Below are positions 1 to 64,000 of a stretch of DNA of 64,000 nt, one piece after another. The DNA lies in assembly GCF_902501965.1 (NCBI RefSeq), contig NZ_CABWID010000018.1:62001-126000 (forward strand), written 5' to 3'. The notes beneath the pieces were generated by a model. The model was given only the letters and a program-made list of their open reading frames with translations. It searched no databases and was not told the DNA's origin. Positions within the stretch are counted from its first letter, which is position 1, and each line of letters begins with the position of its first letter. This DNA is from Collinsella sp. AK_207A (lineage in GTDB: Bacteria > Actinomycetota > Coriobacteriia > Coriobacteriales > Coriobacteriaceae). A program made the translations under genes and the position numbers.

Positions 1-671
1 ACGATCTTGCCGGCGTCCATCACCATCACGCGGTCGCAGTACTCCGAGAGCATCGCGACCTTCTGCTCCATCACCACCACGGTGACACCGCGTTCGCGGT
101 TGATGCGCCGCAGCGTGTCGTACACGAGCTGCGTGGCGGCGGGGTCGAGGGCGGCCGTGGGCTCATCCAGCACGAGCACGCGCGGGCCCATGGCGAGGAT
201 CGCCGCGATGGCGACCTTCTGCTTCTGCCCACCCGAGAGCGTGGCGATCTCGCGATGGCGCAGGTCGGCGATGCCGACGGTCTCGAGCGTCTGCACGAGG
301 CGCTGCTCGATCTGGTCGTGCGGCACGCCGAAGTTCTCCATACCGAAGAGCATCTCGTCCTCCACCACGGAGGCGACCATCTGCGCGTCGATGTCCTGCA
401 GCACGCTTCCCACCACCGAGGAGATGTCGGTCAGCGTGGCCTCGCAGGTATCGAGCCCCTGCACGTACGTGACACCGTAGAGCTGGCCGTGGAAGTGGTG
501 CGGAATCGCCCCGGACAGCACGGCCGCCAACGTGGAGCGCCCCGAGCCCGCGGGGCCGATCACGCCCACGAACTCGCCTTCCCGGACGGAAAGCGACACG
601 TGGTCGAGCGCGACCTGCGAGCTCGCGCCGTAGCTGAACGAGACGTCCTTCATCTCGATGATAGGAGCCAT
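1..671 (-). CDS. ECF transporter ATP-binding protein (partial, 3' end outside window)
   Basis: The first about 223 residues of an ABC ATPase of the energy-coupling factor type, which would power vitamin or amino acid uptake with an S component and a T component. The start is the ATG at 669-671. Visible motifs are a Walker A-like GPAGSGRST (residues 39-47), the ECF-style Q-loop region with LQDIDAQ followed by VEDEMLFG, the signature LSGGQKQ, and Walker B VLVLDEP. The Walker A lysine is replaced by arginine, which is unusual for an active site. The TrpP-like S component lies just upstream on the same strand, separated by a terminator-like hairpin, so the two probably work together. In Coriobacteriia such ATPases are often followed by a second ATPase domain and the T component; these would lie outside the window. 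Family assignment is confident, substrate is inferred from the neighbour. Confidence 0.88.
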   Translation of the reverse strand, partial: MAPIIEMKDVSFSYGASSQVALDHVSLSVREGEFVGVIGPAGSGRSTLAAVLSGAIPHHFHGQLYGVTYVQGLDTCEATLTDISSVVGSVLQDIDAQMVASVVEDEMLFGMENFGVPHDQIEQRLVQTLETVGIADLRHREIATLSGGQKQKVAIAAILAMGPRVLVLDEPTAALDPAATQLVYDTLRRINRERGVTVVVMEQKVAMLSEYCDRVMVMDAGKI

Positions 672-696
672 GCGGCCTTCCCCTTCATGCGTTGAC

Positions 697-725
697 GAAA
701 ACGGGCCGCCAAGGTGACGGCCCGT
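697..725 (-). terminator. Terminator or attenuating hairpin between S component and ECF ATPase
   Basis: On the minus strand ACGGGCCG (718-725) pairs with CGGCCCGT (701-708) around a 9-base loop, followed by TTTT (697-700). It lies between the S-component stop and the ATPase start, so it may reduce ATPase expression relative to the S component rather than end the transcript completely. Confidence 0.6.
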
Positions 726-801
726 CAATACTACCGCAACCGGCGCAAATGCAACCTCCTCGGTACGGCGAACTCGCGGCTCGCCCGAGCGTTCGAAGAT
801 G

Positions 802-1380
802 CTACTCGACCTTCAACGCCTTCTTGATGGGGATGTAGAGCGCGGCCACGAGCACGGCGTTGAAGACGGCCGTGGCAAAGATGACGGGGAGCATGGCGGC
901 AGGCAGCACGGCGACCATCTCGGCGGAGAAGCCAAAGAGCGCGAGCTTGATGACCATGAAGATCACGCCGGAGAGCACCGTGGTCACGAACGTGCCCACC
1001 GCGGGGATGGCAGCCTTGGCGCCGGACTTCACGCCAGCGCTGACGATAGCGGCCATGACCATGGCGGCGACGCCCTCGGCGGCAAAGTCAACGAACGGCG
1101 AGGTGGTGGTGATCTGAATCACCGCAGCGGAGATGAGGCCGATGATCAGGGCCTGGAAGATGTTGGGACGCACGACCAGGATGGTCAGGCAGAAGGCGGA
1201 GATGATGAACTCTGGGCTGATGGCGCCGCCGGTAGCGCCGGAGATGACCTTGCCCACGGTGAAGTCCAGGATGAAGCCGGCGGCGAGGAGCACGGCGAGG
1301 AGCACGAGGGCCTTGATATCCAGCTTGCCGTGATCGACGGACTCGACGGTGCGGGGCTGGGCGGTGGTGGTCTGAGACAT
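802..1380 (-). CDS. TrpP-like tryptophan ECF transporter S component
   Basis: A 192-residue, very hydrophobic protein with about five to six membrane segments after a short polar N-terminus. It resembles the TrpP/YhaG group: a PEFIISAFCLTILV segment, a central FVDFAAEG stretch and a C-terminal AVFNAVLVAALYIPIKKAL. TrpP-type S components bind the substrate and dock to an ECF ATPase/T module, and an ECF ATPase is encoded just downstream. The tryptophan assignment rests mainly on the upstream leader: a short reading frame with three successive Trp codons and a terminator, as expected for Trp-dependent attenuation. Start is ATG 1378-1380, with AAGGAAA about 7 bases ahead. The family is fairly secure; the substrate is a strong inference. 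Confidence 0.85.
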   Translation of the reverse strand: MSQTTTAQPRTVESVDHGKLDIKALVLLAVLLAAGFILDFTVGKVISGATGGAISPEFIISAFCLTILVVRPNIFQALIIGLISAAVIQITTTSPFVDFAAEGVAAMVMAAIVSAGVKSGAKAAIPAVGTFVTTVLSGVIFMVIKLALFGFSAEMVAVLPAAMLPVIFATAVFNAVLVAALYIPIKKALKVE

Positions 1381-1490
1381 GGCAGTTTCCTTTCGAACGT
1401 GACTATCCTGGAATGGCGTTTGATGATTGCTGGAGACGGACGAAGGCGCGCGATGCGATTTCGCTCGGTCGTCTTCGCGGGGGACGGCAT

Positions 1491-1522
1491 AAGAAAAGGC
1501 CCCCGGTCAGACCGGAGGCCTT
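1491..1522 (-). terminator. Attenuator terminator of the trp leader
   Basis: A 12-bp stem (1511-1522 with 1496-1507, one G-U pair) closed by a 3-base loop and followed by TTCTT on the minus strand. It lies 31 bases beyond the leader-peptide stop and before the S-component start, the position of an intrinsic attenuator. Confidence 0.85.
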
Positions 1523-1553
1523 GGCAGCTGCTACGAGGCAGGAGCGAGGAGAC

Positions 1554-1616
1554 TCACCGTCGACCGAACGAGTTCACATCGCGCCACCACCAGTTGTTGA
1601 GCATGGTGTTCTGCAT
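1554..1616 (-). CDS. trp leader peptide (20 codons, three tandem Trp codons)
   Basis: Reads M-Q-N-T-M-L-N-N-W-W-W-R-D-V-N-S-F-G-R-R-stop. The start ATG at 1614-1616 has AAAGGAG 8 bases upstream, a good ribosome site. The three TGG codons occupy 1584-1592. The reading frame is followed by a strong GC-rich hairpin and then the TrpP-like transporter gene. By the established logic of trp attenuation, a ribosome stalled on Trp codons when charged tRNA-Trp is scarce would favour an antiterminator and allow transcription of the transporter. The codons, ribosome site and hairpin are seen directly; the mechanism is inferred. Confidence 0.9.
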   Translation of the reverse strand: MQNTMLNNWWWRDVNSFGRR

Positions 1617-1661
1617 GGTGGTGACTCCTTTCGGTGAGTTGGCTCTTTTGCTTAGCCCGGC

Positions 1662-1689
1662 ACTATAGCACAGTGGAGTGCTCGCGCAA
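1662..1689 (-). promoter_or_regulatory. Promoter of the trp leader / S component transcript
   Basis: On the minus strand TTGCGC (1684-1689) and TATAGT (1662-1667) are separated by 16 bases, and the leader peptide starts about 46 bases downstream. It is close to a sigma-70 consensus and well placed. Confidence 0.65.
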
Positions 1690-1710
1690 GCGCCTGTTTC
1701 CAATCGGTTA

Positions 1711-1934
1711 CGCGCCCGCTCGGGAGGGGCGGCCCGGCAACGCCCCGGCGCCTTCCGCAGCGAGCTGAGAAAGCGTCGAAGCCGAGCCCAGGAACGGGCG
1801 GCGGCCCGATTGCTTGCCTCAACCCTCGGCGAACGAACCCGTTTTAGCCCGTTCCCGCGGCTCGGCGCAGACGTTTTCCAGCTTCGCGAGGACGCGTCGG
1901 GGCGTTGCCGGGCCGTCCCTCCCGAGCGGGCGCG
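1711..1934. repeat. Long structured hairpin element, copy 1 of 2
   Basis: A 224-base imperfect inverted repeat. The outer arms (about 1711-1748 and 1896-1934) pair almost perfectly. The core pairs 1754-1777 with 1870-1892, and an inner stem pairs about 1781-1800 with 1847-1866. The core carries internal loops GCA opposite GA, a one-base bulge and an AG/C loop that recur in a second copy at 11546-11648, with compensatory changes in the stems. It begins 13 bases beyond the stop codon of the S33 peptidase, on the downstream side. No open frame is conserved through it. It may be a structured 3' RNA or a REP-like element. Confidence 0.7.
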
Positions 1935-1947
1935 CAGCTCATCTCCT

Positions 1948-3369
1948 CTAGAAGATGCTGGACAGGTCTCCCCTGTTCAGGGCCTCGTCGAAGATATGCT
2001 TGAACACCGCGCTACCGTGGAGGCCATCGTGCTCGAACTCGTTGGTCACCCAGGCATGGCTGGCGCCCACGCGCGAGAGCGTATCTAGCTGCAGGCCGGA
2101 ATCAACGTAGAGGTCGTCGAAGTAAACGGCGGCCTGGAGCGGCACCTCGTTGGCGGCAAGCGCTTGAGGGTCGTAGATGCAATCGAACTCCACGTCCTCC
2201 ATCAGCAGGTCCATGGCCGGGGCGAAGGGCGCGAGCAGCGGGTCCTCGGCAAACATCCAGGGGAACATCGCCTCGCCCGTGAACAGGAGCGGGCGCGCCG
2301 CGGGCTGGAACTCGGAACGGCTCCCATACTCGCGCGCGGCGGCCCAGCAGATGGGCTCCGCCAGCTCGCCGTCGGCGTAGATGAATTCCTGGAGGGTCCA
2401 GTAAAGCGGATTCGCCGCCGTGGAGGTGCGGTCAAGCGCGGCGGCGAGGAACGCGTCGGTGACGGTGAGGCTCGCGGGGTCCGCGCCCGCGACAATCGAC
2501 CCGTCGCCTTCCTCGAAGGCGGTGTCCAAGATGTTGTGCATGCGCTCGAAGCTGGGCTTCATGCCAAAGTCGGAGCCCATGAGCTGCAGGCGGCGCACCG
2601 TCATGGGAGCGCCGTCCGCGAGCCGCACGTCGCCTTTCGCCAAGCGGTCGGCCAGGGCGGACACACGGGCCTCGTCCTCCGGATAGCGCTCGTAGAACTG
2701 GGCGGTCTTTCTCGCCATGCGCGGGAACGTGTGGGCGTAGACCTCCCTCGCGCTCGCGGGCACGTGGGGAATACCGCCGCAGGTGAAGCTCGCGGAGACG
2801 CCCTCGGGATAGAACGAGAGGTAGGTCAGGGTGAGGAAGCCGCCGTAGCTCTGGCCGAGGGTGGTCCAGGGACGGCCATCGAACTCCGTCAGGCGCAGGT
2901 ACTCGAAGTCGCGCACGATCGAGCGGGCGAGGAAGCGCTTGAGGTAGTCCGCCTGGGCGCGGGCACCGGGCACGCGCTCCGTCATATGCCGTGAGACGCG
3001 GGCGCTCCGGCCCGTGCCGCGCTGATCCGGAAGCACCACGCGGAAGCGCTTCACGGCCTCCGCCACCCAGCCGTCGGATGCGGGCGAGGTCAGGCGCGGG
3101 CCCTGCCCGCCGGGGCCTCCCTGCAGAAACACCAGGAGCGGCAGGTCGCGATGCGCGTTCTCGGGCGCGCAGACCGTGCGGTAGAAGAGCCGGATGGTCT
3201 CGGGCGTACCGGCGATCGGCGCGCGGCGGGTTGCCTCGGGGCCTGCGGACCGGGCGTTCCGGTCGGCCGCGAGCCGGGCGGGTTCCAACCCGCGCCAATC
3301 GAGCGGAACGTCGATCGCATGGTCCTCCACATAGAGGCCGGGCAGGTAATAGGAAGCGAGCTTGGTCAT
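1948..3369 (-). CDS. S33 family aminopeptidase (prolyl aminopeptidase-like alpha/beta hydrolase)
   Basis: A 473-residue alpha/beta hydrolase, probably a cytoplasmic exopeptidase releasing N-terminal residues such as proline. Visible family features are FLQGGPGGQGP (oxyanion-hole HGGPG-like loop), DQRGTGRS (diagnostic of proline iminopeptidase-like S33 enzymes), the nucleophile elbow GQSYGG with Ser174, and C-terminal candidates for the acid (VYFDDLYVDSG) and the histidine (EHDGLH). The length fits the larger PIP subgroup (about 430-480 residues) rather than the 310-residue one. I chose the ATG at 3367-3369 because GGAGG lies 6 bases upstream; a longer frame to 3477 lacks such a site. It is divergent from the next gene with about 150 bp between them. 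The exact substrate is not certain. Confidence 0.85.
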   Translation of the reverse strand: MTKLASYYLPGLYVEDHAIDVPLDWRGLEPARLAADRNARSAGPEATRRAPIAGTPETIRLFYRTVCAPENAHRDLPLLVFLQGGPGGQGPRLTSPASDGWVAEAVKRFRVVLPDQRGTGRSARVSRHMTERVPGARAQADYLKRFLARSIVRDFEYLRLTEFDGRPWTTLGQSYGGFLTLTYLSFYPEGVSASFTCGGIPHVPASAREVYAHTFPRMARKTAQFYERYPEDEARVSALADRLAKGDVRLADGAPMTVRRLQLMGSDFGMKPSFERMHNILDTAFEEGDGSIVAGADPASLTVTDAFLAAALDRTSTAANPLYWTLQEFIYADGELAEPICWAAAREYGSRSEFQPAARPLLFTGEAMFPWMFAEDPLLAPFAPAMDLLMEDVEFDCIYDPQALAANEVPLQAAVYFDDLYVDSGLQLDTLSRVGASHAWVTNEFEHDGLHGSAVFKHIFDEALNRGDLSSIF

Positions 3370-3519
3370 GGAATCCTCCGAGCGTCGATGATCAGACCAG
3401 TATAGCCCGCAACCCGCGTCGCTCGCCGGCACGCCCGTATCGAGACACGGCGGCGGGGGCATACTGTGGTCGCCCATAGCCTATCGGGCGGCCGGCGCCG
3501 CTCGCGAAGGGAGTGTTCC

Positions 3520-4473
3520 ATGGACATCAAAAAAGTCGTGGTCGCCGGCGGCGGCGTGCTGGGAAGCCAGATCGCATTCCAGACCGCCTACTCGGGGTAC
3601 GACGTGACCATCTGGCTCCGGAGCGAAGGCTCCATCGGACGCTGCCGGCCCAAACTCGACCGCCTGCGCGACACGTACCTGGCAACGCTCGACGCCATGG
3701 CGGCGAACCCCGCGGCTCCCGGCGCCTACGCATACGGCCTCATGCCCCGCGAGGACGCGACGCCCGAGACCTGCGAGGCCGCGAAGGAAAGGGTCAAGGC
3801 CGCATACAAGGGCATCAAGCTCGTACTGGACTACGAGGAAGCCTTCCGCGACGCCGACCTCGTCATCGAGTCCATCGCCGAGAACCCGCAGGAAAAGATC
3901 GCCTTCTACACCGAGATCGCCAAGCACCTGCCGGCGCATGCCATCGTGTGCACCAACTCGTCCACCATGCTGCCGAGCACCTTTGCCGCGTACACAGGAT
4001 GCCCCGAGCGCTACCTGGCGCTCCACTTCGCCAACTCCATCTGGAAGAACCCGCTCGCCGAGGTCATGCCGCACGCCGGCACCGACACGGCGAACCTCGC
4101 CGAGGTCATGAAGTTCGCCGCGAGCATTCGCATGATTCCCGTCAAGGTGCTGAAGGAGCAGCCGGGCTACCTGCTGAACTCCATGCTGGTGCCGTTCCTC
4201 ATCTCCGCGGAGAGTCTGCTCGCCGGCGGCATCGGCGATGTCGCCGACATCGACATGGCCTGGAAGCTGGGCACGGGCGCCCCGCTCGGCCCGTTCCAGA
4301 TCCTGGATATCGTGGGGCTCACCACGGCCTACAACATCACCGCCATGGCGGCGGCGAAGGACCCCGAGAACAAGGCCATCGCCGCGTCCGCCACGATGCT
4401 CAAGGCCAAGGTGGATGCCGGGGAGACCGGCGTCAACGCAGGCAAAGGCTTCTACGAGTACCCGGCGAAGTAA
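3520..4473 (+). CDS. 3-hydroxyacyl-CoA dehydrogenase family protein
   Basis: A 317-residue NAD-dependent dehydrogenase. The N-terminal Rossmann fold starts with VVVAGGGVLGSQIAFQTA, and the family motif appears as NSSTMLPS followed by HFANSIWKNPLAEVM, equivalent to the HFFNP..MLVEV stretch of 3-hydroxybutyryl-CoA dehydrogenases. The C-terminal domain contains the LLNSMLVPFLISAE helix and ends GVNAGKGFYEYP, also typical. It would oxidise 3-hydroxyacyl-CoA or reduce acetoacetyl-CoA in fatty acid or butyrate-type metabolism. It stands alone, without thiolase or crotonase genes nearby. Start ATG 3520-3522 has GAAGGGAG upstream. A bidirectional terminator follows. Confidence 0.9.
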   Translation: MDIKKVVVAGGGVLGSQIAFQTAYSGYDVTIWLRSEGSIGRCRPKLDRLRDTYLATLDAMAANPAAPGAYAYGLMPREDATPETCEAAKERVKAAYKGIKLVLDYEEAFRDADLVIESIAENPQEKIAFYTEIAKHLPAHAIVCTNSSTMLPSTFAAYTGCPERYLALHFANSIWKNPLAEVMPHAGTDTANLAEVMKFAASIRMIPVKVLKEQPGYLLNSMLVPFLISAESLLAGGIGDVADIDMAWKLGTGAPLGPFQILDIVGLTTAYNITAMAAAKDPENKAIAASATMLKAKVDAGETGVNAGKGFYEYPAK

Positions 4474-4504
4474 GCGCCAGGAACACGAGGCGATTTTCTT
4501 TGAG

Positions 4505-4535
4505 CGAGGCCGTTCACCCAGCGTGAACGGCCTCG
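4505..4535. terminator. Bidirectional terminator between 3-hydroxyacyl-CoA dehydrogenase and proB
   Basis: A perfect 13-bp stem (4505-4517 with 4523-4535) and a 5-base loop, between two convergent genes. T-rich sequence follows on both strands (GTTTGC on plus; TCAAAGAAAATC on minus), so it can serve both. Confidence 0.8.
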
Positions 4536-4541
4536 TTTGCG

Positions 4542-5672
4542 TCAGGCGAAGACGATCAGGTTGTCGCGATGGATGGCGGGGCGGTCGGCGAGCTCGGAGA
4601 GCAGCCGGTTGCTCGCGATCTCGTCCTGTCGGCGACCCGCCGCAAGACGCAACACGTCGGCGTCCGCCTCGGCGATGCCGCGGGCGATGGTGAGACCGGT
4701 GGCATCCTTCACGTCGAGCACGTCGCCGGCATGAAAATCCCCTTCCACGGCGCGCACGCCCACCGGCAGCAAAGAGGAGCCCCGGCGCGTGAGGGCGGTT
4801 GCCGCGCCGCCGTCCACCGTCAGGCTGCCGTGCGCGGTATCGCCGAGCGCGATCCAGAGCTTGCGGGGTGCGATCTCCTGGCACTGCGCCGGCGGCTGAA
4901 AGCGCGTGCCCACGGCCTCGCCCGCTGCCAAGCGCACGAGCGGGCGCTCCTCGGCGCCCGAGCAGATGGCGGAGGGAATGCCCGCCGTCATGAGGATGCG
5001 CGCGCTCCGCACCTTGGTGATCATGCCGCCCGTACCCACCGAGGTACTGGAATCCCCGGCGCCCGCGATGATGCGCGCGTCGATCTTCTCAACGCGCGGG
5101 ATGAGCGTGGCCGCGGAGTCGATCGAGGGGTTCGCCGTGTAGAGGCCGTCGATATCGGAGAGGATCACGCAGAGGTCGGCCGAGACCAGGCAGCTCACGA
5201 GCGCTGCGAGCGTGTCGTTGTCGCCAAACTTGATCTCCTCGACCGTGACGGTGTCGTTCTCGTTCACCACGGGCGTCACGCCGAGGCCGACCAGGCGCGT
5301 GAGCGTGTCACGCGCGTGCAGGTAGGACTGGCGGCGCGCCGTGTCCTGGCGCGTGAGCAGCACGAGCGAGGTCAGAATGCCCCGCGCGGCAAAGGCCTCG
5401 TCGTAGGCGCGGGCAAAGGAGAGCTGCCCCACCGAGGCGGCCGCCTGCACCGTGGGCATGTCGGCGGGCCGCTTGGGACCCAGCCCCAGCATGCGCAGGC
5501 CGCATGCGATGGCGCCCGAGCTCACCACCACGAGCCGCCAGCCGGCGGCGGCGAGCTCCTCGGCCTGGGCGGCGAGCGCCGAGAGGAAGGCCTCGTCGGG
5601 CGTGCCGTCCGCGCGCACGAGCGTGGACGAGCCGATCTTCACGACCATGGTCTTGTACGAGCGAGATGACAT
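4542..5672 (-). CDS. proB: Glutamate 5-kinase
   Basis: A 376-residue enzyme phosphorylating L-glutamate in the first step of proline synthesis, in the cytoplasm. The amino acid kinase domain is clear: VVKIGSSTLV at the N-terminus, VVSSGAIACG, VNENDTV, KFGDNDTLAALV, LSDIDGLY and the glycine-rich VGTGGMITK. A C-terminal PUA-like domain (about residues 280-376) is present, as in full-length ProB. Start ATG at 5670-5672 is supported by GGGGAG upstream. No proA is seen next to it in this window; the gene is followed downstream by a shared terminator. Confidence 0.95.
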   Translation of the reverse strand: MSSRSYKTMVVKIGSSTLVRADGTPDEAFLSALAAQAEELAAAGWRLVVVSSGAIACGLRMLGLGPKRPADMPTVQAAASVGQLSFARAYDEAFAARGILTSLVLLTRQDTARRQSYLHARDTLTRLVGLGVTPVVNENDTVTVEEIKFGDNDTLAALVSCLVSADLCVILSDIDGLYTANPSIDSAATLIPRVEKIDARIIAGAGDSSTSVGTGGMITKVRSARILMTAGIPSAICSGAEERPLVRLAAGEAVGTRFQPPAQCQEIAPRKLWIALGDTAHGSLTVDGGAATALTRRGSSLLPVGVRAVEGDFHAGDVLDVKDATGLTIARGIAEADADVLRLAAGRRQDEIASNRLLSELADRPAIHRDNLIVFA

Positions 5673-5780
5673 GAACGCTCCCCGGCTAGCAGGCGGAAGT
5701 GGGCTCCCGCCGTGGAACTGATCCGATGCGCGCAGGCGGACGCGGGCCCCTTTGCAGGACGCTCGCAACCGCCCGTGCCC

Positions 5781-7298
5781 CTACAGCTTGGTGGTCTTCC
5801 AGGGCAGGGCGCCGGGCGTCGCTGCCAGGCGCTCGCGCACGAGCTCGTCGCGCACGCGGGCAAGGCCCTGCTCCATGCCCACCACGTAGGTCTGCGGGTA
5901 CAGGAAGCGCTTGTAGGCAGGGTCGAGCGCCTCGAGGGCGCGGTCGCAGCGCTCACGCGCCGTCTGCAGGCCCTCCCGCGGAGCGACGGCACGGCCATCG
6001 CGCACTACCGGCTCCAGCAGCTCGCGGAAATCAAGGTGCGAGACGTCCGTCACCAGAGCCGCGTCGTTCACCGCCACGAGCGTGTTGCCGCGCTCGGCGC
6101 CCTCGCCTGCCAGATAGACCTCGTCGTAGATCATGTCGCACACGGGAGACCCCGCGACATCCATATAGCGGCGCACGCGCTGCACGCCCGGGATCGTGCG
6201 CTTGTAGGGCTGCTCGGAGAGCTTGACCACGGGTGTCCACGCGGCGTCGCCCGCGGCGCGGCGGGCGGCCATCTTGTAGACCCCGCCCAATGCCGGCTGG
6301 TCGTAGCACGTGGCGAGCTTGGTGCCCACGCCAAAGCTGTCGATGGGCGCGTCTTGGTCGAGGAGCGACTGCACGGTGTACTCGTCCAGGTCGTTGGAGA
6401 CCGAGATCTTCACATAGTCCAGGCCCTCGGCGTCAAAGCGCCCGCGCACGTAGGTGGAGAGCTTGGCAAGGTCGCCGGAATCGATCCTGATCGCGGAGAG
6501 GCGCTCGCCGGCCGCCTCCATCTCCTTGGCGACGGTGATGGCGTTCTCGCAACCCTCGCGCACGTCGTAGGTGTCGATGAGCAGCGTGCAGTTCTTGGGG
6601 CTGCTGCGCGCGAAGGCGCGGAAGGCTTCGAGCTCGGAATCGAAGCTCATGACCCAGCTGTGCGCGTGCGTGCCGAAGACCGGGATGCCGTACTTGCGGC
6701 CCGCGAGCACGTTGGAGGTGCTGGCGCAGCCCGCCACGTAGCTCGCGCGCGCCACGGCCATGCCGCCGTCCGGCCCCTGGGCGCGACGCAGGCCGAACTC
6801 CGCCACGGGGCGACCCTTCGCCGCCTGCACCACGCGGGCAGTCTTCGTGGCCACGAGCGTCTGGAAGCCCACCGTGTTGAGCAGGGCGGTCTCGAGCAGC
6901 TGGCACTCGAGCGCCGGTCCCGTCACGCGCACCATGGGCTCGCGCGGAAACGCCAGCTCGCCCTCGGGGATGGCGTCGATATCCACGTGCATGCGGAAGC
7001 TGCGCAGATAATCCAGGAAGCCCGGCTTGAAGAGGGCGCCGCCCGCCGGAGCCTGAAGCGAGGCCAGGTACGCCACGTCCTCCTCCGTGAAGCGCATGTT
7101 CTCCACCAGGTCCGGAAGGTCGGCCGTGCCGCACATGACGGCGAACGCGCTGCCGAAGGGGTGGTCGCGGTAGAACGCGGTGAAGGAGGCCTGCTCGTCG
7201 AGCTTGCCGCTCTCCCACAGCCCCTGGGCCATAGTGAGCTCGTAGAGATCGGTGAGCAGGGCGACGTCGGTAGGCTTGGTGGGGTCGGTGAGAGCCAT
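5781..7298 (-). CDS. pncB: Nicotinate phosphoribosyltransferase
   Basis: A 505-residue enzyme converting nicotinate and PRPP to nicotinate mononucleotide, for NAD salvage. The N-terminus DVALLTDLYELTMAQG is diagnostic, followed by FGLRRAQGPDGG, SNVLAGRKYGIPVFGTHAHSW and a later IRIDSGDLAKLS and VSNDLDEY, all conserved in the PncB family. The start at 7296-7298 has GGGAAG upstream. It lies upstream of proB on the same strand with a 108-bp gap, so they may share a transcript. A small tail-anchored protein gene precedes it. Confidence 0.95.
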   Translation of the reverse strand: MALTDPTKPTDVALLTDLYELTMAQGLWESGKLDEQASFTAFYRDHPFGSAFAVMCGTADLPDLVENMRFTEEDVAYLASLQAPAGGALFKPGFLDYLRSFRMHVDIDAIPEGELAFPREPMVRVTGPALECQLLETALLNTVGFQTLVATKTARVVQAAKGRPVAEFGLRRAQGPDGGMAVARASYVAGCASTSNVLAGRKYGIPVFGTHAHSWVMSFDSELEAFRAFARSSPKNCTLLIDTYDVREGCENAITVAKEMEAAGERLSAIRIDSGDLAKLSTYVRGRFDAEGLDYVKISVSNDLDEYTVQSLLDQDAPIDSFGVGTKLATCYDQPALGGVYKMAARRAAGDAAWTPVVKLSEQPYKRTIPGVQRVRRYMDVAGSPVCDMIYDEVYLAGEGAERGNTLVAVNDAALVTDVSHLDFRELLEPVVRDGRAVAPREGLQTARERCDRALEALDPAYKRFLYPQTYVVGMEQGLARVRDELVRERLAATPGALPWKTTKL

Positions 7299-7373
7299 GG
7301 TTTTCCCTTCCCGGTTGCTGGGGAACGGCGGTGGGGCCACGCGGGCCGCGCTGCGCGCCGCGGAATGAGCGCC

Positions 7374-7799
7374 TTAGTGCGTGGCGATGTAGACGCCCAT
7401 CGCGATGACGGCGATGACGGCGATGACGATGATGAGGATCTGCGCGGGAGGCATGCCAGCATCCGGGTCGTCCGGATCGGCGCCGGCGCCCACCATCTTC
7501 TGGCCGAAGGTGAGGTGCTCGGGATCCACGACGGCCTTCTGCTCCGGCGCGGCGGCGGCCTTCGCGGGCGCGTGGGGCACCGGCGCCGCAGCCTCCGCCG
7601 CGCGCTGGGCCACAGCGCGCTCGGCCAGGATCTTGGCGTCCTCGCGCTCCTGCTCGGCGCGCAGGCGCTCGAGCTCCTCTCGCTCGGCGCGGGCGCGCGC
7701 CTCGTCCTCGCGACGCGCCTTCTCCGCGCGCAGGGCCTCGAGTTCCTCGCGCTCGTCGTCGGTCAGCGGTGCGGCTTCGTTCTCGGCCATCGTGAGCAT
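7374..7799 (-). CDS. Small charged coiled-coil protein with C-terminal membrane anchor
   Basis: I do not recognise a family. The 141-residue protein has an acidic N-terminus, then a heptad-like stretch rich in E, R, A and L (about residues 12-72, repeated REELE and RAE patterns) that should form a coiled coil. An Ala/Pro linker and an acidic DPDDPDAGMPP segment follow, then a single hydrophobic helix (about 119-137, AQILIIVIAVIAVIAMGVYI) at the very end. This suggests a tail-anchored protein facing the cytoplasm. Two in-frame ATGs, at 7797-7799 and 7788-7790, are possible; the first has AAGAGA upstream. It lies upstream of pncB. Confidence 0.6.
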   Translation of the reverse strand: MLTMAENEAAPLTDDEREELEALRAEKARREDEARARAEREELERLRAEQEREDAKILAERAVAQRAAEAAAPVPHAPAKAAAAPEQKAVVDPEHLTFGQKMVGAGADPDDPDAGMPPAQILIIVIAVIAVIAMGVYIATH

Positions 7800-8041
7800 C
7801 CGTTCTCTTGCCGGCGGCGGAGGTCCCCGCGCGCCGCGGTACATCGGGCAGCAGTATACCCCTCGCTCAGCGTATCGAAGGGACCCCGCGGCGCCCCCTT
7901 CAAATGTGGACGTGCTATGCCGTATGGCCAACGCCCCGAATTCTCACGCCATACCCCTTCGCGAGCTTCATACTAAAGCCGTATGTTAACTTTAGTTAAC
8001 TACTTAGATTTGGCCGCAGGCCGCGCAACGAAAGGAGTCCC

Positions 8042-8803
8042 ATGTCCCAGGACACCATGCAGCTCGTCATCGTTCGCCATGGCGAGAGCGAGTGGAACAA
8101 GCTCAACCTCTTCACTGGCTGGACGGATGTAGACCTTACCGAGACCGGTCGCGCCGAGGCTGCCGCGGGCGGCAAGGCGCTCGCCGACGAGGGCTTCGAC
8201 TTCGACGTCTGCTACACGAGCCAGCTCAAGCGCGCCATCCACACGCTGAATATCATCCTGGACCAGCTGGACCGCAACTGGCTGCCCGTGCACAAGAGCT
8301 GGAAGCTGAACGAGCGCCACTACGGTGCGCTTCAGGGGCTCAACAAGGCTGATGCCGCCGCCGAGCACGGCGACGAGCAGGTGCTCATCTGGCGCCGCAG
8401 CTTTGACGTGCAGCCGCCGGCGCTCAAGCCCGGCGACGAGCGCGACCCGCACGTGCAGGAGATGTACCGCGAGATTCCCGCCGACGAGCTCCCCTACACC
8501 GAGTGCCTGAAGGACTGCATCGCCCGCGCCTGGCCGTACTTCGAGGAGAACATCCTGCCCGACATGAAGGCCGGCAAGCGCGTGCTCATCGCCGCCCACG
8601 GCAACTCGCTGCGCTCGCTTGTGATGAAGTTTGAGAAGATGACGCCGGAGCAGATCCTGAAGGTCAACATCCCCACGGGCGTGCCCCTGGTGTACACCTT
8701 CGATAAGGATATGAACGTGCTGGAGAAGCGCTACATCGGCGACCCGGAGACCATCGCCGCCAAGATCGACGCCGTGGCCAACCAGGGCAAGGCCAAGAAG
8801 TAG
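8042..8803 (+). CDS. gpmA: 2,3-bisphosphoglycerate-dependent phosphoglycerate mutase
   Basis: A 253-residue glycolytic enzyme interconverting 3- and 2-phosphoglycerate. The active-site motif [19 protein letters not shown] with the phospho-histidine is present near the N-terminus, followed by [10 protein letters not shown], the [12 protein letters not shown] segment and the second histidine in [10 protein letters not shown]. Length fits the 230-250-residue dPGM family. Start ATG 8042 has AAAGGAG at ideal distance. Upstream, 7985-8000 carries GTTAACTTTAGTTAAC, an inverted repeat that could be a control site. The gene stands alone between divergent and convergent neighbours. Confidence 0.96.
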
Positions 8804-8860
8804 CAAATCTGCTCGCACCACCCGGTTCGGTGCCCCGGGCATCAAGGACGCCGCACGATC

Positions 8861-8895
8861 GAGGGCCCATCCGCGCTTTTCGCGGGCGGGCCCTC
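8861..8895. terminator. Terminator-like hairpin after gpmA
   Basis: GAGGGCCC (8861-8868) pairs with GGGCCCTC (8888-8895) around an inner CCGCG..CGCGG stem with a CTTTT loop. It sits between convergent gpmA and the small XRE gene. There is no strong T-tract, so termination efficiency is uncertain. Confidence 0.55.
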
Positions 8896-8913
8896 AGCTG
8901 TGCGGTGCTTTGC

Positions 8914-9126
8914 TCAGCGGATCAGCTCCCAGGCCTCCTTACCCAGCACGGAGGCAATGCGATCGAGCATGCAGAGCCGGGGGTTCGCCCGGTTCGATTC
9001 GATGAGGTCGAGGGTGGGCCGGCTGATGCCGAATCGCCGGCTGGCTTCTGAACGTCCCACGTGGTTGACCGCCCGATAATGGCGTACCGCCTGGCCCAGG
9101 CGGTTGCGGGCGGGCGGCGGGCACAT
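8914..9126 (-). CDS. Small XRE-family helix-turn-helix regulator
   Basis: A 70-residue protein consisting only of a Cro/CI-type DNA-binding domain: RLGQAVRHYR, then SEASRRFGISRPTLDLIESNRANPRLCMLDRIASVLG, the HTH plus the following helix. It ends EAWELIR. Its ATG (9124-9126) directly abuts the TAG stop of the upstream XRE gene, so translation is coupled. The upstream gene is a paralogue ending EPWELIR, which indicates a local duplication. No operator can be assigned. Confidence 0.75.
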   Translation of the reverse strand: MCPPPARNRLGQAVRHYRAVNHVGRSEASRRFGISRPTLDLIESNRANPRLCMLDRIASVLGKEAWELIR

Positions 9127-9339
9127 CTACCGGATCAGCTCCCACGGCTCCATGCCGAGTGACCGGGCGATGTAGACGAGATAATCGAGCGTAATATTCG
9201 ACCTACCGCTTTCCATGGCATCTAAAAAGGGGCGGCTGACGATTGCATAATTGCAGAACTCGGCTTTCGTCATGCAATGCTGCAAGCGCCAACGATGCAC
9301 GTTGCGCCCCAACCGCGCCGCCGAAGTCGCCGGTCGCAT
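9127..9339 (-). CDS. Small XRE-family helix-turn-helix regulator (tandem paralogue)
   Basis: About 70 residues from the ATG at 9337-9339: AARLGRNVHRWRLQ, then MTKAEFCNYAIVSRPFLDAMESGRSNITLDYLVYIARSLGM in HTH layout, ending EPWELIR. The start is uncertain: GGGGGAG lies only one base before this ATG, and in-frame starts at 9366 and a GTG at 9387 exist; the transcript may begin close by. It is followed without a gap by a second copy of the same type of protein. Base composition around the start is more AT-rich than the neighbours. Confidence 0.65.
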   Translation of the reverse strand: MRPATSAARLGRNVHRWRLQHCMTKAEFCNYAIVSRPFLDAMESGRSNITLDYLVYIARSLGMEPWELIR

Positions 9340-9423
9340 GCTCCCCCTATAATCTCCAGCACCCATGCTATGCAGTGTAGAACTCACTCCGCGGAATTTG
9401 TAATCCCCGGATTACAGGCCAGC

Positions 9424-9463
9424 TAAAACGAGGGGCGCCCGACCGGCTGTTGGTCGGGCGCCC
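9424..9463 (-). terminator. Terminator of the metal ATPase operon
   Basis: A perfect 12-bp stem (9433-9444 with 9452-9463), 7-base loop, followed by CTCGTTTTAG on the minus strand. It starts 30 bases after the P-type ATPase stop. Confidence 0.85.
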
Positions 9464-9492
9464 CCGTTCGTTTCGTTGGCGACGGTAGCGAG

Positions 9493-11469
9493 TTACCTGC
9501 TGGACCGATCCATCAGCTCGCCGACGTTCATGGCGCGCATGGCGTTCAGGATGGCGATCACGGCCACGCCCACATCGCCGAAGACAGCAAGCCACATGTT
9601 CGCGATGCCCAGAGCTGCAAGCACCAGAATCAGCAGCTTCACGCCCAGCGCGAAGATGATGTTCTGCCACACGATGCGCATGGTCTTGCGCGCCACGTGC
9701 ATGGCGCGGGCAATGTTCGACGGCTTGTCGTCCATGAGCACGATATCGGCCGCCTCGATGGCCGCGTCCGAACCCATGGCGCCCATGGCGATACCCACGT
9801 CGGCACGGGTGAGCACGGGGGCATCGTTGATGCCGTCGCCCACGAAGGCCAGCTTGCCGTGCTCGGGCTCTTCCTTGAGCAAGCGCTCAACCTGCTCCAC
9901 CTTGTCGGCCGGAAGCAGCTGCGCGTGCACCTCCGTCACGCCGAGTTCGGCTGCCACGGCGTCCGCGACCTCCTTGCGGTCGCCCGTGAGCATGACCGTC
10001 TTCTTTACGCCGGCGTCGTGCAAGGCGCGGATGGCCTCGGCGGCATCGTCCTTCACCACGTCCGCGATGACGATATGTCCCACGTACCGGTCATCGATCG
10101 CCACGTGCAGGATGGTGCCCGTGAGCTCGCAGTTGTGGAACTCCTCGTGGTGGGCGCGCATGAGCTTGTCGTTGCCCACGAGCACCACGTGCTCGTCCAC
10201 CTTGGCGGAGACGCCGTGGCCGCTCTCTTCCTTGACCTCCGCCAAGCGCGTCTCGTCGATCTTGCCGGTGTAGGCGGCCTTCACGGACAGCGCGATGGGG
10301 TGGTCGGAGTATGCCTCGGCGTGGGCCGCAAAGCTCAGCACGTAATCCGGGTCGAAGCCCTCCTCGGGATGGATCGCCACCACGTTGAAGGTGCCATTCG
10401 TGAGCGTGCCCGTCTTGTCGAAGACCACGGTGTCCACGCTCGCGAGCGCCTCGAGGTAGTTGGACCCCTTCACCAGAATGCCCAGCTTGGAGGCACCGCC
10501 GATACCACCGAAGAACGAGAGCGGAACGGAGATCACGAGCGCGCAGGGGCAAGAGACGACCAGGAAGGTCAGGCCGCGGAGAATCCAATCGCTCCAGGCG
10601 CCCAGCCCCACGAGCGACGGGAGCACCGCGAGGGCCAGGGCCGCGTAGCACACGGCGGGCGTGTACACGCGGGCGAAGCGCGTGATGAAGTTCTCGGTCC
10701 GGGCCTTCTTCTCCGAGGCGTTCTCCACGAGCTCCAGAATGCGGCTGACGGTGGACTCGCCGAAGGGCTTGGTGGTCTTTACGCGCAGCAGACCCGTCAT
10801 GTTGATGCAGCCGGAGATGATCTGGCTGCCCGCCTCCACGTGGCGCGGCACGGACTCGCCGGTGAGCGCCGCCGTATCCAGCTGGCTCTCGCCTTCGGTC
10901 ACCACGCCGTCGATGGGCACGCGCTCGCCCGGCTTGACCACGATGATGTCGCCCACGGAGACCTCGTCGGGATCCACCTGCACGAGCTCGCCGTCTGCGC
11001 CCTCGATGTTAGCGTAATCCGGCGCGATGTCCATCATGGCCGTGATGGACTTCCGGCTCTTGCCCACGGCGTAGGCCTGGAAGATCTCGCCTACCTGGTA
11101 GAAAAGCATCACCGCAGCGCCCTCGGCCATATGCGGGTCCGTGTCCGGAAAGAAAACCATGCCGAACGCGCCGATGGTGGCAACGCACATGAGGAAGTTT
11201 TCGTCGAACACCTTGCCGTGGCGGATGTTGTTGACGGCCTTCAGCAGCACGTCGTGCCCGGCAACCCACCAGGGCGCCAGGTAAAGCACGAACTCAACGT
11301 AGAGCGACATCCCGCCAAAGAGCGAGTCGAACACGCCCAGTTCATCCAGCAGCATCACCACAAAGAAGATACCGAGCGCCACGCCCACACGCTTGACCTT
11401 ATGATCCAACGACTCCTTCTTCTTGCGCTTCTTCTTTTTCTTCTTAGGATCAGAAACGGCACCAGTCAT
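9493..11469 (-). CDS. P1B-type heavy-metal ATPase (zinc/cadmium/cobalt exporter type)
   Basis: A 658-residue membrane pump that exports divalent metals at the cost of ATP. Features in order: a lysine-rich N-terminus (a run of about 10 K/R after residue 9), transmembrane helices, the actuator loop with TGESVPR, the metal-binding SCPCALVIS (about residue 305), the phosphorylation site DKTGTLTNG (Asp about 351), SDHPIAL, and the hinge GDGINDAPVL near the C-terminus. The CPC motif is common to P1B pumps of several metals. It lacks an N-terminal HMA domain; a separate 72-residue HMA protein is encoded just upstream. Start ATG 11467-11469 with GAGGGGG upstream. Downstream of the ArsR-type sensor, so probably metal-induced. 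Confidence 0.92.
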   Translation of the reverse strand: MTGAVSDPKKKKKKRKKKESLDHKVKRVGVALGIFFVVMLLDELGVFDSLFGGMSLYVEFVLYLAPWWVAGHDVLLKAVNNIRHGKVFDENFLMCVATIGAFGMVFFPDTDPHMAEGAAVMLFYQVGEIFQAYAVGKSRKSITAMMDIAPDYANIEGADGELVQVDPDEVSVGDIIVVKPGERVPIDGVVTEGESQLDTAALTGESVPRHVEAGSQIISGCINMTGLLRVKTTKPFGESTVSRILELVENASEKKARTENFITRFARVYTPAVCYAALALAVLPSLVGLGAWSDWILRGLTFLVVSCPCALVISVPLSFFGGIGGASKLGILVKGSNYLEALASVDTVVFDKTGTLTNGTFNVVAIHPEEGFDPDYVLSFAAHAEAYSDHPIALSVKAAYTGKIDETRLAEVKEESGHGVSAKVDEHVVLVGNDKLMRAHHEEFHNCELTGTILHVAIDDRYVGHIVIADVVKDDAAEAIRALHDAGVKKTVMLTGDRKEVADAVAAELGVTEVHAQLLPADKVEQVERLLKEEPEHGKLAFVGDGINDAPVLTRADVGIAMGAMGSDAAIEAADIVLMDDKPSNIARAMHVARKTMRIVWQNIIFALGVKLLILVLAALGIANMWLAVFGDVGVAVIAILNAMRAMNVGELMDRSSR

Positions 11470-11545
11470 AACAACCCCCTCTTGAAGCTTTTTCTTTCCC
11501 CCCGCAGGACGATGCCGAGCGCGCCGCCCGCCGCCCGAATGGCAA

Positions 11546-11648
11546 GGCGGACACCCGCACCCGCAGCGACACTCCGCAGCGAACTGCGCAAGCGGCAAAG
11601 CCGTTTGCCAGTCTCGCGAGGACTGAGCGCAGGGTGCGGGTGCCCGCC
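11546..11648. repeat. Long structured hairpin element, copy 2 of 2
   Basis: Outer 17-bp stem (11546-11562 with 11632-11648, one mismatch) and a core at 11573-11622 matching the core of the copy at 1711-1934. The core has the same GCA/GA internal loop and one-base bulge, while stem pairs differ in compensating fashion. It sits in the 195-bp gap between the HMA gene and the ATPase gene, starting 17 bases beyond the HMA stop on the downstream side. Confidence 0.7.
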
Positions 11649-11664
11649 GGACAGATCAGAGCAC

Positions 11665-11883
11665 CTAGCGGATGATCTCGCAATCGGGCTCGGCGTCGGC
11701 CGTGTAGGCCACCACGCGATCGAGCACGTCGTCGAACTCGGCGTCGTCGGCCTCGAGCGTGAGCTTCTGGGTCATGAAGTTCACAGACACGGACTTCACA
11801 CCCTCCAGCTCGGAGAGCGCGTCCTGCAGCTCGCGGGCGCAGTTGACGCAATCGATCTCATCCAGCTTGAACGACTTCTTCAT
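11665..11883 (-). CDS. Stand-alone HMA-domain metallochaperone
   Basis: A 72-residue heavy-metal-associated domain. It has the CxxC metal site as IDCVNCARELQDAL near the N-terminus and the usual beta-alpha-beta pattern (VKSVSVNFMTQKLTLEAD). In many P1B ATPases this domain is fused to the pump; here the pump next to it lacks one, so this protein probably delivers metal to it or acts as the missing domain. Start ATG 11881-11883 with AAAGGAA upstream. It lies between the ArsR-type regulator and the ATPase on one strand. Confidence 0.88.
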   Translation of the reverse strand: MKKSFKLDEIDCVNCARELQDALSELEGVKSVSVNFMTQKLTLEADDAEFDDVLDRVVAYTADAEPDCEIIR

Positions 11884-11971
11884 GATGGGTTCCTTTCCCT
11901 TGAGGCCGCATCGCGACCGCTGATAAACAAGAACGGGCACCGAGCGCGCCCGGCGAAGCAAGCTTTGCCGG

Positions 11972-12337
11972 TCACTCGCAGATATGGCTCATGCCCTGGT
12001 TGAGCATGGTGTACACGTGATCATCGGCCAGTGAGTAGAGGATGCTCCGGCCATCGCGCCGAAACTTCACCAGATGCGCCTGCTTGAGTGTGCGGAGCTG
12101 GTGCGAGACGGCGCTCTGGGAAGATCCCGTGGCCTCAGCGATATCGCCCACCGCCATCTCGTCGGCCATGAGCGCGTAGAGGATCTTGATGCGCGTGGTG
12201 TCTGAGAAGACCCGGAACAAATCGGCCAGATCGTAGAGCAGCTCCTCGTCGGGCATGTTCTCATCCGCGCATACGCAAGCACCATCGCAATCGGCACCGT
12301 CGGTGCAGGGGCCACCCTCGCGCGTCTCGTCTTCCAT
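11972..12337 (-). CDS. ArsR/SmtB-family metal-sensing repressor
   Basis: A 121-residue winged-helix repressor, likely the sensor of the adjacent efflux genes. The N-terminus is rich in Cys and acidic residues (DGADCDGACVCADE), a plausible metal ligand cluster. The HTH is MAVGDIAEATGSSQSAVSHQLRTLKQAHLVKFRRDGRSILYSL. The C-terminal helix DDHVYTMLNQGMSHICE carries D-x-H and H/C/E residues in the position of the alpha-5 metal site of SmtB/CzrA/CadC proteins. Start ATG 12335-12337 has GAGGAG upstream; an ORF start at 12367 would lie in the operator. The operator with TGAA..TTCA repeats is just upstream. Confidence 0.9.
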   Translation of the reverse strand: MEDETREGGPCTDGADCDGACVCADENMPDEELLYDLADLFRVFSDTTRIKILYALMADEMAVGDIAEATGSSQSAVSHQLRTLKQAHLVKFRRDGRSILYSLADDHVYTMLNQGMSHICE

Positions 12338-12353
12338 CGGCCAATCTCCTCTC

Positions 12354-12406
12354 ATATGAACATGCATTCATACTTCAAGGGTTATTGTATGACCGTCTGT
12401 TCATAT
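12354..12406. promoter_or_regulatory. Operator sites of the ArsR/SmtB-type repressor
   Basis: Two imperfect inverted repeats: ATATGAA-N6-TTCATA (12354-12372) and TATGA-N7-TTCATA (12388-12406). They match the TGAA-N-TTCA form of SmtB/CzrA/CadC operators and lie 17 bases ahead of the repressor start, in an AT-rich stretch. Confidence 0.75.
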
Positions 12407-12420
12407 GTCAATGTGTTTTT

Positions 12421-12459
12421 TAAAAAGGGCGGTGACGCGACATTGCCGCATCACCGCCC
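12421..12459 (-). terminator. Terminator of the DtxR-type regulator gene
   Basis: A 13-bp stem (12427-12439 with 12447-12459, one mismatch) followed by TTTTTA on the minus strand, 21 bases past the stop. Confidence 0.85.
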
Positions 12460-12480
12460 CAGCGCACCTTAGCAATAGAG

Positions 12481-12846
12481 CTACAGCAGCTCCCCCACCT
12501 TGGCCTTGAGCTTCTGGAAACTGTCCTCGGAAAGGCAGTGCTCCATATGGCAGCCCTCTTCCGCAGCGGTCTCCGGATCAACGCCGGCGGAGATGAGCAG
12601 GTCGCGGAAGAACACATGGCGCTCGAGCACTTCCTCGGCTTGGTGCAAGCCCTTCTCGGTCAGACGCACGTCGCGCTTGACGACCTCCACGTAGCCGCGG
12701 TCCTCCAGCATGGACATGGCCTTGGAGACGCTGGCCTTGGTGACACCCAGATGCTGGGCGATGTCGACGGAGCGCACCGCCCCGTGCTCCTGCTGAAGCA
12801 TCAGAATGGCCTCGATGTAGTCCTCGCCGGATTCGTGCAGTGGCAT
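12481..12846 (-). CDS. DtxR/MntR-family metal-dependent regulator
   Basis: A 121-residue regulator with an N-terminal winged helix (EDYIEAILMLQQEHGAVRSVDIAQHLGVTKASVSKAMSMLEDRGYV) and a dimerisation and metal-binding domain with GLHQAEEVLERHVFFRDLL and EEGCHMEHCLSEDSFQKL, which contain the His, Glu and Cys metal ligands typical of DtxR-type iron or manganese repressors. It lacks the C-terminal SH3-like domain, like MntR. Start ATG 12844-12846. It lies upstream of the efflux cluster but has its own terminator, so it is a separate transcript. Which metal it senses cannot be told. Confidence 0.9.
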   Translation of the reverse strand: MPLHESGEDYIEAILMLQQEHGAVRSVDIAQHLGVTKASVSKAMSMLEDRGYVEVVKRDVRLTEKGLHQAEEVLERHVFFRDLLISAGVDPETAAEEGCHMEHCLSEDSFQKLKAKVGELL

Positions 12847-12960
12847 GGAGATACCCTCATTCGCGTAGACGAATGCCCGCCCGCGACGGGACGGACCCTT
12901 TTGTTAGCTATGTCTACTTTACCGAAAACGGGAACGCTGGCAAGCGTAAGTTAGGTACGG

Positions 12961-13965
12961 CTAATCATCGACGGCATGGCTCGCAATGAGCGCACGCACG
13001 CCGTCGAGCACGTCCTGCAGCCGCTGGGCACGGTGCCCGAGCACCTTCACCAGGCAGTCGCCCGTGGCAAGGCGCGTGATACCACCCGCCAGGGCGTCGT
13101 CCGCTGCGGCATCCGTCCGCACGCCGGCGCGCTCGCCAATGGCGCCCGTCTGCTCGAGCAGGTACGCGCGGACGCCCGCGAACAGCTCATCATCGATGCC
13201 CAGATTCATGAGCACGAGATTTGCCAGATGCGAGAACCCCTCGTAGAAGCCCACGCCCTCCATGTCCATCGCGCCTCCGGTGAAGACGGGTTCGTAGATG
13301 GTGTTGTCGAGGAAGACGGGCAGGCCGCTCACGCGCACCTCCACGCGGTTGGCGTAGCGCCGATACCCGAAGCGCTCGCCGCGCGCCGCGCGACCACAGG
13401 AGAGGATCTCACCGTACACCAGGCGCGACGTGGCATCGGCAAGCTCCACCACGGTATCGCTCGAGAACGCGGAGCCGGCAAAGGGAACCTGCGGCAGGGG
13501 CTTGTAGTCCAGGTACGCGCCCGCCTCGACCGCAAGACGCGTTTGCCGGGACGCCGAGGCACCGTCGTCCATGCGGTGAATCTTCTCGAAGGCCTGCGTG
13601 GTCATCTGAAGCGCGGCGCCGGCTCCCACGCGCACGTCGATGCGCTGGTGGTCGCCTGCCATGATGCCGGCGGAAACGGACATGACCATCACTTGCGTGA
13701 GCGTAGCGGAAACGGCGGACGGCGCGCCAGCGGATCCGCCGTGAACGGCGCACACCAGGCCCGGCAACTCGTGCGCGGGCACAGGAAGCGGGTGCATCAC
13801 CTTGAACGGCATGGTGGCGTAGAGCTCCGGCACGGCGGTGCGCCCGCCGCGCGCCTCGGCACGTACGCGCAGCTCGGACAGCTTGCCAAAGCGATTGTCG
13901 GCTACAGGAACCTCCTCAAACGAGTTCGTGGCCGTCGCCTGCGTGGCTGTCGTCCGGGCGCCCAT
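12961..13965 (-). CDS. ureD: Urease accessory protein UreD (UreH)
   Basis: A 334-residue chaperone that binds apo-urease and recruits UreF and UreG for nickel insertion. The family is shown by SAGIMAGDHQRIDVRVGAGAALQMTTQAFEKIHRMDDGAS, then LDYKPLPQVPFAGSAFSSDTVVELA and the GEILSCGRAARGERFGYRRYANRVEVR block. It is the last gene of the urease cluster, 3 bases after ureG, so the gene order is ureABC-EFGD. Nothing obvious is missing. Confidence 0.92.
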   Translation of the reverse strand: MGARTTATQATATNSFEEVPVADNRFGKLSELRVRAEARGGRTAVPELYATMPFKVMHPLPVPAHELPGLVCAVHGGSAGAPSAVSATLTQVMVMSVSAGIMAGDHQRIDVRVGAGAALQMTTQAFEKIHRMDDGASASRQTRLAVEAGAYLDYKPLPQVPFAGSAFSSDTVVELADATSRLVYGEILSCGRAARGERFGYRRYANRVEVRVSGLPVFLDNTIYEPVFTGGAMDMEGVGFYEGFSHLANLVLMNLGIDDELFAGVRAYLLEQTGAIGERAGVRTDAAADDALAGGITRLATGDCLVKVLGHRAQRLQDVLDGVRALIASHAVDD

Positions 13966-13968
13966 CCC

Positions 13969-14583
13969 CTACCCCTCCAGGTCCTCGAGGAGCACGGCGC
14001 GGCGGATCCAGTCGATGACCTCGTCCACGCCCTCGTCCTTGAGAATGTTAGTGAAGAGGAACGGCCGCTCGCCGCGCATGCGGCGGGAGTCGCGCTCCAT
14101 GACCTCGAGCGAGGCGCCCACATACGGGGCAAGGTCCGTCTTGTTGATCACGAGCAGGTCGCTCTTCATAATGCCCGGACCTCCCTTGCGCGGGATCTTG
14201 TCGCCCTCGGCCACGTCGATGACGAAGATCGTGGCGTCGGCGAGCTCGGGCGAAAACGTGGCGGAGAGGTTGTCGCCGCCGGACTCGACGAAGACGATCT
14301 GGATGTCGGGATGCGCCTCGACCATGGCCTCGACGGCCTCGAGGTTCATGCTCGCGTCCTCGCGAATTGCCGTGTGCGGGCAGCCGCCCGTCTCCACGCC
14401 GGTGATGCGGTCGCGCGGCAGCACGGAGTTTTTGACGAGGAACTCCTCGTCTTCGTGCGTGTAGATGTCGTTGGTCACCACGCCGAGCGAGTAGGTCCCC
14501 GACATCTTGCGGGTGAGCGCCTCGATAAGCGCCGTCTTACCGGAGCCGACGGGGCCCGCGACGCCGATGCGAACGTGTTCCAT
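13969..14583 (-). CDS. ureG: Urease accessory GTPase UreG
   Basis: A 204-residue SIMIBI GTPase that provides energy for nickel delivery into urease. P-loop [16 protein letters not shown] at the N-terminus, [30 protein letters not shown] with the conserved Cys-Pro-His nickel-binding site, [17 protein letters not shown], and [11 protein letters not shown] as the base-specificity motif. Start ATG 14581-14583 with GGAGGGA upstream. A 139-bp gap separates it from ureF, in which I see no clear element. Confidence 0.97.
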
Positions 14584-14722
14584 GGCGGTCCCTCCCTCTC
14601 GGTCGCGTCTTGTGGAGCAGATTGTCCCAGACGGATGTTTCCAACGCGTTAGGGGGTTGTCGGCGAGCGCGTGTTCCGGGCGGTGAGCAGGTGCCCCTGA
14701 ACGAGCGCGCGGGACGACGGGG

Positions 14723-15469
14723 TCAGCTCATGTAGAGACGCGAGTACAGGCTCTCGTGCTCGATGCAGCGCACGTCGAAGCCCGGCATGGAGAGGCCGAG
14801 CAGCTCCTCCCCGGCCGTAAGCGCGTGCTCGACCGCCGCTACCTGCAGGGGAACGGAGCGGATGATGAGCTCCTGACCGGCGGTCTGGGAGAGCGGCACG
14901 GACTTCACGCAGGTAACGACCAGCGCGGATACCTGTGCGTAGAGGTAGCGGTGCAGCAGGTGCTCAAGGTCCATGCCGGCAAGCGCCCCGAAGACGCCGT
15001 AGGCCGCGTTGACGGCGTGGGACGGACGAGCGGCGGCGTACGCGCGATAGGCGGCGGCTTCGCGTTCGCCCAGAACACCCAGGCCCTCCGTGGTGCGGAT
15101 GAACCGCGCGGCGAGCTTCTCGGATGCCGTACGGGTCTCAGCGGGCACCTTGAGCGCGGAGAGGTGGGCCTCCAGCTCCGCGAGCTCGGCGACGGCGCCC
15201 TGGGAGAGCCCATCTTCGCCCAGGCCGGCGGCCGCATGCTCGTACGAGAGGCGCATACCCAAAAGCTCGGTGTAAGTCAACGGATAGCGGAGCGTAGAAG
15301 CCAGGTACTCCCAGGCGGTCCCGACATCGCGCACGCGGTCGAGCTGGATGTAGGTCTCGAGCCCGTAGGAGTGCGAGTAGGCACCGATGGGAAAGACGGA
15401 GTCGCAGATCTGCTGTAGAAGCAGCTCGGTTTCGGGAGCCATGACGAAGGGCGCGGTGGCGATGCTCAT
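14723..15469 (-). CDS. ureF: Urease accessory protein UreF
   Basis: A 248-residue helical protein that stimulates UreG. The N-terminus [31 protein letters not shown] is the family signature (FP.G.YSHS.GLE). The central and C-terminal parts ([45 protein letters not shown]) match the UreF pattern too. Its start overlaps the ureE stop by 4 bases, so translation is coupled. Confidence 0.93.
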
Positions 15470-16083
15470 CGGACGTCACCTGCCTGGGAGTCGCCGGCAT
15501 CGGTAGCGGTCTTCTGCGAGCGCTTGCGAACCACGATCTTGATGTCGTTTGCCAGACGGACCACGGCGGAGATGCCGTTACCCGAGAGCCGGCGGGCCGG
15601 ATCGAGTCGCAGCTGCGCATCGTGGAGCGTTACCGCCGGCACGCGCGAGAGCATGCGCACGAGCGGATCGCTGTAGGGCGCCACGAGCTGCTGTTCGCCC
15701 TCGCCGCGGAAGAGCGGCACGTGCATGTTGCCGACCTCCCATGCCGTGCGGGCGAGCGAAAGGGGTGCCGCCGGGTCCACGTCGATCACCAGACAGCGCG
15801 CCGAGAGCAGGCGCACGGCCACCACCACGGGGCGCGCGGCCGGGGCCGGCGCGGACTCGGCGCCCAGCACGTCGCCGTCGGCAAGGCCGCGCTCGAGCAC
15901 CCAGTCGCCCAGACGAACGCCCACGTCACGGCCGGCGACGCTCCGCTTGCGATGGATGCGACCCCGTACCTCGTCCCACTCGAAGTCGACGAAGTCAACG
16001 TCGAACTCGCCGCCCAGACGCCGCTGCAGCGCGATGACCACGGACGGATCGTTGATGTTGCCCTGGACTTCGGTGCACAGCAT
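15466..16083 (-). CDS. ureE: Urease accessory protein UreE
   Basis: A 206-residue nickel chaperone. The fold is seen in RIHRKRSVAGRDVGVRLGD, ADGDVLGAES and the AWEVGNMHVPLFRGEGEQQLVAPYSDPLVRML segment, which equals the GNRH.P. region of UreE with the metal-binding His. It lacks the His-rich tail found in some species and ends in [11 protein letters not shown]. It is longer than typical UreE (about 150 residues). The start ATG 16081-16083 has AAAGGGGAG upstream. A 199-bp gap with a stable hairpin separates it from ureC. Confidence 0.88.
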   Translation of the reverse strand: MLCTEVQGNINDPSVVIALQRRLGGEFDVDFVDFEWDEVRGRIHRKRSVAGRDVGVRLGDWVLERGLADGDVLGAESAPAPAARPVVVAVRLLSARCLVIDVDPAAPLSLARTAWEVGNMHVPLFRGEGEQQLVAPYSDPLVRMLSRVPAVTLHDAQLRLDPARRLSGNGISAVVRLANDIKIVVRKRSQKTATDAGDSQAGDVR

Positions 16084-16159
16084 GGACTCCCCTTTCAGAT
16101 TCGGAGTTACGAGCATACCGCACCGGCGGGAGCGCGGGCCACTCCCCCGCTCGCCGAGC

Positions 16160-16217
16160 GTACCCATCAGGCCCAAATATCCGCCCTGAAACGGGTCTTT
16201 TTGGGCCTCCTGGGTAC
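16160..16217. other. Stable hairpin between ureC and ureE
   Basis: GTACCCA (16160-16166) and AGGCCCAAA (16169-16177) pair with TTTGGGCCT (16200-16208) and TGGGTAC (16211-16217), with a symmetric two-base internal loop and a 22-base apical loop. It lies in the gap between structural and accessory urease genes. On the minus strand no T-tract follows it, so it looks like a processing or stabilising element rather than a terminator. A 12-base direct repeat (TCGATGGATCCG) follows at about 16220-16250. Confidence 0.6.
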
Positions 16218-16282
16218 GCTCGATGGATCCGGTCTCGATGGATCCGAAGGAGACAGTCGTTGCGGAGCGCTCGGCAAGGGGC

Positions 16283-18004
16283 TTAGAACAGGTTGTACAG
16301 CTGCGTGAGCGGCAGCTTCTTCGCCGGCTCGCACGTCGCCAGCTCGCCGTCGACCATCACCTTGTAGGTCTCGGGATCGACCTCGATCTTCGGCATCGCG
16401 TCGTTCAGCTTGAGGTCGGCCTTGCCCACGGTGCGGCAGCCGTGCACGGCGGCCACGCGCTTCTTCAGGCCCAGTGCTTTAGGCACCTCGAGGTTGAGCG
16501 CCGCCTGCGACACGAAGGTGAGGCAGCTGGCAGCGCGCGCCAGGCCGTCAGCCGCGAACATGTGGCGGTAGGTGACCGGCTCGCAGGTGGGAATGGACGC
16601 GTTGGCATCGCCCATCTTGCTCGCGATGATCATGCCGCCCTTCACTATGATGTCCGGACGGCTGCCGAAGAACGCCGGGTTCCACAGCACCAGGTCGGCG
16701 AACTTGCCCACCTCCACGCTGCCCACGTAGTCGGCGATGCCGTGCGTGAGGGCCGGGTTGATGGTGTACTTGGCCACGTAGCGGCGGGCGCGGAAGTTGT
16801 CATTGCCGTGTCCCTCGTCCTCGGGAAGCGGGCCGCGCTGGGCGCGCATCTTGGAGGCCGCCTGCCAGGTGCGGGTGATGACCTCGCCCACGCGGCCCAT
16901 GGCCTGCGAGTCGGAGCTCATCATCGAGAACACGCCCATGTCCTGCAGGACGTCCTCGGCCGCGATCGTCTCGGGGCGAATGCGGGAGTCGGCAAAGGCC
17001 ACGTCCTCGGGGATGCGCTTGTCCAGGTGATGGCAGACCATCAGCATGTCCATGTGCTCGTCCAGCGTGTTCACCGTGAACGGCATGGTGGGGTTGGTGG
17101 AGCTGGGGAGCACATTCGGCTCGCTCGCGATGCGGATGATGTCGGGCGCGTGTCCGCCGCCGGCGCCCTCGGTGTGGTAGGTGTGGATGGCGCGCCCGCT
17201 GATGGCCGCGATGGTGTCCTCCACGCAGCCGGCCTCGTTCAGGGTGTCGGTGTGCAGCGAGATCTGCACGTCGTACTTGTCGGCCACGTTCAAGGCATGG
17301 TTGATGGCCGCGGGCGTGGCGCCCCAGTCTTCGTGGACCTTGAGGCCGATGGCGCCGGCCTCCACCTGCTCGGCGAGTGGGGCCTCGGAGGAGCAGTTGC
17401 CCTTGCCGGTGAAGCCGAGATTCATCGGGTAGTCCTCAGCCGCCTTGAGCATCATGGCGATGTTCCATGGGCCGGGCGTGGAGGTGACGGCGTTCGTACC
17501 ATCGGCCGGGCCGGTGCCGCCGCCGATCATCGTGGTCACGCCGGAATAGAGCGCGCAGTCGATCTGCTGCGGGCAGATGAAGTGGATATGTGTGTCGATG
17601 CCGCCGGCGGTGACGATGAGTCCCTCGCCCGCAAGCGCCTCGGTGCCCGCGCCCACGGTCATGCCCGGGGTGACGTTCTCCATGGTGTCGGGGTTGCCGG
17701 CGTGGCCGATGCCCACGATGTAGCCGCCCTTGATGCCGATGTCGGCCTTGTAGATGCCGGTGTAGTCGAGGATCAGCGCGTTGGTGATCACGAGGTCGAG
17801 GACGCCGTCCGCGGAGGTGCCCTTAACGTTCTGGCCCATGCCGTCGCGAAGCGTCTTGCCGCCGCCGAACTTGGCCTCGTCGCCGTAGGTGGTGAGGTCG
17901 CGCTCCACCTCAATCACGAGGTCGGTGTCCGCGAGACGGACCTTGTCGCCCGTGGTGGGGCCGTACATCGCCGCGTACTTCTCGCGGGAGATCTCAAAAG
18001 CCAT
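16283..18004 (-). CDS. ureC: Urease alpha subunit
   Basis: The catalytic subunit (573 residues, normal length about 570) hydrolysing urea to ammonia and carbamate. It begins with [25 protein letters not shown], the family start. Nickel ligands and the active site are recognisable: [15 protein letters not shown] with the carbamylated lysine, [22 protein letters not shown], and the flap region [36 protein letters not shown] with the catalytic His. Nothing essential is missing, so the enzyme should be active once nickel is inserted. It starts 3 bases past ureB. Confidence 0.98.
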
Positions 18005-18007
18005 GGG

Positions 18008-18508
18008 TTAGTCCTCCTTGCTCTCGCAGCAGCAGCACGGGCGGGCCGGGGCGGTCGCGTCCGCGGCGCCCTCCTCCAGGTCCGCGCCGTCCACGTCCAC
18101 GCCCAGGTCCCAGCCGGCGGCGAAGCCCGTAGCCGGGCCCTCGACGTACGCGTCGAACCCGCGGCGCGTTGCCTTGGAGAGCGCGGCGTCCAGGTTGCGC
18201 CCGACGGTCTTGCCGCGCGTGAGGTCGTTCAGGCCATAGACGGTCTTGGAGCCGCCCATCTCTACAAGCTGGACCTCCTTGGTCTCACCCGGCTCGAAGC
18301 GCACCGAATTGCCGCTCGGCACATCGAGGCGGTACCCGAAGGCCTCGGCGCGGTCGAACTCGAGACAACGGTTGACCTCGAAGAAATGGAAATGGCTGCC
18401 CACCTGCACGGGGCGGTCACCCTTGTTGGTGACGGACAGCTTCTTGGTCGGCCGCCCCTCGTTCAGCACGATGGGAGCGTCCGCGCAGATGACTTCACCT
18501 GGCTTCAT
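18008..18508 (-). CDS. ureB: Urease beta subunit
   Basis: A 166-residue structural subunit. It begins MKPGEVICADAPIVLNEGRP and continues TKKLSVTNKGDRPVQVGSHFHFFEVNRCLEFDRAEAFGYRLDVPSGNSVRFEPGETKEVQLVEMGG, the full UreB core. Beyond about residue 110 it has an extra tail rich in acidic residues and ending PARPCCCCESKED with four consecutive cysteines. This tail makes it longer than common UreB (about 100-125 residues) and could bind metal, but this is speculative. The subunits A, B and C are separate, as in most bacteria. Confidence 0.95.
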   Translation of the reverse strand: MKPGEVICADAPIVLNEGRPTKKLSVTNKGDRPVQVGSHFHFFEVNRCLEFDRAEAFGYRLDVPSGNSVRFEPGETKEVQLVEMGGSKTVYGLNDLTRGKTVGRNLDAALSKATRRGFDAYVEGPATGFAAGWDLGVDVDGADLEEGAADATAPARPCCCCESKED

Positions 18509-18516
18509 GGGTCCTC

Positions 18517-18819
18517 CTATTGGATCGGGTCGTGCACGGTCACGAGTTTGGTGCCGTCGGGGAAGGTGGCCTCCACCTGAACCTCGCCGACCATCTCGGC
18601 CACGCCGTCCATGACGTCGTCGCGCGTGAGGATCTGACGGCCCAGGCTCATGAGCTCGGCCACGTCGTGCCCGTCGCGGGCGAGTTCGAGCAGCTCGGAG
18701 CTAATGAGCGCCACGGACTCCGGGTAGTTGAGCTTGAGGCCGCGGGCCCGACGCTCCTTTGCCAGGTTGCCTGCCAGGTGGAGCAGCAGCTTCTCCTGGT
18801 CCTTATCGTTCAAGCGCAT
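18517..18819 (-). CDS. ureA: Urease gamma subunit
   Basis: A 100-residue subunit with the complete family pattern: [50 protein letters not shown], then [14 protein letters not shown] and [20 protein letters not shown] at the end. It is the first urease structural gene, 59 bp after the membrane protein gene. The ribosome site AGAAAGGA lies 6 bases before the start. Confidence 0.97.
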
Positions 18820-18878
18820 GGAGATTCCTTTCTGTTACCGCGGGCGTACCCGCACGGTTCCGATCCTCTGTAAAACGT

Positions 18879-20126
18879 TTAGAAAAACGGCAGGGCCGCC
18901 AAGGCAATGTAGACAAAGCTCGTGGTAGCGGCCATGGAGGCCACGTTCGCCACCGTGGGGTGCACGTCCTCGGGAAGCAGGCTCGCGAAGAACTCGGCGA
19001 GCGGCCCGCCCAAGATGCCGCTGAGCACGCCCGCCGCCACGGCCACGGGCACGGTCGCGCCCAGGGCGAGCACGCAGGCAGGGCCGGCGCTCACCACGGG
19101 AACGTAGGTGGCGTACCAGCCGCCGTCCTCGAACTTGCCGGCGTAGAGAAAGACGCCCACCGCCGCGGAGACGTACTGCGAGAGCACGATGGCAGGTAGG
19201 ACGTCGCCCGCTCCGTTGACGTTCATGGACGGGTTCAGCACGGTGCCCAGGATGAGGCCGGCGAACATGACGAGCGAGGCGATCTCGCTCCCGTAGAAGG
19301 GGGCCTCGGAGAACTCGGCGAGCACGCGGCGCACGGCCCAGGCTGGGGCGTGCACGTCCTCCACCGGGCTGAGGGTCGGGCGCATGTCCGGGACCTCGAC
19401 CTTCTTCACCCAGGGCAGGACCTTCAACACCATGAAGACGGTAAGGCCCGTGAGCACCATCGCCGTGACGTTCGCCACCACGCCGGGGAGCCCGAGCGGG
19501 GTGAACACGTGCGCGGAGAGCCAGGTGGCCGTGGGTGAGCAGATGAGGGAAGCCAGGACGCTCGAGGTCAGCAGAGCCGGCACGCTCGGACCGTAGAGGA
19601 GCATTGTCGCGGGAGGGGCCCCGACGATGGGGATGAACGTGGCCACGAAGGTAACGTCCGGCGCGGCGGAGAAGCCGTCGATGAAGCGCCAGACGAAGAT
19701 CGTGAGACCGAGCGAGAGCACCTGCGAGGCCAACACCCACGGGAACATCTCGTGCTCGCCGTAACAGACGGAGAAACCGGCGAGCTTGGAGCGCCGGCGA
19801 GCGAGCTGCCACGCGATGGCGCCGCCGATGATGGTGCCCGCACCTGCGAAGATGCTCGCGTAGAACTCGGGCTCGGTGAAGTCCATGAGGAACCAGGCAA
19901 GCTGCTTTGGCACCGAGGCCGTGATACCGGCGATGAGCTGGTCGTATGCGAGAGAAGGAACGAGTCCGGGCAGGCTCACGAGCACGGAAAGCAGGCCGTA
20001 GGCCGCGAACCCGATGGCAAGGTTGATGACGAGGCCCACGGGCGAGCCGCTCAGGCTGCGCGCGCGGGAGGCGGATTGCTCGGTTGGCGTGGCGGCGGGT
20101 GCCGCCGATATGGTCGTGGTCGTCAT
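18879..20126 (-). CDS. Polytopic membrane protein encoded directly upstream of urease
   Basis: I do not recognise this family. The 415-residue protein begins with a Thr/Ala-rich cytoplasmic tail and then has about ten hydrophobic segments. Notable stretches: FAGAGTIIGGAIAWQLARRR, CYGEHEMFPWVLASQVLSL, a proline- and glycine-rich IVGAPPATMLLYGPSVPALLTSS, NPSMNVNGAGDVLPAIVLS, and a closing ALAALPFF. A charged loop (KKVEVPDMRPTLSPVEDVHAPAW) lies in the middle. The start at 20124-20126 has GGGGAG upstream. Position suggests a role in the urease pathway: urea entry, ammonia or ammonium exit, or nickel uptake. It does not look like UreI, Yut/UT, NikM or HupE. This is inference from context only. Confidence 0.7.
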   Translation of the reverse strand: MTTTTISAAPAATPTEQSASRARSLSGSPVGLVINLAIGFAAYGLLSVLVSLPGLVPSLAYDQLIAGITASVPKQLAWFLMDFTEPEFYASIFAGAGTIIGGAIAWQLARRRSKLAGFSVCYGEHEMFPWVLASQVLSLGLTIFVWRFIDGFSAAPDVTFVATFIPIVGAPPATMLLYGPSVPALLTSSVLASLICSPTATWLSAHVFTPLGLPGVVANVTAMVLTGLTVFMVLKVLPWVKKVEVPDMRPTLSPVEDVHAPAWAVRRVLAEFSEAPFYGSEIASLVMFAGLILGTVLNPSMNVNGAGDVLPAIVLSQYVSAAVGVFLYAGKFEDGGWYATYVPVVSAGPACVLALGATVPVAVAAGVLSGILGGPLAEFFASLLPEDVHPTVANVASMAATTSFVYIALAALPFF

Positions 20127-20312
20127 AGGGGCTCCCCATCGGCCGGAATGCGAACAGATGATGGGAAGCATTCTAGGAAGGGGCATCGGATGTCGGGCGC
20201 GGGGTGTTCAATCGTTTACCCACGGGCTGCAAAGCTGTAACGAAGGGGAAACGGACGCGGAGCGGCGGAGCCGTAGGCAGGAGCCGCGCCGCTGCGAGCG
20301 CCCGAAACCCGC

Positions 20313-21386
20313 CTATGCCTCCTGTGACAAGCAGGTATCGATCAGATCTGCCAGCACGTCGCCGAGTTCGTGGCCGGCAGCGCGCATCATGGCCGGGAAG
20401 CGCGAGTAGTAGGTCATGCCCGGCGTGGAGTTGACCTCGTTGAAGACGACCTCGCCCTCCTCGGTCACGAACAGGTCAACGCGCGCGAAGCCCTCGCAGC
20501 CGAGCGCCTCGTAGACGGCGTAGCCGGTCTCGCGCACGCGGGCCATGACATCCTCGGGCAGGTCGGCCGGGCAGCGCAGCTCGGTGTTGGCACCGGGGTC
20601 CTTCTCCAGATGGATGCGGAAGAACCCGCCGCCGGAGATGACGATCTCGTCCACCTCGCCCATCTGCATGCCACGCACGGGATCGCCCGTGATGGCGCAG
20701 CCAACCTCGATACCGACGATGGCCTCCTCTACGGCGACCTTCTCGTCCAGCTCGAACGCAGCGGCAAGGGCCTCGGCATAGGCGGCAGCATCCTCGGCCT
20801 TGGCGACGCCGATCGAGCTTCCGCCGCGCGCGGGCTTGACGAACACAGGGAAGCCGCCGCACGCCTCCACGGCTGCGGCGCACACAACCTCGCTCGCGCC
20901 GCGGTGCAGCACGGCGCACATCGGCGAGCGCACGCCCGCCGCCGCGGCCAGGCGATGCGCGGCGTCCTTGTCCATGCACACGGCCGACGACATCACGCCG
21001 CAGCCCACGTAGGGAACGCCGCAGCTCTCGAGCGCACCCTGGACCGTACCGTCCTCGCCGCCCTGACCGTGGAGCACCGGGAGCGCCACGTCCACCGCGA
21101 GCTCGCGGAACTCCGTGCCGTCCACCAGCTCGAGCAGGCCGCCGCGGCCCTCGCCCGTGCGGCCGGGCACGAGCACCACCGGGTTGACGTCGTGCTCCTC
21201 CCAGGCGCCGCTCACCACGTCTGCCACGTCGCCGGTGTAATGGAACCAGGCGCCCGTGCGGTCGATGCCGATGAGGACCGGGGTAAAGCGGTCCGCCGGC
21301 AACTGGGCGATGACGTTGTCCGCGGACTTGAGGGAGATATCGTGCTCGGTGGAGATGCCGCCGAAGATGATGGCTACATTCAGCAT
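20313..21386 (-). CDS. D-alanine ligase with VanA-like features
   Basis: A 357-residue ATP-grasp ligase that would join D-Ala to D-Ala or D-lactate for peptidoglycan. Family motifs: IFGGISTEHDISLKSAD, LPVLHGQGGEDGTVQGALE, VGCGVMSSAVCMDK, FVKPARGGSSIGV, the omega-loop segment and NEVNSTPGMTYYSRFP. The loop reads FFRIHLEKDPG with His259, close to FRIHQE of VanA/B/D-type D-Ala-D-Lac ligases rather than the tyrosine-containing loop of ordinary Ddl. The whole C-terminal third matches the VanA layout. No vanH (lactate dehydrogenase) or vanX (dipeptidase) is in the window, so this may be the normal cell-wall ligase of the organism or an intrinsic depsipeptide ligase. Start ATG 21384-21386 with GAAAGGA upstream. 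Confidence 0.9.
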   Translation of the reverse strand: MLNVAIIFGGISTEHDISLKSADNVIAQLPADRFTPVLIGIDRTGAWFHYTGDVADVVSGAWEEHDVNPVVLVPGRTGEGRGGLLELVDGTEFRELAVDVALPVLHGQGGEDGTVQGALESCGVPYVGCGVMSSAVCMDKDAAHRLAAAAGVRSPMCAVLHRGASEVVCAAAVEACGGFPVFVKPARGGSSIGVAKAEDAAAYAEALAAAFELDEKVAVEEAIVGIEVGCAITGDPVRGMQMGEVDEIVISGGGFFRIHLEKDPGANTELRCPADLPEDVMARVRETGYAVYEALGCEGFARVDLFVTEEGEVVFNEVNSTPGMTYYSRFPAMMRAAGHELGDVLADLIDTCLSQEA

Positions 21387-21567
21387 GGATGTCCTTTCGC
21401 CGCATTCGCTGAAGGCTGTAAGGCACCTAGTATAAGTGAGTCATATGGAGACAGGCGACACGGCGAATACCGTCGCGTCTACCCAAGCCGCGAACCACGG
21501 GCTCGAAGACGCCAGGTGCCGGATTCGCATTACACACACTATCACTTCATGTGATTGGGCCAACCGG

Positions 21568-21903
21568 TCACCGCGAGCCGACGAGAGGCGCGGCAACATC
21601 TGAACGGGCGTAGAGCACACGGGCAACCGTAACCGTCCGCTCCCGCTCATCCACCCAGTAGAACGCGAGGTAGTTCTCAATGCGAAGCGACCGGAACTCA
21701 TGGTCGAGGGGCCTGAGCGGAATGTAGACGGGCCTGCGATACGGCATGACGGAAAGACTGCCAATCCCCTCGATCAGCGCATTTGAAAGCCTTTCCGCAA
21801 CCTCGGGGTTCTTGAGCTCGCCCGCAACATAGTGCACGATGTCTATGAGGTCTCGCCGCGCCGCGGGCAGATAGGCAACGGCGTAGTCGCCCTCGGGGCT
21901 CAC
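21568..21903 (-). CDS. RelE/ParE-family toxin
   Basis: A 111-residue toxin of the type II RelE/ParE superfamily: VAYLPAARRDLIDIVHYVAGELKNPEVAERLSNALIEGIGSL, then RSLRIENYLAFYWVDERERTVTVARVLYARSDV, the standard alpha-helical hairpin and beta-sheet order. It could target ribosome-bound mRNA (RelE type) or gyrase (ParE type); the sequence alone does not decide. The start overlaps the antitoxin stop by 4 bases (ATGA), typical for these modules. Confidence 0.85.
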   Translation of the reverse strand: MSPEGDYAVAYLPAARRDLIDIVHYVAGELKNPEVAERLSNALIEGIGSLSVMPYRRPVYIPLRPLDHEFRSLRIENYLAFYWVDERERTVTVARVLYARSDVAAPLVGSR

Positions 21904-22181
21904 GTCGCCTCCCGCGCCGCGGCGATGGCCGCGCGCATGTCGACGAGTACCTCGTCCGCTTGGAACCGCTCGTCCGTCAGGGCCGCCTCGCGCTCTGCCG
22001 CGGCGAGCTTCTCGTAGACCTCGCTGTCGAACTCAAGCGACATGTAGGCCTCCATGCTCATGACGACCATGTCGCCGGTCCCGTTCTTGGTCAGGAACAC
22101 GGGCTTGCCAGTCTCGTGCACATCGCGGGAGATCTCCGCGAACTTGTTGCGCAAATCAGACACGGGGCGAATAGGGACCAT
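21900..22181 (-). CDS. Phd/YefM-family antitoxin
   Basis: A 93-residue antitoxin with an N-terminal DNA-binding Phd/YefM domain (IRPVSDLRNKFAEISRDVHETGKPVFLTKNGTGDMVVMSMEAYMSL) and a charged C-terminal tail that would wrap the toxin. It precedes the toxin and starts at ATG 22179-22181 with GGGAGGAGG upstream. A perfect palindrome upstream (22201-22222) is its likely autoregulatory operator. A similar antitoxin occurs at 51308-51592. Confidence 0.9.
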   Translation of the reverse strand: MVPIRPVSDLRNKFAEISRDVHETGKPVFLTKNGTGDMVVMSMEAYMSLEFDSEVYEKLAAAEREAALTDERFQADEVLVDMRAAIAAAREAT

Positions 22182-22200
22182 GGAGCCTCCTCCCTACGCG

Positions 22201-22222
22201 AGCTATCATGATTATGATAGCT
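22201..22222. promoter_or_regulatory. Palindromic operator of the toxin-antitoxin module
   Basis: AGCTATCAT-GATT-ATGATAGCT, a perfect 9-bp inverted repeat 19 bases ahead of the antitoxin start. Phd/YefM antitoxins repress their own promoter by binding such palindromes. Confidence 0.75.
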
Positions 22223-22262
22223 TATCCTAGGTTGGACTCCGCCCCAAATGAACGCAAGTTAC

Positions 22263-22727
22263 CTAGCCGTTGTGTGCCAACAGGTTGTTTACGTCGGAGT
22301 AGTGACAAATGGGAAGGGTCCCGCGAAGCTGTGGATTGACGAGGCCCGCAGCGAAGGGGGCTCTCCCATGAACCAGCATCCTAACGCAAGGCTCGCGCCC
22401 AGGGGGCGGGAGGGCCTGGTGAAGCGCGTCCGGTCGGGCGAGGCGGTTTCCGAGGTCGCCCGCCAGATGCGCGCGAGCCGCCAGACCGCGAGCAAGTGGC
22501 TCGCGAGGGCGAGGGCCGGCGAGCCCGTGTCGGACAGGACCAGCCGGCCGCGCCGCCTCGCCCGCCTCACCCCGCGCGAGGTCGAGGACCGCGTGGCCGG
22601 GAGGGCCGAGGCCCTCCCGGCCTTCATCGACCGCTGCAATTGGGACCGCCCGCGCAGCGCGTGCGGGGGCCTCCCGCCCATGCCGCGCATCGCCGGCGTC
22701 AACAACCTATTGGCACACAACAGCTAG
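22263..22727 (+). mobile_element. Internally deleted IS481-family element
   Basis: A 465-bp remnant bounded by 30-base terminal inverted repeats (22264-22293 and 22697-22726, 27 of 30 matching; core TTGTGTGCCAA.AGGTTGTT). Both ends carry CTAG (22263-22266 and 22724-22727), and IS481 elements are known to target NCTAGN. Inside is a reading frame with the N- and C-terminal parts of an IS481-type transposase joined without the catalytic centre. It could only move if a full-length relative supplied transposase. Confidence 0.8.
22368..22727 (+). pseudogene. IS481-type transposase with the DDE core deleted
   Basis: A 119-residue frame. Residues 1 to about 75 form the N-terminal HTH part (HPNARLAPRGREGLVKRV, VARQMRASRQTASKWLARARAGEP, DRTSRPRRLARLTPREVEDRV). 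The C-terminal part is the end of the same family (ALPAFIDRCNWDRPRSACGGLPPMPRI, VNNLLAHNS). About 200 residues with the three catalytic acids are missing at the junction around VAGRAEA, yet the frame is kept. The TAG stop lies in the CTAG of the flank. It can bind ends at most, so it might act as an inhibitor; this is speculation. Confidence 0.85.
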
Positions 22728-22736
22728 ACGCATGAC

Positions 22737-22770
22737 GGAAAGCGCCGCCTTCCATAAGGAAGGCGGCGCT
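22737..22770 (-). terminator. Terminator-like perfect hairpin next to the IS remnant
   Basis: AGCGCCGCCTTCC (22741-22753) pairs with GGAAGGCGGCGCT (22758-22770) around ATAA; TTTCC follows on the minus strand. It separates the toxin-antitoxin/IS segment from the liv operon. Confidence 0.6.
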
Positions 22771-22813
22771 ATGACATCGGGCGACGTGCGCCGTATATGC
22801 AACATACCTGCGA

Positions 22814-22883
22814 GAGGGGGTTAGTCTATCTGAGGACCCCCCCCCGACGGGTTAGACCTCGTCGGAGTCAATGCAACCCCCTC
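22814..22883. other. Structured non-coding region downstream of the liv operon
   Basis: GAGGGGGTT (22814-22822) pairs with AACCCCCTC (22875-22883), with a nested CCGACG/CGTCGG hairpin (22844-22865). The whole stretch 22771-23286 (over 500 bases) shows no credible gene in any frame. It is more AT-rich than the surroundings in parts and also holds a second inverted repeat at 23194-23240. Confidence 0.4.
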
Positions 22884-23193
22884 GTGCGCCGCGGCGGGCA
22901 CACGTGTTCACAAGAATCGTTAAACGATAGCCTAACCCAGCTTTCCCTTGGTTCATTGCACAACAGGTCACGAGCCGCTAAATGGCAAACCCGGCGCCAT
23001 ACCCCTTCGCTCGCTACGACAACTTGACCTAACGTCAGCGCACCGGCGCGGGACCGCATACCTTACCGTAGCAGCCGCGGGATGCGGCAGGAGATTCTGG
23101 CCTACTTTCTTGATGATCTTGTCATATTGGATCCTCAACGACCCATCGAGCCCGCAAACACCCCACTTGGCAAGCAGCCAACTTATGCACGCG

Positions 23194-23240
23194 CTTTTCG
23201 ACGTCCCAGGGCCTCATATATGGGCTGAAACGTCGAAAAG
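23194..23240. repeat. Inverted repeat in the gene-free stretch
   Basis: CTTTTCGACGT (23194-23204) and ACGTCGAAAAG (23230-23240) form a perfect 11-bp stem with a 25-base loop. Purpose unknown. Confidence 0.45.
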
Positions 23241-23286
23241 CCCTCGCAAGCACGTCGGCAGCGCTTTTGATGTCGAAATCGGCGCG

Positions 23287-23324
23287 AAAAAAGGCGCAGC
23301 GCCTAACCGGGGTCGCCGCGCCTT
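23287..23324 (-). terminator. Terminator of the liv operon
   Basis: An 11-bp stem (23314-23324 with 23291-23301, one G-U pair) followed by TTTTTT on the minus strand, about 50 bases past the livF stop. Confidence 0.85.
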
Positions 23325-23372
23325 GCATCACGCGTTCGGAATTGCGGAAAAGTCAACCGCCAGCCGCGCGCA

Positions 23373-24104
23373 TCAGCCGCCGAGGTACGCCTTGCGCACG
23401 TCGTCGTTGTGCAGCAGCTCCTGGCCGGTGCCCGTCATGGTGATCTTGCCGGTCTCCATCACGTAGCCGCGCGTGGCGATCGACAGCGCCATCTGCGCGT
23501 TCTGCTCCACCAGCAGCACGGTCGTGCCAGCACGGTGCAGCTCCTCGATGATCGAGAAGATCTGCTCGATGAGGATCGGCGCCAGTCCCATGGAGGGCTC
23601 ATCGAGCATGAGCAGCTTCGGGCGACTCATAAGCGCGCGGCCCATGGCGAGCATCTGCTGCTCGCCGCCGGAAAGCGTGCCGGCCACCTGGCGGCGGCGC
23701 TCCTTCAGGCGTGGGAAGCGCTCGTAGACGTCCTCGAGGCCCGGAGCGATGCTGCTCTTGGGCTGCGTGTAGGCACCCATCTCGAGGTTCTCCTCAACGG
23801 ACATCTCGAGGAACACGCGACGCCCCTCGGGAACCTGTGCCAGGCCCTCTCCCACCAGCTTGTCGGCGGGCGTGTGCATGATGTCCTTGCCCCGGAACTT
23901 GATCGAGCCGGTCTTGGAGCGCAGCAGACCCGAGATGGTCTTTAGCGTGGTGGACTTGCCCGCGCCGTTCGCGCCGATCAGGGCCACGATCTCGCCCTCG
24001 TTCACCTCGAAGGAGATGTTCTTGATGGCGTGGATCGCGCCGTACCACACGTTGATGTTGTAAACGGAAAGCATCGGCTCCGCACCGGTGTTCTTGCTCG
24101 CCAT
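23373..24104 (-). CDS. livF: Branched-chain amino acid ABC transporter ATPase LivF
   Basis: A 243-residue ATPase of the Leu/Ile/Val importer. It shows LivF-type NINVWYGAIHAIKNISFEVNEGEIVALIGANGAGKSTT with Walker A, VPEGRRVFLEMSVEENLEMGAY, the signature LSGGEQQMLAMGRAL, Walker B LLMLDEPSMGL, and the switch His in LLVEQNAQMAL. It is the last gene of livJ-H-M-G-F, one base after livG, and is followed by a strong terminator. Confidence 0.93.
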   Translation of the reverse strand: MASKNTGAEPMLSVYNINVWYGAIHAIKNISFEVNEGEIVALIGANGAGKSTTLKTISGLLRSKTGSIKFRGKDIMHTPADKLVGEGLAQVPEGRRVFLEMSVEENLEMGAYTQPKSSIAPGLEDVYERFPRLKERRRQVAGTLSGGEQQMLAMGRALMSRPKLLMLDEPSMGLAPILIEQIFSIIEELHRAGTTVLLVEQNAQMALSIATRGYVMETGKITMTGTGQELLHNDDVRKAYLGG

Positions 24105-24105
24105 C

Positions 24106-24964
<859 letters not shown>

Positions 24965-24975
<11 letters not shown>

Positions 24976-26038
24976 CAGCCGCCGCCTCCTTCCTAAAGCG
25001 CGGATTCAGCCGCTGGATCAGAGCCTTCAGCTGCGGGTTGTTGGTGAAGAGCATCACCAGGATCAGCACGATGGCGTACACGAGCATGCGGTAGTCCGAG
25101 AACTGGCGCAGCGCCTCGGGCAGGATGGTCAGCAGCGCCGCGGCGATGATGGAGCCGCGCATGTTGCCGAGGCCGCCGAGCACCACGAACACCAGCACGA
25201 GGATCGAGGTGTTGAAGTCGAACTGCGAGGCGGACATCTGCGAGAAGTTGTTGCCGTAGAGGGCACCGGCGGCGCCGGCGATGGCCGCGGAGACCACGAA
25301 GGCGATCATGCGGTACTTGGTGGTGGAAAGCCCCACGCTCTCGGCGGCGATCTTGTTGTCGCGCACGGCCATGATGGCGCGACCCGTACGGCTGCGCACC
25401 AGGTTGAGCACGATGACGAGCGCGATCATGATGAGGACGAAGCCCGCGGCGAAGGTGGAGATGGTCGTGGTGCCAGAGGCGCCCTGTGCGCCCTTGATGA
25501 TCGCCACGCCGCCCTCGGCCAGGTTCAGGTCGTTGATGGTCTTGGTGCCGGCCATGTCGAAGATGACGTGCAGGCCGTGCGAGTCGGCGCCCACGATCAG
25601 GCAGTTCACCAGATCCTTGATGATCTCGCCAAAGGCGAGGGAAACGATGGCGAGGTAGTCGCCGCGCAGGCGGAGCACCGGCAGACCGATGAGGAAGCCG
25701 GCGAGCGCCGCGAAGACGGCGCCCACGATCATAGCGAGTACCAGGCGCACCACCGGACTGGGGATCGCGGAGGCCAGGCTCATGGCCGTAACGATGCCCG
25801 TAAAGGAGCCCACGCTCATGAAGCCGGCATGGCCGAGCGACAGGTCGCCGGCAACGCCCACCACGAGGTTCAGCGAGATCGCCATCACGATGTAGCAGGT
25901 GACGGGCACGAGCTGGCCGCGCAGCGAATACGGGATGACGTGCGTGTTCACGAGCAGCTGCACGATAACGAAGGCAACGATAACGCCGGCGTACGTGATG
26001 AAGTCGCGACGCGTCACCTTATCTTTGAGAAAACCCAT
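24965..26038 (-). CDS. livM: Branched-chain amino acid ABC transporter permease LivM
   Basis: A 357-residue permease with about ten membrane helices. It carries the family block YIVMAISLNLVVGVAGDLSLGHAGFMSVGSF, then LRLRGDYLAIVSLAFGEIIKDLVN and the MAVRDNKIAAESVGLSTTKYRMIAFVVSAAIAGAAGALYG coupling region. I chose the ATG at 26036-26038 with AGGTG upstream; a GTG at 26045-26047 directly after the livH stop is an alternative. Confidence 0.92.
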
Positions 26039-26047
26039 GATCGACAC

Positions 26048-26929
26048 CTACACCTTCTCCGGCACGTACTTGCCCAAGAGGCCGGCGGGCTTGATGAGGA
26101 GCACGACGATGAGCACGGCGAACACGATGGAGTTCGCGAGGTTGCTGGAAATGTACGCCTTGGCCATCGCCTCGATGATGCCCAGCAGAATGCCGCCCAC
26201 GAAGGCGCCCGGGATGGAGCCGATGCCGCCGAAGACGGCCGCGGTGAACGCCTTGATGCCGGGCATGGCGCCCGTGGTGGGCTTCAGCACCGGTGAGTAG
26301 GAGCAGAGCAGCACGCCGGCGATGGCGGCGAGCCCGGAACCGATGGCGAAGGTCATGGAGATCGTCTTGTTGACGTTCACGCCCATGAGCTGCGCCGCGG
26401 CCTTGTCCTCGGAGCAGGCGCGCATGGCCTTGCCCATCTTGGTGTTCGCCGTGAACCACATGAGGCCGACCATGATGATGAGGCACGCGATGACCGTCAC
26501 GATGGAGACGGCCGAGACCTTGTACTGCGCCAAGAAGCCGGGCACCGGGAAGGTCACGAGCGACGTGAAGTTCTTGGGTGTGGCTCCCCAGATGAGCTGG
26601 GCGGCGTTCTGCAGGAAGTACGAGACGCCGATGGCCGTGATGAGAACGGCGAGCGGGCCGGCATCGCGGAGCGGGCGGTACGCGAGCCCCTCGATCACCA
26701 CGCCGAGCACCGTGCAGACGATCACCGAGAGCACGACGGACGCCCAGCCGGGCATACCGAGGTAGGACGTGGCGCAGAACGAGATGTACGCGCCCACCAT
26801 GATGACGTCGCCGTGGGCGAAGTTCAGCATCTTGGCGATGCCGTACACCATGGTGTAGCCAAGCGCGATGATGGCGTACACGCTTCCCAGGCTGATACCG
26901 TTGAACAGGAACTGGATGAAGGCGTTCAT
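26048..26929 (-). CDS. livH: Branched-chain amino acid ABC transporter permease LivH
   Basis: A 293-residue permease with eight or so membrane helices: QFLFNGISLGSVYAIIALGYTMVYGIAKMLNFAHGDVIMVGAY, the family signature, then ACSEDKAAAQLMGVNVNKTISMTFAIGSGLAAIAGVL and AFTAAVFGGIGSIPGAFVGGILLG. It forms the membrane channel with LivM. The ATG at 26927-26929 is preferred because GTGAGGTG lies upstream at good distance. The gap to livJ is 206 bp and holds a hairpin. Confidence 0.93.
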   Translation of the reverse strand: MNAFIQFLFNGISLGSVYAIIALGYTMVYGIAKMLNFAHGDVIMVGAYISFCATSYLGMPGWASVVLSVIVCTVLGVVIEGLAYRPLRDAGPLAVLITAIGVSYFLQNAAQLIWGATPKNFTSLVTFPVPGFLAQYKVSAVSIVTVIACLIIMVGLMWFTANTKMGKAMRACSEDKAAAQLMGVNVNKTISMTFAIGSGLAAIAGVLLCSYSPVLKPTTGAMPGIKAFTAAVFGGIGSIPGAFVGGILLGIIEAMAKAYISSNLANSIVFAVLIVVLLIKPAGLLGKYVPEKV

Positions 26930-27074
26930 GCAGTGCACCTCACTTTCTTCTCTTGGATTGACATTTCCCTACGTAATCTAGCCAATGGAGTCGCGGTTGC
27001 CGCCTGTGCGCGAAGACGATTCACGAAGATGAAACGTCGCACCCCCGGAACCGCGCACGGCCCAAACAGCAAGC

Positions 27075-27101
27075 AGGGACGAAGCGCGAAGCCCCGTCCC
27101 T
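27075..27101. terminator. Hairpin between livJ and livH
   Basis: AGGGACG (27075-27081) pairs with CGTCCCT (27095-27101). No clear T-tract follows, so it probably lowers readthrough or stabilises the livJ mRNA, keeping the binding protein in excess over the permease. Confidence 0.5.
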
Positions 27102-27135
27102 GGATGTTGCGAACCCTTACGAAAACTCGATCACC

Positions 27136-28320
27136 TTAGACGGCAACGTACTTGCCACCCTGGATCTCGAAGACCTTGGCCTCCTTGGAAACCTCGCCAT
27201 CGGAGGTCCAGGTCAGGCTACCGGTCAGGCCATCGACCGTGATCTCGGTGAAGGCCTTGACGAGCTGGTCGCAGGCATCCTCGGCAGCGGTGTCGAGCGA
27301 GAGACCGGCCTTCTTGCAGGCCTCGGCAACGGCGTGCACGCAGTCGTAGGCTGTGGCGGCGAACTGGTCCGGCGTGTCACCGTACTTGTCCTTGTAAGCC
27401 TTAACGAACTCGGCGTTGGCCGGATCGTCAGCGGAGAAGGCGGTGGTCATGAGCACGCCCTCGGCGAGCGAGGTGTCGAAGCCCTTGATGGAGAGCAGGC
27501 CGTCCATGCCGTCGCAGCCCATCATGGTGAACTTGTAGCCCATGTCGCTGGCCTGCTTCAGAATGACGGAAGCCGGAGTGTAGTAGAGCGGGCAGAAGAC
27601 GAGGTCGGCGCCGGCGTCCTGCGCCTGGCCGAGCTGCACCTTGAAGTCGGTCGCGGTATCGGTCTTGAAGGCAAGATCCGGCTTGACGAGGTTCAGCTTG
27701 TCGGCCTTGGCCTCCTCGGTAAAGGCCGTGCAGATGCCCTGGGAGTAGGCGTCATCGGACTGGTAGATGATGGCGATCTTCGCGTCGGGCTTGTTCTTGG
27801 CGAGCCACTTGGCGGCGTTCTTGCCCTGGTTCGGGTCGGTGAAGCAGCCACGGAAGACGCAGTCCTTGTCGGCGGTGACGTCGGCGGCGGTTGCCACGGG
27901 GGCGATCATGAAGACGCGGTCGCTCTGGCACTTCTCGGCCACGGACACGGAGGTACCGGTCAGCGTCGGACCGACGAGGGCCTGCATGCCCCAGTCGCGC
28001 AGGGTGCCGTAGGCGTTCACCGCGGTCTCGGGCTTGCCCTGGGAGTCCTCCTTCTTCACCGTGAGCGGGAAGTCCTTGGTGGAGAAGTCCTCGGCGCCCA
28101 TCTCGACGCCGTTGGTGACGGACACACCGTAGGTCGCGGTATCACCGGTCAGCGGGCCGATGGTGCCCAGCTTGAACGCAGCGCCGTCGGAAGAAGCGGC
28201 GGAACCGCCATCGGAAGACCCCCCGTTGGAGCAACCGGCTAGAATACCAGCAGCCCCCAGCCCAGCTACGCCCGCGATGAGGCTCCTGCGATTCATGGCA
28301 GGGTTCATGTTGATAGACAT
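27136..28320 (-). CDS. livJ: Branched-chain amino acid ABC transporter substrate-binding lipoprotein
   Basis: A 394-residue extracytoplasmic binding protein of the Leu/Ile/Val (PBP type I) group. The signal peptide carries NRRSLIAGVAGLGAAGILAGCS with a lipobox LAGC, so it would be a lipoprotein anchored to the membrane; the double arginine could make it a Tat substrate. Mature domain: FKLGTIGPLTGDTATYGVSVTNGVEMGAEDF, the typical start, and later VGPTLTGTSVSVAEKC and FAATAYDCVHAVAEACKKAG. The start ATG 28318-28320 has AAAGGAGAG upstream. The ligand could also be another small amino acid or amide. Confidence 0.92.
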   Translation of the reverse strand: MSINMNPAMNRRSLIAGVAGLGAAGILAGCSNGGSSDGGSAASSDGAAFKLGTIGPLTGDTATYGVSVTNGVEMGAEDFSTKDFPLTVKKEDSQGKPETAVNAYGTLRDWGMQALVGPTLTGTSVSVAEKCQSDRVFMIAPVATAADVTADKDCVFRGCFTDPNQGKNAAKWLAKNKPDAKIAIIYQSDDAYSQGICTAFTEEAKADKLNLVKPDLAFKTDTATDFKVQLGQAQDAGADLVFCPLYYTPASVILKQASDMGYKFTMMGCDGMDGLLSIKGFDTSLAEGVLMTTAFSADDPANAEFVKAYKDKYGDTPDQFAATAYDCVHAVAEACKKAGLSLDTAAEDACDQLVKAFTEITVDGLTGSLTWTSDGEVSKEAKVFEIQGGKYVAV

Positions 28321-28728
28321 GCGGCTCTCCTTTCGAGTACGCACCAGGCCTCCTTGCGCCCGGCTTGAATACGGCGCATCCGAAGTGCGGGGCAGCGTGC
28401 GCGAACATGCTGTTTCATGCGTTGAGCTGCATCCCCCGACGCGATTCGAATGTTGGCAAAAGGGTACTCGCATTCCCTACAAAATGCGAGGGTTTTTCGG
28501 CCAATTGGCACCATTTTCCATGCAAACGCTTTGCCTTGGCAAAGCGCTACGCTTGTTCTCGCAGTTAGATGCCTATAACAAAAGAGCTCTCGGAGCGCAT
28601 TTCGTGTTGCGAAATTGTTACGTCGGGCAGGCACGCTTCGATATGGCTCCGGTACAATGAGTCGACCATATACACGCATGCTCTCGCCCATGGCGCCATG
28701 GGCGTCGGCGCAGGGAAAGGTTGGCCCT
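28321..28728. other. Divergent intergenic region between livJ and hom
   Basis: 408 bases without a gene, AT-rich relative to the window. It holds a 9+9 bp near-continuous palindrome (CGCTTTGCC-TT-GGCAAAGCG, 28527-28546), an inverted repeat CTCGCATT/AATGCGAG (28467-28490) followed on the plus strand by GGGTTTTTCGG, and TACAAT (about 28656-28661) as a possible -10 box for hom. No leader peptide with repeated control codons is visible. Confidence 0.5.
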
Positions 28729-30063
28729 ATGCAAGCGGCGAAGCGTTCGATCGGCATCGGCATCATCGGCCTCGGCACGGTAGGTGGCGGCGTGGCCCAG
28801 CTCCTCCTCACCCACCGCGCAGACTATGTATCCGCCTACGGCATCGATATCGACGTCCGTCGCGGCTGCGCGCTCGATATCGGGATGGCGCGGGCCGCAG
28901 GGCTGCCCGACGACCGCTTCACCCCCGACTGGCACGACGTAGTGACCGACCCCACGGTGGACATCGTGGTCGAGCTCATCGGCGGCGAGCATCCCGCCAC
29001 TGAGATCTACGAGGCCGCCTTCGCCGCCGGCAAGCACGTGGTCACCGCCAACAAGGCGCTGCTCGGGCGCCATGTGGAACGCCTGGCCAAGCTGGCCCAC
29101 GATGCCGGCGTGCAGATCAAGTGCGAGGCCGCGGCCGCCGGCGGCATCCCCGTGGTGAACGCGCTCGAGCACACGCTCGTGGGCAACAAGATCCTCACCA
29201 TCGCCGGCATCTTGAACGGCACCACCAACTACATCCTCAGCCGCATGGCCTCTGAGGGCGCCGACTACGCCGACGTGCTCGCCGATGCCCAGCGCTTGGG
29301 CTACGCCGAGGCCGACCCCTCGGCCGACGTGGACGGCTTCGACGCTGCCAGCAAGACGGCCATCATGGCGAGCATCGGCTTCCATACGCGCGTCACCACC
29401 GACGAGGTGTACCAGCAGGGCATCCGCCAGGTCTCGGCCGAGGACATCGCCGTGGCCGCCGACATGGGCTACACCATCAAGCTGCTCGGCATCGCCCGCA
29501 TGACCGCCGCCGGCGTTGAGGCGCGCGTGCACCCCACCATGATCCCCAACGGCCACCAGCTCGCCGCCGTCTCCGGCGCCATGAACGCCGTGTACGTGGT
29601 GGGCGACGCCGTGGGCGAGACCATGTTCTACGGCGCGGGAGCCGGCCGCTTCCCCACCGCCTCCGCCGTGGTGGGAGACATCTTCTCGCTGGCTGAGCCC
29701 ATGTCCCGCGGCGAGGACCCGCTGCCCGAGATCGAACCCTTCGGCGCCGTGGTGCCCGTGCTGCCCATCGAGGAGCTTTCCAACCGCTTCTACGTGCGTC
29801 TGCGCATCCTCGACCGCGTGGGGGCGCTCGCGCCCGTGGTGGACGCCTTTGCCCAGGCCGGCATCTCCATCTCGCAGATCAACCAGCTCGAGGTGGGCGA
29901 GGACGGCGCCTGCTCCGTGGTGTTCATCACCCACGAGGCGCGCGAGGCCGACATGACCGCCGCCTGCCAGGAGCTCGAGAAGCTCGACGCGGTGCGTTCC
30001 GTGGCAAACGTGATCCGCATCGAGGACACCTCCAAGTGGCTCGAGGGGGCCATGGAGAACTAG
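28729..30063 (+). CDS. hom: Homoserine dehydrogenase
   Basis: A 444-residue NAD(P)-dependent enzyme making homoserine from aspartate semialdehyde for threonine and methionine. The N-terminal Rossmann motif is IGIGIIGLGTVGGGVAQLL; catalytic region HVVTANKALLGRH, EAAAAGGIPVVNAL, AGILNGTTNYILSRM and DVDGFDAASKTAIMASIGF are all conserved. The C-terminal ACT domain (about 365-444, FYVRLRILDRVGALAPVVDAF) gives feedback control. The ATG at 28729 with AGGGAAAGG upstream fixes the start. It stands alone and is followed by a terminator. Confidence 0.96.
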   Translation: MQAAKRSIGIGIIGLGTVGGGVAQLLLTHRADYVSAYGIDIDVRRGCALDIGMARAAGLPDDRFTPDWHDVVTDPTVDIVVELIGGEHPATEIYEAAFAAGKHVVTANKALLGRHVERLAKLAHDAGVQIKCEAAAAGGIPVVNALEHTLVGNKILTIAGILNGTTNYILSRMASEGADYADVLADAQRLGYAEADPSADVDGFDAASKTAIMASIGFHTRVTTDEVYQQGIRQVSAEDIAVAADMGYTIKLLGIARMTAAGVEARVHPTMIPNGHQLAAVSGAMNAVYVVGDAVGETMFYGAGAGRFPTASAVVGDIFSLAEPMSRGEDPLPEIEPFGAVVPVLPIEELSNRFYVRLRILDRVGALAPVVDAFAQAGISISQINQLEVGEDGACSVVFITHEAREADMTAACQELEKLDAVRSVANVIRIEDTSKWLEGAMEN

Positions 30064-30082
30064 CGGACCGGCAGGGCCGCTC

Positions 30083-30113
30083 GGGGTGCCACACCGTGAC
30101 GGCGTGGCACCCC
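30083..30113 (+). terminator. Terminator after hom
   Basis: GGGGTGCCAC (30083-30092) pairs with GTGGCACCCC (30104-30113) around an 11-base loop; TCCACTC follows. A second stem (30136-30150 with 30158-30172) overlaps the stop codon of dltD and may serve the opposite strand. Confidence 0.7.
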
Positions 30114-30154
30114 TCCACTCATATGCGTGCCGTTCGGGCACCCGCCGGTCGCTG

Positions 30155-31390
30155 CTAGACCTGCGGGTGCCCGTTCTTGAAGAAGGTGTAGAGGGCCCGG
30201 CTGTAGCGTGCGGCCCCCTCCGCAGAGGGGTGCGAGTAGTCGAAGAAGAACGTGGGGTCGTACTCGCGGCCGGAGAAATCGGCCACCTCGACCCCGTGCT
30301 CGGCGCAGGTGCTCCTGATGAGCTCGTAGTAGGAGCTCCGCACCTCGCGCGTGTAGATGGTCTGGTCGTAGGCGATCCCCTTCGCCGGCTGGAGCACCAC
30401 CAACGGGTCCACGCCCGCCTCTTGGCACACCTGGAGCGCCATTTTGAACTCCTCGAGCTCCCGCTTGCTAAAGTACGCCCCGCTCGCGGGAACGCTCCAC
30501 TGCTCCTGCGCGCCTTGAATCCAGCGCGCGTACTTGGCGCGGTACCATGCATCGTCGTACCCGTCCGCGTTTCCCGCGGAACGCTCGGCGGCAAGCTTGT
30601 TCGCCCTCGCGAGGATGGCGTCCCAATCGGGCGACCCGTCGGCAAGGAGCGGATGGTCCGCATCCCCGCGCACGAGCTCGGGGGGCTGCTCGTCGGCGAG
30701 CTTCGCCTTGCCGATGAGCTTCAGGTCCACCCGCAGGCCATCGGTGTAGGCCTTGGCCGCATCGTCCACGTTCGAGACGAGCGCGCCCAAGGGCGAGCCG
30801 CCGCCCCGGCAATCAACACCGTATACCGCCATGCGCTTGGTGACGCGGCGCTTGAGCTCGTCCGAGAACTCATGGCTATCGGAGAAGGCCCGGTAGGCCC
30901 CCTCCGAGAAGAGGGCGGGAAGGCTCTTCCGCGGGTCGCGGTAGCACATAAACCACTGCATGCTCACGAAGAACGCGATGCGGCGAACGCCCAGCGTGGT
31001 GGCGAGCGCGCCCATCTCCACCGCATGCCAGATGGAGGTGGCGCCCGCCCGGCCGACCATCATGGTATCCACGTCATACGCGCCACCCGAGAGCAGGCGC
31101 GCCGGATGCGGCCACCCGCCATGGCGGGGATTCAGCTCGGACGAGCCGAACACCAGATAGGGATGCTCACCTTTCGCCTTGCGCGCAGAGAAGGCGTCGC
31201 GCATGAAGGCGAAGTTCGAGAGCTGGCCGGCCGAAGGGTAGGCAACCGAGGCCGAGACGCCGGAGGCCACCTCCTGCCGCAGATGCCACGAGCCGAGCGA
31301 GCCCGCGGCGACCGTTCCCGCCAGCGCCGCGCACACGGAGATGAACCGCCGGCGCGAAAGCGGCTCCCCCGTATTCTCCTGACGCTCCAT
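30155..31390 (-). CDS. dltD: D-alanyl-lipoteichoic acid biosynthesis protein DltD
   Basis: A 411-residue membrane-anchored protein that hands D-Ala to teichoic acid outside the cell. It has an N-terminal SRRRFISVCAALAGTVAAG segment, which matches a twin-arginine signal anchor, an unusual entry for DltD. The SGNH-like features are VFGSSELNPRHGG (nucleophile Ser) and, near the C-terminus, DYSHPSAEGAARYS (catalytic Asp and His). FSKRELEEFKMALQVCQEAGVDPLVVLQPAKG is typical for the family. Start chosen at 31388-31390 because GGGAGGGAGGG lies upstream. It is the last gene of the dltABCXD operon. Confidence 0.9.
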   Translation of the reverse strand: MERQENTGEPLSRRRFISVCAALAGTVAAGSLGSWHLRQEVASGVSASVAYPSAGQLSNFAFMRDAFSARKAKGEHPYLVFGSSELNPRHGGWPHPARLLSGGAYDVDTMMVGRAGATSIWHAVEMGALATTLGVRRIAFFVSMQWFMCYRDPRKSLPALFSEGAYRAFSDSHEFSDELKRRVTKRMAVYGVDCRGGGSPLGALVSNVDDAAKAYTDGLRVDLKLIGKAKLADEQPPELVRGDADHPLLADGSPDWDAILARANKLAAERSAGNADGYDDAWYRAKYARWIQGAQEQWSVPASGAYFSKRELEEFKMALQVCQEAGVDPLVVLQPAKGIAYDQTIYTREVRSSYYELIRSTCAEHGVEVADFSGREYDPTFFFDYSHPSAEGAARYSRALYTFFKNGHPQV

Positions 31391-31478
31391 GCGCCCCTCC
31401 CTCCCCATCTTCGAACGCGTTCGACCGCTGCATGGCCCAGCCCGATGCCGGCCGCGCGTGAGACCTGCCCCGCCCGGG

Positions 31479-31652
31479 CTAGAACTCGGCGTAAAGCGGT
31501 GCCGCCGGTGCCCCGTAGGGAGACCAGGCGAAGAACCACACCAACACGCCCGCCAGCGCGATCACGACAACCGCCCAGGCAAGGGCAGCCGAGCGGCTAT
31601 CCCCAAAGAACCAGGCGCGGAGAGCCTCGCGCCATCCCGCGCGCTTGCTCAC
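31479..31652 (-). CDS. dltX: DltX, small membrane protein of the dlt operon
   Basis: A 57-residue protein starting at GTG 31650-31652, overlapping the dltC stop by 4 bases (GTGA). It has a charged N-terminus (SKRAGWREALR), one membrane helix (about residues 21-43, SAALAWAVVVIALAGVLVWFF), and ends in PLYAEF. The C-terminal aromatic-x-E-F ending is the hallmark of DltX, which receives D-Ala on a conserved tyrosine between DltB and DltD. Its place between dltC and dltD, the overlap and the ending make this assignment strong although it is too short for ordinary gene calling. Confidence 0.88.
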   Translation of the reverse strand: MSKRAGWREALRAWFFGDSRSAALAWAVVVIALAGVLVWFFAWSPYGAPAAPLYAEF

Positions 31653-31894
31653 AGCCGCTTGCCGATCTGCTCGATGATCTTGTTGACGGTGTTCATTTCC
31701 TCGCGCTTCACCGCGGTGGGCGCGATCTCCACGCCAAAACGGTCCTCGATGGCAACGAGCAGCTCGATGGCCGCCATGCTGTCGAGCAGGCCCGCGTCGA
31801 AGAGGTCAACGTCGCGTTCCTCGCGCACCGCGTCGTCGTCGCAGATATCCGCGAGCAAGTCGAGTACGCTCGCTTCGAGCTCCTGCTTATCCAT
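31649..31894 (-). CDS. dltC: D-alanyl carrier protein DltC
   Basis: An 81-residue acyl carrier protein that accepts D-Ala from DltA on a phosphopantetheine arm. The attachment site is DAGLLDSMAAIELL with Ser39. It has the acidic four-helix pattern and family length. It overlaps dltB by 8 bases and dltX by 4 bases. Confidence 0.95.
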   Translation of the reverse strand: MDKQELEASVLDLLADICDDDAVREERDVDLFDAGLLDSMAAIELLVAIEDRFGVEIAPTAVKREEMNTVNKIIEQIGKRL

Positions 31895-33098
31895 AGATCA
31901 TTCTCCTTACCGCTTCGCCAGCCTGCCCGGAGAACAGGCTGAAGCCGATTATGACCAGATTCATCGTGACGAACCACGAGAGAACCTTGTACCAGCGCTT
32001 TCCCTTGTTTCGCTTGTAGAAGGGGCAGCGCTTCTGATACGCCTCGGTAGCCGCAAGCAGCACGCCGTGGTACAGGCCGTAGAGCAGGTAGTCCGGCGTG
32101 AGGCCGTGCCACATGCCCATGAGAAACATGTTGACCACGTAGCCGCAGCACGCCGTGGTCAGGCGCTTCTTGAACACGTGGCGCCGCGTGAGACCGCGCA
32201 CGAAGCGCATGAACACGAAGTCGCGCAGCCACGTGGAGAGCGTGATGTGCCAGCGGTTCCAGAAGTCCTTGAGGTCCAGGGCGCGCCAAGGTGCGTTAAA
32301 GTTCGTCGGGCACTGGATGCCAAAGAGGTAGCACGCACCGGCCGCCATGAGCGAGTAGCCCGCAAAGTCCAGGTAGAGGTAGACGGCGTATCCGTACGCG
32401 CGAACCAGGGAGCCCACGCCCCAGGGAAGGCCGAGGGCCAGGATGTTGGGCATGGCGAGGGCGCCGTTCACCGCCCAGGGATCGGTGAACCCATGCACCA
32501 TGGTGGCGAGCGCGAGCTGCATCACGGCACCGGCAAGCAGCATGAGCACGCCACGCGTCGCCAGGTCCCGATACGCAGCGGGCGCGAGGGCCGTGTTCGC
32601 ATCTTCCAGAAAGCGCCGCGACCGATCGATCGGGCCCGAGGTGATCGTAGCGAAGAAGGTCAGGAAGTAGAGGTAGTCCGCGAGCGGCAGGTCCTCGATC
32701 AGGCCGTCGCGAATCTCCACGACCACCTGGACCGCTCGGAAGGTGAGATAGCTGATGCCGATGAACCCCAGAAAACCGGGGGCATCCACGGCGGCGCTCA
32801 CCTTGTACACCACGAGCGGAACCAGCGTGGCAGCAAGCGAGATGCGGTACACCGCCATGCTCCGGCGTCCGCTCTTCCAGCTGGAAAGCATGGCGTACGC
32901 GCTCGCCGTCGCCAAGGCCACAAAGAGCAGGAACGCCACGAGCGCGCGGCGGGAATCGGCGAACAGGAAGGCGAGCATGGCAACGGATGCCACCATGCCC
33001 CACGGCTTGATGCGCCGTCCGGACGCGCCGAGCGCCACAGCGGGGACCGCGACGATGGCGAGCGCGATGAAAAACGATGCGGACGTGTAGAAACCCAT
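31887..33098 (-). CDS. dltB: D-alanyl transfer membrane protein DltB (MBOAT)
   Basis: A 403-residue membrane-bound O-acyltransferase with about ten helices. Typical stretches: FIGISYLTFRAVQVVVEIRDGLI, YLTFFATITSGPIDRSRRFLEDA, LKDFWNRWHITLSTWLRDFVFMRFVR and the catalytic-His region NMFLMGMWHGLTPDYLLYGLYHG. It moves the D-Ala thioester from DltC across the membrane. It follows dltA after a 21-bp gap. Confidence 0.95.
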   Translation of the reverse strand: MGFYTSASFFIALAIVAVPAVALGASGRRIKPWGMVASVAMLAFLFADSRRALVAFLLFVALATASAYAMLSSWKSGRRSMAVYRISLAATLVPLVVYKVSAAVDAPGFLGFIGISYLTFRAVQVVVEIRDGLIEDLPLADYLYFLTFFATITSGPIDRSRRFLEDANTALAPAAYRDLATRGVLMLLAGAVMQLALATMVHGFTDPWAVNGALAMPNILALGLPWGVGSLVRAYGYAVYLYLDFAGYSLMAAGACYLFGIQCPTNFNAPWRALDLKDFWNRWHITLSTWLRDFVFMRFVRGLTRRHVFKKRLTTACCGYVVNMFLMGMWHGLTPDYLLYGLYHGVLLAATEAYQKRCPFYKRNKGKRWYKVLSWFVTMNLVIIGFSLFSGQAGEAVRRMIYG

Positions 33099-33119
33099 AC
33101 GACTACCAGCTCAGATACG

Positions 33120-34685
33120 CTAGAGCGCCTTCAGCGCGCGACGGTCAACCTTGCCGTTGCCGGTGCGCGGCAGGGCATTCAGAAAGGCGATCTTCTTGGG
33201 CACCATGTAGTGCGGGAGCACGGGTTTCAGCTGCTCCTTCAGGGCGAGGCCGAGCCGGAAGTCCGACTCCCCCTCCGCGCGCGGGCCGCTATACACCACA
33301 TGCGCCACCAGATGGCTCACCTTGCCGTCGCGCTCGCGCGTGGTCACCGCGGCGGCGTCCACGCCGGGCAGGCGGCGGAGCTGCTCCTCGATCTCGCCCA
33401 GCTCGATGCGGAAGCCGTTGAGCTTGACTTGCAGATCGAGCCGGCCGTGGTAGTGGAGCGTGCCGGACTCGTCGAGCCAGCCCTCGTCCCCCGTGCGATA
33501 GGAGCGCGCCGGCGAGACGGCACCGGGCACGGCGGAAGACGCGGTGCCGAACGCCGCCCGGGTCAGGTCGTCGCGCCCGTAGTAGCCGTGCGCCACCGTA
33601 TCGCCCTCGATCACGACCTCACCGGGACGGCCGGCCTCCGCGTCGCTCCCTGCGGCGTCCACGATGCGCAGACGCGTGCCGGGGCGAGGAGACCCCACCG
33701 GCAGCGGTTCCGGCGCGGCGGCGAGCTGCGGGGTGATCTCCACGGCGGTCACGGCCACGGTGGACTCCGTGGGACCGTAGGTATTCAGCACGCGGGCGCG
33801 CGGGAAGCGCTCGAGCAGGTGTGCCGCCGTGCTGTTGGCGAGCGTCTCGCCGCAGAAGAGGAAGAGCCTGAGATTCGGCATCATCTCCTGCGAGAACCCC
33901 GCGTTCACCAGGCAGAGGTCGGCGAAGGAGGGCGTGGAGACCCACACCGCGGCGCCACTTTCCGCAAGGGAGGCGAGCAGCGCCTCCATGTCCTGCTGGG
34001 TGTCGTGCTCCAGGCTGAACAGGGTGCCGCTCGTGGCGAGCGCGCCCGCCAGCTCGAAAACGGAGAGGTCGAAGGAGAACGGCGCCTGGTCGATCCAGAC
34101 CGCGCCAAGGGTCGCCACGGGGCCCGCGAGCTCAACGTCCCAGCCGCAGAAGTTATCGAAGCAGTTCGCGGTGACCTCCACGCCCTTGGGGGCACCCGTG
34201 GAGCCGGAGGTGAAGAGGATGTAGCAGAGGTCCTCGCCCGCGATCTGCCAGGCAGGATTCGGGGCGTCCGCCGGGCGCTCCGCAACCGCACGGATATCGG
34301 CGGCGGAGAGCACACCTTCCGGGCTCACCGCCACGGCGGCGGGCAGTGACTCGGCGGCGAGGACGATCGGCTCGCCCAGCTGCCGTGCAATGGAGGCAGC
34401 GCGCTCATCGGGCACCGAATGGGCGTCGACGGGCACATATGGATGGCCGGACCGCATGCAGGCAAGCATCCCCACCAGCATGAGCGGGGACTTGTGGCCG
34501 TAAACCAGCACGGGAGCGTGACCCCCGTCCGTGCGGGACGCGTTGCGGCGGACGAGCTCCTGCGCCAGCGCACCGCTCGCGTGCCAGAGCTCGCCGTAGG
34601 TGAGTTGCGACCCCGTGGACGTCCGCTGCGCCACCGCTTCCGGGAACTCGCACGCCCGGCGCTCGATCATCTCCAAGAACCGCAT
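33120..34685 (-). CDS. dltA: D-alanine--D-alanyl carrier protein ligase DltA
   Basis: A 521-residue adenylate-forming enzyme that activates D-Ala and loads DltC. Motifs: CYILFTSGSTGAPKGVEVTANCFDNFCGWD (A3, with the DltA-type N), PFSFDLSVFELAGAL, VLNTYGPTESTVAVTAVEI (A5), YRTGDEGWLDESG (A7), GRLDLQVKLNGFRIELGEIE (A8) and a C-terminal RTGNGKVDRRAL (A10 lysine). Start 34683-34685 with GGAGGGG upstream. It is the first gene of the operon; TAGAAT sequences at about 34718-34735 on the minus strand may be -10 elements. Confidence 0.95.
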   Translation of the reverse strand: MRFLEMIERRACEFPEAVAQRTSTGSQLTYGELWHASGALAQELVRRNASRTDGGHAPVLVYGHKSPLMLVGMLACMRSGHPYVPVDAHSVPDERAASIARQLGEPIVLAAESLPAAVAVSPEGVLSAADIRAVAERPADAPNPAWQIAGEDLCYILFTSGSTGAPKGVEVTANCFDNFCGWDVELAGPVATLGAVWIDQAPFSFDLSVFELAGALATSGTLFSLEHDTQQDMEALLASLAESGAAVWVSTPSFADLCLVNAGFSQEMMPNLRLFLFCGETLANSTAAHLLERFPRARVLNTYGPTESTVAVTAVEITPQLAAAPEPLPVGSPRPGTRLRIVDAAGSDAEAGRPGEVVIEGDTVAHGYYGRDDLTRAAFGTASSAVPGAVSPARSYRTGDEGWLDESGTLHYHGRLDLQVKLNGFRIELGEIEEQLRRLPGVDAAAVTTRERDGKVSHLVAHVVYSGPRAEGESDFRLGLALKEQLKPVLPHYMVPKKIAFLNALPRTGNGKVDRRALKAL

Positions 34686-34809
34686 GGCCCCTCCCGCCTC
34701 TCGTTGAAAAACAACTGCGGCATTCTAGCATTCTACGCACTGGAGCGGTACTGGGGATGAACGCGCAATGAACCCAGAATCTCATTACGCGCGCTTGACC
34801 TTTGCGCCG

Positions 34810-34849
34810 ATTTCGAGAAGTGCGTTTAACGGTACGCACTCCCCGAAAT
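34810..34849. terminator. Strong hairpin downstream of addA and upstream of dltA
   Basis: Sixteen continuous base pairs (34810-34825 with 34834-34849, two of them G-U in the minus transcript) and an 8-base loop. It lies 34 bases after the addA stop and 125 bases before dltA. There is no T-tract, so it might be a mRNA end or stabilising hairpin. Confidence 0.55.
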
Positions 34850-34883
34850 CAGATTTCTACAGGTGAAAACGTTATCGGCAGTA

Positions 34884-37800
34884 TCACAGAACGTACGAGA
34901 CCACCTGAGGCTCGCCATCCTCGGCCCCCGGCATCTCCACGCGCACGAACTGGAGCTCGATCCTGCTCACGCCGGCCTTGTGGAGCACGTCGGCGTACAC
35001 CTGCGCCTGCAGCAGATGCTTGGCCTGCAGCGCATCCGGCGTCTCCGCTGCGTTCCCGCCCGTCTTGTAGTCGATGACGAGCGCGCGGGTCGCATCCGCG
35101 GAATCCGTGCAGAGCAGGTCGATAGCGCCCTCCGCGTACGAGCCGAAGCGCGCGAGGCCATCGGAGGCCAGCGTGTAGAACGGTACCTCCGCGCGCACGA
35201 GCGGCCAGGCAAGCGCCTGGGCCCGCACAGCGGAACGCTCCCAGCGGTCGAGCGCCGCGTCGAGACGGGCGCGCTGCACCTCGCTGAGATGCCAGGCTCG
35301 CGCGAGCGCTTCGCGGCGCTCATGTGGAACGGTCTCCGCCCCCATCTCCACCAGCCATTGCGCCGCCGCATGGAACGCCGAACCGAGTGCCGTGGGATCG
35401 TCGCCGGCATCTCTTGCGAGGGCATCCGGGCCCGCGCTCCCGCTCGGCGCCGCTGCGGATGGCAATGCCACCTCGTCCACAGCGGCATCGTCGGCGGCGT
35501 CGGCATCCCCCGGGGCTGCAGGCGCGGGGGCGCGGTCCTCCTCCGTGGCCGAGAGCGACCGCGCCACGGAGGAGTAGCTATACGAGGCGCGGGGGCGCGG
35601 GGGCGCCGGCACCACGTGCCAATCCGGTGCCTCGGGATAGACGAGCGTGAAGCTATCGGGCTCGGAGGCGTCTGGTTCTGACGCCTCCGTATCGTCGTCT
35701 TCCGGCGCATAGGACCGGTAGCCCTCGTTCTGTTCGTAGGAATCCCCGTGGTACGAGAAATCCTCCACAGCAATGAGCTCGAAGTCCCCCGGCTGCGCGT
35801 TCTCGAACACCAAGCGGTCCACATCCAGGCGCTGGCCATCGGCCGGTAGGATGCGATTGAGCACCGCGCCCGTCAGGTCGCGCTCGGGATCGAGCTTGAG
35901 CTCGGGCACCTTGCCGCTGGAGACCTTGGCGTCCAGGGCGAGGATGCACACCTCGCGGGCGCGCGTCATCGCCACGTAGAGCAGGCGCGCACGTTCCTCG
36001 AGGTCGTGCCGCTCCTCCTCATCGCGTATGGAGAGCCAGGCCTCCGCCACGGAACCCGTGGCGCACACGTCGTCCACCAGGTCCGCTGTGAGCCACGGAG
36101 CGGAACCGGCGTAGAGGCGGGAGAAACGCTTCTCCACCTCGGATGCGGGAATCCAGCTCCCGTCCGAAAGCCGGGCGCCGGACAGGCGAGCGGGCAGGGC
36201 GGCGATGCGCACCGCGCCGTCGTCGCCACGGTGGGTTTGCACGCGGTCCGAGGAGGCGCGGGCGGCAAAGCAGTCCGCCACCGCCACCACGGGGAACTCC
36301 AAGCCCTTGCTGGCATGGACGGTCATGATGCGGACGGCGTCGCCCGCTTCCTCGTTGAGGGCACCCGGCGCCTCCTTGCCGGCCAGGAAGCGGTCGTACG
36401 CGGCGACGATGGCCCGCGGGGCACGCCCCACCTGCGCCTCCGCCTCCGCGAGGGCATCCAGCGCCTTCAGGACGTTCGCGGCAGCGGCCTTGCCCTCGGC
36501 GCCGCGCGCGACGAGCCGCACGAGCCAGCCGGACTGGGACACCACGTCGCGCGCGATAGCGGAGAGCGGGTCGCGACCCACGCGGGCAAGCGCCGGACGC
36601 AGTACCGCGCGGGCGCGCGCCACGAGTGGCAGGCCGTCGAGCCCCGGGGCGTCGTCATCCGAGGCGATGCCGGCGTCGACGTTCCGACGGCGCGTCTCCC
36701 CCGTCTCCGCGTCCATCGCCGTGCAGAGCGCCAGGAACTCCTGCGCCCCCAGCGCGAAGAGCGGCGATTGCAGGAGCGGGACCATGCCGCCCTCGGCGTC
36801 CTGCGGGTTCGCGAGCGTGGCCGCGAGTGCCCGGACGCTTTGCGCCTCCACGGTTCCGGCAAAGACCGTGCCACCCGAGATGATGCAAGCGAGCCCCTCG
36901 GCGCGGATGGCGTCGGCGTACACGCTCGCGCTCGTCATGCCGCCGAGCAGCAGCACCATGCCGCCCGCGGGCTGACCGGCATCGGCGAGGGCGCGGAAGC
37001 GCCGGGCGATGGCGGCGGCCTTGAGGGCCGTGCGCTCCTCGCGCGATCCCCCGGCCACGAGCACGGCCTGCCGGCGCGACGCGTTCGGGGCAATCAGCCC
37101 GTCGCGCCTCCCCTCGTGCGGCTGCAGGTCGAGAAAGCCGCTCATGAGGCCACCTTGACCGCCGTCGAACACGCGGGCCACAAACTCCAGGATCTCCGCA
37201 TGGCTGCGGAAGTTCTTAACCAGCTGCACCAGCTCGCCCTGAACCGCGGCCTCGCACGCCGCCGGCTGGCCGAAGCCGCTCTCCGTTTTCTTGGCAGCGC
37301 CCGCCATCGAGCGCTCCTGGCGCCGAAACACCTCGACCTCCGCGCCGCGGAAACGGTAGATGGATTGCTGGGCATCGCCCACGGTGCAGAGCGCGCGGCC
37401 GCCCTCGCCGGTGAGGTAGCTCACCAGATCGACCTGCTGCTGGTCGGTGTCCTGGAACTCGTCGATCATCACCAGCTTGAAGCGCCCCTCGTAGGCACGG
37501 CGAATGGAGGCGTGGTCGCGGAAGGCTCGGAAGGTCAGGCGAAGCAGGTCGTTGTTGTCGAGCACCGAGCGCTCGGCCTTGAGCTCGTTGAAGCGGTCGA
37601 AGACGGCCCGCGCCAGCTGGAGCAGCTGCTCCATGGCACGACTTCCCAGCCCGGCGTATGCGTTGATGAAGGCGTCCGCCACCTCGGCCTTGAGCCAGGC
37701 GACACTCTCCTTGGGAAATCCCTTGCTCGCACGCGGCGCGTCGCATGCCATGAGGCAGCCCAACAGGTCGGCGCGGGTGCGCGACCCCGATTCGAACCGA

Positions 37801-38510
37801 TCAATGGCCGCGAGCGCGCGCTCGGCGAGCTCAACCCCCTTGCTGCCGCCGTTCTCGGCAAGCTCCTGGTAGGCATCGCGCAGACCCGAAAGGTCCGTTC
37901 GGCCCGCCAGCGGGCGCAAGTCGTCGAACCCGTTGCGACTCGCGCTCGCAAGCTCGGCTAGCCGGCGCACCAGGTCGCGCACGTTGGTCGTGCGCGCAAA
38001 GCCGCCCTCGCTCGCGAGCGGATACCAGTCCAGCAGCGCGTCCATGCCCAGAGGGGGCGAGGATGCGCCCTCGGTCACCGAGGTCACCGAGCAACCCGCC
38101 AGCACCTCGTCCACGGCCCGGTCGAGCAGCGGCGCCGTGTCGGTGAGCACGCTGAATTCCGGATCGATGCCCAACTCCAGCGCGTGTGCCCGCAAGATGC
38201 GCGAGCACATGCCGTGGATGGTCGAGATCCAGGCGTCATCCACGGCCAGCGCCTCGCGCGCCATGCCCTCGGCGATCAGCGCCGCGCGCACGCGCTCGCG
38301 GATCTCGGCTGCGGCGTCGGTGGTGAAGGTGATGGCGAGCACCTGGTCGAGCCCCGTGAGGAACGGGCCGGACTCGGGTGAGAGCGCCCACAGGATGCGC
38401 CGCGTGAGCGTGAAGGTCTTACCCGATCCGGCTCCCGCCGAGACGAACAGCGGGCGGTCCAGCGTGGTGACGATCTGCCGCTGCTGCGGCATCAAGGTGG
38501 AAAGGTCCAT
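34884..38510 (-). CDS. addA: ATP-dependent helicase/nuclease subunit AddA
   Basis: A 1208-residue UvrD-type helicase with a C-terminal nuclease, acting with AddB to process double-strand breaks. Helicase motifs: FVSAGAGSGKTFTLTRRI (I), DEFQDTDQQQVDLV (II), GDAQQSIYRFRGAE (III), and IMTVHASKGLEFPVVAVAD (V) with VAMTRAREVCIL (VI). The C-terminal nuclease motif is ALVIDYKTGG with IDLLCTD before it. An acidic low-complexity stretch (about 920-1010, repeated PD/SEPD) links helicase and nuclease. It follows addB after 3 bases. Confidence 0.93.
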   Translation of the reverse strand: MDLSTLMPQQRQIVTTLDRPLFVSAGAGSGKTFTLTRRILWALSPESGPFLTGLDQVLAITFTTDAAAEIRERVRAALIAEGMAREALAVDDAWISTIHGMCSRILRAHALELGIDPEFSVLTDTAPLLDRAVDEVLAGCSVTSVTEGASSPPLGMDALLDWYPLASEGGFARTTNVRDLVRRLAELASASRNGFDDLRPLAGRTDLSGLRDAYQELAENGGSKGVELAERALAAIDRFESGSRTRADLLGCLMACDAPRASKGFPKESVAWLKAEVADAFINAYAGLGSRAMEQLLQLARAVFDRFNELKAERSVLDNNDLLRLTFRAFRDHASIRRAYEGRFKLVMIDEFQDTDQQQVDLVSYLTGEGGRALCTVGDAQQSIYRFRGAEVEVFRRQERSMAGAAKKTESGFGQPAACEAAVQGELVQLVKNFRSHAEILEFVARVFDGGQGGLMSGFLDLQPHEGRRDGLIAPNASRRQAVLVAGGSREERTALKAAAIARRFRALADAGQPAGGMVLLLGGMTSASVYADAIRAEGLACIISGGTVFAGTVEAQSVRALAATLANPQDAEGGMVPLLQSPLFALGAQEFLALCTAMDAETGETRRRNVDAGIASDDDAPGLDGLPLVARARAVLRPALARVGRDPLSAIARDVVSQSGWLVRLVARGAEGKAAAANVLKALDALAEAEAQVGRAPRAIVAAYDRFLAGKEAPGALNEEAGDAVRIMTVHASKGLEFPVVAVADCFAARASSDRVQTHRGDDGAVRIAALPARLSGARLSDGSWIPASEVEKRFSRLYAGSAPWLTADLVDDVCATGSVAEAWLSIRDEEERHDLEERARLLYVAMTRAREVCILALDAKVSSGKVPELKLDPERDLTGAVLNRILPADGQRLDVDRLVFENAQPGDFELIAVEDFSYHGDSYEQNEGYRSYAPEDDDTEASEPDASEPDSFTLVYPEAPDWHVVPAPPRPRASYSYSSVARSLSATEEDRAPAPAAPGDADAADDAAVDEVALPSAAAPSGSAGPDALARDAGDDPTALGSAFHAAAQWLVEMGAETVPHERREALARAWHLSEVQRARLDAALDRWERSAVRAQALAWPLVRAEVPFYTLASDGLARFGSYAEGAIDLLCTDSADATRALVIDYKTGGNAAETPDALQAKHLLQAQVYADVLHKAGVSRIELQFVRVEMPGAEDGEPQVVSYVL

Positions 38511-38513
38511 GGG

Positions 38514-41500
38514 CTACGCGTCCCTCCTCTCGAATCCAAGGCCATGGCTCCGGCCGCAAAACATCTGCTCGCTCTCGCTGGCGCGAACATCCCCCGCGGC
38601 GAGCGCGGCGAGGCGCCGGGTGACGACGCCCTCCACCCGATCAAGCAGCTCATCGAGGCGCATGGTCCCGCCATGGTCCTCGTCGGGGAAGCCGCGCAGC
38701 AGTCCCGGCGTACGGCCGTCCCCCGGCTCCTCCTGAGCGAGCTCCGCCGAGACGGCTCCCCGTATCCCCGGCTTGCCTCCCTTGGTGGTGAGGTAGACCG
38801 CGCCACGTGGATCCAGACCCAGCGAAGAGCGCCTGAGCGCTTGGGCGTAGATGATCGACTGGGTGTGCCGGGGCAGCCAGTCGGGATCATCCGCCGGCAC
38901 CGCGCCCGCACGGTTGGTCACGGTGGGGTCTTGCAACCTGAACTGGTCGGGGTTCGACCGGTGCTTATAGTCGATCACCACGGCGTGCCCCTCGGCGTCC
39001 ACGTCAACGCGGTCGATGCGCCCGCCGAGCGGGAAGCCGGCATAGGTGGCGCCCAGGTCGTTGAAGCTATACTCCAGGTAGGCAGGATGGAACGCCTCGA
39101 GTGCTCCGGCCTCGTAGCGCAGCACAGCCTCCATCTCGGGCAGGATCCGATCGAGTTGAAGGCGCTCGCTCGCCGTGAGGGGCACCAGTGGCGCCGAGCT
39201 CGACGTCTTGCCCCGCGCATGCTCGGCGCGGACTTCCTCGAAAACCTCGTGGAGACGACGGAGGCTCGCATCCAGGTTGCCCGGCGTCACGCGCGGCACG
39301 CCCTCGTCTATCAGCGTTTGATGAAAACGGTAGAGCACGTCGTGGACGAAGTTGCCCTTTTCCATGTTGCCAAAGCCCGCATCTAGGCGCGCCGGCCGCA
39401 CCCGGTTCGAGACGAACCAGCAGAGCGGGCAGGTGAGGTAGCTCTCGATCTGGGAGGCGGAGAACTGGCGCGGCACCAGCGGGGCGGACGCGCCCTCAGG
39501 CGCGCTCGGATCCCGGTGGCGCAGCACCAGATACGGCACGGCGTCGGGTGAGAGCTCCTGCGGCGAGAGACAGGTCACGCGCTCCTCCCGCGGCGCGCGG
39601 GGCACGGGCTCAAAGTCGGCGACGACATCGCCCTCGCCCCGCACGCGCGGCGCGGTGCCTGCCGCCGTGAGCAGCTCCGTCCAGATGGCAGCGGGATAGC
39701 GGTCCGCCGCCTGCCGATCGTGCGCCACGCGTGCAAGCACCGCACCGGAACGGGAGGCAGCGACCGCGCGGGGAAACACGCAGCGCTGCCACGCGATCGG
39801 CTCCACCTCGAACGGCCGGTACCCCAAGCGCTCGCCCAGCTCGGCGACGACGCCCTCCTCATGGGCCAGGGGATAGCTCTCGATATCGACATCCGCCAAC
39901 AGCTCGGCATCCGCGGACGACGCGGGCAGCGCGGCCGCATCGTCCACGGTCATGAAGCGGGCCACCGCGCGCGGGTCGCCGGAAGACGGGTCGGGAGCGC
40001 CCTCCTCGGCACGCTCTGCCTCCGCATCAGCCGCCGCGGGAACGGACCACGCCGTCCTCACCTCCAGCGCGGGCAGCACCTGAAGCGCGGCGCGCTGGGA
40101 CACACCCAGGTCGTGCGCCATGGTCGACACGGCCTCCAGCACGCCGCGCAGCAGGGCGATCTCGACCTGCTGGCGCGCCCTGCCGTCGTGCGTGCCGAAG
40201 GACGAGGACGGCTGGGTCTCGGCAACGCTCAGCATGAGCTTGAGCGCGGTAACGGGTCTGCCCTGGCAGAGCGCCTGAAACACATCGGCGCACACAACCG
40301 GAACCTTGGAGAGAGGATGCGTGGAGGATAGCTTTCCCCGCGCCGCGGTCACGCGCCCCTGGCAGCTCTGGAGCAGGCGCTGAACCCCCTCGGGCGCGAG
40401 CGCGCGCGTGCCGCGCACCCGCTTGTCGAGCTGACGGGCCTCGTGGACGCTCGCCCCCGAGAGCGGCGAGGCGAGCCAGTCCGCGAGCTCGGGTGCGGGC
40501 CACCACGTCCCCGCATCCGCGCGCCCCGCCTCGGCCTCCCCCATGCGCTGAGCCAGGTCCAGGAGCGCGACGAGCTGCTGACCGGAGAGCGTCTGCCCAA
40601 ACCGGACACGCCCTCTCCCCTCGGCGGCGATGCCGCGGGCCGCAAGGGCAGGCGCGAGCTCGAACAGCAGCTCGAGCGGGCGCGCCGTGGCGACAACCAG
40701 CTCGCCCGCCCCCTCGCCCGCCATGCGGGAAAGCTCTTCCGCGTAGGCACGCGTCTTGGCGTGCGGCCCGGCCACCTCGAGAAAGTCCGGGGCTTCGGAC
40801 ATCTCCGTGCCGACGGAAACGGCGGGCTGATCGGTGGTGCCGCGGTCCGGCGCGTCCTCAGCCCCGAACGCGCGCGCCACCTCAGGTGCAAAGGCAGCCT
40901 GGTCCGCGCCGAGCAGCCAGCGCACCTCGCCCGCGTCGGCAATCACCCGCAGCAGATGAACCGTATGGGCCGGGAGCGTCCGCACGTCCGCCAGCGTCAC
41001 CTCATGCGCGCACGCCGGCAGCGGGCCTTTTTCCAACAGGGTGCAGAGTGCCTCCGCCGCTTGGGAGGCCTCAACCAGACCGTTCGCCTCGAGCGCATCC
41101 GCATAGGCGTCGAGCAGCGAGAACACCGCCCGTTCGGCCTCGCTCGCCGGTACCGCGGCCCCGCCCGACGCGACGGGCAGCAAGCGCTCGGCCAGCCGGC
41201 AGAGCAGGCGCGTGGTGCCGACGTTTGCCGCGAGCGGCGCTAGGTCGGCCGGGGCGATGCCGTCGAGAACCCCCGCCATCAGCAGTTGACGCTCCACGGG
41301 CCCCACCAAGCGCCGGCCGTCGCCCAGAAGCCCCCAGAGCTCCTGCAGCCACGCGCTCGAAACGGTGACGTCCACACCCAGGCCCACACCGGCATCGGCG
41401 AGACGCGAGCGCCAGGCATCGCGCGCGGCCGGGGTGCCCACGAGCAGCGTGACCCGACCGTACTCAGCTACGCCCCGGGCGATGACCGCCACCGAATCCT

Positions 41501-41525
41501 GATCCTTGCACACGCGAAGCGCCAC
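38514..41525 (-). CDS. addB: AddB-like subunit of the helicase-nuclease complex
   Basis: A 1003-residue protein encoded directly upstream of addA. The N-terminal half resembles an inactive UvrD-like helicase; it starts VAVIARGVAEYGRVTLLVGTPAARDAW without a clean Walker A. The C-terminal PD-(D/E)XK nuclease is visible: SASQIESYLTCPLCWFVSNRVR, GGRIDRVDVDAEGHAVVIDYKHRSN and QSIIYAQALRR. The cysteine set that holds an Fe-S cluster in Bacillus AddB is not obvious; only CPLC and one late Cys (MFCGRS) are seen. The assignment rests on gene order and the nuclease domain. Confidence 0.85.
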   Translation of the reverse strand: MALRVCKDQDSVAVIARGVAEYGRVTLLVGTPAARDAWRSRLADAGVGLGVDVTVSSAWLQELWGLLGDGRRLVGPVERQLLMAGVLDGIAPADLAPLAANVGTTRLLCRLAERLLPVASGGAAVPASEAERAVFSLLDAYADALEANGLVEASQAAEALCTLLEKGPLPACAHEVTLADVRTLPAHTVHLLRVIADAGEVRWLLGADQAAFAPEVARAFGAEDAPDRGTTDQPAVSVGTEMSEAPDFLEVAGPHAKTRAYAEELSRMAGEGAGELVVATARPLELLFELAPALAARGIAAEGRGRVRFGQTLSGQQLVALLDLAQRMGEAEAGRADAGTWWPAPELADWLASPLSGASVHEARQLDKRVRGTRALAPEGVQRLLQSCQGRVTAARGKLSSTHPLSKVPVVCADVFQALCQGRPVTALKLMLSVAETQPSSSFGTHDGRARQQVEIALLRGVLEAVSTMAHDLGVSQRAALQVLPALEVRTAWSVPAAADAEAERAEEGAPDPSSGDPRAVARFMTVDDAAALPASSADAELLADVDIESYPLAHEEGVVAELGERLGYRPFEVEPIAWQRCVFPRAVAASRSGAVLARVAHDRQAADRYPAAIWTELLTAAGTAPRVRGEGDVVADFEPVPRAPREERVTCLSPQELSPDAVPYLVLRHRDPSAPEGASAPLVPRQFSASQIESYLTCPLCWFVSNRVRPARLDAGFGNMEKGNFVHDVLYRFHQTLIDEGVPRVTPGNLDASLRRLHEVFEEVRAEHARGKTSSSAPLVPLTASERLQLDRILPEMEAVLRYEAGALEAFHPAYLEYSFNDLGATYAGFPLGGRIDRVDVDAEGHAVVIDYKHRSNPDQFRLQDPTVTNRAGAVPADDPDWLPRHTQSIIYAQALRRSSLGLDPRGAVYLTTKGGKPGIRGAVSAELAQEEPGDGRTPGLLRGFPDEDHGGTMRLDELLDRVEGVVTRRLAALAAGDVRASESEQMFCGRSHGLGFERRDA

Positions 41526-41809
41526 GCGCCCTCCTTTGCGACGTTCTTTCTCGCACTATCCTACACGCCCGCGCGGACACGGCTTTGGGCGAGTTATTTC
41601 AGCATCCAGCGCGCGCCGCAATCGCGGCACATGAGCTCGCGACGGCGCCTGGAGAGGAGCGCGGAACGCTCCGGCCGGACGTACCCTGGTGAAAGACCGC
41701 CCGACGGCATGAGGCTGATAGCCGATGAGGAAACCGGGCAGGCGGAGCTCTTGGGCGGCGGGGTGCCGAAATGGACGAGCAGGGCGCTGCGATCTTGCCA
41801 TCGGTTTTC

Positions 41810-41946
41810 CCGTGTTGTGAACGCCCAGGTGTCGGCATTCGGGGAGTTGTGAACGCTGCATGCACAACTCGGTTTTCGATATGCGGATTGACCTGCGGAT
41901 CCTCCGCCGCGCTTCCCCGTGGGAGACGGACGGCGTTCACAACTCG
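41810..41946. repeat. CCGAGTTGTGAACGC repeat cluster, island A
   Basis: Four copies or near-copies: forward at 41810-41824 and 41842-41856, inverted at about 41861-41873 and 41932-41946. The middle two form a hairpin GAGTTGTG (41844-41851)/CACAACTC (41863-41870). The same four-copy order recurs at 61146-61283. The whole intergenic region 41526-42316 shows no credible gene; a frame ending MCRDCGARWMLK is open but not convincing. Confidence 0.8.
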
Positions 41947-42011
41947 GAATATCCGATGGGGAACCCGCGCAGAGAGACGCCTCCGGCATCCCCCGAGGAG
42001 CACTGAGGAAC

Positions 42012-42283
42012 GTTGCTAAGCAAACCTGCCACCAAGTCCCCGTCCCGCGACGGTTGCTAAGCAAACCTGCCACGAGGCACCACGCCCCCAGCAGTTGCTA
42101 AGCAAACCTGCCACCAGCCGGCGGTTGCTAAGCAGATATGCCTCCAAGACCTCTTTTTCAGGCCCTTGGTGGCAGATCTGCTTAGCAACTCCCTCCTGAT
42201 GGTCCATCTGCTTAGCAAACCTCCCTCAGGTGGCAACTTTGCTTAGCAACGCCCCCCCTCAGGCGGCACGTCTGCTTAGCAAC
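42012..42283. repeat. GTTGCTAAGCA repeat array, island A (4 forward, 4 inverted units)
   Basis: Units of about 25 bases, consensus GTTGCTAAGCAGA followed by TCTGCCACCAAG. Forward units start at 42012, 42053, 42094 and 42124; inverted units end at 42189, 42219, 42250 and 42283. Spacing is 41, 41 and 30 on one side and 30, 31 and 33 on the other. The innermost pair spans 42124-42189 (66 bp) and could fold into one long hairpin. It lies between the prfC stop and addB. Confidence 0.9.
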
Positions 42284-42316
42284 GCCCCAACGCCATCTAC
42301 CTACGCCCCAGCGCAA

Positions 42317-43933
42317 CTAGAACGTCACGTTGCCGAACTCCGAGAGCTTGAGGTTCGGGTTGTGCTCGATCGCCCAGTCCACGTTCCACGGACGCGTGAA
42401 GAGCAGCAGCTTGCCGCCGCGCATGTCCTCCACGGGCTTGGTGTCGCGCGTGAGATCGAGGCGTGCCAGGTCGATCTCGCCGGGCGCGTTGGCGATCCAG
42501 CGGATGTCGGAGTACGCGAGGTCCTGTCGGCGCACCTCCACGTGGTACTCGCTACGCAGGCGCTGCTCGAGCACCTCGAACTGCAGGACGCCCACCGCAC
42601 CCGCGATGACGCTCTCCATACCGCCGCCCACCTCGCGGAAGATCTGGATGGCACCCTCCTGGGCGAGCTCCTCCATGCCCTTCACGAACTGCTTGCGGCG
42701 CAGCGTGTCCACCTGGGTGATGCGGGCGAAATGCTCCGGCGCAAAGGTGGGGATGCCCGCGTAGCGCACCTTGGGAGCGCCCATGGACACGAGCGTGTCG
42801 CCGATGGCGAAGAGGCCGGGATCGAAGAGGCCCACGATGTCGCCGGCAACCGCGGTGTCCACCGTGGAGCGGTCATCCGCCATCATGGACGTGCCGCTCG
42901 CGAGCTTGACCTTGCGCCCGCCCTGCACGTGCCAGGCATCCATGCCGCGTTCGAACTTGCCGGAGCAGATGCGCAGGAACGCGATGCGGTCGCGATGGTT
43001 CTTGTCCATGTTGGCCTGGATCTTGAACACGAAGCCCGAGAAAGACGAGGTCGCAGGGTCCACGAGCTCACCCGTCTCCGCATCCTCGTGCGGCGTGGGC
43101 GCAGGCGCGAGCTCGAGGAAGCTCTCCAGGAAAGGCTCGACGCCGAAGTTGGTGAGCGCGGAGCCGAAGAACACCGGCGAGAGCTGGCCCGCACGCACGG
43201 CATCCAGGTCGAACACGCTGTCAGCGCCGTCCAGCAGCTCAATGTCGTCCATGAGGGTGTGGTGGTTCTCCTCGCCGATCAGCTCGTCCAGCTCGGGCGC
43301 GCCCAGCTCGGCCTGGATCTCGCCCACCTTCTTGGCGGCGTTGGCGCGGCCGTCGCCGTCGAACGCGATGACGCGACGGGCGCGGCGGTCGAACACGCCG
43401 CGGAAGTTGCGACCGGACCCGATGGGCCAGTTCATGGGATAGGTGCGGATTCCCAGCACGGACTCGATCTCGTCCATGAGGTCGAAGGGGTCGCGGGTGT
43501 CGTGGTCGAGCTTGTTCACGAAGGTGAAGATGGGGATGTGGCGCAGCGTGCATACGCGGAAGAGCTTGATGGTCTGCGCCTCCACGCCCTTGGCACCGTC
43601 GATCACCATGACCGCGGCGTCCGCCGCCATGAGCGTGCGGTAGGTATCCTCGGAGAAGTCCTGGTGGCCGGGGGTATCCAGAATATTCACGCAGCAACCC
43701 TGGTACTCGAACTGCAGCACCGAGGAGGTGACGGAGATGCCGCGCTGCTTCTCGATGTCCATCCAGTCCGAGACCGCGTGGCGCGCGCTCGACTTACCCT
43801 TGACGGAACCGGCCGTCTGCACGGCCCCTCCGTAGAGCAGAAGCTTCTCGGTGAGCGTGGTCTTGCCGGCGTCCGGGTGCGAGATGATGGCGAACGTGCG
43901 GCGGCGGCGAATTTCCTCGGGCAGGGGCAGCAT
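42317..43933 (-). CDS. prfC: Peptide chain release factor 3
   Basis: A 538-residue translational GTPase that recycles RF1 and RF2. G motifs: ISHPDAGKTTLTEKLLLYGGAVQ (G1), RGISVTSSVLQFEY (G2), LDTPGHQDFSEDTYRTL (G3), FVNKLDHDTRDP (G4). The RF3-specific insert SARHAVSDWMDIEKQRGI and the long C-terminal domains (GVLQFEVLEQRLRSEYHVEVR) are present. Length matches the family. It is the only plain-function gene between two repeat-bearing or divergent regions. Confidence 0.96.
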   Translation of the reverse strand: MLPLPEEIRRRRTFAIISHPDAGKTTLTEKLLLYGGAVQTAGSVKGKSSARHAVSDWMDIEKQRGISVTSSVLQFEYQGCCVNILDTPGHQDFSEDTYRTLMAADAAVMVIDGAKGVEAQTIKLFRVCTLRHIPIFTFVNKLDHDTRDPFDLMDEIESVLGIRTYPMNWPIGSGRNFRGVFDRRARRVIAFDGDGRANAAKKVGEIQAELGAPELDELIGEENHHTLMDDIELLDGADSVFDLDAVRAGQLSPVFFGSALTNFGVEPFLESFLELAPAPTPHEDAETGELVDPATSSFSGFVFKIQANMDKNHRDRIAFLRICSGKFERGMDAWHVQGGRKVKLASGTSMMADDRSTVDTAVAGDIVGLFDPGLFAIGDTLVSMGAPKVRYAGIPTFAPEHFARITQVDTLRRKQFVKGMEELAQEGAIQIFREVGGGMESVIAGAVGVLQFEVLEQRLRSEYHVEVRRQDLAYSDIRWIANAPGEIDLARLDLTRDTKPVEDMRGGKLLLFTRPWNVDWAIEHNPNLKLSEFGNVTF

Positions 43934-44038
43934 GGGCGGCCTTTCTTGATTGCGTGCGGGCTGAACCGCGTGCGATGCGTCAAACTCTTAGATGATACTG
44001 ATGTGGGACGGCGGAAGCGGCCGCGAACAGGAGGGACC

Positions 44039-44380
44039 ATGAACATCCAGATCTTCGGCACCAAGAAGAGCTTCGATACCAAGAAGGCGCAGCGCTACTT
44101 TAAGGAGCGGCGCATCAAGTTCCAATTCGTGGACCTGCGCGAGAAGGGCCTCTCCAAAGGTGAGCTGCAGTCCGTGGCGAACGCGGTGGGCGGCCTCGAC
44201 CGCCTGCTCGACCCCAAGGCCAAGGACGAGGACACCCTGGCCCTCATCCAGCACCTGGTGCCGGCGCAGCGCTTTGAGAAACTGCTCGAGAACCAACAGG
44301 TGCTGGCGGAGCCCATCGTGCGAAACGGCCACCAGGCCACCATCGGCTACCAGCCCGACGTCTGGAAGAGCTGGGAGTAA
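44039..44380 (+). CDS. ArsC/Spx-family protein with Cys-to-Ser change
   Basis: A 113-residue thioredoxin-fold protein of the arsenate reductase-like family. It starts MNIQIFGTKKSFDTKKAQRYF and continues KFQFVDLREKGLSKGELQSVANAVGG, with the C-terminal ENQQVLAEPIVRNGHQATIGYQPDVWKSW, typical for the group. In relatives the loop reads KCFDTKKA with a catalytic cysteine; here it is Ser11, and there is no cysteine anywhere in the protein. It cannot be a thiol reductase, so a binding or regulatory role is more likely. The ATG at 44039 with GGAGG upstream is clear. It is divergent from prfC. Confidence 0.85.
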   Translation: MNIQIFGTKKSFDTKKAQRYFKERRIKFQFVDLREKGLSKGELQSVANAVGGLDRLLDPKAKDEDTLALIQHLVPAQRFEKLLENQQVLAEPIVRNGHQATIGYQPDVWKSWE

Positions 44381-44507
44381 CGGCACGGACACGGGGCAGC
44401 CGCGGGTGCAGGATAACGGCGCAGACGCAGGGTCGCCGCGCCGACGCGCCCGGGGCAGTGCCACGCGTCCAGCCGCTCGACACCGGCGCACCCACCCGGC
44501 ACCACGC

Positions 44508-44880
44508 CTAGACGAACTCGATCGTCCCGCGCTCAGCGTCCATGCCGGCCACGCGGGCGAGGCTCTCCACGCGGTACCCCCCCCGCTCGCGCAGACGGCC
44601 GCCACCGCCCTGGAACGCCTTCTCCACCGCGATGCCGATACCGGCCACGTTCGCCCCGGCAAAAGCACAGAGGCGAATCAGCCCCTCGAGCGCGCAGCCA
44701 TTGGCCAGAAAGTCATCGATGATGAGCACGTTCTCGCCCGCGGAGAGAAAGCGCCGTCCCACGATCACGGGGTACTCGCGCTGCTTGGTGAACGAATAGA
44801 TGGTGGTGGCGTACTGGTCGTCGTCGAGGTTGATGGACCGGGCCTTCTTGGCAAAGATCACCGGCAGGTCCGGACTCAGC
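44508..44880 (-). pseudogene. xpt: 5'-truncated xanthine phosphoribosyltransferase
   Basis: The frame from 44880 to the stop at 44508 encodes the C-terminal about 120 residues of Xpt: [29 protein letters not shown], then [27 protein letters not shown] (PRPP-binding motif) and [22 protein letters not shown]. The N-terminal about 70 residues, which include part of the substrate site, are absent. Similarity begins within a few bases of the stop codon of the large activase gene (44882-44884), so a deletion or rearrangement joined the two. No ATG or good ribosome site precedes the remaining part. Probably inactive. Confidence 0.8.
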
Positions 44881-44881
44881 G

Positions 44882-47800
44882 CTAGCCGCGCACGCCGCGG
44901 CCCAGGCGCTCGGCCACGCGCTCCACGGCGTCGTCGCCGAACGCGCCGCAGCCACCCGTGCCGCAACTGTCACCCTCATGGTGCGGGCGGAACTTCTGGT
45001 CCACCATGTCCTGCGCGAGCGGGCGCACCGGCTCCATCTTGAAGCCCTTGCCCGCGCGCAGGTTCTCCTTCGCCACCGAGATCATCAGCTTGATGCGGTT
45101 CAGCTGATTCACCTCTGAGGCGCCCGGGTCGTAGTCCACGGCCACGATGTTGCTCTCGGGGTGCTGGCGGCGCAGCTCCTTGATCACGGCCTTGCCCACC
45201 ACGTGGTTCGGCAGGCACGCGAACGGCTGCGTGCAGATGATGTTCGGCGCGCCGTGGTCGATGAGGTCGAGCATCTCGGCCGTGAGCAGCCAGCCCTCGC
45301 CCATGTTGTTGCAGAGCGAGAGCACGCTCGTGGCCTTCTTGGCCATCTCGGAGATGGGCTCGGGCCGCTCGAAGCGCGTGGACTGCTCGAGCAGCTCGTC
45401 CACCGGCTTGCGCATCCAGTCGACGAGCCCCACCACGGCGTCCATGGCGCCGCGCGTGGTGGCCTTGCTGCCCAGCTCGTCCTTCTGCAGCTTGGCGTTG
45501 CTCATGGAGTAGAGGAAGAAGTCGAGCAGGCCCGGCACCACGGCCTCGCAGCCCTCGTGCTCGATGACGTCCACCACGTGGTTGTTGGCCGTGGGATGGA
45601 ACTTCACGAGGATCTCGCCCACCACGCCCACACGCGGCTTGGTGCCCTCGCCCACAAGCGGCATGGTGTCGAACGCGTGGATAGCCTCGCGCGAGAGCTT
45701 GGTGAAGCTCCGGCGCGTAAAGCTCGGCGCCTCCTTGCGGGCGCGGGCCATGAACTCCTCAAAGAGCGCATTGGCAGCACCCGGCTCCGCCTCGTAGGGA
45801 CGGCAGCGGTAGAGCATCTGCATCATCACGTCGCCGAAGAGCACGCTGTACACGGCGGCCTTGAGCATGGGAACCGTGAGCTTCCAGCCGGGGTTCTGCT
45901 CGTCGAGCTTCACCGCGGAAAGCGAGATGACGGGGATCTCGGGATGGCCGCTCTCGCGCAGCGCCTTGCGGATGAGCGCTATGTAGTTGGTGGCGCGGCA
46001 GCCACCACCCGTCTGGCTGATCACCACGGCGGTCTTGCTGAGGTCGTAGCGGCCGGACTCGATGGCCTCCATGATCTGGCCCGTCACCAGAATGGACGGA
46101 TAGCAGATGTCGTTGTTCACGTAGCGCAGGCCTGCCTCAACGGCCCCGCGGTCGGTGGAGGGCAGGAGCTCCAGGTTGTAGCCCGCGGCCTTGAAGACCT
46201 CCTTGATAAGGTCGAAGTGGATGGGCGCCATCTGCGGGCACAGGATGGTGTAACCCTCCTTCTTCATCTCCTCGGTGAAGGGAACCTTCTCCCACGCCGT
46301 GCTCTGCGCGCGGCGCTGCGCCTCGAGCGCATACTTGTGCGTGGCGAAAACCGGCGCATCCTGGCTCGGGGCCACGGGCGACCCGTCTCCCGGCTGGTAG
46401 CGCTCCCCTGCCGCCGCGGCCTCGGCAGCGCGCTCGGCCTCCTTGTCCTTGAGCGCCGCCATGAGCGAGCGGATGCGGATGCGCGCGGCACCCAGGTTGG
46501 AGACCTCGTCGATCTTCAGCACCGTGTAGATCTTGCCGGAAGCTTCCAGGATCTCCTGCACCTGGTCTGTGGTGAGCGCGTCCAGGCCGCAGCCAAAGCT
46601 GTTCAGCTGGATGAGATCGAGGTCGTTCCGCATGGTGACGAGCTTGGCCGCGCGGTAGAGGCGGCTGTGGTACATCCACTGGTCGACCACGCGGATGGGA
46701 CGATCGGGCCGCACCAGGTGCGCCACGGAGTCCTCGGTGAGCACCGCGAAGCCGAACGAGCTGATGAGCTCCGGCAGGGCGTGGTTGATCTCGGGGTCGT
46801 TGTGGTAGGGACGCCCGGCCAGCACGATGCCGTGCCCGCCATGGTCCTCGACCCACTTCATGGTCTCCTCGCCCAGCTCCTGGATGCGCTCGTGGAAGGC
46901 GGCGTCCTCCTCGTACGCGGCGTTCACGGCGGCGTTGATCTCGGAACGGGTGATGCGCGGACCCTCAACGCGGCCGCGGCCGGCCTCGGCGTCGGCTACG
47001 CGCTCCTGCGCGATGAGCTCGAAGAGGCGGCGCTTGAGCTCCACGCGGTCGTGGTAGGGCACGAAGGGATCCATGAACTCCACGTGCTTCTGGGCGATCT
47101 CGTCGATGTTCAACTTGAGCGCCTGCGGGTAGCTCATGACGATCGGGCAGTTGTAGGAGTTGCCCGCCTGCGGGTCCTCCTTGCGCTCCCAGCGGATGCA
47201 GGGCATCCAGATGAAGTCCACGTCCTTATCGATGAGGTTCATGATGTGGCCGTGGGAGAGCTTGGCCGGGTAGCACACGGACTCCGACGGCATGGACTCG
47301 ATGCCCGCCTCGTAGACTTTCTTGCTGGACTGGTCCGAGAGCACCACGCGGAATCCCAGGTGCGTGAAGAACGTGTGCCAGAAGGGGTAGTCCTCGTACA
47401 TGTTGAGCGCGCGCGGGATGCCCACCGTGCCGCGGATGGCCTCGTCCTCGGTCAGCGTGGGACGGTCGAAGAGCAGGCGGTTCTTCTCGGCAAAGAGGTT
47501 CGGGGCCTCGGTCTTCTTCTTGTGGGTGCCGGCACCCTTCTCGCAGCGGTTGCCGGTGATGAAGCGCCGACCGCCGCCAAAGTCGTTGATGGTGAGCTGG
47601 CAGTTGTTGGAGCAGCGGCCGCAGCGCGCATGGCGCTGCTTCACCGTGAGGTGCGCAATCTCGTCGGCCGAGAGGATGCCGGAAACGCCGTCCGCACCCG
47701 CGCGGTCGCGCGCGAGGAGCGCCGCGCCATAGGCGCCCATGCAGCCGGCGATGTCCGGGCGCACGGCGTTGACACCCGTGAGCTGCTCGAACGCACGCAG

Positions 47801-49498
47801 CGTGGCATCGGACATGAAGGTGCCGCCCTGGACGATCACCTGGGTGCCGATCTCTTTGGGGTCGCGCAGCTTGATGACCTTGAAGAGCGCGTTCTTGATG
47901 ACGGAGTACGAGAGGCCGGCCGCGATGTCGCCCACCGTGGCCCCCTCCTTCTGCGCCTGCTTCACACGGGAGTTCATGAAGACGGTGCAGCGGGAGCCCA
48001 GGTCAACCGGTGCCTTGGCCTCCATGGCGGCCTTGGCGAAGCTCCGCACGTCCATATTCATGGACACGGCGAAGCTCTCGATGAAGCTGCCGCAGCCCGA
48101 GGAGCAGGCCTCGTTCAGCATGATGTGCTCGATCACGCCGTCGCGCACGCGCAGGCACTTCATGTCCTGGCCGCCGATGTCGAGGATGAACTGCACGCCC
48201 GGCAGGAAGGCCTTGGCGCCGCGAAGGTGCGCCACGGTCTCGATCTCGCCGGAATCCGCCTTCAAGGCCTCGATGAGCAGCGCCTCGCCGTAGCCGGTGG
48301 TGGTCACGTGGCCGATCGTGGCGTCCGCGGGGATGTGCGCGTAGAAGTCGGCCATGATGGTCTTGGCCGTGCCCAGGATGTCGCCGTTGTTGTTGCCGTA
48401 CCAGGTGTGCAGGAGCTGGCCGTCCTCGCCCACCATCGCGGCCTTCATGGTGGTGGAGCCGGCGTCCAGGCCGATGAACACGCGCTTGCCGTGGTAGGCA
48501 GCGAGGTCCTCGCGCGGCACGACCTCCTTATCGTGGCGCGCATGGAACTCGGCGAGCGCGGCGTCATCGGCAAAGAGCGGGTCCAGACGGGCCACCTCGG
48601 AGCCCTGCGTGTCGCCGAGCGAATCGATGGCAGTGATAAGCTGGGAGAACGTAGACAGCTTCTCGGACTCGTGCGCCATGGCCGCACCGCTCGCCACGAA
48701 CAGGTGCGCGTTGGCGGGCACGATGCGGTGCTCCTCATCGAGCTCGAGCGTGAGGTAGAACCGGTGACGCAGCTCGGAGAGGTACTGGAGCGGGCCGCCC
48801 AGGAAGGCAACGTAGCCGCGGATGGGGCGGCCGCACGCCAGACCCGAGATGGTCTGCGTGACCACGGCCTGGAAGATGCTCGCGGCCACGTCCTCGGGGC
48901 GCGCGCCCTCGTTCAAGAGCGGCTGCACGTCCGTCTTGGCGAAGACGCCGCAGCGCGAGGCGATCGGGTAGATGGTGGTGGCGTTCTTGGCGAGCTCGTT
49001 CAGGCCGCTCGCGTCCGTGTGGAGCAGCGTGGCCATCTGGTCGATGAACGCGCCGGTGCCGCCCGCGCACGTACCGTTCATGCGCTGCTCGATGCCCTGG
49101 TCGAAGTAGATGATCTTGGCGTCCTCGCCGCCGAGCTCGATGGCCACGTCGGTCTGGGGGATAAGCGTCTCCACGGCGCGCTTGCTGGCGATGACCTCCT
49201 GCACGAACTCCAGGCCCAGCCACTGCGAGAGCAGAAGGCCGCCCGAGCCGGTGATGGCGCAGGTCATGGGCGTGTCGGGCAGCACCATATCGGCGCCGGC
49301 AAAGAGGTCGCGGGCGCAAGCGCGCACGTCGGTGTGGTGGCGCTGGTACTTGGCGTAGACGATTCTGTTCTCATCGTTCAGCACGGCGAGCTTCACCGTG
49401 GTGGAGCCCACGTCGATGCCCAGATGGAGCTGGCCGTGGACGTTCTCGGGATTCCAGATAGCCCCCTCAGGGGCCTCGATCTTCTTCTCTTCAGACAT
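44882..49498 (-). CDS. Acyl-CoA dehydratase activase-type protein (double BadF/HgdC domain plus DUF2229 and HgdB-like region)
   Basis: A 1538-residue protein with two ASKHA-type ATPase domains: [16 protein letters not shown] with [13 protein letters not shown] and [15 protein letters not shown] (about 27-290), and [19 protein letters not shown] with [13 protein letters not shown] and [14 protein letters not shown] (about 340-600). Each carries the cysteine of the family helix-cluster-helix site. A Cys-rich [13 protein letters not shown] follows, then a long C-terminal DUF2229 and dehydratase-subunit-like part. Known relatives activate 2-hydroxyacyl-CoA dehydratases; the physiological partner of this fused form is unknown. 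It starts directly after the TetR gene stop. The C-terminal [14 protein letters not shown] may bind a metal. Confidence 0.88.
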
Positions 49499-50209
49499 CT
49501 AGTTCTCCTCTTCAGCGGGCGTGGCGAACGCCTCGGGGTCGAATTGCAGGTTCATGAGCTTCATACCGTACTCGGGCACGTTGATATCAATGGGCATGCC
49601 ATAGAGATCGCCCGGACGGGCGAAGGCGATGACGGTCATCACGCGAGCCATGGTGGCGGGTGATTCCACGAGTCCGCGCTCGAACCAGCGCTGGATCACG
49701 CCCGTCTCCGCAGCGACCACATAGGTAAGGTAGTAATCGAAGAAGGCGCCGAGCGCCAGCGGGAAGATGCCCGAGCGCATACGGCCCGAGATCTCCTCCT
49801 TCGCCATGTCCATGAGCTTCTTGATGAAGGCCGGGTCGCCGCCGGGGCCGAGCAGCGCGCCCACGAGCTCGCGGTTGACCGCAAGGTACTCGAGGAGCTC
49901 CGTGGCGCCGGGCGCCGGGCTCAGGTTCTCGATGCCTCGGTAGACCTCCGGCAGCGTGGTCGCCGAGATGGCGCGGACGCGCGCGCGAATCTCATCGAGC
50001 AGGCCGGCTTCGACCTGTTCGACAAAATCCGGGATGTCCTTGTAGTGGCTGTAGAAGGTGCGGCGCGTGAGGCCGGCGCGATCCGTGAGCGCCGCCACGG
50101 TCACGCGGCTCAGGTCATCGCCGGCATTGAGCTGCTCGGCGAGCGCCGTGCGCAGGGCAAGCTGCGAGCGCAGGCTGCGGCGGTCGCATTTCAGTTCTGC
50201 CTGGGGCAT
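49499..50209 (-). CDS. TetR-family transcriptional regulator
   Basis: A 236-residue regulator with an N-terminal TetR HTH: RSQLALRTALAEQLNAGDDLSRVTVAALTDRAGLTRRTFYSHYKDIPDFVEQVEAGLL. The remainder is a helical ligand-binding domain ending in an acidic PAEEEN tail. Its TAG stop is immediately followed by the ATG of the activase gene, so the two are co-translated and the regulator likely controls that gene together with itself. A palindrome upstream (50218-50256) is a plausible operator. Ligand unknown. Confidence 0.88.
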   Translation of the reverse strand: MPQAELKCDRRSLRSQLALRTALAEQLNAGDDLSRVTVAALTDRAGLTRRTFYSHYKDIPDFVEQVEAGLLDEIRARVRAISATTLPEVYRGIENLSPAPGATELLEYLAVNRELVGALLGPGGDPAFIKKLMDMAKEEISGRMRSGIFPLALGAFFDYYLTYVVAAETGVIQRWFERGLVESPATMARVMTVIAFARPGDLYGMPIDINVPEYGMKLMNLQFDPEAFATPAEEEN

Positions 50210-50217
50210 GTGCCTCC

Positions 50218-50256
50218 CTCTGTGCTATTACACGTCCCGCGTAGTATTGCACAGAG
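50218..50256. promoter_or_regulatory. Palindromic operator ahead of the TetR-activase operon
   Basis: CTCTGTGCTATTAC (50218-50231) and GTATTGCACAGAG (50244-50256) form an imperfect inverted repeat starting 9 bases upstream of the regulator's start. CTCTGTGC/GCACAGAG is perfect. TetR proteins commonly bind such sites over their own promoter. Confidence 0.65.
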
Positions 50257-50347
50257 TGTGAACGATTATGCGACCTCCACGGGTTCCGTACAGTCCGCTT
50301 ACGGCCCCGAGACGATACGGCGGGAGCGCCGGCGAGCAAGCCGCAGG

Positions 50348-50767
50348 CTAGCCCATGACCTCCGCCAGGCGCGGGTACACCTCGTCCAGCGTGTCGAACA
50401 TGCGGCCCATGGCGGCGATGCCGAAGAGGCCGGCCACCTCGGGTACCAGGAACACATCGCTCGCGCAGGTGAGCACATCGTCCTCGTCCATGCTGAACTT
50501 CACCCAGCGGTACGTGCCGTTCAGGTCGTTCAACAGCTCGAGCGCCTGGAGGCGTTTATCTGGGGCGGCCTCGCCCAGGCGCTCCACCTCCAGGTGCGCA
50601 CCGCGATCGTTCACGCGGAAGAGGATGGTGGTGGCGGGCAGATGGTGCCCTGCCCAGCCAACGCGGATGGTATCGATCATGTTGTCGTCCTCGAGCGGCG
50701 TATCGCTGCGATGCTCGATGCCGGCGGCGGACATCTCGCGCATGAGCTCGACGGAATTGGGATACAT
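50348..50767 (-). CDS. YbjN-domain protein
   Basis: A 139-residue soluble protein resembling the YbjN / type III chaperone-like domain: an N-terminal helix (SVELMREMSAAGI), TILFRVNDRGAHLEVERLG, then the ALELLNDLNGTYRWVKFSMDEDDVLTCASDVFLVPEVAGLFGI core, and a closing helical segment. The function of this domain is not settled. The start at 50765-50767 has GAAAGGA upstream. It lies alone between the TetR operon and a toxin-antitoxin pair. Confidence 0.72.
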   Translation of the reverse strand: MYPNSVELMREMSAAGIEHRSDTPLEDDNMIDTIRVGWAGHHLPATTILFRVNDRGAHLEVERLGEAAPDKRLQALELLNDLNGTYRWVKFSMDEDDVLTCASDVFLVPEVAGLFGIAAMGRMFDTLDEVYPRLAEVMG

Positions 50768-50987
50768 GGGAGTCCTTTCAACGACGCTCACCGCATTATC
50801 GCACGGACGCTTTCACGTTGACGGAATGAACGGGATGAGGCCGCGGACGCCTTCTCGAACTGGCCAGGCGTCTAGGCCGAGCCTCGACGGCGATCGCCCG
50901 ATGCCAAGGCGCCCTCACGCGCCACGAGCTTCCTCGTTCGGAACGATGCCGTCGCCAATGAAGCCGGGAATTAATGCCGGCCCTCGT

Positions 50988-51308
50988 TCATAGCCATGCC
51001 TCGTAATCTCGCGCGCCATGAAAGAAGCCGTGCACCACGATATGACGCTCTGCGTCATAGACCTTGTAGAAGATAAGGTAGTCGCCGACCACGAGCATAC
51101 GGTAGCCCCGCCGTGCGAGCGACCGGCGTCTGGGAACGAGACCCAGGCGAGGGAATCGGCCAAGGCTGCCGCACGCCTCTTCCAGACGATCCAACAGGTT
51201 GAATGCGGAGCGCTTCCCTGCAACCTCGGCCACGTAGGACACGATGTCCGCAAGCTGAGCGTCGGCGGTATCGGTTCGGAGAACTATGTAGCCGGCGTCG
51301 TCACACAT
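50988..51308 (-). CDS. ParE/RelE-family toxin (second module)
   Basis: A 106-residue toxin: IVLRTDTADAQLADIVSYVAEVAGKRSAFNLLDRLEEACGSLGRFPRLGLVPRRRSLARRGYRMLVVGDYLIFYKVYDAERHIVVHGFFHGARDYEAWL. The order of helices and strands and the GYRMLVVGDYLIFYKV segment fit the ParE/RelE superfamily, ParE or YoeB-like. The start overlaps the antitoxin stop by one base. It is distantly related to the toxin at 21568-21903. Confidence 0.86.
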   Translation of the reverse strand: MCDDAGYIVLRTDTADAQLADIVSYVAEVAGKRSAFNLLDRLEEACGSLGRFPRLGLVPRRRSLARRGYRMLVVGDYLIFYKVYDAERHIVVHGFFHGARDYEAWL

Positions 51309-51592
51309 CAGACTGCAGCCTCTTCACGTGCCGCGAGCTGCTTGCGCAGCTTATCGAACGACGTTGACAGGGAGGAGACGCGACCCTCCGCAACGTCACG
51401 CTCAGAGTCCGCGAGCGCGCTCAGCAACTCGAGCTCGGACTGCATTCGGCTGTACTCTTCATAGCCCAGAAGCACCGTGTCGCCGCGCCCGTTCACGGTG
51501 ATCACGGTCGGCCGGCGGGCCTCGCGGCACTCGCGCGAGACCTCAGCGTAATGATTGCGCAAGTCGGACGACGGACGGATGTTGGGTGCCAT
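51308..51592 (-). CDS. Phd/YefM-family antitoxin (second module)
   Basis: A 94-residue antitoxin: IRPSSDLRNHYAEVSRECREARRPTVITVNGRGDTVLLGYEEYSRM and a charged helical tail. Very similar in its first 40 residues to the antitoxin at 21900-22181 (IRPVSDLRNKFAEISRD), so the two modules could cross-talk. The start ATG 51590-51592 has AGGGGG upstream; a consensus promoter precedes it. Confidence 0.9.
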   Translation of the reverse strand: MAPNIRPSSDLRNHYAEVSRECREARRPTVITVNGRGDTVLLGYEEYSRMQSELELLSALADSERDVAEGRVSSLSTSFDKLRKQLAAREEAAV

Positions 51593-51624
51593 GACAACCC
51601 CCTTGGAATGACTTACTTTGTCAA

Positions 51625-51654
51625 ATTATAGCATGATATGACTATCTTCATCAA
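51625..51654 (-). promoter_or_regulatory. Promoter of the second toxin-antitoxin module
   Basis: TTGATG (51649-51654) and TATAAT (51625-51630) separated by 18 bases on the minus strand, 33 bases upstream of the antitoxin start. A partial palindrome GATAGTCATATC lies in the spacer and could be the operator. Confidence 0.75.
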
Positions 51655-51771
51655 TCCGGCTCAAGTTCTGTTATTCGCTACCCCCTACCAGCTGGAACGC
51701 AATCCCCGACAATCCGCTACACTCTCATACGTCCATTCGCTCGGCACATCACGAATCCGGGGGTTCCGCGC

Positions 51772-52638
51772 ATGATCAAGCTCTTCGCCACCGACTTGGA
51801 CGGTACGCTGCTCAACGCGTTTCACAAGGTGGACCGCACCATCCACCGCGCGGTGCGCACGGCGACGGATGCCGGTGCGCACGTGGTGGTGGCGACGGGC
51901 CGCACCTTTCGCCGCACGAGCGACTTCGGCTTTGCGGGCACCGGCATCGACGCCGCGGGCTGCAACGGCTCGCTCATCTTGAACCGCGAAGGCGAGGTCA
52001 TCTACCACGGCGTGATCGACCCCGCCTTTCTCGAGACCATGATCCGCGCGTTCCCGCAGATCTGCTTTGAGTGCGTGGGCGTGCGCAACACCTACGCGAC
52101 CGGCTCGTTCGAGGAGCGCCAGGCGGGCTTTAGGACCGACCGTCCCCTCCAGCGCATCGCCATGGTGGGCATGCGCCGGCGCCGCAAGCTCATGAGCACG
52201 GACACCCTGTTCTCGCAGCCGCTCTCCACCATCCTCGGGCACGACATCTGCAAGGTGAACGCGCGCACGGCGGACGAGGCCCTCGGCCGTGAGCTCACCG
52301 CGTTCCTCGCCGACCACCAAGACACCGTGGTGAACACGCCCTTCCAGCCCGTGATGTTCGAGATCACCGACAAAGCCGACAACAAGGGCGCAGCGGTTGC
52401 CCGTCTGGCCGCGTACTACGGCATCGACGAGGACGAGGTCGCGGTCTACGGCGACGGCGGCAACGACCTCGTCATGCTCGACCGCTTCGAGCACTCCTTT
52501 GCCACGAGCAACGCCAGCGACGCCGCCAAGCAGGCCGCCGGCACCGTCATCGGCAACTGCGCCTTCCACGCGGTCCCCAAGCACATGTTGAAGACGCTGC
52601 GCGACCAGGCGGCGACCCAGCGCTACACCACCATCTAA
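51772..52638 (+). CDS. HAD-superfamily Cof-type phosphatase
   Basis: A 288-residue cytoplasmic hydrolase of the Cof/type IIB group: motif I FATDLDGTLLN, motif II VVATGRTFRRT, the cap domain between, motif III lysine in TDKADNKGAAVARL and motif IV VYGDGGNDLVML, then ATSNASDAAKQAAGTVI. Substrates in this family are sugar phosphates or nucleotide-like compounds; none can be assigned. It stands alone and is followed by a bidirectional terminator. Confidence 0.92.
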   Translation: MIKLFATDLDGTLLNAFHKVDRTIHRAVRTATDAGAHVVVATGRTFRRTSDFGFAGTGIDAAGCNGSLILNREGEVIYHGVIDPAFLETMIRAFPQICFECVGVRNTYATGSFEERQAGFRTDRPLQRIAMVGMRRRRKLMSTDTLFSQPLSTILGHDICKVNARTADEALGRELTAFLADHQDTVVNTPFQPVMFEITDKADNKGAAVARLAAYYGIDEDEVAVYGDGGNDLVMLDRFEHSFATSNASDAAKQAAGTVIGNCAFHAVPKHMLKTLRDQAATQRYTTI

Positions 52639-52732
52639 CATCTCCCCGCCACGAGCCGGCGCGCCATGGGGGACAAACGCTGAATCTCTTGTACCAGGAA
52701 CATGGCGGCTCCCTCCTCGCGCGGTAACGAAT

Positions 52733-52772
52733 CCGGGGACGCGGGCAACCCCAAGGCCGCCCGCGTCCCCGG
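52733..52772. terminator. Bidirectional terminator between the HAD gene and cydDC
   Basis: A perfect 14-bp stem (52733-52746 with 52759-52772) and a 12-base loop between convergent genes; TCAATCAT follows on the plus strand. Confidence 0.75.
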
Positions 52773-52790
52773 TCAATCATATCCCACGCC

Positions 52791-55700
52791 CTAGCTCAGG
52801 CGGCCGCGCTCCACGCTGTAGAACCCATCCGCAAAGGAGACGGTGCTCGCGCGATGGCTCACCAGCACGACCGTCTTGCCTGCGTCGCGCAGACGGGAGA
52901 CGGCACGCATGACGGCCGCCTCGTTCAGCGCGTCAAGGTTGCTCGTGGGCTCGTCCAGTAGCACGAGGGACGCATCGTGTAGGAACACGCGCGCGAGCCC
53001 GATGCGCTGGCGCTCGCCGCCGGAGAGGGAGTCTCCCAGCTCGGCCACCGACGTGTCGTAGCCCTTCGGCTGGCGCGCGATGAAGTCCGTGAGCGCCGCG
53101 GCCGCGCAGGCGGCGTCGAGCTCCTCGACCGTGGCATCGGCCTTCGCCACGCGCAGGTTCTCGGCGATGGTCCCGATGAAGAGATCCGTGTCCTGCGTCA
53201 TATAGCTCTCACTCGCGCGCAGGCTGGACGTCTCCACGCGACGCGCGTCCTCCCCACTCACGCGCACTGTGCCCGCCGTGGGGTCCCAGAACCGCATAAG
53301 CAGCTTGAGCAGCGTGGACTTACCCGAACCGGAGCGCCCGGAGATGCAGGTCATCTTGCCGGCGGGCACCCTGAGCGAAACCCCCGCGAGAATCTGTTCA
53401 CCGCTGGCGGCGTAGGCAAAGTCCACGCCCTCCAGCGAGGCACCGCCAAAATGCCCCGGATCGATGCGCGCACCCGCGCCGTCGGGCACCTCGTCGGTCT
53501 GCGGCTCCTCGTCCAAGAGCTCGATCACGCGGGCACCGCTCGCGATGGTCCCCTGGAGCGACGTGCCCAGCCGGGCCACGGCGAGCACCGGGCCGAAGCT
53601 CGAGAAGAAGGCGAAGGAGCACACGAAGGCCGCCGGCAACGAGAGCGCACCGCTCCGGGCCTCGGCGAGGGAGAGCGCGATCATGCCGATGCTGAGCGCC
53701 AACACGAGCGCGTCGGCCAGCCCTTCCACGGCGGCGGAGCGGCGGTGCAGGCGCGCGTCCACCGCGCCCACGCGCTCGGTCCGCTCAGCGAGGTCGCGCG
53801 AGCGCACGGCGACGCCGTTGAACTGGATGCTCTCCGCCAGGCCGCGCAAGCTGTCCAGCACGTAAGCGCTGATGGCGCCAGCGCCGTCGCGCGAAGCACG
53901 GCCGGCATCGCCGCAGAGCTTGGAGGAGAAGAGCGGCAGCGCCACGCCGAGCACGAGATAGCCCGCGAGCGCGAGCAGCGCGATCGGCAGCGAGTACGAA
54001 CCCAGGAAGACGAGCATGACGAGGCTCGTCGCGATGGCGATGGCCACGGGCGAGATGGTATGCGCGTAGAAGACCTCGAGCAACTCGATGTCCGCGGTCA
54101 CGAGCGAGATGAGGTCGCCGCGCTCGCGTCCCTCGAGCTTTGCCGGGGCGAGCCGGCGCAACGCGGCGAAAACCAGGTCGCGCACGTGCGCCAGCAGGCG
54201 GAAGGCGATGTAGTGGTTGCAGAGCTGCTCGCCGTAGCGCAGCGGTCCGCGCACGACGCCGCACGCGGCCACGAGCACGCTCGCCGCTGCCAGGGAAACC
54301 CCCAGACCATGGCTGGAGAGCACGGCGTCCACGAGCCCGTACGCGCCGAAGGTCGCGAGGAACGTGGCCGCGAGCGAGCCCGCGAACCCAAGCGCGATGG
54401 CGAGCAGCAAGTATGGCAGCAACGGGGACACGAGCCCCACCATGCGGCGCATCACCTGGAAGGACGACATGCCGGAGCCAGCCCACCCGTTCTCGGCAGC
54501 GGTGCTCGCGACGGGCCGCCCGGCCTGACCCGCCGCCGCGGCAGCAACGGTAGGCTCGCCTTCCCGCTCCGCCGCGTCTGCCATGTCGCGTGCCTCGGAC
54601 TCGAGCGAGGCTTGGCTCTCCCACAGGGCGGCGTAGGCGCCATGCGCCGCGAGCAGCTCCTCATGGGTGCCGTGCTCCACCAAGCGACCCCGATCAATAA
54701 CGAGAATCTGCGCCGCGTCCCGAACGCTTGCCAGGCGATGCGCGATGACAAGCACCGTGTGGTCGCGCGCGAGCTCCTGGATCACCTGTCCGATCGCGCG
54801 CTCGCTCTCGGCGTCCACGTTGGATGTGGCCTCGTCGAAGATGAACACCGGGGTTTCGCGAAGCAGTGCCCGAGCCACGCACGCGCGCTGGCGCTGGCCG
54901 CCGGACAGGTTCTGCCCGCCCTCGGACACCTTCATATCCAACCCGCCGGACGCCCGCACGAATCCGTCGATCCGGCAGCGCGCGAGCACGCTCCAGAGCT
55001 CGTCGTCGGTCGCGAGCGGCCGCGCGAGCAGGAGGTTGCTCCGCAGCGTGCCCTCAAAGAGGTGCCCGGCGCTGGGAACGAGCGTCACCGTGCGCACGAG
55101 CGAGTCTAGCGAGGCATCGCGAATGTCGACGCCGCCGATCGTGAGCGTGCCGCGATACGCCGCCTTGCGCCCCGAGAGGATACCGGCGAGCGTGCTCTTG
55201 CCGCTGCCGCTCGCGCCCACGATGGCCGTCAGGCTCCCCCGCGGAATCGTGGCATCCACGCCCTCGAGCACCACGTGGTCCCCGTACGCGTAGCCCACGC
55301 CGGCGCACACCACGTCGCCCGTGCCATCGAGCTCGGCGCCCCCGCGCTCCAGCACCGGCGCGTCCAGGATGCGGAACATCGTCTTCGCCGCGCTCATGCC
55401 GTTCATGGCCGTGTGGAAGAGCGAACCCAGACGGCGCATGGGCAAGAAGAACTCCTGGGAGAGAAACACCACGGCAAAGGCCCCGGTAAAGCCGATGGCG
55501 CCCATCGCAAGCTGCCACATGGCGAGGATGATGCCCGCCGCCGCGCCACCGAACGCCACCAGGTCCATGATGGTGATGGAGGAGAGCTGCACGCCGAGCA
55601 TCTTCATCGTGGCCAGACGGAAGCCCTCGGCCCCCTCGTTCATGCGTTTGTGCCAGCGGGCGTCCGCCTGGTAGATCTTGAGCGTGGTGAGCCCCTGCAC

Positions 55701-56351
55701 CGCCTCGAGGAAGCTGCCGCCCAGGTCAACATAGGTATCCCAGTACTCCCCCGCCACGCGCTTCGCCCGGCGCATCACCACCATGATGGACGCGGGGATG
55801 AACGGCACCATCATCATGAGGATCGCCGCGGGCAGCGGGGCCAGACCGATCAGGCAGACGAAGAGCACCACGGGGGCGATGATCGCGTAGAAGAGCTGGG
55901 GCAGGTACCCGCCAAAGTAGACCTCGAGCTGCTGAGCGCCCTCGACGCTCGTCTGCACCGCCTCGGCCGTGGAGACGCTTTCCGCGTACGCGGGGCCGAG
56001 CTCGGCCAGCTTATCGTACACACGCTGGCGAATGGTCCGCTTTGCCAGGTAGGCGGCGCGATCGCCCGCGCGCTGGGCCAGGTAGATGGCGATGGCGCGC
56101 ACGAGGATGGCAGCCGCAAGCGACGCCAGGTACCGCGCGCAGCAGGCCGGCACGGGCATGGCGATCGAGGCGTCGACGGGCGAGCCGTCCGCCCGGGCAA
56201 CGAGCGCAACCGTGCCCATGGCGCCGAACAGCCCGCCCAAGGACAGGATGACGAGCACGTTCATGAGCAGGGCGATGACCTTGGCGACCACGGATGCGAT
56301 GATATAGGGCACCACGCCGGGCACGAGTTGCATAAGCCGCTTATCGAACAT
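52791..56351 (-). CDS. cydDC: Fused CydDC-type ABC exporter
   Basis: A 1187-residue protein with two complete membrane-plus-ATPase halves in one chain. Half 1 (about 1-560) has a CydD-like membrane domain and Walker A VGASGSGKST, signature LSGGQRQRACVARAL, Walker B VFIFDEATSNVD. Half 2 (about 610-1187) has a CydC-like domain and SGRSGSGKST, LSGGERQRIGLARVF, LVLLDEPTSNLD. In E. coli CydD and CydC export cysteine and glutathione and are needed for cytochrome bd assembly. No cydAB lies in the window, so another thiol or amino acid substrate is possible. Start ATG 56349-56351 is preferred because GGAGG lies upstream. Confidence 0.86.
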   Translation of the reverse strand: MFDKRLMQLVPGVVPYIIASVVAKVIALLMNVLVILSLGGLFGAMGTVALVARADGSPVDASIAMPVPACCARYLASLAAAILVRAIAIYLAQRAGDRAAYLAKRTIRQRVYDKLAELGPAYAESVSTAEAVQTSVEGAQQLEVYFGGYLPQLFYAIIAPVVLFVCLIGLAPLPAAILMMMVPFIPASIMVVMRRAKRVAGEYWDTYVDLGGSFLEAVQGLTTLKIYQADARWHKRMNEGAEGFRLATMKMLGVQLSSITIMDLVAFGGAAAGIILAMWQLAMGAIGFTGAFAVVFLSQEFFLPMRRLGSLFHTAMNGMSAAKTMFRILDAPVLERGGAELDGTGDVVCAGVGYAYGDHVVLEGVDATIPRGSLTAIVGASGSGKSTLAGILSGRKAAYRGTLTIGGVDIRDASLDSLVRTVTLVPSAGHLFEGTLRSNLLLARPLATDDELWSVLARCRIDGFVRASGGLDMKVSEGGQNLSGGQRQRACVARALLRETPVFIFDEATSNVDAESERAIGQVIQELARDHTVLVIAHRLASVRDAAQILVIDRGRLVEHGTHEELLAAHGAYAALWESQASLESEARDMADAAEREGEPTVAAAAAGQAGRPVASTAAENGWAGSGMSSFQVMRRMVGLVSPLLPYLLLAIALGFAGSLAATFLATFGAYGLVDAVLSSHGLGVSLAAASVLVAACGVVRGPLRYGEQLCNHYIAFRLLAHVRDLVFAALRRLAPAKLEGRERGDLISLVTADIELLEVFYAHTISPVAIAIATSLVMLVFLGSYSLPIALLALAGYLVLGVALPLFSSKLCGDAGRASRDGAGAISAYVLDSLRGLAESIQFNGVAVRSRDLAERTERVGAVDARLHRRSAAVEGLADALVLALSIGMIALSLAEARSGALSLPAAFVCSFAFFSSFGPVLAVARLGTSLQGTIASGARVIELLDEEPQTDEVPDGAGARIDPGHFGGASLEGVDFAYAASGEQILAGVSLRVPAGKMTCISGRSGSGKSTLLKLLMRFWDPTAGTVRVSGEDARRVETSSLRASESYMTQDTDLFIGTIAENLRVAKADATVEELDAACAAAALTDFIARQPKGYDTSVAELGDSLSGGERQRIGLARVFLHDASLVLLDEPTSNLDALNEAAVMRAVSRLRDAGKTVVLVSHRASTVSFADGFYSVERGRLS

Positions 56352-56504
56352 GCAGAGAACCTCCGGGGGCAGCGCGGCCCCTTGGTGAGACAGGGGTACT
56401 TTTGCTTCATCCATACTACCCGGCAGGGCCGCAGATGAGCCGGACGATTGCGATGCGCGTCCAGCCAATTGCCCCCGGCGTCGCGGCCAGGGTCGTTTCC
56501 GCCG

Positions 56505-59500
56505 CTATTCGGCGCTCTTGAGCGCCTCCACCATCACGATGCGGTCGAGCGAGCGGTCGGTGATCTTGTTGATGACCAGCACGAACACGAGCGAGAGCGC
56601 GCCCGCCACCGCGTAGGTGCCCGGCTCGACCACCGCATCGAAGTAGAGCGACGGCATGCGCAGCACCCACGAAAGAAACCGCGTGAGCCCCCAGCCGAGC
56701 GGACAGCCCGCCGCGATGCCGAAGAGCGCCAGGATGACCGTCTCCTTGTTGATGTAGCGATGCACCTCGCGCCGCCGGAATCCCAGCACCTTGATAGTCG
56801 CCAGCTCGCGTTCGCGCTCCGAGATGTTCGTGGTTGAAAGCGTGAACACCACGGCGAACGCCAGGCACACTGCCATGATCGTCAGCACGTACACCACGGT
56901 GTCGATGATCTTGAAGCTCTCGGTGAACTGGTTGGAGATCTTAGCGGTGCTCGAGATGCTCAGGAACACGCCGTGCTCGGCAAGGGCGTCGGCAACGTCA
57001 ATCTGCTCGGCCTCGCTCCCCGAGAGGTGCGCGAGGCAGGCGTTCCGCACCGCGTCGCGCCCAAAGGCCGCACGGTACGCGCTCTCCGTCATGTAGCAGT
57101 AATTCCCCAGGTAGTTGAGCTGGATGCCTGCAACCTCCACTTCTCCCTGCCGCAGCTCGGAGTCTTGGAGGCGAATCGTATCGCCCGCGGCAAAGCCCAG
57201 CACCTGCTCGGCGTTCTTGGTGATGAGTGCCCGCGCCCCGGTGTCGGGCAGCTCGAGCGCGGCGCCGGCGGGGTCCGTCAGGTGCACGTAGCTGGAAAGG
57301 TCAACGTCGTCGGGGACCACCACGAGCTGCACCGTCTCGCGCTTGCCGTTGAACTCGGCCGTCACGGAATCCACGCGGCACGCGAGCAGGTCCTTCACCC
57401 CGGAGGTCGTCGCCAGGAGGTCCCGCGCGGCATCGGCGTCCGTATCCGCGGCGACGGTCAACAGGTCGTAGCGCGTGACACCCGCCTCCCCGTACTGCCG
57501 CTCCTTGAACGAGGCCACCGTGTCGCGAATACCCATGCCGCAGATCATGAGGGCAGAGCACCCGGCGATTCCGAGCACCGTCATGAGGAAGCGCTTCTTG
57601 TAGCGGAAGAGGTTGCGCGCCGTCACCTTGTTAAGGAAGCTCAGGCGCCGCCACACGGGCGTGATGCGCTCCAGGAAGATGCGCGAGCCAGCGCGCGGGG
57701 CAAGCGGGCGCATAAGGGAGGCCGGGGCCTCGCGCAGGACGCGCCGGCAGGAGATGAGCGCCGAGCCCACGATCGCCCCGATGAAGAGCGCGCTGCCCCA
57801 GAGCGCGTAGACGGGGTTGAAGTGCAGGCGGAAGGCCGGCAGGGCGTACATGGTGTCAAACACGGTAAAGAGCACGAGCGGCAGCACCACAAAGCCCAGC
57901 ACACCGCCTGCGATGCAGCCGAGCAGGCTGGCGGCGAGCGCGTAGACAGCGTACTTAGCCTGAATCTGCGCGCGCCGGTAGCCGAGCGCCTTGTAGAGGC
58001 CGATGAGCCCGCGGTCCTCCTCCACCATGCGGGCGATGGTGGTCAGCGCGATGAGCACGGCCACGGCGAGGAAGATGAGCGGGAACACGGTGGCGATGGC
58101 CTCGATGGAATCGGCGTCGGAGCCCAGGCTCGCATAGCTCGAGAGTGCGGTGCGGTCCTGGATGTACCAGGTAGCAGGCTCGATCTCGTCCACCTTGCCG
58201 CGCGCCTCGTCGAGCGCCTCGGTCGCCGTCGTGCGCTCTTCCGCAAGCGTCGTCTGGCCGGCGTCCACCTCGCGCTGCCCCGCGGCGAGCTCCTGCTCCG
58301 CAGCAGCGAGCTTCTCGCGCGCGGCTTGGAGCTGCTCGGCAGCGGAGGCCCCTTGCTCCTCCAAGACCTGCTCACCCTCATCCAGCTGCACGAAGGCGGC
58401 CTTGAAGTGCCGCTCGTACACCTGTTGCTTGGCTGCTTCAACCTGCGCCGGCAGCGCCTGCTCGACACCCTGCTTCACGGATTTGGTGACGGCGGCCTCC
58501 ATCTGCGCCAGCGCCGCCGCCATGCCCTGCGTGTCCATACCGGTTTGCGCCTGCAGAGCCGCGATGGCCTGGTTCGCCGCCTCCACCTCGGCTGTCTTGT
58601 TCTGGCGCTCGCGGAGTTCTTGCTCGGTCAGCCGCTCGCCACGGGATTCCTTGGCTGCTAGCTCGTCCAAGCGGGCTTGCGCCGCCGCACGCGCTGCCGT
58701 CTGCGCTTCAAGCTGGCTCTTGGCAGCGCTCAGCTGCTGGTACTCGGCCATGTTCACGAGGGTGCTCTGCACGGTGGAGGGAATGGCCGCCTGTGCACGG
58801 CTCCGCACCTCCTGCTCCGTCTGCGCGTAGGCGTCGGCGAGCTTCTCGTCGAGCTGGGCGCGCGCGTCGGCGAGTTCCTGGCGACCGGCCGCGAGCTGCT
58901 CCTCCGCCGTCTGCTCCTGCTCGGCCAGCTCGCGCTTGCCGCTTGCCACCTCGCCCTTGCCTTCCGCGATGGCGTCCTGCGAGCGCGCGAGCCGCTGTTC
59001 GGCCTCGGCGAGCTGCTGCTCGGCCGCTTGCCCCTGTTCGTCGATCGCCTGGGAGGCATCTCCGCGAACGGTCGCGGTGCGGGCGTCTTCGCGCTCCTGC
59101 CGAATGGCGTCTGTCTCGTCCTTCACCTGGTCGATGAGGTCCTGGTACGCATCCCCGTAGCAAGGCAGCTCGCGCGCGCCCTTCACAGCCAGGTAGGCCA
59201 CGGTGAACGTATCCGTATGCTCCACCGCGTCGCGGGCGAAGAAGAACGCGTACTTCACCGTGGAGCTCGTGCGGAACGACATCGTGTTCTGATCGGAGTT
59301 CACGTCCATGGGATCGCGGACGGCACCCGTGATGATGTAGATGCGGCGGGTGAAGACCTCGGTTGAGGTCGCGGTGTCAGAGGCGTCGGTTGCGGTGCCG
59401 GCACCGGCACCGGAATCGGTTGCACCCGAATCGCCCGTCCCCAGCGCGGCATCGCTGGCGAAGGTGAGCGTGTCCCCCACCTGCTTGCCGGTCGCATCCA

Positions 59501-59969
59501 GGAACTTCTGTGTCACGGCCACCTCGCCCGGCCCGCTGGGCAGCCAGCCGCTCACCAGCTGCGGCTCGTTCATACCCGTATCGGAAAGCGCGCGCAGGCT
59601 CACCTGCTCGGGTGCGCCGCCCACCTCGGTGTAGGCCGTCTCGGTGTAGCCTCCCTCGGCCGCTTCCACGTTGTCGAGAGCGGCAAGTGCACCCACATCA
59701 TCTTGCGTGAGGCCGAGCGTGGACTGGATGGAGAGGTCGTAGAGGTGCTGGGCATCAAAATACGCGTCGGCGGCCAAGCGCAGGTCGTCGCAGGAGGCCT
59801 TGAGCGCCACGAACACGCCCGAGCCCAGCGCGCAGATCACGAAAAGCGAGAGGAAGACCTTGATGTTGCCCGTTATGGTACGGCGGATGTCCGCGGCGAA
59901 CGCGCTCGGCCGACGACCGGCTCTCTTGTTCGCGTTCGGCCCGCCCGGACCGGCAGCCGCGGCACCCAT
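56505..59969 (-). CDS. FtsX-type ABC permease with long extracytoplasmic coiled coil
   Basis: A 1154-residue permease. An N-terminal membrane helix (about 35-57, NIKVFLSLFVICALGSGVFVAL) is followed by a MacB-like extracytoplasmic part and then a very long E/Q/A-rich coiled-coil region (about 290-605, with repeated AEQQLAEAEQRLA and REKLAAAEQELA patterns). Next comes the first FtsX domain (about 630-760, IALTTIARMVEEDRGLIGLYKALGYRRAQI), a second extracytoplasmic part and a final FtsX domain (about 1020-1154, ELATIKVLGFRRREVHRYIN). It works with the ATPase encoded 2 bases upstream. Relatives are found in many Gram-positives; the substrate is unknown. Start at ATG 59967-59969 directly after that gene. 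Confidence 0.85.
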   Translation of the reverse strand: MGAAAAGPGGPNANKRAGRRPSAFAADIRRTITGNIKVFLSLFVICALGSGVFVALKASCDDLRLAADAYFDAQHLYDLSIQSTLGLTQDDVGALAALDNVEAAEGGYTETAYTEVGGAPEQVSLRALSDTGMNEPQLVSGWLPSGPGEVAVTQKFLDATGKQVGDTLTFASDAALGTGDSGATDSGAGAGTATDASDTATSTEVFTRRIYIITGAVRDPMDVNSDQNTMSFRTSSTVKYAFFFARDAVEHTDTFTVAYLAVKGARELPCYGDAYQDLIDQVKDETDAIRQEREDARTATVRGDASQAIDEQGQAAEQQLAEAEQRLARSQDAIAEGKGEVASGKRELAEQEQTAEEQLAAGRQELADARAQLDEKLADAYAQTEQEVRSRAQAAIPSTVQSTLVNMAEYQQLSAAKSQLEAQTAARAAAQARLDELAAKESRGERLTEQELRERQNKTAEVEAANQAIAALQAQTGMDTQGMAAALAQMEAAVTKSVKQGVEQALPAQVEAAKQQVYERHFKAAFVQLDEGEQVLEEQGASAAEQLQAAREKLAAAEQELAAGQREVDAGQTTLAEERTTATEALDEARGKVDEIEPATWYIQDRTALSSYASLGSDADSIEAIATVFPLIFLAVAVLIALTTIARMVEEDRGLIGLYKALGYRRAQIQAKYAVYALAASLLGCIAGGVLGFVVLPLVLFTVFDTMYALPAFRLHFNPVYALWGSALFIGAIVGSALISCRRVLREAPASLMRPLAPRAGSRIFLERITPVWRRLSFLNKVTARNLFRYKKRFLMTVLGIAGCSALMICGMGIRDTVASFKERQYGEAGVTRYDLLTVAADTDADAARDLLATTSGVKDLLACRVDSVTAEFNGKRETVQLVVVPDDVDLSSYVHLTDPAGAALELPDTGARALITKNAEQVLGFAAGDTIRLQDSELRQGEVEVAGIQLNYLGNYCYMTESAYRAAFGRDAVRNACLAHLSGSEAEQIDVADALAEHGVFLSISSTAKISNQFTESFKIIDTVVYVLTIMAVCLAFAVVFTLSTTNISERERELATIKVLGFRRREVHRYINKETVILALFGIAAGCPLGWGLTRFLSWVLRMPSLYFDAVVEPGTYAVAGALSLVFVLVINKITDRSLDRIVMVEALKSAE

Positions 59970-59971
59970 GG

Positions 59972-60673
59972 CTACCACTCGATTTCCGCGATCGGCGTGG
60001 GCGAGGCATTGACCTCCTCGCTCATCACCCGACCGCTCTTGAAGCGAATCAGGCGGTCGGCCATGGGTGCCAGCGCGGAGTTGTGCGTGATGATCACAAC
60101 CGTGATGCCGTCGCGCCGGCACGTATCCTGCAGCAGTTGCAGCACCTGCTTGCCCGTCTGGTAGTCGAGCGCGCCCGTCGGCTCGTCGCAGAGCAGGAGC
60201 TTGGGGTTCTTGGCGAGCGCGCGGGCAATGGACACGCGCTGCTGCTCGCCGCCGGAGAGTTGGGCCGGGAAGTTCCCCATGCGCTCGCCGAGGCCGACTT
60301 TCTCGAGGGTTTCCACCGGATCGAGCGAATCGGGGCAGATCTGCGACGCGAGCTCCACGTTCTCGAGCGCCGTGAGATTGGGAACCAGGTTGTAGAACTG
60401 GAAGACGAAGCCCACGTCGCGACGACGGTACTCCACCAGCTCGTCCTCGCGCGCGTGGGAGATGTCGCGGCCATCCACCGTCACCGTGCCGGACGTGGCG
60501 GTATCCATGCCACCGAGGATGTTCAGGGCCGTGGTCTTGCCTGCGCCCGAGGCTCCCAGGATGACGGCCAGCTCGCCGCGCTCCACCGAGAACGTTGCCC
60601 CGTCGAGCGCGCGGACCTCGCCCGCGCCCTCGCCGTAGACCTTGCACACCTCGTTGAAGTCGATGTACGCCAT
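59972..60673 (-). CDS. LolD/MacB-type ABC transporter ATPase
   Basis: A 233-residue ATPase: [53 protein letters not shown] (Walker A), signature [19 protein letters not shown], Walker [13 protein letters not shown], and the switch His in [13 protein letters not shown]. This is the MacB/LolD subgroup that drives FtsX-type permeases, and its partner follows after 2 bases. A start at ATG 60671-60673 is likely. Upstream lies the second repeat island. Confidence 0.93.
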
Positions 60674-60804
60674 GAGCCGATCCGTTCTCTACCGGGCCTT
60701 CCACCCATTATACGGGAACCGATGGATGTTGGCTCCGACGCCGGCAGCCGGCGTGCGGGCCGCTCGCCGATGACCGAGCCCTGCCCATGGTGGCCAAGGA
60801 GGCA

Positions 60805-61103
60805 GTTGCTAAGCAGATGTGCCCCAAGGGGCAGTTGCTAAGCAGATTTGCCAGCAGGAGGGCAGTTGCTAAGCGGTTTTGCCACTAGGCAGTCAGTTGC
60901 TTAGCACATGTTCCACCAGGGGGCGCTTGCTAAGCAGATTTGCCGCGAAGGCCCCGTTTTAACGTCCTTAGTGGAAAACCTGCTTAGCAACGTCCTCTTG
61001 GTGGCACGTCTGCTTAGCAACGGCCGCGGAGGAGGGGCTTGGTGGCAGGTCTGCTTAGCAATAGCCGCGGAGGAGGGGCTTGGTGGCAGGTCTGCTTAGC
61101 AAC
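60805..61103. repeat. GTTGCTAAGCA repeat array, island B (5 forward, 4 inverted units)
   Basis: Forward units start at 60805, 60834, 60865, 60896 and 60926; inverted units end at 60991, 61021, 61062 and 61103. Spacing is 29, 31, 31, 30 on one side and 30, 41, 41 on the other. The innermost pair spans 60926-60991 (66 bp), the same length as in island A. The last two inverted units lie in a 41-bp tandem duplication. It lies between the LolD-like ATPase gene and the small membrane protein gene; the 790 bases around it hold no credible gene. Confidence 0.9.
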
Positions 61104-61145
61104 GGCCGGTTGGTGTTCCCCGGCGGCTGGTTATCGTCGAAAAAA

Positions 61146-61283
61146 CCGAGTTGTGAACGCCAGACGCCCCGGCTGGCGGAGAGTCGCGGGAAAATAGCGG
61201 GTCGGCGCGCGTATCGAAAACCGAGTTGTGAACGCTCCGCTCATAACTCGCCAGAACCACGGCCGCCGGCGTTCACAACTCGG
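61146..61283. repeat. CCGAGTTGTGAACGC repeat cluster, island B
   Basis: Forward copies at 61146-61160 and 61221-61235, an imperfect inverted copy at about 61242-61251, and an inverted copy at 61269-61283. The middle pair forms GAGTTGTG (61223-61230)/CATAACTC (61242-61249), the same 27-base hairpin size as in island A, with a G-U instead of a G-C pair. TATCGAAAACCGAG extends the unit in both islands. Confidence 0.8.
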
Positions 61284-61362
61284 CGAAAGCGATGACAGGC
61301 CGCGCCGTCACCTCGACCGCAGACAATAACATCCCGCTCAGCCCAATCCACCCGTGCAAACC

Positions 61363-61400
61363 AAAAGAAAACGCCCCGTTCCTGCATGGAACGAGGCGTT
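61363..61400 (-). terminator. Terminator of the small membrane protein gene
   Basis: A 13-bp stem (61370-61382 with 61388-61400, one G-U pair) and a 5-base loop, followed by TTCTTTTGG on the minus strand. Confidence 0.85.
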
Positions 61401-61463
61401 CAAAGACGGTCGCCGGGCGGCTCAAGCTACCAGGCTCCCAAGCAACCATGTTCCCGAAAGCCG

Positions 61464-62144
61464 TTACGCGGCAGCCTTGACCTTACCGGCATTGCCAGCC
61501 TTCTCGGCCTTGGCGGCCTTGCGCGCACGGAAGAAGCGTACCGGCGAGGCGATGGATTCGTCCAGCGAGCCCTCGCCCGTCAGGATGATCGCGCCGTAGG
61601 TGAAGCCCCAGGCAGCAATGAAGAACGTCAGGCTCGTCAGACCCTGGGTGGCATGCTCGCCGGCAAAGTTCATGATGTTCACGAACGAGACAATCCACGT
61701 AACGGCGGCCAGGCACAGCTCCACGAACCAGTGGCCCTTGCCGATGCGGTCCATATGCAGCGAGACGAACATCACGTAGAAGGCCATGAAGATGCCGATG
61801 AAGGCGTAGGTCTTGCTGAAGACGCTGATGTCGTAGGGGAAGAAGAGCTCCCAGAAGCCGAACACGAACATGGCGAGCCCCATCACCGGCTCGGTCCACG
61901 CGAGCACCCAGCCCGAGGTGGACGCAAAGCTGGAGATAATACCCAGCACGCCCAGCCCGATGAAGATCCACGGCAGCTGCTTGAGCAGGCCCGGCAGACC
62001 GGCGGTCGGCGTGATCATGAACGTGCCCTCTCCACCCGCGGCGGGAGTCACGTAGATATAGACGGCGTAGGCAAAGCAGAACGCGGCCATGATGACCAGG
62101 TTCCACTTCACAGACCAGAGCTTCTTAACGGTGCTTTCCTTCAT
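61464..62144 (-). CDS. Hypothetical membrane protein with six helices
   Basis: I do not recognise a family with certainty. The 226-residue protein has six hydrophobic segments in pairs (for example WNLVIMAAFCFAYAVYIYV, LPWIFIGLGVLGIISSFAS, VMGLAMFVFGFWELFF, TYAFIGIFMAFYVMFVSL, ELCLAAVTWIVSFVNIM, LTSLTFFIAAWGFTYGAIIL), which gives it some resemblance to HdeD-type or four-to-six-helix stress proteins. It ends in a Lys/Ala-rich cytoplasmic tail (RARKAAKAEKAGNAGKVKAAA). The start at 62142-62144 has GGAGGGG upstream and a TATAAT box precedes it, so it has its own transcript. Confidence 0.7.
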   Translation of the reverse strand: MKESTVKKLWSVKWNLVIMAAFCFAYAVYIYVTPAAGGEGTFMITPTAGLPGLLKQLPWIFIGLGVLGIISSFASTSGWVLAWTEPVMGLAMFVFGFWELFFPYDISVFSKTYAFIGIFMAFYVMFVSLHMDRIGKGHWFVELCLAAVTWIVSFVNIMNFAGEHATQGLTSLTFFIAAWGFTYGAIILTGEGSLDESIASPVRFFRARKAAKAEKAGNAGKVKAAA

Positions 62145-62204
62145 AATCGCCCCTCCAACAATTCGCTCCCTGCGCGGCGGCGAGCCCGCGCATTCATGGT
62201 TGAA

Positions 62205-62210
62205 ATTATA
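62205..62210 (-). promoter_or_regulatory. -10 element of the small membrane protein gene
   Basis: TATAAT on the minus strand, about 60 bases upstream of the start; the -35 region (about 62227-62232) is poorly conserved. Confidence 0.5.
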
Positions 62211-62266
62211 GCAACGCGCCCGGAGCCTTCATTATTCCTGATAGAGAATAGTGTGCGTCACGTCCG

Positions 62267-64000
62267 CTACGACTTGAACCGCGGGTTGAACCCCTTGCGC
62301 TGGCGCTGCCCCGCAAACTGGGACCCCTTGCGTGCATCGCGCTTGAGCGCCGCGATCACCTCGTCCTCGGGCCTACCCTCGGCGAGCGCGCGCAGGTGCA
62401 CCACCGCGTCGCGGAGCCGCGCGGCCTCCTCAAAGTCCATGGCGGCCGAGGCGGCGCGCATGTCGTCTTCCATCTGCATGATCACGCGCTCCAGCTCCTC
62501 GGCGGGAAGCCCCGAGAGCTCCTCGGCCAGGCGCTGGCCCACGGATGCCCCCGTCTCGGGCGCGCCCTCGGCCGCGCCCTCCCCCGCCGGGGTGAAGAAC
62601 TCGCCATGGCCGAGCGAATCGCCACGCGAGCGGTCGCGCCGCCCCACGTTCTCCTCGGCCTCGGTGATAAAGCTCGTGATGTCGCTGATGGCCTTGCGCA
62701 CCGTGCGCGGCTCGATGCCATGCGCCTCGTTGAACGCCACCTGCAGGGCGCGACGGCGCTCCGTCTCGTCGATGGCGGCGCGCATGCTGTCGGTGATCGT
62801 GTCGGCGTACATGATCACCTCGCCCTGGGCGTTTCGCGCCGCGCGGCCGATGGTCTGGATGAGCGAGCGACGGTTGCGCAGGAACCCTTCCTTGTCCGCG
62901 TCCAGAATCGCCACGAGCGAGACCTCGGGCAGGTCCAGGCCCTCGCGCAGCAGGTTGATGCCCACGAGCACATCGATCTTGCCGGTCCGCAGGTCGCGCA
63001 GGATGTCCACGCGGTCGAGCGTGGCGGTGTCCGCGTGCATGTAGTTCACCTTCATGCCCGCATCGAGCAGATGGTCCGTCAGGTCCTCGGCCATGCGCTT
63101 GGTGAGCGTGGTCACCAGGCTGCGCTCGTGGCGTTCGGCCCGGATCTTCACCTCGTCCAGCAGGTCGTCGATCTGGCCGCGCACCGGACGCACGTCGATC
63201 TTGGGGTCGAGCAGGCCGGTGGGGCGGATGATCTGCTCCACCTGCTGCTGGCTCACGCGCAGCTCGTAGTCGCCGGGCGTGGCCGAGACGTAGATGAACT
63301 GCGGGACGCGCTGCTCGAACTCGTCGAATCGCAGCGGGCGGTTGTCCAGCGCACTCGGCAGGCGAAAGCCGTGCTCCACGAGCGTCACCTTACGCGAGCG
63401 GTCGCCCTCGTGCATGCCGCGGATCTGCGGCACCGTCACGTGGGACTCGTCGATGATGCAGAGCATGTCCTTGGGAAAGTAGTCGATGAGCGTGAACGGC
63501 GGCTCGCCGGGCTTGCGGCCGTCCAGGTGGCGCGAGTAGTTCTCAATGCCGTTGCAGAAGCCCATGGTCTCGAGCATCTCGAGGTCGTAGCGGGTACGCT
63601 GCTCCAAGCGCTGAGCCTCGAGCAGCTTGTCGGCCGCCTTGAGCTCGGCCACGCGGTGCTCCAGTTCCTCCTCGATCGTGCCGAGCGCGTGCGTTACCTT
63701 GGGCTTCTCTGTCACATAATGGGACGCCGGCCACACGGGGATGGCGTCGTACTCGCGGGTGATCTCGCCCGTCACCTCATTGATCTCGGCGATCTGCTCC
63801 ACCTCGTCGCCAAAGAACTCAAAGCGCAGCGGATGCTCGGCATAGGGCGGAAACACGTCCACCACATCGCCCCGCACGCGGAAACACCCGCGTTGCAGGT
63901 CGTAGTCGTTGCGGTCGTACTGGATGTCGATGAGCGCGTGGATGAAGTCGTCGCGCTCGAGTGGCACCTTCTTGTCCACGTTGGGCGCGAGGCCCGCGTA
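62267..64000 (-). CDS. uvrB: Excinuclease ABC subunit B (partial, 5' end outside window)
   Basis: The C-terminal about 577 residues of UvrB, the damage-checking helicase of nucleotide excision repair. Visible: [19 protein letters not shown] at the window edge, [50 protein letters not shown] (motif II), [13 protein letters not shown], and the helicase motifs [46 protein letters not shown] and [10 protein letters not shown]. The UVR motif ([29 protein letters not shown]) sits near the C-terminus. The gene continues upstream beyond the window. Confidence 0.96.

Follow-up and report, generated by a model that had tools for sequence, protein, structure and literature searches.

Convergent repeat islands in a Collinsella genome as candidate binding-site arrays of a predicted AbiEi-like nuclease

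Two kinds of described system come closest to the repeat islands considered here. In RAYT/REPIN systems a gene is accompanied by family-specific inverted repeats dispersed between genes, and one genome may hold several such genes, each with a distinct repeat (PMC3116915). The promoters of AbiEi and Rv2827c, on the other side, contain 23-bp inverted repeats, as many as four in tandem, to which these proteins themselves bind (PMC7319586). The islands share features with both, and the gene associated with them encodes a predicted AbiEi-like protein with an additional nuclease-like domain. The window that was analysed is a stretch of 64,000 nucleotides (C18:62001-126000) from the draft genome of Collinsella sp. 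AK_207A, which comprises 2.12 Mb in 24 contigs.

Island A (42012..42283, assigned to neither strand; C18:104012-104283 in the genome) consists of four forward and four inverted units arranged about a 66-bp core (42124..42189, likewise without a strand), which is formed by the innermost forward and inverted units, F0 and R0, and has a T5 centre. The remaining forward units lie on the plus strand at 42012..42036 (F3, the outermost), 42053..42077 (F2) and 42094..42118 (F1), and the inverted units on the minus strand at 42195..42219 (R1), 42226..42250 (R2) and 42259..42283 (R3, the outermost), so that the gaps run 41, 41 and 30 bp, then the core, then 30, 31 and 33 bp. Island B (60805..61103, no strand; C18:122805-123103) has five forward and four inverted units, gaps of 29, 31, 31 and 30 bp before its 66-bp core (60926..60991, no strand), and gaps of 30, 41 and 41 bp after it. 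Re-counting and re-measurement agree with the original prediction on the unit numbers, on neighbour gaps of 29-33 or 41 bp in both islands, on innermost pairs of exactly 66 bp (centre TTTTT in A and TTTT in B on the plus strand) and on the presence of minus-strand genes on both sides of each island. These include a prfC-like gene for peptide chain release factor 3 (42317..43933, minus strand), whose stop lies 34 bp from island A, and an ABC-transporter ATPase-like gene to the left of island B (59972..60673, minus strand), both named from sequence, without a Pfam scan. Allowing at most one mismatch, TTGCTAAGCA occurs at 22 sites in the window against 1.25 expected, a count reached by no shuffle. 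The units had further been placed on one face of the DNA helix; the gaps are compatible with this arrangement, but phase coherence, calculated over all gaps but one, is about equal (0.82-0.85) for periods of 10, 10.5 and 11 bp, and helical phasing is therefore not specifically demonstrated. What the spacing data do demonstrate is a set of discrete spacing classes and a fixed core.

Both islands belong to a set of 12, with 92 units in total, that is spread over eight contigs of the genome (C4:40.4k; C10:264.1k, 265.7k, 401.5k and 420.0k; C14:119.8k; C15:167.6k; C16:92.2k; C18:104.0k, which is A, and 122.8k, which is B; C19:118.8k; C24:59.8k). All 12 run from forward units on the left to inverted units, have an innermost pair that spans exactly 66 bp and, wherever a further unit is present, show 30 bp as the first spacing outward on either side; all remaining spacings fall at 28-34 or 41-42 bp. 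This fixed order and these spacing classes exclude copies spaced and oriented at random genome-wide, the outcome the original prediction had set against itself. The unit of about 25 bp has the consensus GTTGCTAAGCA-n6-CC-n3-AAG (92 units); six positions are invariant in every unit, whereas the n6 stretch carries only 0.3-1.0 bit per position. The second half is partly hypervariable, yet one C within it is found in 92 of 92 units, and TTGCTAAGC is nearly invariant beside hypervariable positions. Unit number varies at the island ends, and outer neighbouring units on the same arm are alike, as expected from tandem duplication.

The islands resemble BIME/REP clusters in being intergenic groups of inverted units, and differ from them in their convergent F..F-core-R..R order and invariant 66-bp core. 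A REP unit is a hairpin palindrome with a GTAG or CGTC tag, a description that does not fit the present unit, which forms no REP hairpin alone (TTGCTAAGCAA has a 1-nt centre) and which, unlike REPINs, is built into multi-unit arrays of fixed pitch about a fixed core. CRISPR arrays, with direct repeats in one orientation, unique spacers and cas genes, do not fit either, the islands having forward and inverted blocks and near-identical adjacent units. The earlier statement that known REP/BIME elements and CRISPRs lack this combination thus holds for the features tested, although the gene-repeat logic set out below resembles that of RAYT/REPIN.

Searches for the element itself returned little beyond this genome. 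The core, at up to three mismatches, had no convincing match in 100 relatives, the exact core was absent from the GTDB contigs and the viral contigs searched, and a core model found few weak matches in 44 congeners. Two full-length matches in one congener, G013 (E < 1e-4), were set aside as a different 66-bp hairpin family, since the stem differs. That family is dispersed in G013, has a AAAGCATGTCGCATCTGACACG stem (L387 2362-2421; L388 2358-2417), and has one copy near an apparent tyrS, the same neighbour as that of the C4 island here; no partner gene for it was found. A de novo scan of 760 kb from three genomes (G018, G016 and G036) gave no comparable arrays, only one CRISPR-like array and short palindrome clusters. 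The CRISPR-like array lies in G018 (L136 1717-2206) and has a 61-bp period.

The 66-bp core folds as a hairpin with an A4/T4 tip. As single-stranded DNA, the island A core, with which the 11 other cores can be aligned, folds at -25.5 kcal/mol (z = -9.6) and the island B core at -16.8 kcal/mol (z = -5.8). The variable stem of three islands forms a palindrome, perfect or nearly so, whose sequence is unlike that of the other islands. Compensatory pairing changes in the core exceed those in column shuffles and slides, with a covariation score, carried mostly by three islands, of 0.202 against 0.112 in shuffled data (reached in 0 of 500 shuffles), and F0 agrees with R0 more than with reshuffled partners (p = 0.0007). 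The outer pairs F1/R1 and F2/R2 show no excess of long-range matching, so that the whole island is not one covarying rod. Palindrome correction by mutation during replication could also yield such covariation, which is accordingly no proof of a selected hairpin.

The probable explanation of the islands is to be sought beyond the window. Two of them, I2 and I3, bracket a gene there (C10:264315-265331, minus strand) and separate it from both of its neighbours, a LuxR-type gene and purB, and the stop codon of the bracketed gene, TAA, forms part of the GCTAAGC in the outermost I2 unit. Another repeat, which we call the sister family, leads to a homologue of this gene. It was seen as 55-bp palindromes, TCTCRATCTGTAACA-25-TGTTACAGATYGAGA, upstream of prfC in some genomes of the C. 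aerofaciens group, and among 45 genomes of the genus its pattern is found in 27, of which 24 have 23-58 copies and three have one. Successive sister sites point in opposite directions and keep strictly to a 40/41-bp pitch, and the palindromes have hypervariable interiors about an A4/T4 centre. In G043 the gene that lies between two sister arrays is a homologue of the C10 gene (43% over 325 aa). The orthologues in C. aerofaciens have sister arrays on both flanks at every locus readable on both sides, two further loci at contig ends having arrays on the readable side only; the number of sites shifts in even steps, from two to eight upstream and from two to ten downstream, and the nearest upstream site is constant at -72 to -75.

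The orthologous gene occupies one locus, with the same upstream (left) neighbour, in about 20 species. Of 24 array-rich genomes 20 have an intact copy, and of 21 array-poor ones, by the same criterion, none has (Fisher p = 5e-9, a value that is not corrected for phylogeny and that overstates independence because the genomes are related). Three array-rich genomes (G014, G010 and G009) show no orthologue, and in G024 the gene is broken (L300 1972-3430) while sister arrays still stand on both sides, so that keeping the arrays does not require the gene. Dispersal, furthermore, is not universal, as two other paralogues in the present genome have their repeats essentially only around their own gene, bar one site with three mismatches.

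The sister arrays also change in ways that bear on their upkeep. At prfC there are two, three or four palindromes, or none. No target-site duplication was readable at this presence/absence locus, and the one locus chosen for comparison with an empty site occurs in no more than two close relatives, every copy with its array. The array-free sites upstream of prfC (L070, L072, L074 and others) carry a short inverted repeat, ACAAATTC ... GAATTTGT. In one orthologous sister array (L289, L290 and L291) the first two palindromes are conserved among G043, G019 and G032, while the interior of the third is wholly different in G043, as if it had been swapped in one event.

The pairing of gene and bracketing repeat extends well beyond this genus. 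Members of the nuclease family were found in 112 of 300 genomes of the class, in 30 genera, with one to five paralogues per genome. We scored each locus by the 11-mers common to the 700 bp upstream and the 700 bp downstream, with a threshold of at least six. This was reached by 77% of 48 family loci (68% of 31 nonredundant ones) against 3.3% of 421 control ORFs of similar size, by 62.5% of 40 loci from other genera and families, and by 65% of 52 nonredundant GTDB loci against 2.1% of mismatched flank pairs, the three locus sets overlapping in part and some scoring loci possibly sharing simple repeats. About a third of the family genes have no detectable shared flanks. The bracketing sequence varies from gene to gene, as does the pitch, which is 20, 30 or 40 bp depending on the family; one locus, L267, has a 20-bp-pitch array with a core on both sides of the gene. 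The association between gene and arrays is well supported.

A further example lies beside the two islands of the window. An element composed of CCGAGTTGTGAACG sites stands about 65 bp to the left of island A (41810..41947; order + + - -, steps of 32, 17 and 75) and again, with mirrored steps of 75, 17 and 32, 43 bp to the right of island B (61146..61283). As a further test of the gene-repeat link we examined the gene between two copies of the CCGAGTTGTGAACG family (C18:31974-33532), and it is a divergent member of the same nuclease family (E = 1.8e-7) whose C-terminus looks Vsr-like by eye. The two repeat families that adjoin at islands A and B therefore belong to two different members.

The 339-aa protein encoded at C10:264315-265331 is predicted to combine an AbiEi-like winged-helix DNA-binding part with a C-terminal Vsr/DUF559-like PD-(D/E)XK nuclease domain. 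It has no Pfam match itself; among 27 relatives, Pfam finds DUF559 in four and AbiEi_4, marginally, in four (best E 0.007). In an alignment of 27 diverse members G208-E209-S210, D243, E261, G264, K267 and R289 are invariant and D263 is nearly so. For the AlphaFold2 model (pLDDT 89.6) Foldseek ranks Rv2827c, which belongs to the AbiEi family, first (prob 0.98, E 3.3e-3), and the C-terminal domain alone matches R2 retrotransposon proteins, the homing endonuclease I-Bth0305I, TnsA and Vsr (E 0.02-0.6; prob 0.47-0.92 for the last three). By E-value these structural matches are weak, none falling below 1e-3, and we regard the assignment to an AbiEi-like and nuclease-like fold as likely, not strong.

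In size and arrangement the repeats around the family genes match the 23-bp repeats of AbiEi and Rv2827c, the inverted repeats being adjacent and about 23-25 bp long in both cases. The family differs from AbiEi and Rv2827c in its additional C-terminal nuclease-like domain and in its arrays, which flank the gene on either side and are also scattered in the genome, and from the AbiE type IV toxin-antitoxin system in that no AbiEii-like partner is seen beside the gene in this genome. It is like REPIN/RAYT in that a gene is bracketed by its own dispersed inverted repeat, the gene here encoding a predicted AbiEi-like protein with a PD-(D/E)XK-like nuclease domain instead of a Y1/HUH transposase of the RAYT type. 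A Y1/RAYT gene was considered as the partner and rejected; the genome has a single Y1_Tnp match (C16:12714-13007), and the 3.3 kb read about this gene contain no TTGCTAAGCA unit. Just upstream of the Y1/RAYT-like gene (L087 1084-1968; C16:12714-13007) is a palindrome, GTGGTACATTGGGACTGTCCCACTGTACCAC. Tn7-type ends contain multiple protein sites of about 22 bp. The multiple sites and the TnsA-like fold of the C-terminal domain recall Tn7-type ends with TnsA and TnsB, whereas no transposase complex is seen here and the orthologous gene stays at one locus across its species.

Taken together, we think it likely that the islands are cognate binding-site arrays of the predicted AbiEi-like nuclease, in a partnership of the RAYT/REPIN kind that uses an unrelated enzyme. 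Binding of the unit by the protein is quite probable. Of the roles proposed originally, a multi-site target of a DNA-binding protein is kept, with a candidate now named by genomic association; a segregation or DNA-organising protein and a terminator block are unsupported, as the associated protein has a nuclease-like domain and the islands are scattered on eight contigs. In this model, each unit of about 25 bp would be bound by one protein molecule, as with AbiEi or Rv2827c on their 23-bp inverted repeats, and the inverted 66-bp core would present the nuclease with paired sites or a hairpin. A cut or nick at the core, followed by repair or template switching, could then allow arrays to gain or lose whole units, to convert each other and sometimes to reach new intergenic sites. 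Presence and absence of arrays, whole-unit gain and loss and interior replacement suggest such nuclease-dependent upkeep or spread as a tentative reading, slightly short of an even chance, and homologous recombination could also explain all three.

The alternative that survives best, though we consider it unlikely, is that the arrays are operators through which the AbiEi-like protein autoregulates from its upstream array, the islands forming its regulon, with nothing moving and the nuclease domain inactive or otherwise used. AbiEi and Rv2827c do autoregulate through their 23-bp inverted repeats (PMC7319586), and the constant upstream site in C. aerofaciens would suit such a role, as would the position of the prfC-proximal sister array in a divergent promoter region. 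This reading sits poorly with the arrays directly downstream of the gene, with the finding that most islands with assignable neighbours adjoin gene 3' ends, with the lack of a common theme among the adjoining genes and with the invariance of nuclease-motif residues in the 27 diverse members. Less probable again is an immunity device, in which the nuclease would attack foreign DNA and be titrated or restrained by the arrays in the chromosome, these serving as antitoxin-like decoys. The restriction-like C-terminal domain and the change of array family from gene to gene are in keeping with this, and PADLOC AbiEi models do match the AbiEi-type N-terminal region, but with a marginal score (E = 0.0015), and the two paralogues with repeats only at their own gene argue against it.

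Elements that work as RNA, their transcribed hairpins serving as terminators or stabilising mRNA 3' ends, would account for a stable, covarying core and for the several islands that lie 31-102 bp beyond a gene end, yet this is a very improbable reading, as there is no U-tract after the stem, Rfam above its gathering score reports only two tRNAs in 97 kb around eight islands and none of the islands, many flanking units are kept at fixed pitch on both sides, and the arrays are tied to a gene for a predicted DNA-binding nuclease. Passive REP/MITE-like repeats that accumulate by intergenic insertion and surround the gene by chance are the least credible explanation, for while intergenic location and varying unit number are those of ordinary interspersed repeats, the fixed 66-bp core with its conserved motif and the bracketing that recurs throughout the order in most members of the family (2-3% in controls), by a different repeat each time, are not.

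Returning to the partnership of nuclease and array, we put at about even the prospect that these pairs form an undescribed class found throughout the Coriobacteriales, in which AbiEi-Vsr fusion nucleases co-evolve with private, rigid arrays that they maintain and occasionally spread, with specificity changing from gene to gene and several pairs per genome. No paper on such a nuclease gene-array pair was found in the open-access literature, and our view of its novelty applies to that scope. If this is true, the origin and upkeep of a large intergenic repeat set in common gut bacteria would be tied to one uncharacterised nuclease family, which would stand beside RAYT/REPIN as a second such system with an unrelated enzyme. 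Natural protein-site pairs, dozens of them and differing in sequence, would open the specificity code of the AbiEi fold to direct tests and bring the function of AbiEi-DUF559 fusion proteins within reach.
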